NCBI GenBank assembly: GCA_963575745.1
Contig: CAUYUJ010011570.1
Coordinates: 1 to 64,000 of the forward strand
Direction: 5' to 3'
DNA length: 64,000 nucleotides
DNA from: Prorocentrum cordatum
Lineage: Eukaryota; Sar; Dinophyceae; Prorocentrales; Prorocentraceae
Each line of letters begins with the position of its first letter. Position 1 is the stretch's first letter. The notes below the pieces were generated by a model. It saw only the letters and a program-made list of their open reading frames with translations, did no database searches and was not told the DNA's origin. Below are positions 1 to 64,000 of this stretch, piece by piece. Made by a program: the position numbers and the translations under genes.

Positions 1-1288
1 GGGGGGGGGGGGGGGGGCGGTGTGGAGGTGGAAGGGGCAGGGGGATAGTGGATGACGAGGTGGATGCAAACCCCACACGTTCCCTCTTCCTGCTGCCCCC
101 ACCCCGTCTATCGGAAACACTGTTTTGAAACATGTTCGAGAGTTTCCTGCTTCAAAAGCCACAAACACAAAACCAATTTGAGACTGACCCCCCCGCCAAT
201 CTTCAGTTCCGTGTCCGTTTTCTTCCTCTCCCTCCGAATCCCCATCCCCCGTTTGACGCGCCCCGCCTTTGACGCGCCCCGCGCCAGGTGTTGATGAAAA
301 GATGCGTTGATTCCCACCCCTGTGGTGAACCCCCCAGTGAGCTTCGAGGGCCAGTCAGGGTCATCCCCTCTGCCTGTGGAAATCAAACCACCCTTTCAAC
401 AACACCTCCCTCCCCCCTCCCCCCACCAACCCTGTCGTATTCGCTCCTTGCGCGTTCCTTGCCTGGCACCGTTCCATCCAACGGTAAACGCGGTTTTCTC
501 GGCGTGCAAACGCATCCGCGGGCGTGAGAACTGAAGCCGCATCCAGGGCACGGTCCGAGCGAAAGGTGCGCCGACAGCTAACGTGAAACCTCAGACAAAC
601 AAAGGGGCAACGCGGCTCCCGACAATCAACGCGGACGTTCCATAGTTCCGAAAACAAGCCGCAGATCCTGGATGCGCTTTCCATGGCCCACGGGCTCGAA
701 AACGGCCCCCAGGGCACGAGGTCCAACACAATACAAAACCAATGCAATCCGACGCCGAATCGAAGGCACGACTTTGTTTTTTCGGGAAATCGCTTTCGGG
801 GCCCTTGGATTCGAGATCGAATGTTTTTCGAATTTGTCGGCCGACCCCCATCAGGCGCGTCGTGGTTATAACACAGTGTGCAGTGGTCGCGCGGACGTGC
901 GCGCATGGCAGTGCGCGTGCAAATTGCTGTTGCACAAAATTCAACGCCCCGACTTCGATTGGAATCAAATGTGGCACGCCTCATGTGTGAATAGTTCAGC
1001 GTTCGATTTGTTGGGTTTGTGTGACTGAAATTCCGCGCGCGGGGCTTGTAAATCACGCCTGCGGGGCTTTGCTAACCTGATTAGCGCTACTTCGTAAATG
1101 GCATATAACTTGAAATAACTGCTTCCGCTAATCGCGCTAATCGATTACGGTGGTTACAATAACCTGGTTATAACTCCACCCAACCATGAGCTCGCAATTA
1201 TTGCAACTGCGTAAGTGCCATAACGGATAACATTGGATTTATCTCAATTGTTGTGAATAGGCGAAGTTAGGGTCAAGTTGCACCTAGC
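1..1288. other. unassigned, partly AT-rich flank
   Basis: The window starts with a G homopolymer. No convincing gene is seen; a 231-codon open frame on the minus strand (361-1056) has no recognisable motif and looks like chance in GC-rich DNA. Bases 1050-1330 are clearly richer in A/T than the surroundings and carry several TTATAAC/CATATAAC words. They abut the truncated 3' end of the retroelement polyprotein, so they may be its 3' flank or the edge of another insertion. Confidence 0.5.
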
Positions 1289-4200
1289 TTATAACATGGT
1301 TGCGCATACATATAAATCCGACAATCGATTACTAAACGCCGCATCCATTCCAGTGAGCTCCGGGAGGGCGAGCAGGTACTGAGCCTTGCTGCATTTTGGT
1401 TCTGGGAGCCTAACCACCTTCGTGTCGAAGTTCATGTGGAGGCCCCAGATCAACTGCTCTGCCGCGAACTCCCCCTCGACGTCCAGTTTCTCCTCGTTAA
1501 CTGCGTCCGGGCCCCAGACTCGCTTCGTGGCCCCGTCGAGCTCCTCGGCCGAGAGCCAGGGTCGGAGGCCCACCAGCGGCTCGAGGACGACCCCGTCGTC
1601 CATGAGCCACTTGGAGGCGTACCTGACGGTATCGTTGATCCTGGGCGCCGGCGGCTTCCTCCTCTCGTGCTCGCTCTTGGCCGCCCAGGCGAACGCCATG
1701 TACTCGCCCGGGCTGCCGGCCCAGCCGAAGACCAGCACGCCGTGGATCAGGATAACTCGCCCTGGCACTCCGACCTCCTTGCCCGGGAGCGTCGTCCCGA
1801 ACTCTGGCACGGCAGCTGGCTCCAGGTGGTGCCACTTGAAGGCCCTGGCCACGTCGCGCTTCGCCACCATCTGCTGGACGCCCGGGTGCCTCGCCTCCCA
1901 CCAGAGGCTGAGCCTCGCAAGCCCCCTGTGGAGAGGCTGCTTCGCTGGCGGGTGCTGCTCCTTCGGGGAGAAGGCGTTGGCCGCCCGCATGTCGTGGATC
2001 GGCCGGCCCTCTTTCGAGATGGTCCGATCCGGCAACATCTTGGGGACCCTCCCGCTGGGCGACTCGACCAGCGCCGAGGCGGCGAGCACGTCCTCGACCT
2101 CGTCCGAGGCCCAGAGGACAACGCCGTAGCGGCTGTCCTTCCAGGCCTTCTCGAACATCTCCAGCGCGTGGTCCACCGCCGAGGAGTGCGACTTGGCCTG
2201 TGTGCGCGTCCGCTCCTCCGTGCGTCGCACGGGTACCCCCCCGGTGGCCATGGCCCGGAGGTAGGCGGCGCGGTGCGGGTCCAAGGACTTCTGCACGTCT
2301 TCTTGGAGTACGCCGCCCAGCGGGTTCCCATGGACCTCCTCCCGCGCGTGCTTCAGCAACTCGGCAGCCCTCTCGATGCTGCCGGCGAGGCGGAGGAGTG
2401 AGTTGCCCCGCTTCACGACCTCTGGCACCTTCTCGGGCTGGAAGGTGGGGTGGTCCGCGCACCACTTGACGTAGGCACGCGCCTCCTCCTGTGCCCTCCC
2501 ACCGCTCGGCGCCGCCGGCGCCTCCCCCAAAGGGGGTCCCCCACAGCGGCCTCGCCGCGGAGGGGGCGGCCAAGGGGGCGGCATCATCGGCGGCATCCCC
2601 GGCGGCCGGCAGATTTGCCCAGGGAGAAGCGGGCGCCACCCTGGAGGCCTCACCAGGGGCCTGACTGCGTGATCCGGGGGCACGAGCGGCCTAGCTGGAT
2701 CATCTTGGCGGGGTCTGGGCTGCGATGGCTCTCCCTTGGAGGTGGCGCGCAGCTGGGCACCCAGTGATCTCGGCTTGGGCCTGAGTGTGAGCTTCTCTCC
2801 GGACGTCCCTGCGCTGCCGGCGTCTGCTCCCCCAGTGGGGGGGCCTCCGCTGGAGGTCGTCGACCTGCCTGCGGCGCGCCTGGCTGCTTCCACGACTGTC
2901 ATGGCCGAGCGGCTTCTCCTCGTCGGCGCGGCCTTCTGGGGGATCGTGGCGGGGAGTCTGCTCCTCCGATGCTGGGCTGGGTCTGAGGGGGTTTCCAGTA
3001 CCTCGGGCGGTGGAGGTGCACTCGGCGGTGGCTCTGCGCCTGCGGCGGGGGCGGGGCCTCCGCTGCCGCTGGCCCCAGGAGAGCTCTGGAAAGTCTCCTC
3101 CCTGCTCCGCCTGGCCGCCTCCGCTTGCCCGGGCCAGAGGCTCAGGGGATCTGGATCCTCTGGGAGGGGGGGGTCTATTCCCTCCTCGGTCCTCGCGTAC
3201 GGCTTCTCCACCACCTCGTCTTCCGAGCTCTCGGCGGAGTCCGCGTCGTCGCTCGTGGGTTCCCCCTCCGCCTTCTCATGCGCGATTTTCTGGCGCTTCT
3301 TTGCGGGGGTGTCGTCCAGCTCCCCTGCTTTCACCATCTTGCGGGTCAGCTTCTCGAGGATGTCAACGTACTCGCTCGCGATCTCGCCTTGCTCCTCGTA
3401 GGGGGTGCATGTCCAGCTCCGCGGTAGGTCCTCGAACATGGAGCTGATGCCCTCGATCAGGAGCTCCCGCGCTTTCCTCCTCCGATCAGGTCCTGTGGGA
3501 TCGTCAGCTGGAACTCCGAGCAGGTTATTCAAGATGCACTCCGCTTCGTGGCACTTGTTCTCCCCATCCAGGATGGCCGAGGGCAACGGGGTCTCGTCCT
3601 CCCAGGCTGGATCGAGAGGGGTGGCCGCGCCTTGCCCGCTGGGGGGTTCTGAGCTGGCCCGGCGGGGATGCCCGGCTTGCGCTTGCTCTGCCTCGCGCTT
3701 GCCGGCATCCCTCGCACGACGGGCCCGGCGGCGCTCCTTAGCCTCTGCCAGCTGTATCTGCAGTTCCTTGATACGCTTCTCCTCCTCCTCCAGGACACCT
3801 ACCTCGGCGGCTTTGGCGGCTTCGAGCTTCCTCCTTATGCTCTCCAGCTTGATGCTGTCGGCTGAGCTGCCGCCGCTGCTGGACCCTCCAGCGGGCGCCT
3901 CGCGGCTTTGTCTCTGGAGGGCTTGGGCGGCAGCCTGCTGGAAGCGCCTCCCTCCTGAGTGCGGTGGGGGGGCCCGCCTGTTCCAGACAGCGCCAAGCTC
4001 TGGGCTGCCAAAGCCCTGGGAGCTGACGCGGTCGGCGATCCTCAGCGTGACACTGCGGTGGGACGCGGGGGTGGCCTCGCTGCGGTGCCACGGCGCCCCC
4101 TCACGCTCCTCGTCCGCGGCCCTCTTGATCCAGCGCGGCGCCCAGGCTGCCCAATTCCCGATGTCTTCTTTCCCGATCCACAGGATAAGGCGTTCCCCGG

Positions 4201-7200
4201 GTTCGACACGATCGTCGTCTTCTAAGGGAGGTCCCTCGGCTCCTGCGGTGCCCCCCTCGTCGGTGTAGACGAACAGGCGAAGCTCCTCGGGGCTGAGGAC
4301 GTCGTCGCGCAGCCACCTGCAGGTTATGAGGACGCTCTGGAGCTCGTGCGCGTACATGGGGGCCCCCGGGATTGGTATCCATCGGTCCCCACGCTGTGGA
4401 AGAAGCACCTTGACTGGCTCATCGGCTTGCTGCTCGGCTTGCCTGGACTTCTTGACCCTCCTGGGCGGCTCCTTCTCTTCCTCTTCCTCCTCTCCTTCTC
4501 CTTCGTCTCCCCCAGGTTCGTCGTCTCCGCCATCTCCTCCAGGGCCCGGTGGTGGCGCTCCTCGGTCGGGATCCCTCTTTCTCGCCTTGTTGCGTTTCCA
4601 CCCTTCTCTTTTCTTGCCTCTGTTCGCGCACTGCCATCCTCTGAGCTCCGCTGGATGGTCCCCCTCCGCCTCCTTCTCCGTGACTGGCACGTCCTGGAAG
4701 CGAAATGGAGGGGGGGGTTCCGCCAGGTGAACCCCGTCACCGGCTCCCGCCGCCATCTTGTCCCCGGCCCTCGTCGTGACGATGGGCTCAAGCTTCTCCA
4801 AGAGCTTCGCGGGGGGGGTCCCCGCTCCCGCAGCCTTGACGACCTCGGCCCAGGCAGCGCACAGCCTCGTCGGGTACTGGCCGGCGTAGCGGGTGCGACG
4901 TAGTCCACGCTGACCGACCTGGAAGCCGAGGGTGCTCAACTCCTCCCGCAGTGCTTTGGCCAGCGGGGGAGCTCCGCTGGGGATGCGCCCGCCACCGTGC
5001 AGGCACGGGGGCGACCGGTGTGAGATCTTGGCCACGAAATTGTCGGCTCGATCGCGTCCGCAGTACAAGGCCACGGCGCCCTCCGGGAGGTCCTCGAAGG
5101 CCTTCCCGGTGCGTGGTTCAACCCGGCTCCAGTGGAAGTTCACGGGCCCCAGCTTGCCGACGAGGTCGTTCAGCGGGCGTAGCAGCTCGGGTCCGAGCTG
5201 TGGGGTTTCCAGGGTCTTGGTATCTGCGGCGAGACCCTGGGCCTGCACGCCTGCCAGGGCTAATCGATTGGTCAGGCTCAGGATGTCCTTCTGCTCGGAC
5301 TGGCTGAGCGAGAGCTTGGAGGAGTTGTAGTGGTCGATCTGGGCCTGGGTCAGGTCGTAGGGGAGAGGCCCCTCCAGGGCGACGCGTTCGTGCTGGTTGG
5401 TGCAGCGCCTCGCCAGAGAGAGCGCCCAAGGGTAAAGGCCCTTCGAGACCATCCAGAATGTCAGCTTGCGGTGCCGTTTCGCAGGCTCCTCTGGGGGCCC
5501 TAGCCCCCACTCGCACGTGGCGACGGAGATAATCCGTGCTCCTGTGCGCTTCTGCAGCTGCCTGATCCTGGCCCTGTCCCAGATCTTCGGGTAGCGTCCG
5601 TCGCTGGCCGTGTTCTCGAGCATCCACTCTCGATCGTTGGCGTCGAGGCGCTCGCAGAGGTCGGCGGCGAAATCGGTCATGATGTTGCTGTCGATCTCCG
5701 CCTGGACCGTCCCGTCGCCGTCCGGATGCTCAAACGCGCGGGTCCCGCCGTTCTTGAGGCACCAAGCTGAGTGGGTCGTGCACGGGGGGGCCAACTGGTA
5801 GACGTTCGCCTCGTCGGGGCCTGGCGCTGCCCCAGCGTCGAGGAGGGGCCTCTCTCGCACTTGGGGATCGAGGATGTCGTGCTCCTCCTGGGGCCCGGTC
5901 TGGGCCAGGGGGTCCTGGAAATACTCGACGGACGGGGCCGTCTGGAGTCCAGCTTCTCGCATCGCCTTGGTCCAGTTCCCTGTCCCTGCGAAGATCTCGC
6001 GAGTGCGGATGCCCCACGCAAAGGCGGGCCTGCGCAAGAGTGGTGCGAGACCGGAGAAGTCCTCCTCCTCGAGCTCCTGGTTCCCGACGGCGCCGTCACG
6101 CGTTGGGAGCTGAGCTTGCTGCATACGTTTGCAGTGCATGCAGGGCGGGGGCCGGCTAGGGATCACGGGCCCCGCGACCTCCTCTGACTCCAGGTACATC
6201 TCCCAGCCGACCGTGAGTAGCTCGCGGACGGGTTTCCCAGCTAGTGTCCAGGTCTTGAGGATCTCCCCGAATGCCCGGCCTCGCTTGTTGGGACTCTGGC
6301 CGCCGACGACCGGTGGCCTGAGCACCCGCATATGCCCTCGGTGGATCATGACGTGGACTTCCCTCTCGCTGGTCTGCGTCGGCAGGACGGAGTCGATCTC
6401 GAGCTGGTTCCAGTGGTTGATCCTCCAGACCCGGACGGTGGTCGTGTTGAGGGCACTCAGGGGGAAAACCGAGATGCACCTGAAGTCCTTGTCGTGGTGC
6501 GGGTGCTGGACATCGTGGCAGTGCATCCGGAGCTCGGCTTCGCGTGGCGAGACGAAGGGAGGTGCGCCCCCCAATGCGGCGGAGGCGGTGGTGGCTCCAT
6601 CCCACAACTCGCGGCGGAGCTGAGCAGCCAGGGCCTTCACGGCCGGCGCATCAGGCTCCTTATCCCCCCAGAGCAGGGCGGCCGCGATGTGGAGCACCAG
6701 ACACTGCCTGAGCTCTGCGTCGCCTTCCTTGAGGCCGAGCCGGGTTCTCATCTCTTCGTCGGGCTGAAGCTCGTCCTGGAAGTCGAGATAGTCCCATTCT
6801 TGGTCTTGCACCGTGAGCTTCCCGCGGCCAACCCCAGCCTCCTCGTCCCAGGAGGCCCCTCCAATGCTGAGGTCCTGGGTGCTGCTCCTCCCCGCCTTTG
6901 ATCCCAGCTTGTCGAGGGCCCGACCGGCTTCCTCGGCGAGGGTTGGCCCCCCGCCCCGAGTCGCCTCCAGCAGTACCTCCTCCAAGCTCAGGGAGATGCC
7001 CTCTGAGCTGGCGCGTGCGAGCCTGGCCAGGGCGTGTGAATGCAGGTAGTCGCTGATGTCGCCCAGCGTCGCGATGGTCCCGCTCTCCAAGATCTTCTCG
7101 ATGATGTTCCATCTTTCGAGAGCAGCTGGATGAGTCGTCTCACTGGTCCCCTCCACCGCGGGCGCGTTGGCGTGGGCGTCCAGCAACCAGTCCTCCTCGG

Positions 7201-7894
7201 GGCCCTGGACGGCCTGCCTGAGCTCCTCCTCGAGGGCGGTGGTCTGAATCTCGTCGAAGGCAGCTGGGGGGGACCAAACAGCCGGCGAGCCTCCCGCTCG
7301 GCTGCCTCCCGCAGAGGCCCCGGGACCTTCTCCGGCGCCTCCCCCAGCCCTTTTGCTGTCCGCCTCGGCCTTGGCCTGGGCCCTGAGCTGAGCTACCCGC
7401 CCGTCGACCGAGGCGGGGTCGACCTTAGCGCCAGACTTCAGGCCGCCGCGCCTGATGAGCTGCGCCTGCACGGTCCAGTCCAAGCTGCCAAGCCCCTTGA
7501 TGGCCTCGTGGGAGTGGGCGCAGGTCCCTGCCGCCTTGGGGCAGCCAGCCCATGTGCAGGCGTCCCAGCAGATGACCTTCCCGTTCTTGTCCCGGGGGGC
7601 ATGCTTGACTGGGCGCCCGATCTCGCTGGACGTCAGCGCCTTTCCTGCTGGGTACGCCCGGGCGGCTGGCCGCTTCTTGGCAGCAGCCTTCTTGACGGCG
7701 GCCCCTGCCTTCCCTGTGCCTGGGCCAGCTCCTGCGGGCGCCTCCTGGTCTGCTGGGGCGTGTTCGTCAGCCTTCCCAGCCTTGGGGGTCCTCGAGGGGC
7801 CGGCGTGGAGGTTCTGACCCAGAGGTCCTCTGGGACAGTTTTTTCGACCAACACTGTACTTACATGTGTTGGTCGATTTATTGTCCCACGACAC
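1289..7894 (-). CDS. retroelement polyprotein: CCCH-like finger, C5-methyltransferase-like domain, reverse transcriptase (3' truncated)
   Basis: A 2201-codon open frame. Residues 109-129 form a C-x8-C-x6-C-x3-H pattern like a CCCH zinc finger. Residues 633-641 (EIFAGTGNW) resemble the SAM-binding motif I of C5 DNA methyltransferases; Cys705 in APPC matches the catalytic Pro-Cys motif IV and Glu760-Asn761 matches the ENV motif VI. A long low-complexity acidic and proline-rich middle follows. The RT palm is at the C-terminus: motif A with Asp2014 (KRDVARAF), motif B at 2055-2066 (FGWAGSPGEY) and motif C Met-Asp-Asp at 2098-2100, so the catalytic Asp triad is intact. The frame stops about 100 residues after MDD, with no RNase H or integrase, so the 3' end is missing. 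The open frame begins at GTG; there is no ATG for several hundred codons, so the true start must be upstream, spliced in, or lost. The first codons run through a hairpin-rich module (7818-7908). The RT type is that of abundant dinoflagellate elements; the exact class is undecided. Confidence 0.8.
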   Translation of the reverse strand: MSWDNKSTNTCKYSVGRKNCPRGPLGQNLHAGPSRTPKAGKADEHAPADQEAPAGAGPGTGKAGAAVKKAAAKKRPAARAYPAGKALTSSEIGRPVKHAPRDKNGKVICWDACTWAGCPKAAGTCAHSHEAIKGLGSLDWTVQAQLIRRGGLKSGAKVDPASVDGRVAQLRAQAKAEADSKRAGGGAGEGPGASAGGSRAGGSPAVWSPPAAFDEIQTTALEEELRQAVQGPEEDWLLDAHANAPAVEGTSETTHPAALERWNIIEKILESGTIATLGDISDYLHSHALARLARASSEGISLSLEEVLLEATRGGGPTLAEEAGRALDKLGSKAGRSSTQDLSIGGASWDEEAGVGRGKLTVQDQEWDYLDFQDELQPDEEMRTRLGLKEGDAELRQCLVLHIAAALLWGDKEPDAPAVKALAAQLRRELWDGATTASAALGGAPPFVSPREAELRMHCHDVQHPHHDKDFRCISVFPLSALNTTTVRVWRINHWNQLEIDSVLPTQTSEREVHVMIHRGHMRVLRPPVVGGQSPNKRGRAFGEILKTWTLAGKPVRELLTVGWEMYLESEEVAGPVIPSRPPPCMHCKRMQQAQLPTRDGAVGNQELEEEDFSGLAPLLRRPAFAWGIRTREIFAGTGNWTKAMREAGLQTAPSVEYFQDPLAQTGPQEEHDILDPQVRERPLLDAGAAPGPDEANVYQLAPPCTTHSAWCLKNGGTRAFEHPDGDGTVQAEIDSNIMTDFAADLCERLDANDREWMLENTASDGRYPKIWDRARIRQLQKRTGARIISVATCEWGLGPPEEPAKRHRKLTFWMVSKGLYPWALSLARRCTNQHERVALEGPLPYDLTQAQIDHYNSSKLSLSQSEQKDILSLTNRLALAGVQAQGLAADTKTLETPQLGPELLRPLNDLVGKLGPVNFHWSRVEPRTGKAFEDLPEGAVALYCGRDRADNFVAKISHRSPPCLHGGGRIPSGAPPLAKALREELSTLGFQVGQRGLRRTRYAGQYPTRLCAAWAEVVKAAGAGTPPAKLLEKLEPIVTTRAGDKMAAGAGDGVHLAEPPPPFRFQDVPVTEKEAEGDHPAELRGWQCANRGKKREGWKRNKARKRDPDRGAPPPGPGGDGGDDEPGGDEGEGEEEEEEKEPPRRVKKSRQAEQQADEPVKVLLPQRGDRWIPIPGAPMYAHELQSVLITCRWLRDDVLSPEELRLFVYTDEGGTAGAEGPPLEDDDRVEPGERLILWIGKEDIGNWAAWAPRWIKRAADEEREGAPWHRSEATPASHRSVTLRIADRVSSQGFGSPELGAVWNRRAPPPHSGGRRFQQAAAQALQRQSREAPAGGSSSGGSSADSIKLESIRRKLEAAKAAEVGVLEEEEKRIKELQIQLAEAKERRRARRARDAGKREAEQAQAGHPRRASSEPPSGQGAATPLDPAWEDETPLPSAILDGENKCHEAECILNNLLGVPADDPTGPDRRRKARELLIEGISSMFEDLPRSWTCTPYEEQGEIASEYVDILEKLTRKMVKAGELDDTPAKKRQKIAHEKAEGEPTSDDADSAESSEDEVVEKPYARTEEGIDPPLPEDPDPLSLWPGQAEAARRSREETFQSSPGASGSGGPAPAAGAEPPPSAPPPPEVLETPSDPAQHRRSRLPATIPQKAAPTRRSRSAMTVVEAARRAAGRSTTSSGGPPTGGADAGSAGTSGEKLTLRPKPRSLGAQLRATSKGEPSQPRPRQDDPARPLVPPDHAVRPLVRPPGWRPLLPGQICRPPGMPPMMPPPWPPPPRRGRCGGPPLGEAPAAPSGGRAQEEARAYVKWCADHPTFQPEKVPEVVKRGNSLLRLAGSIERAAELLKHAREEVHGNPLGGVLQEDVQKSLDPHRAAYLRAMATGGVPVRRTEERTRTQAKSHSSAVDHALEMFEKAWKDSRYGVVLWASDEVEDVLAASALVESPSGRVPKMLPDRTISKEGRPIHDMRAANAFSPKEQHPPAKQPLHRGLARLSLWWEARHPGVQQMVAKRDVARAFKWHHLEPAAVPEFGTTLPGKEVGVPGRVILIHGVLVFGWAGSPGEYMAFAWAAKSEHERRKPPAPRINDTVRYASKWLMDDGVVLEPLVGLRPWLSAEELDGATKRVWGPDAVNEEKLDVEGEFAAEQLIWGLHMNFDTKVVRLPEPKCSKAQYLLALPELTGMDAAFSNRLSDLYVCATML

Positions 7895-7915
7895 GCGTGT
7901 GGGACAATTAATCGC
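7818..7915. repeat. hairpin-rich module at 5' end of retroelement (copy 1)
   Basis: Three perfect short inverted repeats follow one another: CCCAGAGG-T-CCTCTGGG (7818-7834), CGACCAACAC/GTGTTGGTCG (7845-7875) and ATTGTCCCAC/GTGGGACAAT (7880-7908). The blocks GGTCCTCTGGGACAGTT, TTTTCG and GGGACAATTAATCG recur in the same order on the opposite strand at 22797-22912. Here the module sits at the 5' side of the minus-strand polyprotein; there it sits at the 3' side of another minus-strand coding block. That is the arrangement of terminal inverted repeats of one element family. Confidence 0.7.
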
Positions 7916-7948
7916 CCCAGATTTTATGCGCTTGACATGGTTGCGGAG

Positions 7949-8095
7949 TGTTTATATCTTTGTGCACGAAGTTGGTTTTCCTAGACTGTTACTTGGTATC
8001 GTGCCAGCTGTTTTGCGTTTGGCGGGGTATCGTACTTGCGCGCAGAGCAGTTTATATCATTGTGTGCGCGAGGTTGGCTTTCCTATACTTTTACA
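7949..8095. repeat. 45-bp direct repeat pair, about 101 bp apart
   Basis: GTTTATATC followed by a TTGTG/GTTGG/TTTCCTA block occurs at about 7949 and again at about 8050 with several substitutions. It lies just outside the hairpin module and is AT-richer than its surroundings. No gene is seen. Confidence 0.6.
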
Positions 8096-8575
8096 TGGCT
8101 TCGCAAAAAAAAGTGTCGGCCTCCCTCCTCCTCCTCCTCCTCCTCCTCCTCCTCCTCCTCCGCCTCCCCCTCCTCCTCCTCCTCGGCCGCCTCCTCGGTC
8201 TCGGGAGTCCACAGAAAATGTGCGAAGTGCGTCATTCGACGCTGCACGTGACGCAAAACACCTCATTTTCCCTCGTCGTCGTCGTCGTCCTACCCGCCGC
8301 CGCCTCATCCACTTCATCCGCCCCCTCCTCCAGGGCGCCGCCCTTCGCAAAAAAAAGCGTCGCTGCCGACGGCCTCTTAAGGCTTTCCGCGTGACCTCCC
8401 TCCTCCTCCTCCTCCTCCTCCTCCTCCTCCTCCTCCTCCCTCCTCCTCCTCCCTCCTCCTCCTCCTCCTCTTCCTCCTCCGCCTCCTCCTCCTCCGCCTC
8501 CTCCTCCTCCTCGGCCGCTTCCTCGGCCTCGAGAGTCCACAGAACATGTGCTACCACCACTGCCACCTCTACGAC
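8096..8575. repeat. duplicated (CCT)n-bearing unit
   Basis: Two copies of a roughly 300-bp unit. Each has CGCAAAAAAAA followed by GYGTCG, a long (CCT)n tract, and ends in CCTCGG..CTCG.GAGTCCACAGAA.ATGTG (ends near 8222 and 8548). The open frames here translate only as poly-Ser, Leu, Pro or Glu/Arg and are not genes. Confidence 0.65.
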
Positions 8576-8703
8576 CACTACTATTACTACTACTAGATTG
8601 TTGTTGTTCCTACTTTCACCCGCGGCCGAGAGGCTACATCTTCAATTTGAAAGGGTGCGGCCTGATGAGAAAACGCTTAGAGAGCAGGCTACTCCTAGGT
8701 TGC

Positions 8704-9597
8704 CTAACTCGGGGCGTGGGCTCTGGACGGCGGGGCGGGTAAGGTTCCCCACATGTCACCGAATTCATGGTTCGGGCGACGCCAACCGTGCATCAGTCCA
8801 GGTCGACTTTCGAGCTCCTCCTCCGTCCTCCTCCTCCTCCTCCTCCTCCTCCTCCTCCTCCTCCTCCTCCTCCTCCTCCTCCTCTTGCATGGCGCTGGTT
8901 GGCGCCGCCCAGATGACAGCTTGGACCCTGTCGAACTCAGCGTTTCTAGCCCTGCGCCTTGCCTCCTCAGCGCGTTTGGCCTCGGCCCTCTCCCTCCTGT
9001 GTTTTTCCTCGGGGTACGGACGTGGATGACTCCTTCCAGCTTCCCGCGGGCGCCTGCCGCCCAGTTTCCTCTTTCATCCGCTTTGCAGTGCGATAGCCCT
9101 GCTCCAGGGGCCAAGGCACGGAGATGGAAGAGCGGCGAAAGAGGAACCTGGGCGGCAAGGCGGCCGCGGGAGGCATGGTTCGGAGGACGGCCCCTCCCCC
9201 GAAACAGCGTTCTGCCCTGGCACCTCCAACGATCGATCTCGCGCTCAGCCCTGTCGGCGACGACGTGGAGGGGTAATACCCTCCTCTCCTCCTCCTCCTC
9301 CTCCTCCTCCTCCTCCTCCTCCTCCTCCTCCTCCTCGTCTTGTTATCCTTCTTCTTATTATTATTATTCTTCTTCATCTTTTCCTTCTTCCTCGCCCTCC
9401 TCCTCATCCAGCCTGTCCATTCTGTCCAGGCTGTGCTCTGACTTCTCATCCGCCGCCTCCTCAACCTCCTCATTCAGAGTCTCGCTAGTTTGGACATCGG
9501 GGGGGGCGGGGAGCGCATCAGGCGGGGTGGTGATCGTACTAGGCAGCACGCGGCGTGGCCGTTTGTTCGCATTGGATTGCCATTCTTGGGCGAACAT
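8704..9597 (-). CDS. probable small intron-containing gene, acidic and coiled-coil (tentative exons)
   Basis: Three protein-like blocks on the minus strand are separated by (AGG)n tracts. The first starts at an ATG at 9597, 4 nt after a TTCTTCTAG acceptor-like site, and gives an acidic segment to about 9380. The second (about 9020-8890) reads EEKHRRERAEAKRAEEARRR and beyond, a charged helical segment ending in AAPTSAMQ. The third (about 8825-8704) reads ELESRPGLMHGWRRPNHEF and ends at a stop. The exons cannot be joined with certainty; the 9250-9030 region is ambiguous among frames. No family was recognised. It would be the downstream member of the minus-strand cluster. Confidence 0.35.
8816..9340. 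repeat. (CCT)n microsatellites
   Basis: Two pure CCT runs at about 8816-8884 and 9283-9336, likely within introns of the minus-strand gene read here. Confidence 0.9.
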
Positions 9598-9934
9598 GGT
9601 TCTAGAAGAACGCAAGGAGAGGGAGGTGAGCGGGAGGTGTGGGGGGGTCAGACGCCTCTTTCTCCTCACCGTGTCCACCCCCTTCCCACCCTCCCCCTTC
9701 CCATCCTTCCTTTTCCCACCCTCCTTCGAATTCCTTGATTTGTTTTGCCTGCGATGCTATGGCCGAGCGCCAAAATTGGCACGATGGCCTGAATTGCCAA
9801 ACTCCTGATGCGATCGCCGATGCAACATCATCTGCTGGTGTGTTTTCGACGGCCATTCGCGAGCTCAAACAGCGTGGCTTGCCCACGCCAAGTCCACATG
9901 GGTCAGCGCGGCCTCGTTTCAGAGCGGGCCCTGC

Positions 9935-11172
9935 CTAGTACTTCAAGACCGACGGCATGCTCAGCGACGCCGTTCCAGGGGCGTCGAACACGGACTCAAT
10001 CAGATCAGCGAAGGCTGCGCAGAAGTTGTCAGGGTACTCCTGCGTCTGCTTGAGCTCCGCCTTCTTCCCCGTGATCCACTCGCCAGTCTTCCAGCCCTTG
10101 CCAGAGGTGCGAGCACTCTTCTTCTGACGAATGACGACGCGGCTGTCGGTGCTGGCACTGGCTTTGCCCTTGCCCTTGCCCTGAACCGCAGCCGCCTCCT
10201 TGAAACTCTTGTGGAGAACGCTGAACCTCTCGGCGGGGCAGGTGTAGTAGATCTCAGTAGGTTTCAATGAGTTGCCGCCCCAACCGCCCATCCAGAGGAA
10301 CATTTTCTTGGCAGATACATTCTTGATCGCATCCACCATTGAAGGGTCGTGAAACAGTAAGCTGTGCGCAGGCTGCTCCACGGAAACATAGAAGCCGCGC
10401 ACCGCGGCAAGAACCATCACGTAGGACCTCAAGGGGATGGACTGCAAGCTTGATTCGCGTTCTCGTCCTCAGCCTCCCTCATCCTCCTCTTCTGCCTCCT
10501 CCTCCTATTCCTCCTTCTCCTCCTCGCCCATTCCTCCTCCTCCTCTCTTTCCTCGTCCTCCTACTCATTCTCCTCCTCCTCCTCCTCCTTCCTCTCCTCC
10601 TACCCGCTGTTATTTTTCCACCGCAAGGACGTGAAGGCAGCCACGTGGTTGGCCTCCAACACCTTCTCCCGCGAGACGTCACCTTCAGTGTCGCCACGGC
10701 GGCGCCTGGTGCGCGCGCGGGCCAAGCCAATCCACGTCGAGCATTCCGGAGCCAGGTGGGCGAAGCTGCCGACGCGGAGCGTGCCCAGAAGCCACAGGAC
10801 GTAGAGGAGGCCGACCGCGGTGCAGACGTCATGCGAGCCATCAGTCTTGAGAGTGCGGTCTACAGCAAAGGCTCGAATCTGTTTAGATCTCACTCGCTCA
10901 GTAGTGCCACCTTTTCCACTGAACACCTCCACAAATCCCGTGTGCCGAGGTATGAACGGCATCGCATGCACAAAGTAATCGATACAGCACTGCAACATCA
11001 CCGACGAAGTACCGTCCTTCAAGTTCAGGCCAACTCCCTTGGAATGCATCTCGCGAGCGGTCCTCACCGCCCATTTCATCCCAATATCGTGATCTGGCGC
11101 AGCAAACGACTGGGCCACGAACATTAACACAAGCATCCACGCTACGCCACGCCAGCCACGAGCGGAAGCCAT
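9935..11172 (-). CDS. DNA-methyltransferase-like protein, two exons
   Basis: Exon 1 starts at ATG 11172 with a hydrophobic N-terminus (WMLVLMFVAQSFAAP, residues 12-26) that could be a signal or membrane segment. Residues 81-92 (VEVFSGKGGTTE) fit methyltransferase motif I. Residues 141-147 (APECSTW) fit motif IV with Cys144 kept, but the residue before it is Glu rather than Pro. Exon 2 (from 10441 to the TAG at 9935) contains SVEQPAHSLLF, equivalent to motif VI, then FLWMGGWGG, a KPTEI motif and a basic tail. The intron (about 10442-10622) is mostly CCT/AGG tract; its acceptor may be TTGCAG at 10442 or CAAG at 10448, the latter joining in frame with a CG/GTGG donor at 10622. This resembles an expanded dinoflagellate family with degenerate C5-methylase folds; catalysis is unproven and the E-C change argues for lost or altered activity. 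Its start overlaps the end of the upstream transposase-like gene. Confidence 0.7.
10442..10622 (-). other. intron of methyltransferase-like gene
   Basis: Dominated by (CCT)n on the plus strand, i.e. purine-rich (AGG)n in the sense strand, between two exons that carry consecutive methyltransferase motifs. Boundaries are approximate because several GT and AG choices exist. Confidence 0.6.
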
Positions 11173-14008
11173 GGCCGTGTCGGAAGGTATTGAGAAACAC
11201 CCACGCGCGATTGAAGATCCAGCAGTGCGAAGATGCGCTTCTCGAACGCGGCCCTGTGAGCAAAAATGGCCACGTCCCTGAGCATCGAGTTCAACGACTC
11301 GTCTATAAAGCAGTTGTACTGCTTGGGGGAGCCCTGGGTGTCAACCCTGGGAGCACCAGGAACCAAACACAATACACATATTTTCTTATTCCTACCTAGG
11401 ATGCCCCAAACCCCCATTGTTTCTCACCGTGTGTTGATTTCTGTTTAATCGGGGGCCTACCAAGGGTGGGGTGCGCTTTCAACCGATCTCCTGTCGATCA
11501 TGTGGCACAGCAGATGGCTCTTGGGGGTGTACTGCAGGCCTGCTTCCGCGCAAGCCAGGAGATGGGTGTGCGCCGCGTCCAAAAGCATATCTTTTCCAAC
11601 ACCAGTAAACTTGCACCGAACATGACGAATTATATTCAATATTTGCGAAAGAGACACACCCGCCTGCAGAAGGCCTTTCCCGAAGACAGCTGCACCACCG
11701 TGCTTACGTAACATGTCGATGCAAAACGGAAGGACGAGGCCGCACTCTGCAGCCTTGAGCGACATTGCGCAACCAGGATGGTTCGGATGCTGAAGACGTG
11801 TTTTTCACCGGCCCGACACAGCCCGAGGGGTGCTCACCGGCTCGAAATGAGCCTGAAAGGGCCATCACTGGGCCCAATCATCGCCCGATCATCGCACGAT
11901 CATCCCGACACAGCCCGAGGGGTGCTCACCGGCTCGAAATGAGCCTGAAAGGGCCATCACTGGGCACAATCATCGCCCGATCATCGCACAATCATCGCGA
12001 TGATCGGGCGATGATCGGGCGATGACCGTAGCGCCGATCATTGACTGGACGAGGATCGTCGTTCCGATCATCGCGATGATCGGGCGATTATCCGACATTT
12101 GTGGTTCGAAACTCCTGCCTCCCTCCTCCCTCCTCCCACCCTCCTCCCTCCCCCTCCTCCCGCCCTCATCCTTCCCCTCCTCCTCCCCCTCCTCCCCCTC
12201 CTCCTCCTCCTCCTCCTCCTCCTCCTCCTCCTGCTCCTCCCCTCCTTTTCAGGATCCTCATCCTCCCTCCCCTCTCGTTTGGGTCCGCTTTTTGTTCTTC
12301 TGCTCGTTTCCACCGCTCCCCAAGGGCCCCCCATGTTTCGTTTGTCGTCCAAGATGTAATATCTATACTTGTCCTCCTGATCCTCCTTCCCCTCATCCTT
12401 TTATGTATCCAGAAAAACAAAGAAAAGGTCCTGGAGAGTCGCCCCGCGGCGCTTCCCCAGCATCTTCGCCGACAGGGTGGCCAGGCGAGCTGAGTGAGGG
12501 ATATTCTGCGCCTCCTGCCACTGCTGCAGCTCTGCCCCAAGCTGCCTGGACCCAAGCTCGATCACCTGCTCGAGAGTGCCAGTGAAGCGCCACACGTTTT
12601 TCAAGATGAGCCTCCAGAGGGACGAACTCACGAACCTCATGACGGGCCCGAAGTAGAGGCAGTGCAGGGCGTCCACCGCTAAGCTCTTGTGAGGCGACGT
12701 GTCCAAGCCGTCGTCGAAGAGGACGCAGCGATGCGTCACCGAGTCGAGAAGCCTCTGCTTGTGGTCTCGCCTAGCTCTCCAGAAAACAACGTTCCGCGGC
12801 AAAGGAAGACGCTCGAGTGCAGCCACATCCAGAACTTCCTTGGACGGCTCAAGACGGTCCCCCGCCTGGAGGTGGACTCCAGCTACCTCTAGATCGTAGT
12901 CCACGACTCGCCCACCCACGCCGACCCCACCCTTGCGCCACTTCAACGCTCGTACAAGGGCCTTCCTGCTAGAAAGTGATGTCAACCGCACGTGCACCTC
13001 GCACATCTTGCAAGCCGCCTCATAATCAGTGTGGGAGCGGAGGGGCCACTCGATGCCGTCATGATTTTTCAGCCCCGAATATACTAGGTGCACCTCGTCC
13101 CTATTACATTTGCAAAATTGACAAGGCGAGTGGACGCTGGTACAGGCTGTTAAGCCCAAGGACTTCGCATGCTCACCCCAATCGCCCTTGATCCAAATGA
13201 AAACTCCTTTGAATGGTAAGTCGGTCGGTTCAACGCCCATCGCTGCTCCATCATGTCGCACGGATGGCCGTCGTCCAGACGCGATCGCGTCGAGTTGCCA
13301 ACGCACTGCTTGGAGGTGAGGGTGCAGACTGCACCAGCCCCTGCACCCGCACAAACAATGGTCCGAAGCGCGTGTCACTGATATTAAATGGCGGCTCCCA
13401 GTGAGGAGGTTAATGAGCCACATGCCCAATGTACTGTCCATTCGCCCCGCCGCCTGGGCGCGATAGTTCACGCCGTCCAAGTAGAAACCCAATGGAACAG
13501 GAAGCCGCTCTTTGTTCCTACGGGCCTGAATGACTCCGCGGTGGTTCTGATATACAGGTAGATCCAGCACCGACTCAGTGGCTTGACCTGGACCTGCATC
13601 CAGCAGCTCAAACGTCTTATTATCGCTCGTCAGCTCTTCTAACAAACTCTCGTAAACAAGTGATATCGGCACATCCTTGATCGTCCTCTGCGGGCGCCTG
13701 TTGTAGTTCATTGGGGTCGGCACGGTGTATAGATTCTTGGGCGGCGGGAGCACCTGATCCACGTGGTGTTGGTACTTGCCCGTCTGTTTGCCAGGCTCGA
13801 CTGAATATCTTGAAAACGCTCCTCCTGGTACTCCCGCCTTCTCTGCAGAGAAGCAGGCGGTCGCGAACTCAATCGCGTTGAGTTTGCAAGAACCGTAAAG
13901 TTTCAAAAGTAGTCTGAGAAGATTGGCACCTGCCTCTCTCTGCTCGGGCGTGGAAGGAGCGAAGCGCCTTTGAATCTCTCGAGAGCTCCTGCTCCTATCA
14001 AGAGACAT
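11142..14008 (-). CDS. transposase-like protein of an expanded dinoflagellate family, three exons
   Basis: Exon 1 runs from ATG 14008 to about 12430 (about 525 residues). It contains LGFYLDGVNYRAQ near residue 180, a Cys-rich CLCGCRGWCSLHP near 220, an RHDG motif, a GDWGEHAKSLGL segment and a second Cys cluster CQFCKC near 295. Exon 2 (about 11757-11487) reads KAAECGLVLPF to LLDAAHTHLLAC and PKSHLLCHMIDR. Exon 3 (about 11345 to 11195 or 11142) reads QYNCFIDESLNSMLRDVA and FEKRIFALLDLQS. Order and spacing suggest one protein of about 680-700 residues. The arrangement of a DG motif, Cys clusters and a late HxxFE helix resembles CACTA/KDZ-type transposase relatives, but no catalytic triad is assigned, so function is inference. 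A weak spliced-leader-like word lies 60 nt upstream (14069-14089). Intron 1 holds the GATCATCG repeat and a CCT tract. Confidence 0.6.
11812..11995. repeat. 92-bp direct tandem duplication
   Basis: CCCGACACAGCCCGAGGGG begins at 11812 and again at 11904; the two units differ at only a few bases and each ends in repeated ATCATCGC words. Confidence 0.9.
11962..12095. repeat. GATCATCG-type inverted repeat
   Basis: TCATCGCCCGATCATCGC on the left pairs with GCGATGATCGGGCGATGA on the right around ATCATCGCGATGAT. The same octamer family recurs at 15268-15425 and 18050-18240. Confidence 0.8.
12115..12245. repeat. (CCT)n microsatellite
   Basis: Imperfect CCT run with TCCCTCC interruptions, inside the first intron of the transposase-like gene. 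Confidence 0.9.
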
Positions 14009-14055
14009 GGCGGCGAGCTCATGCGGTGTGGGGCCGCTCCAAACAAGCGCGCAGC

Positions 14056-15860
14056 TCAGGTTAGAACAATTGAGCCATAGATGATTGGTACGATTGGATC
14101 GCAGTGCGCATCCTCGTACTCCTCATACTCCTCGTTTTCCTCTATGTATTCGTTATACGATGTTAGTCGTCGTCCTGGCCGTTCCCCCCCGCTCTCCTTC
14201 ACTTGCTTATGTGTTGTCCCCGCCTCTGGCTTCCTACTCCTCCTCTGACCTCCTACTCCTCCTCCTCTGACATATTCCACTTCGGACTTCCTCTCATTTC
14301 CTCACATCCTCCTCTTCTGACTTCCTCCTCTCGCTTTCCCCTCTGAACTCCTACTCCTCCTCTGACTTCCCTGCTGACCTCATCTGAACTGCTCCCCGTT
14401 CCCCTCTTCTCCCCGAGGAGGAGCAGGAGGAGGAGGAGGAGGAGGAGGAGCAGGAGGAGGAGGTGGAGGAGGCGGAGGAGGAGGAGGAGGAGGAGGAGGA
14501 GGAGGAGGAGGAGGAGGAGGAGGGGGGGCCAGGGCACGCGCGCACGGGCGGCGCCGCGCGCACGGGCTGCCTTGAAGTCGATCTTCTCCGTCGGCCGTGT
14601 GGCGGACGGTGCGGGCGGGGCGAGGGCCGGAGGGAAGCACGACCGTGGGCCAGAGGGAAGCACGACGATCGTTCGCTGATGTTAGAACTATGTTGCCGAA
14701 CGGTCTTACGAAATATGTAGAAATATGTCGCTGATGTTAGAAATATGTTTCTTAACAACGAACCAGGACCCGAGCCCCTCGCTTTCATCCGCAACTTGTG
14801 TGTGTGTGCCACTGTCCGATTGCTGTCATCACCGTCGGTTATCTGACAGGAGTGAGCACTCGAGCTATCCGATGCCACCGCGAACCACCACGAATGGCAC
14901 AGTGGGCGGCGCTAGACAGCGCCGTCTCTGCAGAGAGGTCGGGGGAGAAGGATGAAGTATGGGGATTATCCGATGGGTCGGATTCGGCGGACGAGGGCCC
15001 CCCCGTGGGGCCCGACCGTCGAAGTCTACGAGCCCCCTGGGGCTCAGGTCGGACCAGGGCCCCCTCCGTGCAACCAGGGATCAGATTTCGGAGGTAAGAT
15101 TGAAAACCAGAGAGGCGCACAGAGCTGAGCACTCGAATTCATCAGCTCGAGGCTCCACAGTAGCTACAGCGCTAGAAATCCGTGCCGTTGGGCCCATCTC
15201 GCCAGGGATTGCAGCCCACTCTCAAGCAAATGGTGATCCCAACGCAGAAAATCGACGAAGACCGGTGGATCATCGGTAGATCATCGGTTGATCATCGGTT
15301 CACTGGGGATCATCGGTAGATCATCGGTCGCGAAACCATGTGAAAAATCATGGTTTGAGCGACGATCATCGGTGATCATCGGTTGCCGGATCATCGGAAA
15401 ATCATCGGTAGATCATCGGTCGATTCGGTCGATCACGGGGCCGTTCGGCCCCGATTCCGTCCCGTCAGGCGGTGTTCGCCGCTCTCTGGCCTCCGCGGGC
15501 TTCAAAGTCGGCACCCGAGCACGAGTGAGGTGGGAGTGAGCGGGAGGAGGAGTGAGAGTGGGAGTGAGCGGGAGGAGGACGAGCGGGAGGAGTGGGATGG
15601 GATGGGGTGGGAGTGAGCGGGAGGAGGACGAGGGACGAGGAGGGTCGGGAGGCGAGGAGGAGGAGGGACGAGGATGAGGAAGAGGCATGTGAATACACTG
15701 ATCCTCCTGGGGCCCAACGTCACGCATGGAGTCTTCAGACTCCACTGGCGGGCCATGCAAAAAAGGCCACCTGTTCACCCCGTCGTTCGAGGCAGAACTA
15801 AACGCATACTTATACAGTATGGACGCTCTGCAAACCCCGATGCCTCGGCATCTGAAGACC
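14056..15860. other. intergenic: CCT/AGG microsatellites and GATCATCGGT repeats
   Basis: The stretch between the transposase-like gene and the 3' end of the UIM gene holds CTCCTCCT-rich DNA (14110-14360), an (AGG)n run (14412-14523), unassigned sequence (14525-15265), the GATCATCGGT array (15268-15425) and GGGAGTGAGCGGGAGGA repeats (15530-15690). Open frames here are compositional. No gene is supported. Confidence 0.6.
15268..15425. repeat. GATCATCGGT degenerate tandem repeat
   Basis: About a dozen copies of GATCATCGGT or GATCATCGGTAGATCATC with short spacers; same core as the repeats in the introns of both neighbouring genes. Confidence 0.9.
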
Positions 15861-15863
15861 ACA

Positions 15864-18800
15864 TCAGGATGAGATCTTCTTGTTCTTGGTCTCGTGCACC
15901 TGCAGGAGGCTCCGAACGTGCTGCGAGATCGTCTCGATGAGCGGCTCGAGGCTCTCCACCGACTCCAGGGTCTTCGCGAAGACCAACTCGTCTTTGATCA
16001 TCCTGCGCACCATGGGGAGGTCGCGAGTCAGCGCTGAGCTCAACTGATGGTCCTGCGAGAGCTTCTCCTTCATCGTGTCCATGGCCTTCAGCAGAGCCGC
16101 TGCGTCAGTGTCGTCCTTTGCCCACGCCCACTGCTGGTCGCCCTCCACGATGGACGCCTTGATGGTGTGCGCATTCGACATTGACAACGTATACTTGGTC
16201 ACCACTTTCTTGGCCTTGGCCATCTGGTCCTTGATTGAGCCACCGCCGTGCCCGTCGCCAGCGCCATCGCCAGCCTCAGCTGCGGCTTTCTTCGCGGCCG
16301 CCGCTGCCTCCTTCGCGGCTGCGGCCTCCTGAGCCTTCTTCTTCCTGGCGGCCTCAGCTTTCGCCTTGGCCTTGGCCTTGGGTTTCGCCTGGCCTTGGGA
16401 ACTGGATGCCTCCTCAGCCGCCTTGGGCGCGATCGTCTCGTCGTCCTCCGTGGGGTACTTCAGCGTGGCATCCTCAGCAGCAGCGGCCTCCTCCTGCTCA
16501 GTCTTCCTCCTCTTGGCCTCGAGCTCGGGCATCGCGGCTGCGCCCGCCGTGCGCTTCTGGCTCTCCTCACCTGTCAGCTCGGGCTCGTTGCTCCAGACCT
16601 CATGCTTCGTCCAGGCCTCCGTGAAAGCCTCCTTCGTGCCGCGGATGATGTAGAGAGTCCTCAGGGACTCGCTGAGCTCATCGTAGGCGATCCACGGCGG
16701 CCCCATCGCCATCGTCTTGCAGAAGATCTTAATCGCCTGAGGCGCGGCATAAGGAGGGTGGCAAACCTCGCCTGTTGATTTCGAGGTAGCGCCTCCTCCT
16801 GATCATCATTGTTGATCCCCCCTCCAATGTTTTCGTTTCGATGGGTGGGGACGTCGATCTCAAGACGAGCTGATCAACGACTCGATCGGCTGAGGTCGAT
16901 CGCTGCTGAGATCACGAGCGGACCCCCGATGTTACAAACCAGCAGGCGGAGCCTGCAACCAGCCAAGACGCCCTCCGCCCTCGAGATGGGCGACGCGCCC
17001 GATGGCCAGGTACTGGCCATTCTTGTACTCGGTTCGCGAGAAGGTCGTGACCTTCTCGCGTCTCTTGACGAACTCCTGGTACTTCTCCCTCGCCCAGGAG
17101 GCCCTGTAGGCCTCTTGCTCGATGCTGTTGCCCTTCAGCGCCTTGTACTCCACGTTCTCCTTGCTGCCCTCCTTGTCCACCACTCGTTGCCAGCGCGAGG
17201 CGATGGCATTCCCGCCCTTCGCGTTCGTCTTGAAGACGAAGCCGAGCGACTTGACGTGCTCCCACATCTGCTCCTCGGCCTGCATCTTGAGCACCTTCGG
17301 GTCCTTCTCGGCGAGGTCGATGGCCATCTGCGACCCAGGCACGGCGACGAACTCGTTGTCGTTGAAGGCGTTCTGGGGCGGCGACAGATCTCCTGGCGTG
17401 ATCCCCTTCATTCCGAGGATGGCTTTCAGGCCCTCGGACGTGAACAGTTTCATCATCTCCTCGTGGGCCCCGACGTCGTCGATTGTGTTGTTGCTCTTGA
17501 TCATGGTCTCGAGGCGTTCCTGGCTCTGCCTGTACTGCTGCAGCGCAGCTGTCTTGGATACCTTCTGCGGGGTCGTGATCTCTGTCGGCACGTCTTCCTA
17601 TGGTTACGCAAAGACACCAGAATGGTGTAGGAGGAGGATGGGGGAGGAGGAGGAGGAGGAGGAGGAGGAGGAGGAGGAGGAGGAGGAGTGAGGAGGAGGA
17701 GGAGGAGGAGGAGGAGGAGGAGGAGGAGGAGGAGTGAGGAGTGAGGAGGGAGCGGATTCCCTATAACTCTTCTCCATCCTCCCTCTATCCCTCCTTCCCT
17801 ATCCTTTTCCCTTCCCTCCGAGTCCCTTCCCGTCGAGTCCTCGCTCTCCACCTATCCACCACCCCCCTATAGGTCCCATCCACCACCCCCCTATAGGTCC
17901 ACCACCCCCTCTCTCCTCCATTCCGCGTTCCCTCGCTCCTCCTGCTCGTCCGTCGACTTGGCCGGGCGCTTCTGGCCCCTGCGCGCCGCGCCAACGTCCT
18001 GATCGTCGGCGGGGGCAGCCCGTAAGGGTCGTGTCTTAGCGCGGTGGATTCCAAGAGGCCCCGATCATTGATGCGATCATCGAGATGATCGTGTCGATGA
18101 TCGGGGAGCGTTTTTCTGTACAAGCCCTGTTCAGTGCTAATGGCAATACCCTCGTGAAGGGGGGGTCTGAGTACGATGGATTCCGGGAGGCCCCGATCAT
18201 CGATGCGATCATCGAGATGATCCGTTCGATGATCGGAGGGCGTTTTTCTGTATAATCCCTGACCCCTCGATGAAACCCCTGTGTCCTCAGCAGCCACCCG
18301 CGCGATGCCGACGAGGCGCTCCGCGGTGACCTTCGAGCCGATCGGGTCCGCACTGGTTGCCGACCACACATCACGCACGCCAGAAATCTCAATACCTTTC
18401 TCCTCTGCCTCCTCACGCGATGCTGCAATGGCTGCTTTCATCTCATCATCCTCTGCCTGCTGCCGCTTGGCCATGGTGTCCGCCTCCTGCTGCGACGCTT
18501 GAAGCGCCGCCTGCAACTCGGATTCATCACCTGCCTCAGTCTGCTCTGCCTCAGCTGCCGCCACCTCTGCCTCAGCTGCCGCCTCCTCTTCCTCAGCTGC
18601 CAGCCGTGCCTCTTCCTCAGCTGCCAGCGCATCTGCCTCGAGAGAATCTGCAATGCCTGCCACTGGTTGGGATTCGCCGCCGATGTCGATTGCATTTGCC
18701 ATCCTCTCTGCGTACTCAACATCTCTCTGCCGTGCGTCGGCCACGTCGGCCTCTGATGGAAAGCGATCGGAAGCGAGGAGTTCGGTCATGTTGGGCCCCA

Positions 18801-18912
18801 TCGGGCTCTCCGCCAAGGTGTCGGTCGGCCGTGGGATCTGTCCAGGAAGCGTCGCCATCTCATCGTCGCTTGTCTCGGGGCAATCCCGCAATCGCCCCGC
18901 TGGCGGCGCCAT
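15864..18912 (-). CDS. intron-containing protein with two ubiquitin-interacting motifs
   Basis: Exon 1 starts at ATG 18912, 30 nt after a degraded spliced leader (18943-18963), and encodes about 210 residues to near 18290. Alanine/glutamate-rich helix (about 95-128) is followed by two good ubiquitin-interacting motifs: ESELQAALQASQQE (130-143) and DDEMKAAIAASREE (155-168), each with the acidic start, Leu/Met, Ala and Ser at the expected spacing. Exon 2 (about 17600-16932) reads QKVSKTAALQQYRQSQERLE and ends near RVAHLEGGGRLGWLQ; its acceptor is probably ACCATAG before GAAGAC. Exon 3 (about 16760 to the stop at 15864) begins near VCHPPYAAPQAIKIF, has a Lys/Ala-rich middle and ends ISQHVRSLLQVHETK. 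Intron 1 has a 132-bp duplication and a (GGA)n tract. A ubiquitin-binding role for the N-terminus is inferred from the motifs only; the rest is unrecognised. Intron boundaries are approximate. Confidence 0.6.
17633..17745. repeat. (GGA)n microsatellite in intron 1
   Basis: Pure AGG run interrupted by AGTGAGG, between exon 1 and exon 2 of the UIM gene. Confidence 0.9.
17866..17912. repeat. short tandem repeat TATAGGTCC
   Basis: CCACCACCCCCCTATAGGTCC is present about three times in tandem with small changes, inside the intron of the UIM gene. Confidence 0.7.
18042..18262. repeat. 132-bp direct duplication with GATCATCG palindromes
   Basis: TTTTTCTGTA begins at 18111 and 18243, and CCCCGATCAT at 18059 and 18191: exactly 132 bp apart both times. 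Because 132 is a multiple of three, the minus-strand frame of exon 1 stays open through both copies, giving two similar 44-residue segments starting GLYRKT. Confidence 0.9.
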
Positions 18913-18942
18913 GATCCGCGTCGTGCGAATCGATCGTGACGC

Positions 18943-18963
18943 CTCGGCCCAAAAAGGCTATGG
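18943..18963 (-). other. degraded dinoflagellate spliced-leader relic
   Basis: On the minus strand the 21 bases read CCATAGCC, five T, GGGCCGAG; 16 of 21 match the last 21 bases of the DinoSL. It lies 30 nt upstream of the ATG at 18912, where a spliced leader would be in an mRNA. Confidence 0.55.
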
Positions 18964-18965
18964 CA

Positions 18966-19462
18966 TGCGAGAGGGCTGTGAGGGGGAAGGCGAGTTCTGC
19001 AGTGTGGAGGGGGGAGGAGTGGGAGATAGGGGGAGGAGTGGGTGGGAGATAAAAGTGGACAGAGTGGGAGGATAAGGAAGAGGATGAGGATGAGGAGGAG
19101 GAGTGGGAGGGAGATAGGTGGGCAGAGAGGGGAGGGATGGACCTTGGAGGGAATGATTGTGAGTGGTATTGGTTGGGGCGTGATTGTTTTTGTAGAGGGG
19201 GTGATTGGGGTGATTCGTTGACTTGGGGGTAATTTGGGGTTGGGGGTGAGTTCGGGGGGCGGCTGAGAAAATATTCGATTGGGGATTATTGCTTGACTTA
19301 TACGGGTCGGTTTGGAGATCTGACGTTGATGGTGTCACCATTATTGTCGTTGCTGTCACCATCGCTGAATCCGCTTCCAAACAGCAGCGTGCGTTGCGAG
19401 GCGTGCTCGCTCCAATGCTTCAAGCAAAAACATGCTGCAGGCTGGGACGTCTGTCATCCAGC
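18966..19462. other. intergenic spacer, purine-rich
   Basis: About 500 bp between the stop of the KRPAA gene and the leader relic of the UIM gene, with GGGAGGAGTGGGAGATA repeats (19010-19140). No gene is seen. Confidence 0.5.
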
Positions 19463-21952
19463 CTACATGTCGAAAACGGAGCGAGGAATATCCTCGGCCT
19501 CTACATGCCCGGCTGCCTCCTGCGCTGGCGCCTTCATCGGTGCCGCCTGCGCCGCCGATGCCGCTTTCACAGGTGCCTGCGCCGCCGATGCATCCGAAGC
19601 CGCCGCCTGCGCCGATGCCACCTTCATCATCTGCTTCGGGATCTTCGCCAGCGGGGGCTCGGCTGCTGCTGGGCGCTTCATTGCCAGGTGCTGCTCCTGC
19701 TCCTCGCCAGGGTGCTGCTCCTCGTCGTCTTGCTCGGCCTCTTCCTCCTCCTCCTCCTCCTCTTCCTCCTCTTCCTGATCCTTGTCCGCGTCGCCCTCGG
19801 GCTGGGGGTCGAGGCCAGCATCATCATCGTCTGGCTTCTGTGCTGCCGATATCGGCCGCCGCGCTGCTGGTCGTTTCATTGCTGCCGAAGGTCTCTTTCT
19901 TGATGTTCCGTTAGCCTCTAGCCATGCTGCTTTCTCAATTTCCATCATCGGTTTATCCACTCTGCCTTTGCAGTACCGTTGCACCAGATTGATCAGCCAC
20001 TTTTTTGCGGACTCCTCATCTTTGTAGTTCATGAGTTGCATCAGCTGCCCCTTGTGCCTCACCTGAAGCCACCGTTTGTGCTGCTTGTTCTCGAAGACAA
20101 TCTTCACTCTCTCTCCGCTGGACTCCTCGATGCCCTCCCACACTGCTGCTGTGCCAGCCCTGCTGCCGCCCACACTCGCGTTCGCAGAGCTGCCAACTGT
20201 ATCTGGGACCTGCGCAGATCAGGCATTCGATGTGATCATCTATGGGGTCAGTTCTGCTATGGCCCGAAGGGGTCATACCTCTGACGGCGTCGGAGGTACG
20301 ACCCCTTCGGGCCATAGCAGAAACACATATGTTGACACATCGAATGCTTTATCATCGCTAACCTGCCAACTGAAACCATCTGGCCACGATGCCAACAGCG
20401 GCAGGTTCGCGTCGCTCTGAGCATGCGCCACCACCCACTCGACTTCTGGTTGCCCACGCTTCCCGCGCCAGGCGGACTGAGGGACCCTTCCTACTCCCCT
20501 GCCCATATAGGGATGGGGAGCGGGGAGGGGTAGCGAGTGTTTCTTCCCGTTCTGATTTTCATCGTCCTCCTCCTCCTCCTCCTCCTCCTCCACCCTCCTC
20601 CTCCTCCTCCCCCTCCTCCTCCTCCTCCGCAGCCTCCCTCCTCCTCCTCCTCCTCCTCCTCCTCCTCCTCCTCCTCCTTTTCAAGGAGGGGGAGGAGGAG
20701 GAGGAGGAGGAGGAGGAGGAGGAGGAGGAGGAGGAGGAGGGAGAAGGAGGAGCAGCAGCAGCAGGAGCTCCTGCATGTCTGCCTGCCAGCCCAACTCCCA
20801 GCCGTCGATGGTGGCGATCGTCTCCAGGCCTGACCTCCGACGCTCTGGTGCAGCTGCTGCTGGTGCTGGTGCTGGTGCTGCTGCTGCTGCCCCTCCTCCG
20901 TCAGCGCCATCACCACCAAAGAAGACGCGGGCCCACTCGGGGATGTGCGTCCTTCGGGGAGGCGCATCCGCATCCGCATCGCCTACATACCGTCTCCTCC
21001 ACTTCCTAATTCCTCCTTCCTCCACCTATCCCCTCTCGTCTCCTCTTTCCTTCCTCCACTTCCTCACTCGTCGTTCCTTCCTTCACCTCCCCCTTCCGCC
21101 TTCCCCCGTCCTTCCAGCATTCCCCAATCCCCCTCCACGTCCCACCATCCCTCCTCGGGAGGAGGGAGGAGGGCGTGGGCTAGTCGGGCCGAGTCGGAGA
21201 TCGATTGTGGACGTCGTCCTCGAAGCGATCTTCGACGCGTGCCGCAACATCGCCCTCATCATGCGGGCCTGGTCGTGGGCCCAATCCTGCGCCGACGTGG
21301 CTAAGTGCCACTGGCCCTCGTTGTCAGCCGCCAACATCATGAACACAGCCTGGAGCAGGAGGAGGAGGAGGAGGAAGAGGAGGAGGAGGATGATAGCCTA
21401 GTAGCAGTAGTCGTAGCTAGTAGTAGTACCCCCCTCCTCCTCCTCCTACTCCTCCTCCTTCCTGCTCCGCCTCCTCCTCCTCCTCCTCCTCCTCCTCCGC
21501 CTCCTCCTCCTCCCTCCTCCTCCTCCTCCTACTCCCCCTCCTCCTCCTCCGCCTCCTCCTCCTCCTCTTCAAGGAGGGGGAGGAGGAGGAGGAGGAGGAG
21601 GAGGAGTAGGAGGAGGAGGAGAGGATGAGGAGGAAAGAGGAGGAGCAGCAGCAGCAGGAGGAGGAGGAGGAGGAGAGGAGGAGGACCGTGGGGGGGGGGA
21701 GTCGTGCGGAGCGAGACGATGGGAAGCCATCAGCCTCTGCCGTCTTCTGCGCGATTCCTGTCGGAGCGACAGCCCTAGTCTCCTTGATCAGCATCCTGTG
21801 CTGCAGCAGCTTCTCCTGGTCGGGCTCCCCCTCCATGCATGTGGAGTACTCTAACCTTATCGCGTCATCCTCCTCCTCCTCCTTCTCCTCCTCCTCCTCC
21901 TCCTCGTCGTCGTCCTCCTCCTCCTCCTCCTCCTCCTCCTCCTCCTCCCCTT

Positions 21953-21983
<31 letters not shown>

Positions 21984-22224
21984 TCCTCCTCCTCTTACTC
22001 CTGCCACCTTCCCTCCCTTCCTCCCCCTCTCATATACCTCCCTTTCCTCTCCCCAACCTCCTTCCCTCCATTCCGCTCTCCCCCCCCTCCCCCGAGGGGG
22101 AGAGGGGGGCGGATGAAGAGGACCGCTAAGAGCAAGGCGTGTTCACCTGTCTGATGTATTGCGCCCATACCTCCTTGATGCCCTGCTCGTCATCGCACGT
22201 CTTGGCCCTCGCTTTGGCTGGCAT
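19463..22224 (-). CDS. six-exon protein with acidic tract and KRPAA-repeat tail, spliced-leader relic at start
   Basis: Exon 1 is 22147-22224: ATG, 26 codons (MPAKARAKTCDDE to YIRQ), then a CAG/GTGAAC donor. Exon 2 starts at 21869 (DDAIRLEYSTCMEGE) and runs to about 21720. Exon 3 starts after CTGCTCCAG near 21352 (AVFMMLAADNEGQWHLA) to about 21210. Exon 4 (about 20960-20755) contains HIPEWARVFFGG and GLETIATIDGWELGWQ. Exon 5 is 20363-20476 (38 codons, phase 0 at both ends, SAWRGKRGQPEVEW to PDGFSWQ). Exon 6 is 20209-19463 (248 codons): WEGIEESSGERVKIVFENKQ, KGQLMQLMNYKDEESAKKW, then MKRPAARR, a Glu-rich run, a second MKRPAA and an Ala/Gln tail. Exons 1, 5 and 6 fit exactly; ends of 2-4 are approximate. 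Function is unknown; the basic-acidic tail with KRPAA suggests a nuclear protein (inference). A degraded spliced leader ends 7 nt before the ATG. Confidence 0.65.
20210..20362 (-). mobile_element. introner-like inverted-repeat element forming a whole intron
   Basis: The 153-bp intron between exons 5 and 6 begins GTTAGC after CAG and ends GCGCAG before GTCCC. GCAGGT straddles both junctions, a candidate 6-bp target duplication that also supplies the splice sites. The interior is an inverted repeat: outer arms GCATTCGATGTG/CACATCGAATGC (20223-20234 and 20336-20347, perfect 12 bp) and inner arms of 23 perfect bp, TTCTGCTATGGCC onward (20252-20274 and 20300-20322), plus a short ACCTC/GAGGT stem. 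Joining exons 5 and 6 keeps one frame. Confidence 0.75.
20566..20745. repeat. (CCT)n-TTTTCAAGG-(AGG)n inverted repeat in intron 4
   Basis: A CCT run of about 115 bp turns at CCTTTTCAAGGAGGGGG (about 20677-20693) into an AGG run. It is a long potential hairpin lying between exons 4 and 5. Confidence 0.85.
21431..21700. repeat. (CCT)n-CTTCAAGGAG-(AGG)n inverted repeat in intron 2
   Basis: The same turn sequence, CTCTTCAAGGAGGGGGAGG, lies near 21566-21583 with CCT on the left and AGG on the right. It lies between exons 2 and 3 of the same gene. Confidence 0.85.
21870..22000. repeat. (CCT)n/(CTC)n microsatellite in intron 1
   Basis: Imperfect CCT run with a CGTCGTCGTC insert, within intron 1 of the KRPAA gene (21870-22146). 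Confidence 0.85.
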
Positions 22225-22231
22225 CTGGATC

Positions 22232-22252
22232 ATTGGGCCAAAATGGCTATAC
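22232..22252 (-). other. degraded dinoflagellate spliced-leader relic
   Basis: The minus strand reads GTATAGCCATTTTGGCCCAAT: 16 of 21 match the DinoSL, with the 15-base core TAGCCATTTTGGCTC matched at 14. It ends 7 nt before the ATG at 22224. Confidence 0.7.
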
Positions 22253-22266
22253 AGCTTTTTTCTCTC

Positions 22267-22316
<50 letters not shown>

Positions 22317-22580
22317 GGGGGGCGGGGCGGGGCGATCCCCCTCTCCTTTCTCGCGAGGGGGGGTGGCGGAGCCCCCAAAATTCCCATCTCTCTTGGGGGC
22401 GGGGCGAACCCCCTCTCTTCTCGAGGGGGGGGGGGGGGTGCGGGGTGCCCCAAACTTCCCCTGAACTCCCCCTGACTTCCCCCTAGGGCCCCTCAGCGCC
22501 CTCCTCCTCCTCCTCCTCCTCCTCCTGCTCCTCCTCCTCCTCCTCCTCCTCCTCCTCCTCCTCCTCCCCCTCCTCCTCCT
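22253..22580. repeat. (TC)n, G-rich and (CCT)n low-complexity DNA
   Basis: (TC)n at 22259-22316, GGGGCGGGG/CCCCCTCTC pairs at 22317-22440 including two CCCCCTCTC-TCTCGAGGGGG units, then (CCT)n at 22499-22580. No gene. Confidence 0.85.
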
Positions 22581-22796
22581 CCTTCGATCTTCGAGTATGC
22601 GAAATGGGCGTTTTAGAATGTTTGTGTTTTTTGTTATCTATTCTTTGTATGTTATTCCACCGCAGTGCCCGTGAGCGCAACAGTACCACGTGAACGCTAG
22701 TATATGCATATTTGTTGTTCCAGGTATCATTTCGCGCAACAGTACCACGTGAACACATCTATACATATATGTTTCCATGCAAACTTTCAGTTGGGA
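22581..22796. other. short unassigned spacer with a direct repeat
   Basis: GCGCAACAGTACCACGTGAAC occurs near 22675 and again near 22735, followed each time by a TATATGCATA/ACATATATG-like word. No gene is seen. Confidence 0.6.
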
Positions 22797-22925
22797 TTAT
22801 TTATTGTCCCACATATTTTTCGGGACGATTAATTGTCCCAAATGATGGTTCTGTGTCATCCAGAACAACAAGATGTGCCCGGACGAAAAAACTGTCCCAG
22901 AGGACCTCTGGGGATGGAGGAACCT
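22797..22925. repeat. hairpin-rich module at 3' end of retroelement (copy 2, inverted)
   Basis: CCCAGAGG-A-CCTCTGGG (22896-22912), CGAAAAAACTGTCCC and CGATTAATTGTCCC are the reverse complement of blocks at 7818-7915 in matching order; the 47-bp middle differs but also carries a small GTTCTG/CAGAAC hairpin (22848-22866). It follows the C-terminal coding end of the minus-strand block 22925-27028. Confidence 0.7.
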
Positions 22926-25900
22926 CTGCAGCCGCCGGGCCTGGCGAGGGACGCACACCACCTGGTAGTACCCGTCCGGTGCGTCGAGGTCGTACACGTT
23001 CGGAAAGGTCAGCCACGCACTCCCAGACGGCCCTGCGGGGGCGAGGGCGATGGTTTTGATGTCCTCCCGGCGCGGGTTGGTGAGCCCCAGGATGCGGCAC
23101 ACCTCCCTTCGCTTCTCCCGAAGCTGCTCGCACCAGGTTGCAGCAAGCTCCTCCCAAAGACTGTACACATAGTCAGCCGGGAAGGCCACGTCATCCTCCT
23201 CGTAGGCAAGGCGCAGGGTCTCCAGGGCTCGGCGTCACTCGGGCTCGTGCATCCGCCCGTAGACTAGCCCGAAGACGGTGATGGCGTTCTCGGCCTGCCT
23301 CACCCACTGAGAGAAGACGACCGGGTGCCGGGGGCGCGGCTCGAGCTTGCACGTGGTGGGCATGGTGTAGGCGTCGAACACCTCTGCTTTGCAATGGGGA
23401 AAATCGGCCACGGAGATCGACCACTCAGCCAGATCCTTGTGGTCCCGCCCCCCCCAACAGAAGGCGGCGATGCCGTGCGCCATCCTGTTCGTCACTGTCG
23501 TCGGCCAGTTCACCGCCTGCATCGCGTGCTTCGCGTGCTCGCAGGCGCGCTTGAGGCCATGGAACAACTCCCGCCCGGTCAGGGTACCGCAGACCTCTAC
23601 GTCGAGGGTGTCGCAACCCCGCGCCAGGTACACGCCCGGCTCCTCGGCGCGTCCGATGGCGCCGAGGGCGCCCCGCTGCGCTACCTTCTCTTCCTCGCCG
23701 GACCTGCGGAGGCTGTCCACCGCCTGCAGCAGCCGCATGTTGTCCAGGTGCTGCTGTTCTTGACCGTTCTGGAGGACTTGCGCGTAGGTGGAGAAAGCGG
23801 CTGAGGGTTCACCTTCTCCGGCCCCTGCGGCGTACCTACGATCGGGTTGTCCCGGGGTTTTAACCAGTCCTCCGTGGCCGTAAGCGCTCCGGTTAGTGAA
23901 CATCTGCCCGAGATTCGGTACAAGGCCGGGCATCAAACCTGGCGGGGACAAGCGAGTCGCTCCCGGCACGCGCGCGCCAGGCGGGGTAGCCGGCGGCGGC
24001 AATGGCGGAGCGCTCGTGGCGGCGTCCAGCCCAGGGGGAACTCCAGGTTGGCTGGGCTCTTGGCTGGCGTCGGGCTTGCGCTCGGTGTCTAGCTTCAAGA
24101 GGCCACTAGCGAGGGGTGGGTTCACCCCTTCATCTTTCTCGGCTCGAACCCGCTCCAACTTTCTTTCCCACCTGTCGATGTGCGCCTGGTATTTGGCCCG
24201 CTCCTCGGTCCCGCTGCTGCGCATGAGACGCCTGGTGTACTTGATGAGATGCCCCAAGACCACGGTGATGTCCTCGTCGTATCCTGCCGCCGCGCTCTGT
24301 AGCGCCGAGGCGTCGTCCGATCCTTCTTCGTGAGCGGCGAGGCACAGCCCCAGCATGGCCTCCCCGGTGTTCTCCTCTTCGTGGTCCTTCCCCGCCGGAC
24401 TGCGGGAAGAGCGCCGAGGGGCTGAGGGGGCCAGATCACCCTCCTCGCCCAGGCCCCACCCGACGCCGAATGGGGGCTTGGGGGAACTGCTGCGATCAAG
24501 CCTCGCCCAATGCTTCTTGAGTTGCGCGTCCAGCTCGTCGGGGGTGGGCTGCGGCACTCCGGGGGCATCGCCTGAGGTGCCCGCTGGATGCCGGTACACG
24601 AGCAAATCCCCGCGGGCCCGAAGCTGAGCCCACTGAGGGCGGCCGATACGCATGGTCTTCCCGCCGACGGGGACCCCGTTCCAAGGACGCAGCTTCTCCC
24701 ACATGGTGCTGCTCACGACGACGCCGTGCGCCCCGATCCCCATTTCCTCGGCCCCGAGTGGTGGGTAATACAAGAGCTCCTCCAGGTAGCCCGCGGGGAG
24801 CCTTCCCTGGTCGCTGGCGACGGGAGCGTACTCGGTCCCCGCGGTCTTGAGGGTGAAGCAGACGTTCTCCTGGCCTTCCGCCGAGTAGTCTTTGCAGTGC
24901 GGCTCCTCCACGTCTACTACAGTCGTGCTGCCATCTCCGGTGGGCCCTCCCCCTGGACGGGACTTCCCCAAGAAGATAACCCACTGCGGGCCGGCGGCCC
25001 AGTGGACTCGCACACGTAGTACGAGAGGGTCACCTTGCTCGGTCTCCTCGTCGGGGGCAGGGCTGGCGTCTTGCGGGAGGGGCACCCTCGGAGAAGGCGG
25101 CGCTTCAAACCTGACACCAACAGGTGGCCCTCGTGGCGAAGCTGGGGCCTCCCGTCGGTGCTGCCCAGGGGCTGCTTGTCCGCGATGGCCCTCTGGTCCC
25201 CGTACCCCGTCTGCGGGGGGAGCTGCGTTGACTGGGACGCCCTGCTCGCGCGCCCGTGGGCTGCGACTGCGAACCGTCCGACGCCGCAAGCCCAGGTTCG
25301 AGAAGAATCCGCGGCCCTGGACGGCTGCGGCTGCCTGCACTGCTCGACCTGCTTCTCCACCCAGATGAAGAAGACATAGTGGTACGCCCGCTGCGTTGCC
25401 AACTGCCTGGCGGTAGCGAGTCGCCTGCGAACATTTATCACGGTGCCGAGATGCTCGGTAAACCTGGGCATGATGTGCGCAGAGATGGGCGAACGAATTC
25501 CGCCCGTCACTGGGTGGCGGGAGGTCTGAAGCTTGCCCGTCTTCGAAGAGCAGGGTTGTCGGCTCGGCCTCCGCGGCGCCCCTGCAACCGTCGGGCGCCA
25601 AGGGGCGGGCGCCGCCACGTAGAACGATACCCACCCGAACAGCTTCACATGGCTTGTCCTCGGCCTCCACCTCCGACTCTGACTCCTGATCCAAAACTTC
25701 TGCGATGCTCCCTGCAACGCCTGGCTCCGCAGCGCCTGTCTTGCGACGGCGGCGTCGCTGGCAGCAAAAGGAGCAACCGCAGGAAAGGATGCAGCAAAGG
25801 AACACGGTAACTTTCCAGATGACCCCCCCAGGTCGGCGACGGTCCGCCAGAGCAGGAAGACGCCCCGGCAGGAGGTGAACCTGGCGTGGGAGCCGATGTC

Positions 25901-27028
25901 CACGATCGCCTCGGAATCCAAGGCAGCATACTCTTTACAATGAACTTCTCCAGGTTGATCTCTACAAACCAGGTTGCGGCACAGGTGAATGGAACGGCCT
26001 TCGAGCGACTCCAGCTTCTGACGGAGTGCGCGTGAGCTGGCCCCCTTCACGCCCAGGTAGCCTATCCAGAGGCCCTTCCGGTCGATCCGCTTGGGCTCCG
26101 AGAGGTCGATCTTCAACCGGGCCACGTGGTCGTCGAGCTTGATCAGCACGTCGTTAGGTCGCCTCCCAGTCCCACGACCCTTCACCTTCTTGCTGTAGTA
26201 CTCCGTGGTCGTGGCTGGTCCGGTCTCTGGCCCCATCCAATTGATCTGGGTAAGGGCAGGCGGAGCCGGCGGCAGGTACCTTTCGGCATCTGCATCGCCA
26301 GGCTCTCGCCGGCGGCACTTGGTGCACCGCGCCAGTAGACCGATCAGCCAGAGGGCGGCTGCGCAGGGAGCCAGTAGGGTACGACAGATGTGAGTGAGGA
26401 AAGCCAGCACCGCCAGGAAAGCCAAGAAGATGAACGTCCACGCCACGGCAGGCCAAGCGGCTCCGAAGACCGTCAGGCCCAGCTTCTCGAGAGCATAGAA
26501 GAACCATCCACCATCCTTGGTCAGCCAGCCTGTCTCGGCATGGGTGGAGAAGGCGCTCCCAAGGCTGTCAAGCTTCTCGTAGGCGACCCCGCCCATGCCA
26601 CTCAGGCGCCAGGCCCAGGTGCCCTCACGGAGTGGCCTCAATCCCAGCGCCCAGACACCCCAGCCGCCCACCCAAGACTCCTCGCTGCCCGGGTCCTTGG
26701 TGGGGTCGCTGCCATTGTCGACTCCCCCGGCGGCCTGGGCTGGGGGCGGGGGCGGCGCTCCCGGCGGCCCACTGTCGGGCGGCGCCTGGGGGCTGCCTGC
26801 ATCCCCACCCTCCTCCTTGTGCTCGCCGATCTCCATGCCGTACTCGGAGTCGTCGTAGTACGGCACGGTGTACCCGAACGGGGCCTCCTGGGCCGCAGCC
26901 GGGTGGCCCCAACTGGCGCGGGCGACAGCGGAGCTGAGGGGCCCGCGCCAGTCGTAGGCGGCTGCGCTGGTGACCAGCGCGGCCAGCCCGCGTGCCGCGC
27001 CTGCCAGCGCCGGGCGCCGGGCAGCCAT
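22925..27028 (-). pseudogene. gag-like membrane polyprotein of a retroelement, disrupted
   Basis: From ATG 27028: alanine-rich start, acidic linker, a hydrophobic region at about residues 193-236 with two likely membrane helices, then a Lys/Arg-rich segment and GEVHCKEYAAL. The frame changes near a seven-G run (25823-25829), after which VTVFLCCILSCGCSFCC and RRRRRK form another membrane-helix-like block. The 25.56-25.33 kb part is ambiguous between two frames. The second frame carries EEPHCKDYSAE, an internal echo of the first, and ends at a TGA at 23235; beyond it the same frame stays protein-like (EDDVAFPADYVYSLWEELAA to RQARRLQRFLHPQ) up to the hairpin module. Thus at least one frameshift and one in-frame stop break it. 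The last 250 residues resemble a capsid-like helical domain, but the assignment to Gag is inference from position and size. It may be the 5' part of the element family whose RT part lies at 1289-7894. Confidence 0.6.
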
Positions 27029-27204
27029 GGCACGCACGCTTCCGGGCGCCGCGGGCGCCCAGACCTCCTGAGGTCGGCTCCAGGGCTTTGAGCCCCGAAG
27101 GCTTGAGCGGGAGAGAGGAAAAGGGGAAGGGCAAGCAGAGGCAGGAGCAGGGAGAGGAGAAACCCAAGCCGACTGGGGAGGGCGGGGTCCAACCGTTTAG
27201 GTCA

Positions 27205-27670
27205 AACAACTAAAAGGCCTAGGGGAAGGGCCTAGGGGTAGACCTAGGTAGGGAAGGCCTGGGTGAATAAGGGTAGGCCTAGGCTAGGCCTAGGGGAAGG
27301 GCGTAGGGGAAGGGCCTAGGGGTAGACCTAGGGAAGGCCTAGGGCAAAGGCCTAGGGAAAGGCCTACGATAGGCCTAGGGGAAGGGCCTAGGGGAAGGGC
27401 TTAGGGGAAGGGCCTAGGGGTCGGCCTAGGGTAGGCCTGGGGGAAGGGCCTAGGAGAAGGGCCTATGGGGAAGACCTAGAACAAAGGCCTAGGGAAAGGC
27501 CTACGATAGGCCTAGGGGAAGGGCCTAGGGGAAGGGCCCAGGGGAAGGGCCTAGGGGTCGGCCTAGGGTAGGCCTGGGGGAAGGGCTTAAGAGAAGGGCC
27601 TAGGGGAAGGCCTAGGGGAAGGGCCTAGGGGTTGACCTAGGGAAAGCCTAGGGGTAGGTCGAGGGAAGGC
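27205..27670. repeat. CCTAGGGGAAGGG minisatellite
   Basis: Roughly 30 copies of a 13-15 bp unit, GGCCTAGGGGAAGG, some as GGTAGACCTAGG, with a higher-order block near 27330-27440 repeated near 27475-27590. Directly upstream of the minus-strand polyprotein. Confidence 0.9.
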
Positions 27671-28700
27671 CTCCCCTCCGGGGTCCATTAGCTTCCATAC
27701 GCGTCTACTAACTGAGGCTCTGGTGACCTCCAGAGGTCCCCGCAGAGACTCCTGGAAAAGGGATGCATTGGTTATCCACCGCAGACCGCAGTTTTGAAAA
27801 TGAGCTCTGGGTGTCGCGGACACTCGTTTTAAACACCTCCAACAGTTACATGGATGGAGGGCGATTGGTTTTCAACATGGAGCTATCACCTTTGCGCCCC
27901 GCAGCCAAGAGAGCCGCAGGAGGTCCCCGAATAGGCCCCCACGAGGCACAAACCTGATATTTTCGTATGTTCTGCGTGTGTGACGCGCGAGCCCTAAAAC
28001 CGTCCAAGAGGGCCCCGGGATGACCACAGGGCACTTCGAGACGGCTCAAAAGACTACCATGACGGCCCCAGGAGGAGCCCCGGCCCAGACAAGGAACTAC
28101 AAGGCGCCCCAGGAGTCCCCACGCACAAGATGACCCCCAAGACCCCTAAAATGCCCAAAAGACAATTCCAAGAAGCCCTCAAGAGGCGCTCCGGAAGCCT
28201 CCAAGAAGCCCTCAACAGGGCCCCTCGTAAGCACGTTTTTGGCTTCGGCAAATGGGCGCACGGCGCGAAAACGCTTTTACGACAACGCATCGGGACAGAC
28301 AGGCATCTGGGGCTCCCAAGGGGTCGGCTGTGCTCCGCGTATAAGCCGAATAATCTGCGCGTGTGGTGCCTGGGGAAGGGGCGACCTTCTCAAACACTGC
28401 CATTCCCACACATTTTGGGAACGTGTTGGGAGGCTCAGACGGGCCTCCCCAACCCTGGGCGTTTCTTCTGGTAGATGCTCCTTGTTGGACCACGCCATCT
28501 GGAACGTCAGGGCGTGGATCGGACCCGTGAAGTTGATCGTCACATGGCCGGCGTTCTTCATTGACTCCTATGAGGTGCTAACATGACAAACATTCCCCAA
28601 AGCACCTTCTCCTGAGGATTGTGCTGAGAGGAGGGGATGGGAAAGAATCAGGAGGAGCAGGAGGGAAGATCGGGAGGACATCGAGAAGTATGAGAGGGAG
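27671..28700. other. unassigned, with AAGACGGCC-type decayed repeats
   Basis: No gene seen. 28035-28235 contains repeated CCAAGAAGCCCTCAA and CCCCAGGAG words, a diverged family also present at 40.6-41.5 kb and 48.1-48.65 kb. Confidence 0.5.
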
Positions 28701-29600
28701 GAGCTTTGCGCAATGGAAGCACACGTGCGGCGATCTCGAGCTTGGACACATCAGCAAAGAAACGCGATTGCGGCCTCTTAGCAACCGACTTCATGCCAGG
28801 CGCGGGCGCATTCGTGCTGGGACACCTCGCTCTTAACTGGGAGGCCCGAGCCTACCTGAAGTTTGCGCCGTGCACCGGTCATCGGCCCATGGCCTCTGAG
28901 GCCGAGGCTGGACAAGTTACCTCATCCAGACTTACTTTCCGGGGTCGCCACGCTAGGATCATGCGACCAGCATGGGTGACTTGTGACTTTTTGTCGAAAG
29001 GTGGTTTTGATCCTCGGTCCCCCTTGCCTGGTGGGGTTTGTGATGAGGGCAGGTGGCTTTGTGGGAAGGGCAGCCTCCACCGAGGGTTACCTTGACAGAC
29101 GTTTGAAGACCAGTGGCCTCGGGCCACGATCGCAGGTTGGACTTGTGTAGCCCTCACTCATGATGGGACCGAATCTTCTTTCGTGTACGGGTGTCTCCCT
29201 GGCCCTGTGAAGGGTGTGGACGGTGCTCCATTGCATGCGCTGTGCCAACTGTTGTGCTCGCTGCTCGTTTTCGACGGAGTGCTGGTGCGGAAACTTTCGA
29301 AGACGACCGCGCAGGCGCATGGCGCCGCCTGGGAAAATTCATTAGTGGAAGCGTGTGTCGTTTCTCCTCCAGGAGTCTACTCCGCGAAAAGACACGAGCC
29401 ACCTTGGGGCCGAGGCCGTTCTCGACGGATGCATCCCCCAGCGCGACCTGGACGGCGATATGGGCCAACGCGGACAAGGAAGGTGTGCGCAGGTTTCGTG
29501 CGCTGGCCACTGTCTGCGAGAAGGCAAGAGCAGGAACTCCAACTCTTTACGCGAGTGAGGTGCTTCCTTGCAACGATGGGAAGCGGGGATCGACAACCAG
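28700..29600 (+). pseudogene. decayed LINE-type element, RNase H region
   Basis: Plus-strand frames give a broken RNase H-like order: GWTCVALTHDGT then VYGCLPGPVKGVDGAPLHAL (29137-29250), where the usual acidic residue of the RAEL-type motif is Pro; then LVFDGVLVRKLSK (29265-29305) around the second Asp; then, in another frame, SHLGAEAVLDGC and RDLDGDMGQRG (29395-29480) as the C-terminal H...D-x-GN-type motif. At least two frameshifts and a stop at 29093 separate them. The order matches the RNase H of the larger LINE at 37.0-37.5 kb. Upstream (28706-29090) is a possible further part in which no motif is recognised. Confidence 0.4.
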
Positions 29601-31160
29601 GATACGGCCAACGACAAGGTGAAAGAAGACTGGGTGTCTTGTGCTGGTGAGCGCGATCCGAATCCACTTGATTGGCCCTCAGCCCCCGTGATGCGTTTGT
29701 CTCAATTGTGCGGGGTCCTGAGACCTGCTCGCAGCAGCTGGAGGCCGTGACTCCGGAGTGTATGAACCGCACGGTGCATGGCGCGAATGCCCTCACGAAG
29801 CTTGCGCAAAGGGCTCGTGCCAAGGGTTGCCGCTAAAGTCTCTGCTACCCATCGGGACTTCCGTGGGTGACGGAGGGTTGGGTCGCTGCGTGCGCAGGAC
29901 GCCAAAGCCCGTTGCATGTGGTTTTTCCTCCTCCTCCTCTTCTTCCTCCTTCTCCTCCTCCTGCACCTCCTCCTTCTTCTTTTCATCCTGATCTGATTCC
30001 TCATCATCATCTTCTTCCTCTTCCTTCCTCCTCCTCCTTGTCATCCGCCTCCTTTCCACTTCGTCCTCCTCCTCATCCTCCTCCTCCTTCTCTTCCTCCT
30101 CCTCCTCCACCGTCCTCAAGCCCTCCCGGAAGACGGTCCTCCATTTTGGGGAGGCCACCGTGCCTGTGCCCCCCGGTCCTGCTGCCAGGGGCAATGGAAG
30201 AAATCGAAGTTGCCCCGCATCGCTGGAGTCAGGTCCTCGCGGCGAGTCATTCCTTCTCGTGCATGTCTTCTGGCCTCCCCCATCGAATACGTAAATAATC
30301 ATGATGTTGGATGACAAAGGCCGATGCCACTGTCCTTGCTGAGCCCGCAACTGGACTACTTGACTTGACGCCTCCTCCCACTTCCCTTCCTTTTTTTCTC
30401 ATCGTCCGCCTCGTCCTCCTCCTATTCCTGTGTTTCCTCCTCCTCCTCCTCCCCCTCCTTGTCCACCTCCTTTTCTTCCTCCTCGTCCTCCTCTTGCTGT
30501 TCCTCCTCTTCCTCCTCTGCCTCCACCGATTCACCCGCGTTGCTGTTCCCACGCCTCCCCCGTGTTGCTGCCCTCTGGCATGCCTGAAAATCTGAAAGGG
30601 TTTTTTGTTTTTTTTCACCACGACGCAACCTTGCACTTGACCCGAATGTTACTGGCACTGTTTCGTGAATTATGAAACGGGTGCGTTGGGACAGCGGAGC
30701 GCGTGGTAATGCTGCTCACCCGGTCGCACGGCCATGTTCTGAACTCCCCCCATCAACCAGTTTTGGCCGAATGACGCGACGAATGAGCAACTTATATAAA
30801 GCGAGCTGAGTCCGAGTTAACTAAATTCTAGAAGCGCGTGAAAACGTAAGACAGAAAATACTTACGACTGTCAAATGAAACTCTATGCGACGCCCAGTGG
30901 CGAGTCCCAAGCACGTAAAATACTTGAAGGCGTAAACGAAGCAGGTAGAACACGACGATGATGTGGGCGCAAGCGTACAAGTGCCTCCTAACACGGGATA
31001 CAATAACTTAGAACGTCACATAACAACAAAAAGCGCATACGATTGAGCATCCTCTGACTTGTGTAGGCGGGCACCTGGACCCCAACTAATCCTGAAGCCA
31101 AATCCCCGCCGAAGCGGCACGCGAGGATAATCCAGATATGGGTTCAGCTAGAACTCCATA
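29601..31160. other. unassigned, with TCC/TTCC-rich tracts
   Basis: 29920-30110 and 30370-30530 are TCCTCC/TTCCTCC-rich; long open frames here are compositional (Lys/Glu-rich or Ser/Leu-rich). 30690-31150 is AT-richer, includes TATATAAAG at 30793, and may be the 3' flank of the copia fragment. No gene supported. Confidence 0.5.
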
Positions 31161-31167
31161 GCAGGCG

Positions 31168-32314
31168 CTAGCTCACATCTCCTACTAAAGCGTCTGCAAG
31201 ATCCACGCGAGTTCCTACATGGATCACTGTGGTGCCTCCTCGTCGCACCACCTTCTGCAGCCCAAACAGACACACCCCGATATGCACGACTTGTCCTAAC
31301 CCTCGCCGGCTCGCAGTGGCACTGGCCGCGCTGGCATTGCTCTTCAACGCGATGGCGCAATCAACGCCGAAAAATAAAAGAACAGCTTGTAATTCTAACG
31401 CTGCTGGCCCACGTGCATCATGCCGCGATGCTCTGCTTCTCCAGAAGATCACGCCACGACGCTCTGAGTCGAATTCCGCGACTTCACCGCGCATGGTCAC
31501 CACGTGACTGTTCCTCCACTTGCTGAGTAACGCGATTTCTCACGTCAACATCGTCGGAGTCGGTCCGCGCAGTGAGCTCCCGCGGGCTCTCTCGAAGAAT
31601 ATAATGACGCCCGCGCCTGTCGAGGCGTTTGAAGCGCTTCCAAAATTTCACGAGGCATTTCCATGCCCCGCGAGTCGGGGCCGACATAGAGCGCGCAAGC
31701 TCCCCAACTGACACATGCATGTCCGCGCTGTCACGTGCAAGATAGTCAGTTTGAGCCACCAAAGCTTTGCATGTTCTGACTTCTTCGTTTGGTGGGGATT
31801 CCTCATGCTCTTCTTCGCCAGGCTGCTTCCCACCTGGCATATCGCATCTCGCGCGGCATCGCCCCGGGCCGAATTCTCCAGCGAGTGCCTCGGCATCGCT
31901 TTGGCCCGCGCCATACCATGAATCATCTCCTTTCCATCCCGCAGTCTGGCCGAGCATCCGGATTGCCTTCAAGTCCGTTGGTCGCGTTCCTAGTCTGCCC
32001 CAAGACTTCGCCACGCATTGCACATCGTTTTCTCGTCCGAAGAGGCCAATGGCGACGCCCTTGCCCAGCGCAGCAAAATCGCCCCCACGCGAGCCATAAC
32101 TACATTGCCTCACGTTTACACGCACGTTGTGACGCCTTCGCATTGTCCAAACCAAAACGAAACAATCAAAATAACAACCTGCATAATTGATGGCTGCATC
32201 CCGAAAGCCGTAAACTGGCGTCAGACATTGTCCACGCGCCTGCTGCGCGGTTTTCCTCGGGTAACCTGACGAAAGATATTGCCACTGTTCCCGGCGTGCA
32301 TCGTGCCCGTCCAA
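31168..32314 (-). pseudogene. decayed Ty1/copia-type RT and RNase H fragment
   Basis: The 276-codon minus frame (32314-31484) has LTPVYGFRDAAINYAGCYFD, matching the LYGxRDAAxNW-type segment of copia RTs, then YGSRGGDFAALG where the catalytic VHGDDF-like motif should be: one Asp of the pair is replaced, so the palm is dead. Downstream TCKALVAQTDYLARDSAD and VGELARSMSAPTRGAWK match the region just before copia RNase H. The next frame (31503-31168) has SNASAASATASRRGLGQVVH and VDLADALVGDVS, matching the RNase H end (DASAA, RRGLGKxRH, NPADxLTK). Usual acidic residues are partly lost (Asp to Asn; Pro-Ala to Leu-Ala). A frameshift or stop near 31.49 kb separates the two parts. Integrase, gag and LTRs were not found. 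Confidence 0.65.
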
Positions 32315-32319
32315 CGTCT

Positions 32320-33500
32320 ATAAACGCCGATTTTAACCCTTGCTCACGCCCCCCGCGATTATACCCTATCCTGTCGGTGACAACCAAAGAGAATAAAGGT
32401 CCCGGGGCTTCCAATTGGGGCGCGTTTGCAAACGTGTTCTTCCCTCTGGACTTGCCTTGAACTTGTGATGCCACACGCCCTGACCGGCATCCAAGATTGG
32501 TCTCGTCCCCACTGCCAACGTGAACCCACCGCGGGCCAATGGGGCCCTCGCCAACATCCGGCCAGCGACCCCTCTCTCAATTTCTGCATACACCTCGCGT
32601 TTCCCATCTGCTCCCCCCGACCCTTTACCGGGCAGATCATCGCGCGCCTGTGCTTTCGCATGTTCGCGGTGAACTCCGCAAATGCCGCGTTTTGTAACAG
32701 GTTGACCCCATCAGCACCCCGGCGCGCCCCGCGCGCCTCTGGCACCTGTCACCAAGCTTGGTATTGGCGCGATCCACGGATCATGTCCTAGGTAAGTCAG
32801 TAAATGAATGAGGTGGCAACGTTGACCTATCCTCGTAAGAACTCTCTTCTCTGCTCTTTTCTTCTGATCTCGCACCCCCCCTCCCCTCCTCCAGAAGCTG
32901 GCCAGCTTCCACGTCCTGCTGAGTCCATGTGCGCGCTAATTTCCAGGAGGAGGGAACGCAATGCCCCGTGATCTTGTCTGGTCCAGGTCTACGCATGCCC
33001 ATGCCCATACTCGTTGGGTCCGTTCCCGATCTCACTCAGTGCTACTCCACCATTGCGCGCGCCCCAACCAGCATCAATATCGCCAGTTCTGAAGGCGCCG
33101 CCACCTGGTAAACTAAGCCCTCGAATTTCGTTCGAAAAATGCGGTCCATAGGTATCCCTGATCTCCTCGTTCTGCCTCCGCGACGCACATCAATGCGCCG
33201 GCGCTGGCCTCGACATTGCGCGCCGAAGGCTCTGCCGATGCAGGGGCTGTTCGGAGGCGATAACAGAGCAGCATCGCATGCCAGCACGCCCCGGCACTTC
33301 AACACGTTCTGAATGGGCGGCGCGGACCAACTCGAAGCCCCCGGCGGGTGCGCGAAGAAAGAACAAGACAAATTATTCCTCTGGGTCGGATTTCTCCCCT
33401 GCGCGAACTTGAGCTGCCCAACGCCGTAATCAAACCTGTCCATCATGTTTCCATGCCCGAGCACGGTCGAATCAAATGCCCGTGGCCTGATAAAGGCCGG
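32320..33500. other. unassigned
   Basis: Mixed-composition sequence between two oppositely oriented retroelement relics. Short open frames show no recognised motif. It could hold the upstream part of the minus-strand copia relic or the 5' part of the plus-strand LINE. Confidence 0.4.
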
Positions 33501-36500
33501 AAGCATTGCGCTCCCACTTGTGCCGCGTTGCCCTGGATGCTGGCCGCGCTTTTGCTCGCATCGCCTCGCAAATCATGTCAAATGGGTCCCCATACTCATC
33601 GCGAGTAGTTTGGTCCACGGCGAAACCCGGCGCCCCTGGTGGCGGGCCCGCGGCGACGTCGGCGGCTTCGGAGCCCCAAATGCTTTCTCCCGCTGGTGAT
33701 GGGCATGCGGCATACGGCGTCGGCAACGCTGTCGGGGTCACAAGGTCTCTCTGCCCCCGGGGGCGGGCCACGGCAGTTCGTTGAGCCTTTCAATGGGAAC
33801 TGTCGAGCCGCGCCGTTGGATTGGTTGCATGTCACTAGTGCTCTCGTCGTTTGCGCTGAGGAGATAGGTGCTGGCCCTGGCGCGGGCGCCGATCTCCAGC
33901 GAGCGGCTCGGACCTGCGGACATCGAATGTCGAGGGCCCTTCCGAGGAAAGAGGGCGAAGTTCGCATTGTGCCCGCGTGGCCGCGTTTGCCCGTCACCCC
34001 CGCGGGGATCCGATAGAACCTGGGGCCCGCGACCATCGAGGAGAGCGGTTCCACGCGGAGGGCAGGTCTCACCCCTGTGGCCCCTGCGCGCCACGCATGC
34101 ACGATGTCTAGCAATGCCTCGACGATTGACTTCTTCTGATGCTCTCGTGATGTTGCGCGGAGGACCGCGCGGGCCAGCATGCCTCCACCTTCGACCTGGT
34201 GCAGCGAGGCTCGCGCAAGTGGTCTGCCGCGCCCGCGGCCGGTTGCCAGTCGCTCCCTCTAGTGGCCCATGCCCTCAGCCTCGGCCTCTTCATGCGGCTC
34301 TTGATTTGGCCATTGAAGCAACGCGGATTGCAACTCATGGTGCGACCGCGGCTGCGCGGGCGATGTTAAACAGTGCTCGGGAAGTCGCTGGCGCCGCGGA
34401 GCAGGAGTTGGCGGCGGTCCGAGGTCGCCCGATTGCACGACATGTCAGACATCGGTGCCTGGCTCGACGGTGGTTGCCTGTCTTCGGCAGACATACTAAA
34501 AACCAATGATGATATGCAGGCATCTCGCGGCCGGCAGCGGCCCCATCGAGTTTGGCGCGACGCCGAAGTGATGGCGAGGTTCTTGGCCTTGACGAGCACG
34601 AGACTGCGTCGCGCCTGTAGCACGCGTGCACGTCGGAGGCTTATACTGGCGCAAGTCTCGGCGCTAGACTCGGCCCCCACGCTCAGCCCCTTCGGCGCCC
34701 AGCGTGCGATTGCCCTGCGCCGGGTGCTTTTTGCAGCCCGCGCCGCGCCTCCCCAGCGGCTGGGGGCCCCGCTTTTTCGGGGCCCACTCAAGCATGATAT
34801 CGAAGCGGCCACCAGGCACATTGACAAGCCACGAACGACATCATGGAATTAATGGCGCGACAAGGGATTGAAAGGATCGGTGGAGTCGACACATCAGATA
34901 GCAATACTTCAGCAGCAGTGGTGGCCCACCGTGGTCGAGAAACCACCCGGCAATTTCCCTCGCTGCCCATGCGCGGCAATGCGCGCTGAGGCCGAGGCGC
35001 CTAAGGCGCAGTCGCAGGCTGCACATCAGCCGCCCACTGCTGAAGCACCAGATCGCGATTGTCCCCCGAGAGCCACATGTAATGAGATTCGATATGCATC
35101 GCGGAGTTTGTCAAGCTCTACGGCCTCCATGTTAGGTGGGCTTCATCCGAGGCATATGTCTCTCTCCCTGGGGGGCGCTGGCGCGTTCGCCCTGAGCGCC
35201 CTGCGCGAGGCGGTGGAAATGCGCGTCTCGTTCCAGGGGCATGGCATGTGGGTGGTCTCCCCGCTCATCGATCATCCAACTAGTGGGCATCATGCCATTG
35301 CGTGAGAGTGCGGGGGCGACTGCGACGCCAGCAGTTGGCCCCCTGTTTTGCGTCTACTGAACGCGCATACTGGGCCTTCGGCGCCGGCAAGAACGCTGGA
35401 TCGCGCGCGCGGGCCCAGGCCGCAGTATCGGAATCTGCGTCGTACAAGATCAAATCTGCATGTGGGTCCAATGGGATTGCATGGAACACTACGAGTCCTT
35501 CGATGTGGGACTCTTGAGACCTCGAGCCCGTCAGTGAGACATTCCTGGAGCCATTGTCAAAGAGATGATTAACCTCTGGCGTGCTCATCGTGTGGTCAGA
35601 ATGGGAACGTCCTTCCACCCCGCTGCGCCGTTCGCTACCAGTGGCCTCCCAGCAGGCGGTTCATTGAATCATGCGTTCGCCCAGGTGTATACCGTCGGTG
35701 CTTCCGACAGTTTCATGGGTAGGTGGAAGGAGTCGTCTTTTCATCTGCCCTCCTTCGTTGATGACGGCACGATCGCGGCTGCAGGTGATTGGCATGCCCT
35801 CTGTCGAGCAGTTCCAGACGCAGCAGCTGATGTTCGCGACGCGTTCAAGCGGGGGCTTCGGGCCCAGATTTCGGAGCCTAGAACTATCGCGTTTGAGGGC
35901 GCCCCGTCGTTCGCAGCAGCCTTAGCCACAGAGCTACGTCGTCGCAGTCTTCCTGCTGGCTCGCGTACCAATGCTTCGCACAACCTCAGGGTTCACGTCG
36001 CTTCTGGACAGACTAGGGGGTAGCTAAGGCGCTTCGCAAACGACGCGAACGTTCTCGGGCTTTCAAGCTTCGTCGGTATCGCATGCTTCGTGTTCGAGAA
36101 TCCACGGAAAACGCCACATGGGCATGAGTTACGCTGCTGGTTTGAAGTCAGCACTGGCATGCGGCAGCGCAGCGCTGGGCAATCCAAACTCTGAACTTAG
36201 CCGAACTCGCGCTACGCTTTTGATTCTTCTTGCGCCAGGTCACCGACGAGCCTCTGTTTTGCCGAAGTGTCTACTACGTGGAGACCCGATGGCTGATGCG
36301 AGCGTGGCACCTGCTATGCAGTGGGCGAGTGTTGTGCGAAGGCGGCAGCTGCACCGGAGCGCGCGCATTTCACGGCACAGGAGCTTACATGGGTGTATGC
36401 CGTTGTTGTGGGGACGTTTGGTATGCACTACAAGGCCCAGTTGCTCGTATGATACTCCGCTTGCACCGTATCGCCTGGGAGTGTAAAGGTGTAGTCCAAT

Positions 36501-38165
36501 GGTTTGATGCTCGCAGAGTGAAGCTCTCTCTCTCTCTCTGTCTCTTTCTCTCTCTTGCACCCGTCCCCAACTATGATCAAACCTCTGCTGCACGAGGACG
36601 TGCAACGTAAGCAGGAGCGTGACGTATACATGCTGGCCAGTGGCACGAACTTGTGTAACAAGAAGCGTGTGCGTGCTGACCCGGTTCGTAGCTTTGTTTG
36701 TAAGAGCGATGAGTTCACGCCTAGGCAGAAGTATGTTATAGCTTCATAATTTACCAGACCCGTTTTTATGACTGATCGGTTCTGGAACGCAAGATGTGAT
36801 GTAGACCCACACTGCCCACTCTGTGGCGCACAGGAAAGCCTGCATCACAGGCTCCTGTGCTGTCAGTGCCCAGAGGGGCGGGAGGCGAAGGAGGTCTGGA
36901 GGATCTGCTCTGGATTCGATTCGTCTTCGTCCATCCCCCTGGCATCCTCCATCCGCCTGCCGACAGGCGCACTCCTGAATTGTTGGATCCCCACGGGCAG
37001 CCCTTGACCCAGCTGTCGGTTCGCGAGGGGGCTTCGGACGTCGTCGCCGATGGTTCGTGCACTCGCTCGTTGATTCGGGAGATGTCAAGAGCTACCTATG
37101 CGAACCTTTTTCTTGCCCCAAACTCGGAGGTCGTGGCGGGCTTCCGTGGGCAAGTTTGGCCCAGCCTGCCACAGACCTCCCAAGCAGGCGAACAGATGGC
37201 TGTGTGCGATCTTGCCTTCCTCATCCGAGGTGTGATGAATGTGCACTATACGTGCTTGGGCGTGGTCCGTCTTCACGAGCAGACTCCCTCAAAGCAGTTG
37301 CGTGGCACGTTCAAGCATGTCCCAGCACACTAGATGTTGGCACGGAAAGGCACACCAAGGCGCATCGCAGTGCTGAGGTAATTGATGCTTTGCCTGATGC
37401 TGGGCGTAGGTTTGCTAATGGGAACTTCCTAGCTAACAAGTGTGCTACGGAGGCGATGTTCATGCACCCTCAGGGTGACCCAGATGTCTTGGCCGACGTT
37501 GAAGCCCTGGTTTGCAGGGCCCGAGCCCTGGCCCGCGTGATTGGGGCTGTGCTGCCACAATTTCCTTTTGCCCAGTGACCCGGGAAGCAGAGAGTCCAGA
37601 GGCCTCAGCATACGGGTGCTGAACGCTGGCACGCGTGGACGGCTGTACCTGGTGCGCCTGGCACGTTCAAATGTCATGATTGCCACAAGCGCGTGTGTCA
37701 TACGTTCGCCGCTCGCCTCGATATGTGTGGGTGTTCTGGGAGGCGGGCCAACTTCAAGTTTTTGAGTGATGGTGAGCATGGTCATGACTTCATCTGCACA
37801 CGACTTTCGTCAGGACCCTCTCTAGTGTTTTGTCGCCGCTGTGGAGCGTACGGCACAGATCGCCGCAGTGTACTTCTTGAGAAGCGTTGCCGTGGCCGTG
37901 CCATGTCGTCCGCCTCTCGTTAGCATCTCGGCCGCATGCTCAGGGGCTTGCATCCGCAATCGAATTGTGCTCCAGGCGTTGTGCTCCACATCGTAAGTGA
38001 GGTGGGCAAGGAGAGACTGCTGGTCTCCCAGCAGCCCTAGCAGCGCGAGGTCTACCTGCGCCCACCTGAGGTGGGACTGCTTCCTGGCCTGGAGGCCCTG
38101 AGGCAGCGGGTGGCCGCCCGTGAGGAGGAGGCTCTGTTTTTTATAGAAAAGAAAAGAAGAACTGG
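33500..38165 (+). pseudogene. decayed LINE-type retrotransposon: RT, zinc knuckle, RNase H, Cys-rich tail
   Basis: Ordered motifs on the plus strand across several frames. 34868-35305: STASMLGGLHPRHMSLSL and WVVSPLIDHPTSGHHAIA (RT finger region). 35490-35560: WDCMEHYESFDVGLL (motif A region; a stop lies downstream near 35535). 35643-35663: GLPAGGS (motif B). 35754-35765: Phe-Val-Asp-Asp (motif C), followed by ISEPRTIAF. 36813-36860: CPLCGAQESLHHRLLC, the CCHC-type knuckle found after LINE RTs. 37045-37120: VADGSCTRSLIREMSRATYA, then SQAGEQMAV and ANGNFLANKCATEAM, an RNase H pattern in which the second Asp appears lost (YTCLGVV). 37670-37970: CHDCHKRVCHTFAARLDMCG, CRRCGAYGTDRR and MLRGLHPQ, a Cys-rich C-terminal tail. 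The end is near 38165 in an A/T-rich stretch. An endonuclease may lie before 34.0 kb but is not recognised. Multiple frameshifts and stops make it inactive. Confidence 0.65.
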
Positions 38166-38221
38166 ATTTTTTATTCATCCTCTTGGGAACAACTCCTCCT
38201 CGTTTTTGTCATCATTGTCAT

Positions 38222-38330
38222 CATGCTGGTAGGTGTTGCTGCTGCTGCTCCTCCTCCTCATCCAATTCCTCCTCCACCTTCTCGTGCTCCTCCTTCTCTC
38301 CACTTCTCTCCTCCAGGGATAGGGTGCCGC
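38222..38330. repeat. CCT-rich tract
   Basis: TGCTGCTGCTCCTCCTCC and similar; compositional open frames on both strands are not genes. Confidence 0.7.
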
Positions 38331-38949
38331 CAGAGCCGCCTGCTCGAGCCCCCCCGTCCTGCGAACGTCGACGTCGCGCAACGAGACGCCCCAATCTGCG
38401 AAGCGATACCACAACCGATACGACGCTGATACTCAAGCCACCGCGCATTCGCTGTGCCCCGCCCGCGCGCGCATTGTCCAAACTCGCAGCGAGGCGCCAG
38501 CGATCGCGGGACGAAACTCCTGGCCCGCGTTCCACGACCTCGCGCAAGAGTGCCGCTGATGCCATGATGCCCCTCTTTGAAGGGGGCTGCACGGGGGTAG
38601 ATGCTGGGAGCGAGCACGGTAGGTTCGCGCGGCGCCTGCGCGAGTAAAAGATTTGACACCGCGTCGATCGTTCAACCTTGAATCGATCGCGGCCCCGATC
38701 AACTAAGGTTGAATTCCGTGGGGTCCAATGGCGTTACCGTGTCCCTCGGTGCTTCCGCGTCACAGACTTCAACCTTGAACGCCTTGACTGGCGTCGCCGG
38801 CGCGCCGCCCTCGTCGCATGCACCTACCGTAGGTACTGGGAGCGAGTATCCCCCGTGCCAGGGTTCGAGCCAGGTACTGGGAGGGCTGAGGCCGGGGCAG
38901 CGCGAGCACATGCTGTGCCCCTCGGCCCAAACAATTCTGGTGTGCGGGC

Positions 38950-39242
38950 GGGGAGTGAGCGCGCACGCATGCAACTGACAGGAAGGGCCCCCTCTTCTTC
39001 CCACGGCTCCCCCCTGGCGGCGCGCACAATGGGGTAGGGGGGGGAAGGCTTCTTAGAAGGAGGCTGCTTCATAGAAGGCGCTGGACCTACATCTACAGAC
39101 AATGCCCGCGCCTTCTGAGAGGCGACCTCCTCCTAAAAAGCCTTCCCCCCTCCCCCTAACCCCCTCCGCGCGTGGCTGAGTGAGCGCGCACGCATCCTGC
39201 CGACGGGCAGGGCCCCCTCCTCCCACTGCTCCCTCTGGCCCC
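38950..39242. repeat. imperfect inverted repeat flanked by direct repeats
   Basis: GAGTGAGCGCGCACGCAT followed by GGCCCCCTC occurs at about 38954 and about 39178. Between them GGGGTAGGGG..AAGGCTTCTTAGAAGGAGG..AGAAGGCGC (39030-39081) pairs imperfectly with GCGCCTTCTGAGAGG..CCTCC..AAGCCTTCCCCCC..CTAACCCC (39108-39166), leaving a loop of about 27 nt. Confidence 0.75.
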
Positions 39243-40599
39243 CCCCCTCCCCTGCTGCTGCAGGCTCTTGCACCACCTGTCGTGCCTCGACCAAACTGTG
39301 CCGCTGCCAGCACCGCCCGCTGGTCTCGCCTCCTCGCCTGTGAGCGTGCGCCTGGTCCCGGCTCCTTGGTTGGAGGCGCTGGCTGCTCGCGTCAGGCTAC
39401 GCGAGCAGCCGCATCAGCACGCCGCATTAGCTAGCGTGCTCTGTTTTGTCATGTTTCTCCGTAGGGCCGCCGAGGACAATCCCCCCCTCCTCCCAGGACG
39501 CCTCCCTTGGAGGCCTCTGGGGCCCGTAAGGTGCCAAAAACAAACGGACAGATCCAGCTCCTCGTTCCTCGTCCCGCCCCATCTTTATTATCCTGCCCCT
39601 TCCGACGACCTGGGTGGGCAGGTGGTGTCGCAGACGACGACGGCGGCCACGTGAGTTCCTCGAGCATGGCCAGCAGCGACCCCTGCGTGAAGTAGGTGGG
39701 GACCTGGTCTTCTCCCCAGTCCCCCCGCCTCACCAGACCTCTTGGCCTCGAGAAGGCAGTGCTGAGTCCTGGACGTCGGACCGTCAGAAAATGTCCAAGG
39801 ACTTCGACTCGGACTTCGGACCTCGACTCGGCGTCCTGAAACCGCTTCTGGGCTCTGGGCTCTTCGAGAACACTTACGGACTAGAAGCCGGTCCAGGGGT
39901 GGGGAGGGCAAGACCGCCTGGTACCGGCGACTCGGCGAAGTGTGGTCGTCGGAAACTTGTGCCCACCCCGCGCAGACTCGCAATTCGCGGTAGCGCAAAT
40001 TGCTGGGGCAGCGGCCCCTCTTCCCCCCATCCCCGTATGATGTCACGATTCGCCCCCAAGTTCCGCCTGGGTTTTGCAAACGGCGGCTCGATTTCAGACA
40101 ACGCTACGCGAACCATGATTTGTCTGGTTCTCCCCCCTTCCCCCCCACCCCCCCAGGTAACGCAGGTTCGTCTTCCTCCCCCACCCTTTTCCTGGTGTCC
40201 CTCCCTCCTCTTCCCGAGTCTCTTCGGACATGCCGGAACGTGTTCTTCCTCCTCGTTCTCGTCATAACCTCCTCCATGCTTCCTCCTCTGCGACTGGTCC
40301 TCCTCCTCCTCCTCCTCCTCCTCCTCCTCCTCCATCCCTCTAACTTGTCCGCCACCGTGCTAGAGGCACTGAGCGCGGAGTGTCTCCCCAGGTCCCTTCG
40401 AATTCTGTGTGCTGAATCTTGCGCGAACTCTTTTTCGGCGCCTCGGGGCGACGGGCGCTCCGGGGCGCTTCCTGGGAACCTCGCGCGGCTTTTGTCAGAC
40501 TTCGGGGGCGCCTCTTGGGCCGTCTCGGCACCTCGGGGAGCCGCCACAAGCGGCCCAACTCATTGCAACACCATGGGTCTTTTCAATGATCTGACCCTT

Positions 40600-41460
40600 C
40601 TCGCGGGCCAACTGCCCCCAGAGATCGCCCCAAGACGACGTTCAAGCCTCCAAGAGAAGCCCAACAGGCCCTCCAAGGCCACAAGACGGGCCCGAATGGA
40701 GGAACACGAACTGTCATTTTGAGCCCGCCAGCAAAAGATGGCCTAAAAGACCGCCGGGAACCCACCGAGGTCCCCAAGAGGCCCCTAAGCTGCCCCCAAC
40801 AGGCCCACAACATACCCCAAACAGGCCCCCAAGAGGTCCCCAAGAGATCGCCCGAGAGACCTCCAGAGACATCCGAGAGGCCTCGGGTCCACAACGTAAT
40901 CACGGTGGCGGTTTGGGCCGAGAGCCACTATATCCGCCGCCCCCTTCTGCTTGCAGAGGGACAATTGGCGTGCCAAGTGATAACCATCTAAACCCATCCG
41001 CATTTTTTCCCAGTGGGGTTCCGGCTCAACCCGCCAGCCCACCAGAAACACTGACTGGTCCAACATGGCATCCAAGACGGTCCAAGATGGCATCCAAGAC
41101 GGCGCGTTTATGCCATAGAGGGCTCCAACAGGTCTTCCAGGAGGACCCGACGATACTCGCGTCATTGATGTTCGAATGTTTTTGACCGATGTTCTAGTGT
41201 TCACGCTTTCGTGCTTCCGACAGCCCCAAAAGCCTCCAGACGGCGCAAGGCCCCAGAGAGGACACCAAGACGGCCTCGGAGGACTCCAAGACAGCGCTAA
41301 AGCGTCCAAACAGGGCCTCAACAAAACCCGTTGAGGCCCCCGAGACGCCAAGAGGTGGCTTAGAGGCCCTCAAGAGTTCTCCAAAAGGCCCCAAGAGGCG
41401 CCTCAGAGACCTTAAGAGACCCGAAATGGCCCAGGAAGCCGCCAGGACGCCCCCACGAGG
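40600..41460. repeat. decayed AAGACGGCC/CCAAGAGG short repeat family
   Basis: Words such as CCCCAAGACG, CCAAGAGGCCCC and CAAGACGGCC recur every 15-30 bp (40625-40870 and 41210-41460). The same family is at 28035-28235 and 48120-48640. Not in a reading frame; no coding interpretation. Confidence 0.6.
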
Positions 41461-42283
41461 CTTCCTCTTCACTTCCTCCTCCCTTTCCTCATCCTCCTCC
41501 TCCTCCTCCCTCTCCTCCTCCTCCCTCTCCCCCTCCTCCCTTTCCTCCTCCCTCTCGGGAGGGGCAAAAAATAATATCAATGACATGCCGGCGTTGGAAA
41601 CCTACTAGCGTGTTACTCCATCGTGCTTGCCGCGGAGACCTGGTTGATCCTGTTGCTGCTCCTCCGCTCTCTCCTCCCTCAAGCGTTCCTCACACTGATT
41701 TGACATCCCCTAAAAGCTTGACAAGCCTTCCGCTAAACGTTTGGCACCATCTTCGTTTCCAAAAGGCAGGGGGCGGCGGTGGTTCGCCGCAGGCGCCTTC
41801 GACTAATAACTCCCCCTCGTCGCACCTCTAGACGAGATCGGCAGGGTGGTCCAGCCGTTTCGCCAGAGCCTTCCTCGCCTCCTACTAGCTCCTAAAACAA
41901 ACAGTCACGCGAATTGAAGGCTGATGGCTTTCAGAATGTGGATCTGGACCGTAGCGCCGCGCACTAACGCCTCAACAGCTTGTAGCAGTTGCAAAGATGG
42001 AGGGGGAGTCGTTGTCAAAAGATGGCCCTCGCTTCATATGTCCTGAAAGCGTGTCACTAAGAATAGTGAAGCGTAACGAAGCGCGGCAACTTCGAGGCTC
42101 GATAAAACGGTCCGGCTTCCCCAACCGGCAGGTTGAGGATGCTTCATCGCAGGATAACTCCTAGTAAGGAATAAGAATCAAAAATGATTATGCCACGCAT
42201 GTTGAACTTTTCCTCCTCTGGACTGCCACCGCTACCTTCAACCCTTCCTCCTCCTCCTCCCCCCCGTCCTCCTCCTGCTCTCA

Positions 42284-42354
42284 ACATCATCACCACCATC
42301 ATCCTCATCCTCATCACCATCACCATCACCATCACCATCACCATCACCATCACT

Positions 42355-42397
<43 letters not shown>

Positions 42398-42449
42398 GCA
42401 TCAGCATCAGCATCAGCATCAGCATCATCATCATCATCATCATCATCAT

Positions 42450-42492
<43 letters not shown>

Positions 42493-42498
42493 GTCATC
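42284..42498. repeat. (ATC)n/(CATCAC)n microsatellite
   Basis: CATCAC hexamers, then pure CATCAT, then CATCAG, then CATCAT again. The Met, Ile or Asp homopolymer frames it yields are not genes. Confidence 0.95.
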
Positions 42499-42679
42499 TT
42501 CCTGCTTCCTGTCCCTCCGTGTAGCTAGTCCGGCTTCATCCTCTTCTCCGTTATCCTTCTCATCGCCTGCCTGGTCCTGCTCATCCCCCTCCCCCTCCTC
42601 CCCCTCCTCGTCCTCGTCCTCCTCTTTCCCCTTCTCTCTCTCCTGCGTTCCCTTTCTCCGCTCTCCCGACCTCACCCTC

Positions 42680-43545
42680 CGGGGGAGCGTGAACACGTGA
42701 AAACACGTGCCCCGCGCACACGCGCAAAGCGTATGTTGGGTCGCCCCCTCCGCGCACACAAATTTTTACGTGTGTAGAATCCGCCGCCCAGAAGTTGCGA
42801 TTCCCCCCTGGGGGCCGTGGACGTGTGAAAAGCGCGCACGCGCCAAGCGCATGTTGGCCCGCCCCTCCACGCGGACTCGTGTAAAGAATCCGCCGACCAG
42901 AAGCCAAATCCCTCCCAGGGGGCCACGGACACGTGAAACCACGCATCCCGCACGCGCGCGACAGGCGCAAATTGGGTCCCACCCCTCTCCGCGCACATGT
43001 TTACCCGTATAGAATGCGCCGGCTAGAAATTGGGATTCCCCCCCCCCCTTGGGAGCCGTGGACACGCGAAAACACGTGCCCCGCGCGCACGCACCAGACG
43101 CAGATTGATGTCCCCCCCCTCCGCGCGCGGATTCTTACTTGCGAAGAATCCGCCGACCTGAACCTGGGTCCACCCCAGGCGGCCGTGGACACGTGGGAAC
43201 AGATGCCCCGCGCGTACGCGCCAGGCGCATGTCCCCCCTCCGCGCAAGTATTTTAACGTGTAAAAACCTGCCGACCAGAAATTGGGTCCCCCCCGTGGGG
43301 CTGTGAAGATGTGAAAACACGTGCGCCGCGCGCACGCGCCGGGCGCATATTGGGTCCTCCCCCTCCGCGCGTATTCTTGCACGTGTGAAGAACCTGCCGA
43401 CCAGACGTTGGGTCCCCCCCCGGAGGGGCCCGTTGGCGAGAAGTGCGCGAAAACCCATGCCAGACGCATGCACGCCGAGACGCATGCTGGAGACCCCCCC
43501 CTCCGCGCACGTATTCTTACGTGTCAGATTACGACGTCTGCTGCT
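42680..43545. repeat. tandem repeat, 110-138 bp unit, about seven copies
   Basis: Each unit has an ACACGTGAAAACACGTGCC-like start, a CGCGCACGCGCCAGGCGCA block, CCCCCCTCCGCGC, then ACGTGTGAAGAATCCGCCGACC and GGGTCCCCCC. Starts lie near 42697, 42823, 42932, 43064, 43190, 43308 and 43446. Copies differ by 15-30 percent and by indels. Confidence 0.85.
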
Positions 43546-44738
43546 CGACACCCTTGTTATACAAGGCCAACGGGCCCGCCACCACAAAAAGAACCCTGGG
43601 CCAGAGACCTTACCGGGCAAACTTTCCGACCCGCCTCGCCCGCCCTGCACACGGTGGCCGCCATGCCCCAAGCCCAAGACCCCGAATGGTCCGTGGGTGT
43701 CCCGCCTGGCCGTCCTGCATACCGCTGCCGCCAGGCCAGAACCTCTGGGTGGTCCCTGGGTATTCTGCCTCGGCCGCCTTGCATGTCGAGGCCGCCAGGC
43801 CCCGGAGATCCCCGAGAGCCCAATGAAGAGATGATGCGGAAACAGGCACAGACCAAAAGGAAGCCGTCAAGGCGTGTGCCGTAAAGGCGTCATGACGCCA
43901 CGCCATCCACACACACTCAGAACATACATAAAGGAGCGCTCACTAAGAACGCGCGTCAACAACAGACATCGGGAATATAGGTTGACAACGTACGTCTACT
44001 GTCGACACCAAGGACACGCATCAAGAACATGCACCAACAACGTACGCCACCAACCAGCACCAATAATGTACGTGCATCGCATCAGCCAAGACAACGCACC
44101 AATAGTACACAACATTACCAACGTATTAAAACCATGGCATACACCAGCAACTGCAACTGGCAACATATACATAGAAGGCACAGCAGTACTACATGTCCAA
44201 CACATGTGAAACTCACATACACCCCGAACACAAAACAACACACATCACGCACACCAGCAAGACCATACATCGATAACATTCACGAAGGCCATACATCAGT
44301 AACGTGCGCGGGTAACATACAGCACCACCACACACATCAGACGACCGAAAATAGGAAGCACCAAGAACATACGCCAACTCCTGGTATTAATCACACACAT
44401 CTGCAACAGTCACCAACAACACACATCAACAACACACACCGAGAGCACACATCAACGACATAAACTGACACTACGTACTAGGAACAGGTATGCACCAATC
44501 ACCGATGTGCAACATTATTACATGCCTAGAGGTAGCACCACGAGCGCACGCGCAAGCATACATCCATAACAGACACAAGGCGCAGTAATCATGACTAGAT
44601 GCTAAGCACAAGCACCAAGACCAGGCACCAATGGCATACATCACGGGCATGCGCCAATGCCATACACCAGTGGCATGCAACAACCGATCGTTTGCCGCAC
44701 TGAAACTCATTGGTCCGACCGCCCGGCACAACATACCT
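43546..44738. other. unassigned; ACA-rich low-complexity region
   Basis: 43546-43880 no gene seen. 43900-44700 is rich in ACA/CAC with recurring ACACATCA and CCAACAACGTAC words; the 144-codon His/Thr/Asn-rich frame at 44029-44463 is compositional. Confidence 0.5.
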
Positions 44739-44760
44739 CCACACTTGGGCTCCCAACAAG

Positions 44761-44886
44761 TATGGCAAACTGTGTGAACACGAATGGCTCAAACTCAATA
44801 CGGGGCGTTCGCTGGACATCGTCTTGACCATGGAAATCGATGGCCCTACCTCCGTCCTCAACTTCTACACACCGAACACCCGATAA
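44761..44886 (+). pseudogene. possible LINE endonuclease fragment
   Basis: A 41-codon stretch reads CEHEWLKLNTGRSLDIVLTM and TSVLNFYTPNTR before a TAA. The GRxLxIxL...xNxYxP pattern resembles the N-terminal strand order of APE-type endonucleases in LINEs, but it is too short to be sure. Confidence 0.25.
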
Positions 44887-45056
44887 GGTGCAAGGCGCCC
44901 TCCCTGCTTGGCAATCCATGGGGCGCTAACCATTCAACGGGGTGCCTTCCGCAACGAACAGGAATGATTGTGGAAACTTGCGAGGAAGGGACTTGGGACG
45001 GGAGGGTTAGGGTGCACTGCATGACAACTGATGCGTCCTACATGTACTCTGGTACT

Positions 45057-45660
45057 ACTCCTCCTCCTCATCCTCCCCTGCTTTCCCTCCTCAACCTCCT
45101 CCTCCTCCAATTCCTGATCCTCCTCCTCCTCCTTCTCCTCCTCCTCATCGTCCTCCTCCCCCCATCCTCGTCTTCCTCCTACTTCCACTGATTCTCCTGC
45201 ACCTCTATGCTGATCCTCCGAGGTCTGCGGGGGTCCTCGACGTCATGCCGGGGTCCTCGACGTCATCACCGATCGTTCGTCGTCGTCGTCGTCGTCGTCC
45301 GCCTTCTCCTCCTCGTTCTCTTCCTCCTGGTCCTTTTCCTCCTGGTCCTCTTCCTCCTGGTCCTCTTCCTCCTCGTCATCTTCCTCCTCGTCCTCTTCCT
45401 CCTCCTCCTCCCCCTCCTCGGGACGTTGGCGATGTGCAAAGTGCTCGTGCCGTCGGACAACAAGCTGAAGCCGGCCTGCTCCGCGTCGTGCTTCTTGTCG
45501 GCGTCCCGCTTCTTGTACCGATTTTTTATCACCTGCTCCCGCTCCTCCTCCTCCTCCACCACCACCTCCTCCTCGTCCTTCTCCTTCCCCTCTCGGCGGC
45601 GCTCCTCCTCGTCCGCGAGGGCGGCCGAGAGGATTTTGCTACTCAGGCCTTCTTTCTAGG
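45057..45660 (-). CDS. possible exon between CCT/TCC tracts
   Basis: 45657-45425 on the minus strand reads SSKILSAALADEEERRREG, an acidic run, then REQVIKNRYKKRDADKKHDA and FSLLSDGTSTLHIANVP. This last part is not low-complexity and looks like real coding sequence. It is flanked by CTCCTTCTCC tracts (45057-45180) and GTCCTCTTCCTCCTG repeats (45300-45415), the same setting as the intron-rich genes at 8-22 kb. Neither ends nor partner exons could be found. Confidence 0.35.
45229..45415. repeat. 20-bp duplication, (GTC)n and 18-bp tandem repeat
   Basis: GGGGTCCTCGACGTCAT occurs twice (45231 and 45251), followed by (GTC)n at 45275-45300 and about six copies of TCCTCTTCCTCCTGG. Confidence 0.85.
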
Positions 45661-46968
45661 CCTCTCCTCCTTCGTTCTGCCCCCGTCCGCATCCCTCCTC
45701 CCTTCCCCAACCACCACCCCTCCCGTCGCGCGCCCTCTCTCTAGAGCAGGCCCACCGCCCTCCGATCCTCGACCCGAGGCTCAGAGGGAGGTGGAGGTGT
45801 TGGTTCGCGGCGTTGTGTGGCGGCGTGGGGAAAGAACACTAGTCAGTGTCGCGCAAAGCAGGAACAGCTGGGGCGGGCTCGCGGCGAGAGGGAAGGGCGC
45901 TTCGCAGAGTCGGGCGTGGCATAAGGTGGGAGTGTCCGTGAGTGGCGGGGCCTGAGCCGAGCATGACCCCCGCCCCCGGGCGAGCCGGGTGCCATGGTGC
46001 TGGGGTTACTCTCGGTGTTGCCTCGTGTATTGCCGCGGCCGTTGTCGTCTCCGTAGGGTGTGCTTTAGAAATAGTGATGGATGGCACCTCGCACTTCGTT
46101 GAACCTCTCCGGTGCGGCGCTGTCGTCTCGCTTGGCGGTATGTCCCGCTGGAGTGCTTTGACCCACAGGGCTGCGTCGAGCAGTGGCGGTCCGACTCCAA
46201 TGAACCTTGTGCTTCTGGCAAGTCGGTGGCTCCGCAACGTGTGGATAGCGTTGGGGAGCTTGTGTTTGCATGCCGCGTCGGTCTGACATCGCCGCTTACG
46301 GCTTCTGGTCCTTCAATCGGTCCGTGATCGTCATGGTAATGCAGAAGACGCCGTGGCCTTTTTTGTGATGGTTCGCATGGTCGTGGAGGCGGCTCGTTTG
46401 CTCCGGCCTTTGTGTTGGGTGGCTCGTAGAGAAAACTCCATGTGCCGCTGTATTCGCGCACGCACATGTGCCGTTGCATCCATGCGCATGTGGTTGCATT
46501 GGTCAATGGCGGGCGGATTTCGTGTGTACGCACTCCCATGTGGATGTGCCGCGCTCCTTGTCTGGATAGGCCCTCCACAGAAGGCAAGCTTGAGGTGGTG
46601 CGTATCCAATATAGGCGGCCCTGCATTGAGATTCGAAAGTGCCTGGTAGTGGTAATAGCTTACTGTTGATGCATGGCGCTGCTGCATATGTGACATATGT
46701 TGCGACTGCTTGTCGAGTGCTGGATGCGTTGGCGTGTGCTGTCGAGTCCGTGATCCGTATAATGTTTGGGGTGTTACTGCGGAGGGTGCGATGGCAGTTG
46801 TCGCTACCTGCTGGCAACACCGAAAACGTTGAGATGTTATGTCAGATGTTTGTTGGTTCCTTGCGTCGCACTGTCGGGTCGATATGTTTCCACTGAGGTG
46901 CCTTGGTGCTAGAGCCATGTAGGGCCGTCAGAACCACCGAATTTGGGCTCCGTCTCGTACTCCCCCTC
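45661..46968. other. unassigned
   Basis: Moderately GC-rich sequence with overlapping open frames on both strands (for example 46331-46918 minus and 46083-46650 plus). None shows a known motif or clear coding bias. Confidence 0.4.
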
Positions 46969-47400
46969 TTAGTTGGACTCGTAGTTTTGCTTGAGGAGGT
47001 CGAGCTTCGCGGCTACGTCGATCTTCATGCGTTGGTCAATTTCGTCAGCCTCCCTCACTCGGATGCGTATGGTGTTGCCTTGGGTGATGACTTGCTTTGA
47101 TGGCTCCCATAACGTGATGTATTTCTGGGCAGTCGCATTACTAGTGTCAGGTCTAGTGGTGGCGTGGTTGTTTCCTGTGCTGTGCGGCTCGTCTAGGTCC
47201 CACGAGGTAGTCGCGATCCCTTGGTCGTCGATTGGTTCTGTGCTTGAGTAGGAATCCACTAGTGCTGGGCTGTGGTGATGAAGCTCCCCTAACTCGATTG
47301 GCCACGTGGGCTCGCTGGTGGCTCCCGATGTCAGCTTGAGCTTCATGTGGCGGTCCTGGCGTGTCGGTGAAAGTCGGATGGAGGCCCAATAATGGTCCAT
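46969..47400 (-). CDS. hypothetical protein fragment
   Basis: A 143-codon frame whose second half (QKYITLWEPSKQVITQGNTI and READEIDQRMKIDVAAKLDL) has a balanced, helical, charged composition unlike the compositional frames nearby. The first codon is GTG-like only in part of the region, so it may be an internal or last exon. No family was recognised. Confidence 0.3.
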   Translation of the reverse strand: MDHYWASIRLSPTRQDRHMKLKLTSGATSEPTWPIELGELHHHSPALVDSYSSTEPIDDQGIATTSWDLDEPHSTGNNHATTRPDTSNATAQKYITLWEPSKQVITQGNTIRIRVREADEIDQRMKIDVAAKLDLLKQNYESN

Positions 47401-47735
47401 GGTGATGGTCTGCTGGCTGGTGCAAAAATAATGATGAGGCTTGGTCGCCGGCTGGGTCGTCAGGGCCTGCTCCCACTCCTCGATCTTCCTTGGTGCTCCT
47501 CATCCTCCGCGTCACTGGTCCTCCTCCTCGTCCTCCACTCCCCTCGCCGCCAAAGGATGTCTGTCGCCTGTAAAGGAACTTCCCACCTCGCCCCCCCTCT
47601 CGCTCCCTCAGAAGAGACACAGCTTATAACCACCACAAGCCCACGTTGAGGCGTGGTAGGCTGCATAGTGCTCTCTGGTATGGTGTTTGTGATCTTCTTA
47701 TGCCCCCCCCTCTACTCGCATCCAGTTGCGTGCGT

Positions 47736-47795
47736 CGCCCCCCCCCCCCCCCCCCCCCCCCCCCTCCCCCCCCCCCCCCCCCCCCCCCCCCACCA

Positions 47796-47841
<46 letters not shown>

Positions 47842-47929
47842 ACGCACACGCACACGCACACGCACACGCACACGCACACGCACACGCACACGCACACGCA
47901 CACGCACACGCACACGCACACGCACACGC

Positions 47930-47967
<38 letters not shown>

Positions 47968-47992
47968 GCGCACGCACGCACGCACGCACCTA

Positions 47993-48032
<40 letters not shown>

Positions 48033-48080
48033 TGCACGCATGCACGCACGCACGCACGCACGCATGCACGCACGCACGCG
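47736..48080. repeat. poly-C, (CA)n, (CACACG)n and (CGCA)n array
   Basis: Poly-C with a single T interruption (47736-47790), (CA)n, about 18 copies of CACACG (47830-47940), (CA)n again, then (CGCA)n with CATG variants (47965-48080). All His-Thr or Val-Cys frames are compositional. Confidence 0.95.
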
Positions 48081-50105
48081 TCCGAGGCTTCTTGGGCGGC
48101 CCGACGCCTTCCTGGTTCTCTGCAATGCGTCAGAGATGCCGTTCCAAGGTGGCTTCAAAGACGGCTCAAGCAAGCACCAATGCTGCCGCGATGGCCTCGG
48201 ATGGCCCTCAGACGGCTCAATATGACCTCGAGACGGGCCAGGAGGCCTCCAGGACGGCCAAAGAGGGCTTCCAAACGGATCCCCAGTAGGACCGAGGAAG
48301 CAAACTTCATCGGCGTCCAGCAAATTTTGTTCAGGCTGAGGTCGGTTCAAGACGGCCTCAGCGGCCTCCAAGATGCCAAGATGGCTCCCAGACGACCTCA
48401 AGAGGGCCCCTAGGCGGCCCAAGACGGCCCCAAGAGTCCCGAGAGGGCTTCTGGAGGGACACAAGACGGCCTCAGAGGGCATCTCGACGGCCCAAGACGG
48501 CCCCAAGAGAACAACTAGACGACCAAGAGAGGACGCCAAGACGGCCCATGAGAGCCCCAAGACGGTCCAAGAGGGCCTCGGGGGACCCTACAGACTGCCC
48601 CGCAGGAGCCCAATACAGCCTCAAGACGGCCCGACGTGAGCTCCATGAGAGCTTCTCAAGGAAGGAAGACAAAAAAAGTTTCAGAGGTGACGGCCTCCAG
48701 CGCCCCCGGCAACAATCGCAGCCACCCAGAATGCTGGGCTGGCACGGTTGCGGGGCTTGCCGCACGCAGCTGCATGAACTTCCAGAAGTCTGTGCAGACT
48801 CTCGGGGTCGGTGCCCTCCCCGAGCGCGCTCCGCGCGCAGGAGGCGCCGCCAAGGGGGTGCCCTACGCCGACCCAAGCATTCCGTGCGGACCTCCTAACG
48901 TCTACGGCAAGCGGCAAGATCGTGCAGTGAAGACTTGTACGCTGGTCTGGCACCGCGCAGATCGTTCAAACTTGTGCCGATCGCCGGATCGCTTCGTGTT
49001 GGCCGATTCTGGGCCAGAGGCGGCGTTCAATCTTGCACGCCCGCGGCGCGGTCGCAGCCGCATCGACACGACACGAACAGACGTGTGCCCATATCCACTG
49101 CAGCTTGGAGTTCCTGGCTCTCTTCCCCAGAAACCCGAGGCGCACTGGATATGGATAAAAACTGGCCCCCAAAGGCCCGATGATTGTCTATATCCAATGC
49201 GCCTCGGCCTGGTGGCGCCCATTTCAAAACTGGCCAAGACGCACGGGATACGGATACGAATCTTGCCCACAAAAGGAACCACCGTACGTTTCTGTCGTTG
49301 TTCCTCGATCTCTCACCTCCCCCCTCTCGTCGCCGGCTCGCGGCTCGAAGCCCCGGTCGTGACGTCGGCGCTGTCGCCGCTGTTGCTGAGGCCGCTGGGG
49401 CTGCCCTTGGACTCGCCTCCAGCGGCGGGGGCGCGCAAGCATGGATTAGCGATCCATGGAGTTGGCGTGGCACCTCCCCCCAAATGCGGCCGGTGCCGCC
49501 TCGTTCGGCGGCGGAAATCTGCGATCTCCAATGGAAACGGGACCCGTCGCTGATCCACGCCCCCAAGACGCGGGCGTCGCGTTTTTCTCACACCGGGCGA
49601 TCTCGCCCCGTTTCGGGCCTCGGGGCCCTCACGGCTCGATCCAGCCTGAGACACGCCACGGGAAGATTCGGTCCAGGGCTGCAGCCGTGATTGTTGATCT
49701 TGCTGTGTGCTTGTTCGCGACGTCGGATCTCAGGGTCGGCGTGTGCAGCGCCAAGCTTGCACACATCTCCACATGGAGGGAATAAACGAAGGAGCGGGAT
49801 GGAGAGGAATGAACAGGAGGGGTGAGCGGGCGGAGGGGTGTGAGGACGGGGAGGTGAGATCGGCGACGGAGTGTCCGCGGGTGCTCGCAGCAGTAGGGAA
49901 GGCGGAGGCGGAAGAAGGGGGAGGGAGGATGTGGGAAGTGGGAGGATGCAGGAACGGAGGCAGGAATCTTCTTTCCTGAAACTGTCGATCCCCTCCAAAG
50001 GACAACATTATCTTTCTGTATTGGTCGTTGGCGGCCCAAGAATTCAACAACAAAAGACTACCAGAGACCCAACATACCAAAACGCGCCGTCCCGACGTCC
50101 TGGGC
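48081..50105. other. unassigned, with AAGACGGCC repeat family
   Basis: 48120-48640 contains many CAAGACGGCC and CCAAGAGGGCC words. 48640-49790 has long overlapping open frames on both strands (a 305-codon plus frame at 48636-49553) without motifs; I do not call a gene. 49790-50100 is purine-rich then unassigned. Confidence 0.45.
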
Positions 50106-50111
50106 CACGAG

Positions 50112-50145
50112 ATGTCCAGCAAGATGATGGTGATGATGATGAGGC

Positions 50146-50177
<32 letters not shown>

Positions 50178-50205
50178 GTGGTGGTGCTGATGATGACGAT
50201 GGTGC

Positions 50206-50258
<53 letters not shown>

Positions 50259-50325
50259 CGGATTATGATGGTGATGGTGTTGGTGACAGCAATGCGGACG
50301 ATATGATGATGATGGCGATGAAAAT
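50112..50325. repeat. (GAT)n microsatellite
   Basis: GATGAT with GGTGGT and CGAT interruptions. Confidence 0.95.
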
Positions 50326-50781
50326 GGTAACGGTGATTGTTCTTCAATTTTGGGTAGCGGGAGGTGCGTATGAAAAGACTCCAATATGCGAAGCACTCAA
50401 AATCATTCAGACTTGCTGCTGACTGCTACACCCTGCGCCAGAAAGCGCAGTCGGCCCGCTGGCCCAAGACATGGGCGCTGGCCTGCTCGCGCCCTGCGGG
50501 GGGATTCGGGGCGAGATAGCACCCCCGCGGGGACCCACAACTATGGGTCAGACGAGCGAACAAAACGAATCCGCCGGCCCCCTTGTGGGGCCACCAGGCT
50601 GCAGGCCCGTGATTCGCAGTTTCCTGTACCAGTCGTAGTTCTGCTTGCTGGTTACTGTAACTAGTTGACTTATTGCTGGTTGCTGTAACTAGTTGATTGA
50701 CCGCGCGAGGGGGGGGAGGCCCAAACCGGCTTTTTAGCACCCCCTGGGCGCGGTGTCTGAATTGCTGGGGGGGCTCGAAAT

Positions 50782-51462
50782 CGACACCCCTCACGCAGAT
50801 CCGCGGGGTCAGGGTCCACAAACACCAGGGATTTGACACATTTCTGAAATTCGGTGCCACCCCTCACGCAGATCCGCGGGGTCAGGGTCCAAAAACACAT
50901 GGGATTTGCCACATTCCTGAAATTCGGTGCCACCCCTCACGCAGATCCGCGGGGTCAGGGTCCAAAAACACAGGGATTTGCCACATTTCTGAAATTCGGT
51001 GCCACCCCTCACGCAGATCCGCGGGGTCAGGGTCCAAAAACACAGGGATTTGCCACATTTCTGAAATTCGGTGCCACCCCTCACGCAGATCCGCGGGGTC
51101 AGGGTCCAAAAACACAGGGATTTGCCACATTTCTGAAATTCGGTGCCACCCCTCACGCAGATCCGCGGGGTCAGGGTCCAAAAACACAAGGGATTTGCCA
51201 CATTTCTGAAATTCGGTGCCACCCCTCACGCAGATCCGCGGGGTCAGGGTCCAAAAACACATGGGATTTGCCACATTTCTGAAATTCGGTGCCACCCCTC
51301 ACGCAGATCCGCGGGGTCAGGGTCCAAAAACACATGGGATTTGCCACATTTCTGAAATTCGGTGCCACCCCTCACGCAGATCCGCGGGGTCAGGGTCCAA
51401 AAACACATGGGATTTGCCACATTTCTGAAATTCGGTGCCACCCTTCACGCACATCCATCGCA
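50782..51462. repeat. 72/73-bp satellite, nine units plus a partial tenth
   Basis: TCACGCAGATCCGCGG-type starts lie at 50791, 50864, 50937, 51009, 51081, 51153, 51226, 51299, 51372 and 51445, so the period is 72 or 73 bp. Units are nearly identical; the length difference comes from ACACAGGG versus ACACATGGG or ACACAAGGG. The first unit is the most diverged and the last breaks off after ACATCC. Confidence 0.97.
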
Positions 51463-51575
51463 AGGCGTGGTAACCCAAACTGCGAGAACTCCCTCGGCCC
51501 TTTGATCGCAAGGTGTGGTAACCAAGCCCGTAAACCATACACGTTTTTCCAATCGCCAGGTGTGGTAAACCCTCT
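51463..51575. repeat. TCGCAAGGYGTGGTAACC triplicate
   Basis: TCGCAAGGCGTGGTAACC, TCGCAAGGTGTGGTAACC and TCGCCAGGTGTGGTAAACC lie near 51468, 51506 and 51552, right after the satellite. Confidence 0.8.
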
Positions 51576-52200
51576 TGCGATCAGTTGGTTTTGCTGATTG
51601 CGAATCGGCTTCGCATGAAGTTTCGATACTGCTTCACGACAGCGCCAAGGCCTCATGACTTAGCTCTTCCATGGCCCATTCTCCGAGAGAGGGGGCCGGC
51701 GGCAGGGGGCGAAACCCTTACGGATTTCACGTAGAGGCACAAGCGGCCCCTGGCCAGGGAACTCTCGAAACCTGCGACTGGGGTCAGAGGGAGGAGGAGG
51801 CTCAGACGGAGATCGGTTTCGGTTTGGCTTCGGCTTTCGCTTTCACTTTCGGCTGGGCTTTCGCTCGCTGGAAAGATGAATGGCGGCCGACTGCGAAACC
51901 AGACCCTGCTCAACTAACGAAGCTAATATCGAACTGGTCGCCCGCAGACGTGTCTGAAAAACTTGGCTGGGGTCTGGCTGGACCCTGGACCTACCTACTG
52001 GCCTCTTCGGGAAGTGATCCAGGAGTTTCTCGGCCTCGCGCTCGAGCGGGCCCCGATGGGGCCGCCCAATGCATCTTCACTCCGCCCTGGAGGCGGACCC
52101 CGCGAAGCAATGAGTCCTCGAGGTTCGCCTGCGACGGGAAGAAAGCGATGGTCAGCCGCGCCGTCTCCTGCTTGCTTTCCTTCTTCTTGGCCTCGTTGGT
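51576..52200. other. unassigned
   Basis: Open frames on the plus strand (51671-52258) have no recognised motif; a TTTCGGTTTGGCTTCGGCTT low-complexity patch lies at 51815-51870. Confidence 0.4.
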
Positions 52201-52201
52201 G

Positions 52202-53022
52202 TTACAGTGCTTCGCATCGATGACTAGGTCGAAGAGCCATCAACATATGATATGTTGATACCGACACCATATCAACACGCGGTGAGCCCTGCTTCTGGAC
52301 CTCGATATCCTTATTGGCTGCATCCTCGATATTCGCGATATCCTGGGCCGTCGCGTGGTGCGCCTGGCCCATCGACTCCATCTGCGTGGAGATCATGCTG
52401 GACTTCGGGGGGATGAACGCGTGGAACACAACTGCGTCCAGGTAGCGAAGGCTCTGGGCGTTGGCCAGGCTCAGCTTGGCGAGCAGGAGGGCCATGTGCA
52501 TCACCTTGCTGCCCTTATCGCCGCCGCCCGTCGCGATCCGCTGGGCCTTGCGCCTGGCGCCTGCCCCGTCGGCCTCGGCGCTCGCCTTCTGCTTTGGGCC
52601 TCGCGCTGGCAGCGCGAACATGGCCGAGCAGAGGCGGGACGTGAGACCGACGAACGCGATCCTGCAGTTCACTCAGCACGCCAGCCGAGGGGGAAAAGAA
52701 AGGGAGAAACAAAAAAAACGTACACCTGACAAGATATCGATTGCGGTGCAGTAGTTGCCATGAGGGTTCAAGGTCGCGCCTCGCATTTGCCAATCAGATG
52801 GGCCCGCTGGACATGACGCATTGCCGAATCCTTACACGAACACACACTCTCGCAACAGGGACACTGGTTTGTGAAAACGATGAGATCGCAAATGTCGCGA
52901 CTCTTATGATGTGCCATATAATGCTGTTTGCTAGGGGGCCCGACCTTGGTGCCTGGCCACCAGGCGCCTCGAGAGAGGTTGGAAGTTAAGGAGCAGGCCC
53001 CTTGAGCCAAAATGGCTACGGA
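52202..53022 (-). pseudogene. spliced-leader-bearing gene relic with C2H2-like finger, two candidate exons
   Basis: Begins with a complete spliced leader at its 5' end (53022-53001). An ATG at 52917 opens MAHHKSRDICDLIVF, then a CPCC start that fits C-x2-C-x12-H-x4-H (a C2H2-like finger, about 52857-52790), stopping at 52768. A pyrimidine-rich stretch (GTGTACG, then T-rich, then CTGCAG at about 52663) looks like an intron end. The next block, 52662-52202, reads GLTSRLCSAMFALPARGPKQ, MALLLAKLSLANAQSLRYLD and DIANIEDAANKDIEVQKQG, coherent coding sequence of unknown family. The leader implies that a trans-spliced mRNA was copied back into the genome; the candidate intron would then have been gained later or the copied RNA was unspliced there. 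Whether it is expressed is unknown. Confidence 0.45.
53001..53022 (-). other. complete dinoflagellate spliced-leader sequence (DinoSL)
   Basis: All 22 bases match the DinoSL consensus on the minus strand: T at the variable first position, then CCGTAGCC to GGCTCAAG. It is followed by GGGCCTGC, not by a GT donor, so it is not a spliced-leader RNA gene but a leader retained in a retroposed transcript. Confidence 0.95.
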
Positions 53023-53880
53023 TGCTGATGATGCTGATGATGATAAGGAGGAGGATGAAGAAGGGCCCGTTTCCGACAACGCCCCTGCCTGCAGCACCGC
53101 TCATCCCCGACTCGCCAGTGAAGAGGGTGGTGCCGGAGTGGTTGCTGGTGTGGTCGCTGCGCGGGCCCTCCTGCGAGGATCCAGGGTCGAGGGCAGCCCT
53201 AGAGACCCCCTCCCGCCGCGCCGCCTTTCCGAACAGCGCTGGGCCTAAAAGGCGTACAAGTGAATCCCGACTTGCGTGAAGTCCAGATTCCCTTTCGGGC
53301 TTTGCGGCCTCTCCACGCCTTCCCCCCCTGCGCCTCCAGGCAAGTGAACTTGCGGGAGTCTAAAGCAAAACAGCCATCCACGACGTTGCGGGCATTGAGG
53401 GTCGAGGGGTTGGGCGCTCTGCCACCTGTTCGCTGACCCTTTGGAGGCCTCCGCGAGGACCTCCAGCTGAGAGGCCTCAAGAAACCTCTGTGGACCTCGT
53501 GGGGCCCCAGGAGACCTCGAGGGACCGAGCATGCTGCGACCTCCACATGAGCAGCGCTTGGTACGCAAGCAAAGCGAGCCGCCTCAGTGCAAGAGTGCAT
53601 CACGTAATATCACGTCGCAATGCAATTCGCCACGCTAAATCACGTAACCATTGATGTCGGAACCCGGCTTGGGATAAAACAGATTCACCAGCGCGGATCC
53701 TATACAGGATTTGTTCTGCACGGTGGAGGTAATTATCTGGTGCAAGCTATACCGTAGCACCCCGCAGTTGCGAATAAGAGTGAGGGGGCGGCGGGGACGT
53801 CTGCGGTCTGCACGGCTCCGAAGAAGCCCGGCGCAGGCGAACAAAAATTCAAGCCATACACCGAGCCCGCCGCAGGCACC
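53023..53880. other. unassigned
   Basis: GATGCTGATGATG immediately beyond the leader, then sequence with no recognised gene to 53880. Confidence 0.4.
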
Positions 53881-53899
53881 GATTTTTTGTTAAACTAAT

Positions 53900-54090
53900 G
53901 TAGGTGGGTCGCGGGTTGGGTCGCAGATGGGTCGCGGGTGGATGGGTCGCGGGTGGGTCGCGGGCCAGGTCGCGAGCGGGTCGCGGGTGGGTCGCGAGCG
54001 GTTCGCGGGTGGTTCGCGAGTGGGTCGCGGGGTGGGTCGCGGGTGGGTCGCGGGGTGGGTCGCGGGTGGGTCGTAGGCCGGGTCGCGGGG
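53900..54090. repeat. GGTCGCGGGT decamer array
   Basis: About 18 copies of GGGTCGCGGGTG and variants (GAGCG, GGTTCGCG). Confidence 0.95.
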
Positions 54091-54100
54091 ACGACGATGA

Positions 54101-54101
54101 C

Positions 54102-54145
<44 letters not shown>

Positions 54146-54186
54146 GCAACAGCAACAGCAACAGCAACAACAACAACAACAATAAT
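54101..54186. repeat. (CAA)n microsatellite
   Basis: CAACAA with CAGCAA interruptions. Confidence 0.95.
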
Positions 54187-54309
54187 TTCAAGACTGTTCG
54201 CCCTTATATGCTCGAGTGTCCAATAACGCGTATTTCCCAAACCCTCGATACCCGCCCTCTTCGGCTTCGATCGAACCCCTTTTGGTGGGTATACCCCTTC
54301 CGTGCAGGC

Positions 54310-54790
54310 CGGGCCCCAGCAAGCGGCGGGGCGGCCGCGGACCGTCGACCTGGCCAGCGGCAGCGCTGATCGGCGGGGCGGCCGCGGACCGTCGACCCGA
54401 CCCCAAGAGGGACGGACAGGGGACCGACCACGACGACGACGACGACGACGACGACGTCGAAGACGACGGCGACGACGACGACGGCGACGACGAGCGAAAG
54501 CGAGAGCGAGAGAGAACGACAGCAGGGCCATGAAGGGCACGAAGTAGGCCACGAAGGGCGACAGCGGGGACACGAAGGGAATGCGTATGGGGCCACGAAG
54601 AGCGCGAACGAGCGGGGGCCACGAAGTGCAGATAATGCGGGGCCACAGAAGGCAACTATGGGGCCACTGGAGGGTAGCAACTGGGCCACGTAGGACAGTG
54701 AGGGGAACACAAATGGCGACAGCGGGGCCACGAAGGGCATGCACATGGGGCCACAACGGGCGCGACTCCTGGGTGCCTGGGTGTCGGGAG
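54310..54790. repeat. short duplications and GGGGCCACGAAGGGC repeats
   Basis: GCGGCCGCGGACCGTCGACC occurs twice (near 54338 and 54382), then (GAC)n at 54430-54490, then eight or so copies of GGCCACGAAGGGC/GGGGCCACGA at 54530-54770. Confidence 0.75.
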
Positions 54791-54992
54791 CGCGGCGCTC
54801 GGGCAAATTGCAAGAAATTCCAACGCAAGGCCATTCTTCAGTAAGTTGCAAGCAAGTCTCCAGCGAGAGCGAGACTCCAGAGCGCCGGGAGAGCGATTCC
54901 TGAATGAATTGTAAGGACGTCCCAAGCGAGAGCGCGATTCCTGAATAAAATGCAAAGAAATCTCGGGCGGGAACGGGGGTACACTTTGATTG

Positions 54993-56283
54993 ACATGATG
55001 GACCCACGAACCCGGAAAGGGATATAGACATGTGGAGCATGGGCACGTTTTCACGATACCCAACGGGGCAACACCTCACGAAACATCCCACGAGACACCT
55101 CACGAAACATCCCACGAGACACCTCACGAAACATTCCGCGAGACACCTCACGAAACATTCCAGAGACACCCCGCGAAACATTCCACGAGACACCCCACGA
55201 AACATTCCACGACGACAGGCAACCACTCAACCAAGGCGGTGTGGTCGTGCTGGGGAGTGGTCGTGCTGGGGTGTGGTCGTGCTGGGGGGTGGTCGTGCTG
55301 GGGGGTGGTCGTGCTGGGGGGTGGTCGTGCTGGGGGGTGGTCGTGCTGGGGCGTGGTCGTGCTGGGGCGTGGTCGTGCTGGGGCGTGGTCGTGCTGGGGT
55401 GTGGTCGTGCTGTGGTGAGGTCGTGCTGGGGTGTGGTCGTGCTGGGGTGTGGTCTTGCTAGGGTGGGGTCGTGCTGGGGTGGGGTCGTGCTGGGGTGGGG
55501 TCGTGCTGGGGTGTGGTCGTGCTGGGGTGTGGTCGTGCTGGGGTGGGGTGCGTGCTGGGGTGTCGTGCTCGTGCTGGGGTGTGGTCGTGCTGGGGTGTGG
55601 TCGTGCTGGGGTGTGGTCGTGCTGGGGTGTGTGCTGGGGTGTGGTCGTGCTGTGGTGGTCGTGCTGGGCGTGCTGGGTGTGGTCGTGCTCGTGCTGGGGT
55701 GTGGTCGTGCTGGGGTGTGGTCACGAGACACCTCACGAAACATTCACGAAACCGCGAGACACCTCACGAAACATTCCACGAGACACCCCGCGAAACATTC
55801 CACGAGACACCCCACGAAACATTCCACGACGACAGGCAACCACTCAACCAAGGCGGTGTGGTCGTGCTGGGGAGTGGTCGTGCTGGGGTGTGGTCGTGCT
55901 GGGGGGTGGTCGTGCTGGGGGGTGGTCGTGCTGGGGGGCGTGCTGGGGCGTGCTGGGGCGTGGTCGTGCTGGGGCGTGGTCGTGCTGGGGTGTGGTCGTG
56001 CTGGGGTGTGGTCGTGCTGGGGTGGGTGGTCGTGCTGGGGTGTGGTCGTGCTGGGGTGTGGTCGTGCTGGGGTGAGGTGTGGTCGTGCTGGGGTGTCTGT
56101 GATTTATCGATCGGGATTTCAAAAACAAGCGTTTCGCCTGAGACATCCTCAAATTTTAATCCGCCGGCCTCCTTCGACCTCGATATTTATCAGGGAAAGA
56201 ATCCGCCGGCCTCCTTCAAGTTGGGCACGGGGACATTGTTTACATACTAAAAGAGAACCCTGGGCCTTTGCCCTTTCCGGGAA
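54993..56283 (+). repeat. composite repeat element, copy A
   Basis: Starts ACATGATGGACCCACGAA, then CCCGGAAAGGG (55011-55021), a CACGAAACATTCCACGAGAC minisatellite (about 55070-55220), AGGCAACCACTCAACC, a GGTCGTGCTGGGGTGT minisatellite (about 55240-55720), and a tail with GCGTTTCGCCTGAGACATCC and TCCGCCGGCCTCCTTC that ends in CCCTTTCCGGG (56271-56281). Both minisatellites are duplicated internally (55725-55840 and 55858-56095). Confidence 0.9.
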
Positions 56284-57540
56284 CAAAAACAATATGCACC
56301 GGTGGGGGGGGGATCAACAATAATTATTCTTCAGAAATGAGAATTCAACAGCAACAGCAACGACAACGCAACGAGCAGAATCCTCACCACGGATCCGCAC
56401 TTAAGCCACGCACCCAGGGACAATGAATGACCGTTCGGCCCCCTCACTCTGATGTAATAAGCTATGTGGTGCAATGTCTGTGGAACAAGTTAAGCGGCGC
56501 TGTGGTGCAAGTCATGTGCGGTAAGAGGTGGGGTGCAATATATGTGGTGCGAGCTGCGTGGCGGAAGCTGTATGGTGCCAGCTGTGTGGTGTGAGCTGCG
56601 CAGTGGAAACCAAGTGACGTAAACTGCGTGGTGCCAGCGTGTGGTGCAAGCTGCGTGGTGCAAGCTACGTGGTGAAAGCTGCGTCATGCAAGCTATGCGG
56701 CCGCCCAGCGAACGGGGGGCGCCCACGGGCGGCCACGGGCGGGCAGGAGGCAAGACCTCGGCACACCCACCCAGCGCGCGAGGCGCCCACGAGGCGCCCA
56801 CGGGCGGGCACCCGCCAGCGCCCACGGGCCACGGGCCGGTGCGAGGCGAAACCTCGCCAGGCCCCACCCAGGACGAGGGGCCCACGAGGCGCCCACGGGC
56901 GCCCACCACGGCCAACCCGTCCAATTCCTGAGATAAGCATCCCGGTAAGACCCCCTAAGTGCTGGCAGCTTCTTGAACAAGAACGGAGGGAACTATTCGA
57001 AATATAGTTGAGGGCCACGGAGACAGATATTGAAGAGGGCGATCAACAAATCTGAGCGACGACGGCGCCCCGGAGCATGACTGGAACCAGGTTTACGAAT
57101 CGTCTCTCAAAGCGGCGCTGCTGCGTGACGGTCCTCACTGGGCATGTCTTAATCCTCATCCTGCAGTGCGCTACGTAACATGACGGCCAGGAGGTAACGT
57201 ATGAACAAGCGCGCACGCAGGGCCGGGAATGAGAGAAGGGGGGGCCCGAAACTGGCCTTCTTTCCGGGGCCGGGGTAGTCCTGGGCTCCGCTTTCCAAAG
57301 GAGGAGGGGGGCTTCCGAAGCTACCCCCCCTCCCGTCGGTCTGTCAGAATTTCAATTTGGGATAGCTCTGGCTGAAGGGGGGGGGCTTCGAAGCTACCCC
57401 CCCGGCTTTTTCTTGTAGCTGATGATCAGCCTGGCCTTATCTTTCCAAAAGCAGCGAGGCTCCGGCACCAATTTCAAGATTCGGGACTTAGGAATAAGGA
57501 TTTGGGGTTAGCATATTAGGGCGGGGGGTCTTAGGAATAA
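56284..57540. other. unassigned, with GTGGTGCAAGCTGCG and CGCCCACGGGCG repeats
   Basis: 56480-56690 has GTGGTGCAAGCTGCGTG-like repeats; 56700-56910 has CGCCCACGGGCG repeats; GCTTCGAAGCTACCCCCC-type palindromes occur at about 57311 and 57378. No gene. Confidence 0.55.
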
Positions 57541-57544
57541 TTAG

Positions 57545-58745
57545 GGTGTTACGGCGCTCCTTGGGCTCTCGGTACCATTTGGGGTTTCGGTCTCCTTATG
57601 GCTGCCGTTGCCCATCTGGTTTTCGGGGCTCGCTTTGGGGTGCGGCGCACCTCTGGAGTTCGGCGCCCTTTTGGTTGGTTTGCGGCGCACCTTTGGTGTT
57701 CGGCGCCCTGTTGGTTTTCGGAGCTGTTCTGGGTTTCGGCGCTCATTCGGTTTTCGGCGCTCTTTTGATTTTCGGCGCAATTTAGTTTTTTCGATGCCCG
57801 TTTTGTTTTCGGCGCCCCTTTGGTTTCCAGCGTCCTTGTGGTATTCGAAGCCCTATTGGTTCACGGCGCTGTTTTGGTTTTCGGCTCTGTTGTAAGCGCC
57901 CGCCATTTTGAATTTCGGCACCCGTTTGGTTGTCAGCGCACCTTTGGTTTTCGCCCCCCCTTGGTTTTCGGCGCTAATTTGGTTTTCGGTGCTCTTTTGG
58001 TTTTCGGCGCCGTTTTCGTTTTCGGCCCCCCTTGGTGTTCGGCGCCCCTTGGTTCGAAGCCCTTTTTGTTGTCGGTGCCTCATTGGTTGTCGGCGGCCCT
58101 TTGGCTTTCGGCGGCCCTTTGGCTTTCGACGGCCCTTTGGTTTGCGGCGTACCTCTGGTTTTCGGCGCCCTTTTAGTTGTCGGCGCCGCTCCCGTTTTCG
58201 GCGCCCCTTTGGTTGTCAGCGCATCTTTGGCTTTCGGCGCCCTTTTTGTGATCGGCGCCTCTTTGGCTTCCGGCGCCCTTTTGGGCGCCCTTTTGGCATT
58301 CGGCGCCCTGATGGTGGCGCCCCTTTGGTTGTCGGCGTCCTTTGGTTGTCGACGCCCCTTTGGTTGTAAAAGCCCCTTTGGTGTTCGGCTCTCTTTTGGT
58401 GTTCGGCACCCTTTGATTTCTTGGCGCCACTTTGGTTGTCGTTGCCCGTTTGATGTTTGGCTCCCGTTGTCGTTTTCGGCGCTCGTTTGGTTTTCGGCGC
58501 TTTGCTGATGTTCGGCGCCCTTTTGGATTTCGGCGCCCCTGTGGTTGGCGCCACGTTGGTTTTCGGCGCCCCTTTGGTTTTCAGGGCGGCGCCGCGTTGG
58601 GTTTCAACGCCCGTTTGGTGTTCGGCGCCCTGTTGGTTTCGGCGCCCCTTTCGATATCGGCGCTCGTTTGATCGGCTGCGCCCCTTGGGTTTTCGGCGCT
58701 CCTTTAGATTTCGGCACCCTGTTGAGCGTTCGGCGCCCATTTGTG
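57545..58745. repeat. 1.2-kb degenerate TTGGTTTTCGGCGCCC array
   Basis: About 45 copies of a 24-30 bp unit centred on TTTTCGGCGCCCTTTTGG, TTGTCGGCGCC or TTTCGGCGGCCC. Reading frames repeat FGA, LLV and RRP words and are by-products of the repeat. Confidence 0.9.
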
Positions 58746-59698
58746 TTTCGCGACGACGATGACTGGGGCACGTCAGAAATCGGCCTGAGAGAAAAACGTC
58801 GCCTCGGATGTATACGATACCTATAACAACCTCTGTACGTAAGGCAATCGTTTCGAGGCTGCCGCGCAGGGGTGTACACGATCCCCTCGGCGGAGCCCGC
58901 GACGACCACCGGGCGCGCGAGAATTGAACAAATAGTTTCGCGTCCCGCATAGTCTACTCATCAGCCCCAGGGGGGGCATCATTTGTTAATCACAAGCTGA
59001 CACTGGGGACTCCAGCGTAGTGGAACAAACGATGACACAATCATGAGAATTATGAGATCCGTTTAGCGTTCTCGGATCGGCGTTGGACTCCGCTCACTGG
59101 TGCGCGGAGCGCCCCAGGAGCTCCAGAGCCGATCCGAGAAATCTGCGCGGACCTGCGAGTCTTATGTTTATGTCATTGTGTGTTCCCCGACAGCGTGCGC
59201 AGGGCTCCTGCGAACCACCTTCCACGGAGCCCTGGGAGGAGTCGCTGCCGTCCTGCCGGCGGAGCGCTGGGTCGGGAGGATGCGGAGCTGTCAGCGGTGC
59301 ATTCGGCGCGCGCACGAGAACACCAAGGAGGCACAAACGAGAAAGAAAACGACGAACGCGAGGACGAAGAGCGGACTGATAGGGGAGGAGGGGACAGGAG
59401 GGGAATGATGAACAACGCAGGATGGGACGAAGAGATGAGGGAGGAGCGGGGAGTAGGGAAGAGGAACCAATGAGGAAGGAGGACGTGGTAGGAAAAGGAC
59501 GACTTTGGCTGGATTGCACTAGCTGTCAAGCCTGGTGGAGGGATATGGGAGCTTCAGGTACTCCTCTCATTCATCTCTCTCCTCATCCTCTTCCCTTGGA
59601 GGGCAAGAGGGAGGAGGACTAGCCTAGAATGCTTGATCAGCACATCGCTCAGAACGGGAAAGCTTGCAAAAAGAGGGGAGAGGAATGACTGGAGAAAA
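58746..59698. other. unassigned
   Basis: No motif recognised on either strand. A GAGGGGACAGGAGGGGAATGA-type purine-rich patch lies at 59380-59480. Confidence 0.4.
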
Positions 59699-60962
59699 AC
59701 ATGATGGACCCACGAACCCGGAAAGGGATATAGACATGTGCAGCATGGTCACGTTTTCACGATACCCAACTGGGCGACACCCCACGAAACATCCCACGAG
59801 ACACCCCGCGAAACATCCCACGAGACACCTCACGAAACATTCCACGAGACACCTCACGAAACATTCCACGAGACACCCCGTGAAACATTCCACGAGACAC
59901 CCCGTGAACAGGCAACCACTCAACCAGACACACCACGAAACATTCCACGGGGGTGCGACTGGGTGTGGTCGTGCTTGGGTGTGGTCGTGCTGGGGTGTGG
60001 TCGTGCTGGGGAGTGGTCGTGCTGGGGAGTAGTCGTGCTGGGGCGTGTCGTGCTGGGGCGTGGTCGTGCTGGGGCGTGTGGTCGTGCTGGGGTGAGGTCG
60101 TGCTGGGGTGTGGTCGTGCTGGGGTGTGGGCTGTGGTCGTGCTGCTGGGGTCGTGCTGGGGTGGTGTGCTCGTGCTCGTGCTGGGGTGTGGTCGTGCTGG
60201 GGTGTGGTCGTGCTGGGGGTGGTCGTGGGGGTGGTCGTGCTGGGGTGTGGTCGTGCGTGCTGGGGGTGGTCGTGCTGGGGTGTGGTCGTGCTGGGGCGTG
60301 GTCGTGCTGGGGCGTGGTCGTGCTGGGGCGTGGTCGTGCTGGGGCGTGGTCGTGCTGGGGTGAGGTCGTGCTGTGGTGAGGTCGTGCTGGGGTGTGGTCG
60401 TGTTGGGGTGTGGTCTTGCTGGGGTGGGGTCGTGCTGGGGTGGCGTCGTGCTGGGGTGTGGTCGTGCTGGGGTGTGGTCGTGCTGGGGTGGGGTCGTGCT
60501 GGGGCGTGGTCGTGCTGGGGTGTGGTCGTGCTGGGGTGTGGTCGTGCTACGGTGGGGTCGTGCATTTCGCTCGAGACATCTTTCCGAAATTCAGCGAAAT
60601 CCTAGAATAACAAACGAATTAGTCGAGACATCCTCGAAATTCCTGCGCGAGGAGCGCTTTTCCGTGTCGCGGTCGGCTCTGCAAAACCAGCGTTTCGCTC
60701 GAGACATCCTCAACAAATTCTGAAACCAAGCGTTTCGCTCGAGACATCCCCAACTCTGCAAAACCAGCGTTTCGCTCGAGACATCCTCAACAAATTCTGA
60801 AAAACAAGCGTTTCGCTCGAGACATCCTCAAATTTTAATCTGCCGGCCTCCTTCGGCCTCGATATTTATCAGGGAAAAAATCCGCCGGCCTCCTTCAAGT
60901 TGGCACCGGGGGACAGGTTTACCCACTAAAAGAGAACCCTGGGCCCCCGCCCTTTCCGGGAA
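59699..60962 (+). repeat. composite repeat element, copy B
   Basis: Same order as copy A: ACATGATGG start, CCCGGAAAGGG (59717-59727), CACGAAACATTCCACG array (about 59780-59950), GGTCGTGCTGGGGTGT array (about 59960-60560), tail, CCCTTTCCGGG (60950-60960). The tail here has GCGTTTCGCTCGAGACATCC four times (60685-60830) instead of once. Confidence 0.92.
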
Positions 60963-61883
60963 CAAGCGATTGGTGAGGACTAGGAAAGGCAAGGAGGAGG
61001 GAAAGAACAGATACTCTTACTTTCTTTGGACTCGGATACGGACTGTGCTCTTCACTTCAACTGGTCCGAAGAAAACGGGTTAGCGAGCAAGGTCGAAGTG
61101 GATGAAGGGCACTAGCGCAGTGAGCACAGAGGAAGGGAGACGACTGGAAGGGGAGTAGGAGGAGGAGGAGGACGAGGAAGGAGAGGAAGAGGAGGAAGGC
61201 ATGAGGAGGGAGGGGGAAAGGAGAGAAAGAGAGAGAGAGAGAGAGAAACGAAAGAGAGAGATAGAGAGAGAGAGAGAGAGAAACAAAAAAAAGAGAGAAC
61301 AAGCGAAAGCGCTGAGAGGGAGGAAAAAGAGAGAGAGAGAGAGAGAGAGAAAGAAACAGAGATTCGAAGGTCCTCGACCCCCCCCCCCCCCCAGAACAGT
61401 TGAGATCACCAAATATCCAAAGCAAGAACGCGCCTCGCCACGCGAGCCACGAGACAGGGCAGCAGGAGTCTCGCGAGGACAAGGAGGGATGGGGAGGGAA
61501 GCATCGCGTCGCACCCCTTTTCCCTCGTCCGCGGCTCCCCCGTTCTGAGCAGGCCCGAGAACTCTGCCGCTCTAGCGTGGGCGGCCGCGGCATGTTTGAG
61601 AGAGTGGCTTGCTGGGGCCCTCGTGGGCCATCTGGGGGGGCGGGGGCCCTCTCGGGGGCGTCGCGGGCCGTCCTGCAGCGCCGGATCGGAAGCAGGAGGG
61701 AAGGGGGAGGGAAGGGAGCGAAGGAGGCAAGGGGGGGAGAGGGGGGGGGCGAGGATGGGGGGGGGAGAAGTGGGGGAGGAGGGGAGGAGGGAGGAGGTGG
61801 GCTTCTAGGGATGCCGCCATCGCGTGGCGACACACATCGTATGCCCCCCCCCTGACATTGCCCGGCGGCGCGACCAACAGGAA
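60963..61883. other. unassigned, with (GA)n and G-rich tracts
   Basis: (GA)n at 61225-61350, a C14 run at 61379-61393, GGGGGAGGGGGG-rich 61690-61810. The 276-codon minus frame at 61057-61887 is Ser/Leu/Phe-rich over the (TC)n complement and is not called a gene. Confidence 0.5.
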
Positions 61884-63000
61884 ACATGATGGACCCACGA
61901 ACCCGGAAAGGGATATAGACATGTGCAGCATGGTCACGTTTTCACGATATCCAACTGGGCGACACCTCACGAAACATCCCACGAGACACCCCGCGAAACA
62001 TCCCAGGAGACACCTCACGAAACAACCCACGAGACACCTCACGAAACATTCCACGAGACACCCCGTGAAACATTCCACGAGACACCCCACGAACAGGCAA
62101 CCACTCAACCAGACACCCCACGAAACATTCCACGGGGGTGCGACTGGGTGTGGTCGTGCTGGGGTGTGGTCGTGCTGGAGTATGGTCGTGTTGGGGTGTG
62201 GTCGTGCTGGGGTGTGGTCGTGCTGGGGGGTGGTCGTGCTGGGGGGTGGTCGTGCTAGGGGGGTGGTCGTGCTGGGGGGTGGTCGTGCTGGGGCGTGGTC
62301 GTGCTGGGGCGTGGTCGTGCTGGGGCGTGGTCGTGCTGGGGTGTGGTCGTGCTGTGGTGAGGTCGTGCTGGGGTGTGGTCGTGCTGGGGTGTGGTCTTGC
62401 TGGGGTGGGGTCGTGCTGGGGTGTGGTCGTGCTGGGGTGTGGTCGTGCTGGGGGGTGGTCGTGCTGTGGTGGGGTCGTGCTGGGGTGCGTGCTGGGGTGT
62501 GGTCGTGCTGGGGTGGGTCGTGCTGGGGTGGGTCGTGCTGGGGTGTGGTCGTGCTAGGTCGTGCTGGGTGGGGTCGTGCTGGGGTGGGGTCGTGCTGGGG
62601 TGGGTCGTGCTGGGGTGTGGTCGTGCTGGGGTGGTCGTGCGGGTGGGGTCGTGCTGGGGTGTGGTCGTGCTGGGGTGTGGTCGTGCGTGCTGGGGTGTGG
62701 TCGTGCTGGGGTGTGGTCGTGCTGGGGTGTGGTCGTGCTGGGTGTGGTCGTGCGTGCGTGCTGGGGTGTGGTCGTGCTGGGATGTGTGTGGGGCGTGTGA
62801 GGTGGCCCGCACCCTGTGATTTATCGATCGGGATTTCAAAAACAAGCGTTTCGCTCGAGACATCCTCAAATTTTAATCTGCCGGCCTCCTTCGACCTCGA
62901 TATTTATCAGGGAAAAAATCCGCCGGCCTCCTTCAAGTTGGCACCGGGGGACAGGTTTACCCACTAAAAGAGAACCCTGGGCCCCCGCCCTTTCCGGGAA
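61884..63000 (+). repeat. composite repeat element, copy C
   Basis: ACATGATGG start, CCCGGAAAGGG (61902-61912), CACGAAACATTCCACG array (about 61970-62130), GGTCGTGCTGGGGTGT array (about 62145-62785), tail from TGTGATTTATCGATCGGG (62815), CCCTTTCCGGG (62988-62998). It shares with B the AGACAC-CCACGAAACATTCCACG-GGGGTGCGACTGGG bridge, so B and C are closer to each other than to A. Confidence 0.92.
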
Positions 63001-63660
63001 AAGTAGCACGCCATCCGCCCACGCAGGTTATAAAGCAGAACGTTTGAGGAACACTGCAGGTACCTCAAGTGAGCACCTCCAAGCAGCAGGAACCACACTG
63101 CGCAGGGACAGGAAGACGCCCCCCCGCAGCCACACTCTTTACAAGGCTGAGATTCCCCGTCATCAGGCACGCGCACACCACCATGCATCCCAAACTGCTT
63201 GTTTTTCCTTCCTGCCAGCCGTACATGTACGAGTACAACACAGCCAAGCACGATGCATGGCGCCACTCGTTCAGAGAAACGCGTATACAATCTGGACTAC
63301 AAGAAACCTTGCCCGCCTTTCCCGCACATAATGCTCCAACCAGTGTAGCGGATGACGGTAAGCGCATGTTTCGCCTCCCAACCTAGCCCCTCAACAAGAC
63401 CACGCACTGCGACTGCCTGCCTATCTCTCACGCGCGGGAAAGCGTTGTAGCCCAAGCACTCGAATGACGCTCACTGTGGCACTGTAAATGAATACGTGCC
63501 CGGGGGGGGCCCGCCGCCTTTCCGTCCGTCTAGATGCCTGATGGCGCGGTGTGTAGTTTTCCTGAATGGCTATCTCCATCAATCGATGCTGGCTAATATG
63601 CTAAGCCTTTTTGTCCATGCCAACAGATATGCGCGACAGGATTATCACCAAACTCCAATA
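63001..63660. other. unassigned
   Basis: No gene recognised; short frames on both strands lack motifs. Confidence 0.4.
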
Positions 63661-63751
63661 CACACATATATATATATATCTCTCTATATATATATACATA
63701 CACACACACACTAGAACCATCGCGCGCGCTTCGCGCGCGCTCAAGTTCTAG
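63660..63751. repeat. (TA)n/(CA)n followed by a perfect palindromic hairpin
   Basis: ACACATATATATATATATCTCTC-like DNA then (CA)n, then CTAGAAC-x4-GCGCGCGC-TTC-GCGCGCGC-x4-GTTCTAG (63711-63751): outer 7-bp and inner 8-bp arms. Confidence 0.85.
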
Positions 63752-63759
63752 CTAGGACC

Positions 63760-64000
63760 CTCGTAATCGTCAGCATCGCCGTCCTCATCGCCATCATCTT
63801 CATCGTCAATGTCATCGTCATCGACATCATCATCATTACCATCACCACCACCATCAACAACACCACCATCGTCATCACCGTCGTCATCAACGCAATCGTC
63901 ATCATCGTCATTATCGTCACCCGCATAACCATCATCATCGTCATCATCGTCATCATCATTAGAATCATCTTCATCGTCGTCATCATCACCATCGTCATCG
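63760..64000. repeat. (ATC)n/(GTC)n degenerate microsatellite, runs off the window
   Basis: CATCGTCATCATCACC-type trinucleotides to the window end; Met/Thr-rich frames are compositional. Confidence 0.95.

Follow-up and report, generated by a model that had tools for sequence, protein, structure and literature searches.

A 153-bp hairpin intron of Prorocentrum cordatum with introner-like architecture is probably an old resident of one gene family

Introner elements with terminal inverted repeats are known from dinoflagellates, and the work of Roy (Curr Biol, 2023) is reportedly cited alongside that on introners with terminal inverted repeats and target site duplications (TIR/TSD). In Symbiodinium and others such introners form families of many copies, according to the part of the survey drawn on here (Gozashti 2022, PMC9860276). 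A structural definition of introner elements was given for Amoebophrya (Farhat 2021, PMC7789003), and such elements were also looked for in Prorocentrum cordatum (Dougan 2023, PMC10666404): in the relevant sections of both papers, inverted repeats of 8-20 nt lie no more than 30 bases from either end of the intron, and direct repeats of 3-5 nt span the junctions. Introns with paired ends are presented in those sections of the latter paper as common in P. cordatum. The nonconventional introns of euglenids are characterized, in the sections of Milanowski 2016 (PMC4770533) used here, by non-canonical borders and by pairing of positions +4 to +6 with -8 to -6. We did not find the intron considered below described in the literature on introners and on dinoflagellate or Prorocentrum introns, supplements apart.

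We have analyzed a stretch of 64,000 nucleotides of P. cordatum DNA (C11570:1-64000, hereafter the window), in which a first-pass annotation had proposed a whole intron to be an inverted-repeat element and a candidate introner of recent insertion. The coordinates of this 153-bp GT-AG intron, its minus-strand orientation, the perfect outer and inner arms of its two-tier inverted repeat, the GCAGGT across both junctions and the phase-0 joining of the two minus-strand exons without a frame break all proved correct (Table 1). On the gene strand the intron reads GTTAGCG...CTGCGCAG. The perfect inner arms of 23 bp extend to 30 bp with one mismatch, the outer 12-bp arms sit within a 23-bp stretch that is 83% complementary, and the two tiers are separated by a poorly matched stretch. 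The 12-bp arms lie at positions 16-27 of the intron on the 5′ side and 14-25 nt before its 3′ end, within the range published for introner elements, and the direct repeat of 6 nt is of the kind that accompanies them, although similar repeats occur in introns without paired ends (see below). The minus-strand intron folds at -96.2 kcal/mol (z -13.96), a value equaled by none of 200 dinucleotide shuffles, and in a repeat run (z -15.0) 80% of its bases were paired. The pairing begins 4 nt inside the donor and stops 2 nt short of the intron's end, as would that of the terminal inverted repeats of a TIR DNA transposon or MITE. At the same time the GT...AG borders, the kept phase and the AG|G acceptor are those of a U2 spliceosomal intron as judged by sequence, and GCAGGT, although present where a target site duplication would stand, comes close to the splice consensus. 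When the whole window was scanned for hairpins (gapless arms, spacer of at most 119 bp, low-complexity hits removed), three hits with scores of 27, 18 and 15 were kept, the intron being the top one; the weaker hairpins lie at 9055-9157 and 49135-49207 and have arms of 21 and 18 bp with one mismatch each. The intron is also flanked by an 18-bp direct repeat (83% identical, 20182-20199 and 20355-20372, 173 bp apart), for which we found no use.

Table 1 Features of the 153-bp intron, of its gene and of the introns compared with it (window positions unless a locus is named)
Feature	Position	Strand	Remark
Intron, GT-AG, whole-length hairpin	20362 (GT) to 20210 (AG), 153 bp	-	folds; 12 of 18 paralogue places contiguous
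Outer arm, 5′ side, 12 bp perfect	20336..20347	-	23-bp form with 0-1 mismatch in five gene copies only
Outer arm, 3′ side, 12 bp perfect	20223..20234	-	
Inner arm, 5′ side, 23 bp perfect	20300..20322; one-mismatch form 20293-20322	-	
Inner arm, 3′ side, 23 bp perfect	20252..20274; one-mismatch form 20252-20281	-	
Central region including loop, between 30-bp arms	20282..20292	-	
GCAGGT over 5′ exon-intron junction	20361..20366	-	forward strand ACCTGC
GCAGGT over 3′ intron-exon junction	20208..20213	-	forward strand ACCTGC
Upstream exon, conserved part (EVEWVVAH...WPDGFSWQ)	20363..20464	-	conserved in intron-bearing paralogues
Downstream exon, conserved part (VPDT...KRPAA)	19853..20209	-	genome matches of joined-exon protein
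Shorter alternative intron implied by protein P0001	20210..20278	-	donor GAG|GTATGA in loop, acceptor unchanged
213-bp intron, GC-AG, phase 0	L094 (gene of L073)		
230-bp intron, GT-AG, phase 0	L091 (gene of L074)		
295-bp intron, GT-AG, phase 0	L092, L093, L095, L096		
Example of the CTTTCGGAGCTCCGCGCGGATTTCTCGGATC hairpin family	C14163:53086-53116		in L099

The protein joined across the intron (...WPDGFSWQ|VPDTVGSS...) has at least 155 matches across the genome (1001 candidates, 150 scored). No Pfam family rose above its cut-off for the seven different proteins scanned, the domain of this gene family included, and a protein search with a longer query returned no match. Eighteen paralogue places, all outside the five copies of the gene treated below, were fetched. 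Twelve of them (L075-L078, L080-L083, L085, L086, L089 and L090), which amount to about seven distinct lineages since some are near-identical, are contiguous at the codon boundary of the intron and read, for instance, FTWA|VPDT or VSWE|VPGT; L078 aligns contiguously with a 3-residue gap just past the junction. The DNA at these twelve junctions is GCG|GTG, GAG|GTC, AAC|GTG, GAA|GTT, GCC|ATA, AGG|GTG or AGG|TTG. Four places (L073, L074, L079 and L084) are interrupted exactly at the intron site, and two (L087 and L088) are uninformative, their match starting at the junction. In wider fetches the upstream exon stops at the identical codon in the four interrupted places and also in L095 and L096. 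The comparison with intron-less relatives, which the first-pass annotation had proposed, thus supports the predicted splice boundaries to the base. Three further intron lineages, of 213, 230 and 295 bp, occupy the identical site, all in phase 0. The unrooted tree of the family, with backbone support of about 38-72, neither confirms nor excludes a single gain of the intron, the alternative being several losses.

The first-pass annotation had further suggested a search with the 23-bp arm, in which many near-identical copies would support the introner reading. The genome searched comprises 4,128,499,153 bases in 21,875 contigs. Within three mismatches the inner arm has 40 matches, against 1 for the reversed control; ten are exact and represent the two arms at five loci with the same flanking exons, and the other 30 lie elsewhere, each with 2-3 mismatches. 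The outer-arm pattern gave 176 matches, the ten with 0-1 mismatch belonging to the same five loci only; the weaker ones exceed the control (166 against 67), an excess that weighs against our main reading and of which some occurs as tandem arrays on individual contigs. A search with the intron and 30 bp of each exon led to five places, among which there may be alleles or assembly duplicates: the window itself, three others at 99% identity and one, on contig C13700, at 93%. Neither the arm searches nor those with the whole intron found near-identical copies as introns at unrelated sites. The duplicated unit that holds the intron spans several kb and contains other sequence besides; the intron was accordingly copied along with the gene. 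In three of the four other copies the right-hand end of this unit falls near window position 22912 (22912, 22912 and 22915), as if at a fixed boundary. Five copies of one gene were all that these searches found, an outcome close to the lack of other copies that the first-pass annotation had named as evidence against its proposal, and on copy number a recent dispersed introner was rejected, since the same kind of search with the arm of a hairpin found in dynein genes, CTTTCGGAGCTCCGCGCGGATTTCTCGGATC, serving as positive control, yielded 14,261 matches within three mismatches and none in its own control.

This second hairpin came from an independent sample of introns in dynein heavy chain genes (PF08393, 43 exon matches). 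Fifteen stretches that separate exon matches were retrieved, the longer gaps being passed over, and 12 were analyzed, the three above 1 kb (L103, L107 and L109) being set aside. The ends of L101 are approximate, and L104 seemingly contains two introns, of which one was taken. Paired ends were found in 7 of the 12 introns (matched by at most 4 of 300 mononucleotide shuffles) and not in the other 5, and a fold z of about -3 or lower in 6 of 12 (L105 rounds to -3.0), as against 3 of 300 background stretches of the window, from which low-complexity or intron-touching ones were skipped without being counted. In the all-against-all comparison four of the 12 (L100, L102, L104 and L111) had their own ends as best partners in both row and column, a weaker outcome than that given below for the four lineages at the site of the 153-bp intron. 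The arm CTTTCGGAGCTCCGCGCGGATTTCTCGGATC is common, by eye and with few mismatches, to 3 of the 12 (L099, L108 and L110) and does not occur in the window within three mismatches; the hairpin family that it marks is a far better introner-family candidate than the 153-bp intron. Two of the introns, L105 and L111, share by eye a second sequence, CGTCGCCACGG(G/C)TGGAT(T/C)CGCCTC. In L111 the frame-keeping donor is TC by the placement chosen, and a 12-bp inverted repeat stands at the border.

The dynein introns also bear on the view that GCAGGT is a 6-bp target duplication that supplied donor and acceptor. The borders of 11 of them were placed from the reading frames with AG|G preferred, and this preference favors junction repeats; the donors are GC, GA, GT and one TC, and the acceptor is AG in all 11, followed by G in ten. 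By eye, junction repeats of 3-8 nt are present in 11 of 11, with or without paired ends. The repeat is thus there as claimed, but it does not prove a target duplication, because introns without paired ends show such repeats as well.

The perfection of the inner arms had been taken as a sign of recent insertion, and this did not hold. Both inner 23-bp arms are intact in all four other copies, including that on C13700, which shows 88-96% identity to the window in 150-bp blocks around the intron and has 9 base differences from its near relatives in other parts of the intron; the arms are not significantly more conserved than the remainder of the intron (p 0.06) or than the region (p 0.16). In the downstream exon of the C13700 copy amino-acid-changing changes number 18 against 3, so this copy may not be under selection. 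The site itself is shared with divergent lineages. The 3′ half of the window intron aligns along its whole length with the 3′ half of the L094 intron (shuffle p 0.001), whereas the 5′ halves align weakly (p 0.02) and not collinearly. Together with the shared site, the alignment of the 3′ half indicates that the intron was present before lineages now at 57-61% protein identity split; it is older than several gene duplications, and its perfect arms do not date it. An orthologue in a distant species with an unrelated intron at the same site had been named in advance as evidence against the introner reading, and what we see comes close to it: the introns of the relatives are largely different, except that in the 3′ half of L094 60 of 78 aligned bases are identical.

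The hairpin character is common to all four intron lineages, with fold z of -15.0 in the window, -9.2 in L091, -7.4 to -8.2 in the 295-bp group and -3.1 in L094; the C13700 hairpin (-101.6 kcal/mol, z -14.0) is as stable as that of the window. When the first 60 nt were paired with the last 60 nt, z against mononucleotide shuffles was -9.6 for the window, -4.0 for L094, -5.0 for L091 and -6.3 for L092, and in 4 of 4 lineages the own ends were the best partners in row and column. A measure of symmetric pairing was weak for L094 and the 295-bp group (equaled by 9 to 25 of 200 shuffles). For compensatory evolution of the stem there was no significant support: in the comparison of the window with L094, 7 changed bases were re-paired where shuffles gave 5.7, and 86 of 300 shuffles did as well. 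When C13700 is placed on the structure of the other copies, five pairs are lost, a sixth has both of its bases changed yet still pairs and a seventh becomes G-U. On account of both results we do not claim selection on the stem.

Several other accounts of the intron have to be weighed. A protein, P0001, whose source label is eukprot Pyramimonas_sp., reads SWQ-VSDDKAFDVSTYVFLLWPEGVVPPTPSE-VPDTVGSS; in it the 5′ half of the intron is retained and read in frame as 28 codons, which implies an intron of 69 bp with a donor at 20279|20278, in the hairpin loop, and the acceptor of the 153-bp intron. The true intron could accordingly be the 3′ half only and the 5′ half of the palindrome exon, a reading that agrees with the stretch being open in 4 of the 5 gene copies and with GAG|GTATGA as its donor. 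One valine of P0001 is encoded in the window copy but in none of the other four, so P0001 comes from the window gene or a near-identical one. However, the 28-residue insert is absent from the 12 contiguous paralogue places, the C13700 copy has a TAG within the stretch, and the source calls the organism Pyramimonas. Moreover, P0001 breaks off precisely at CAG|GTGAGG, within a domain that goes on in the paralogues, and this points to an automatic gene model or a broken contig. We think that it is one of these, though it may represent a real alternative donor; that the 5′ half is exon is quite unlikely. Excision led by the structure, as discussed for the nonconventional introns of euglenids, would exploit a stem that brings the intron ends together (compare the relevant part of PMC4770533), but the borders here are GT-AG and pairing starts with +5 opposite -3 instead of the euglenid positions given above, and we regard such a route as extremely improbable.

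A different possibility is that two elements are nested, an older outer hairpin intron and a younger inverted-repeat element, represented by the inner arms of 23-30 bp, inserted in its loop. This would account for the poorly matched stretch between the tiers, and the inner arm does resemble the end of a dispersed repeat, with its 30 inexact matches as against one in the reversed control. The repeat in question has the ends CCCAGACCCC / GGGGTCTGGG and was seen at L019-L038, with lengths of 197 bp (L022) and 153 bp (L028). A search with its end yields 164 genome matches (control 0), and of 20 readable weaker matches of the inner arm many fall there. The consensus of 19 aligned repeat loci differs from the inner arm at 2 of 23 bases, these loci having been chosen by their likeness to the arm, whereas the commonest listed form of the repeat end differs by eye at about five of 23, a degree of likeness that by a rough estimate, made without computation, can be due to chance. 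Furthermore, the 3′ inner arm aligns with the intron of the nearest paralogue (shuffle p 0.002) and is therefore not private to the window copies; nesting is in our judgment unlikely. The original proposal, in which the intron is a recent insertion from a transposing introner family with TIRs, draws on the perfect inner arms with their junction repeat, on the paralogues that are contiguous at the site and on the existence of a large hairpin family in this genome. Against it stand the confinement of exact copies to five copies of one gene, the sharing of the intron with a paralogue as divergent as that of L094 and the junction repeats of introns without paired ends, by which it is largely refuted and left with very little probability. 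Of the introner reading as a whole, the structural definition, with its inverted and direct repeats, and the absence of the insert from 12 of 18 paralogues stand; recent insertion and a dispersed family are not supported.

The reading that we consider likely is that of an old GT-AG intron, predicted to be spliceosomal and of introner-like architecture, resident in one dinoflagellate gene family. In one branch of the family a hairpin (inverted-repeat) element would have inserted into the exon at this codon boundary and would then have been copied with the gene and drifted, with no sign of spread by itself. In the pre-mRNA the long stem would bring the donor to within a few bases of the acceptor, and the whole hairpin would be removed by the spliceosome; the stem may help to pair the intron ends in a genome with GT, GC and GA donors. 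A further scenario, which we hold to be improbable, is that the site is fixed and its occupant stays a whole-intron hairpin while the sequence turns over, the arms being rebuilt from each other. Such renewal could proceed by template-switch, by arm-to-arm correction or by selection on the pre-mRNA stem and, if true, would give each lineage its own palindrome, so that perfect arms would say nothing about age; the four lineages do pair their own ends best, but the covariation count is not significant. The 153-bp hairpin intron is a real feature of an ordinary kind, older than first proposed. It carries a caution for introner hunting, as a near-perfect hairpin with a junction repeat mimics a fresh insertion and yet is older than several gene duplications. 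A single gene family with the same site empty or filled with different hairpin introns also allows gain, decay and possible renewal to be traced in one genome.

Among known systems the closest in shape are the introner elements of Farhat 2021 and Dougan 2023, which, as outlined in the sections of those papers used here, have inverted repeats near both ends, a direct repeat at the junctions and a hairpin uniting the exon ends; in contrast to them the 153-bp intron is nearly all stem, is bordered by GT-AG and was found in one gene family only. With the TIR/TSD introners, in so far as they are treated in the part of PMC9860276 drawn on, it shares the MITE-like shape and the splice sites at the element border, whereas those form many-copy families and this one was found in five copies of one gene; the 4-bp TSD given there for Symbiodinium would here be indistinguishable from the AG|GT splice context. 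The dynein hairpin family comes from the same genome and likewise includes hairpin introns with paired ends (L099 and L110), but it differs in its 14,261 arm matches and its absence from the window at the threshold used. The intermediate introns of euglenids, as the consulted part of PMC4770533 presents them, also combine canonical borders with a stable structure joining the ends, although they belong to an unrelated lineage and their conserved pairing positions are not those seen here; the GT-AG borders and the pairing of +5 with -3 likewise set the 153-bp intron apart from the nonconventional class. As far as these sources define the classes, its structure places it among the introner elements of Farhat 2021 and Dougan 2023, whereas its copy number sets it apart from the dispersed introner families described by Gozashti 2022.
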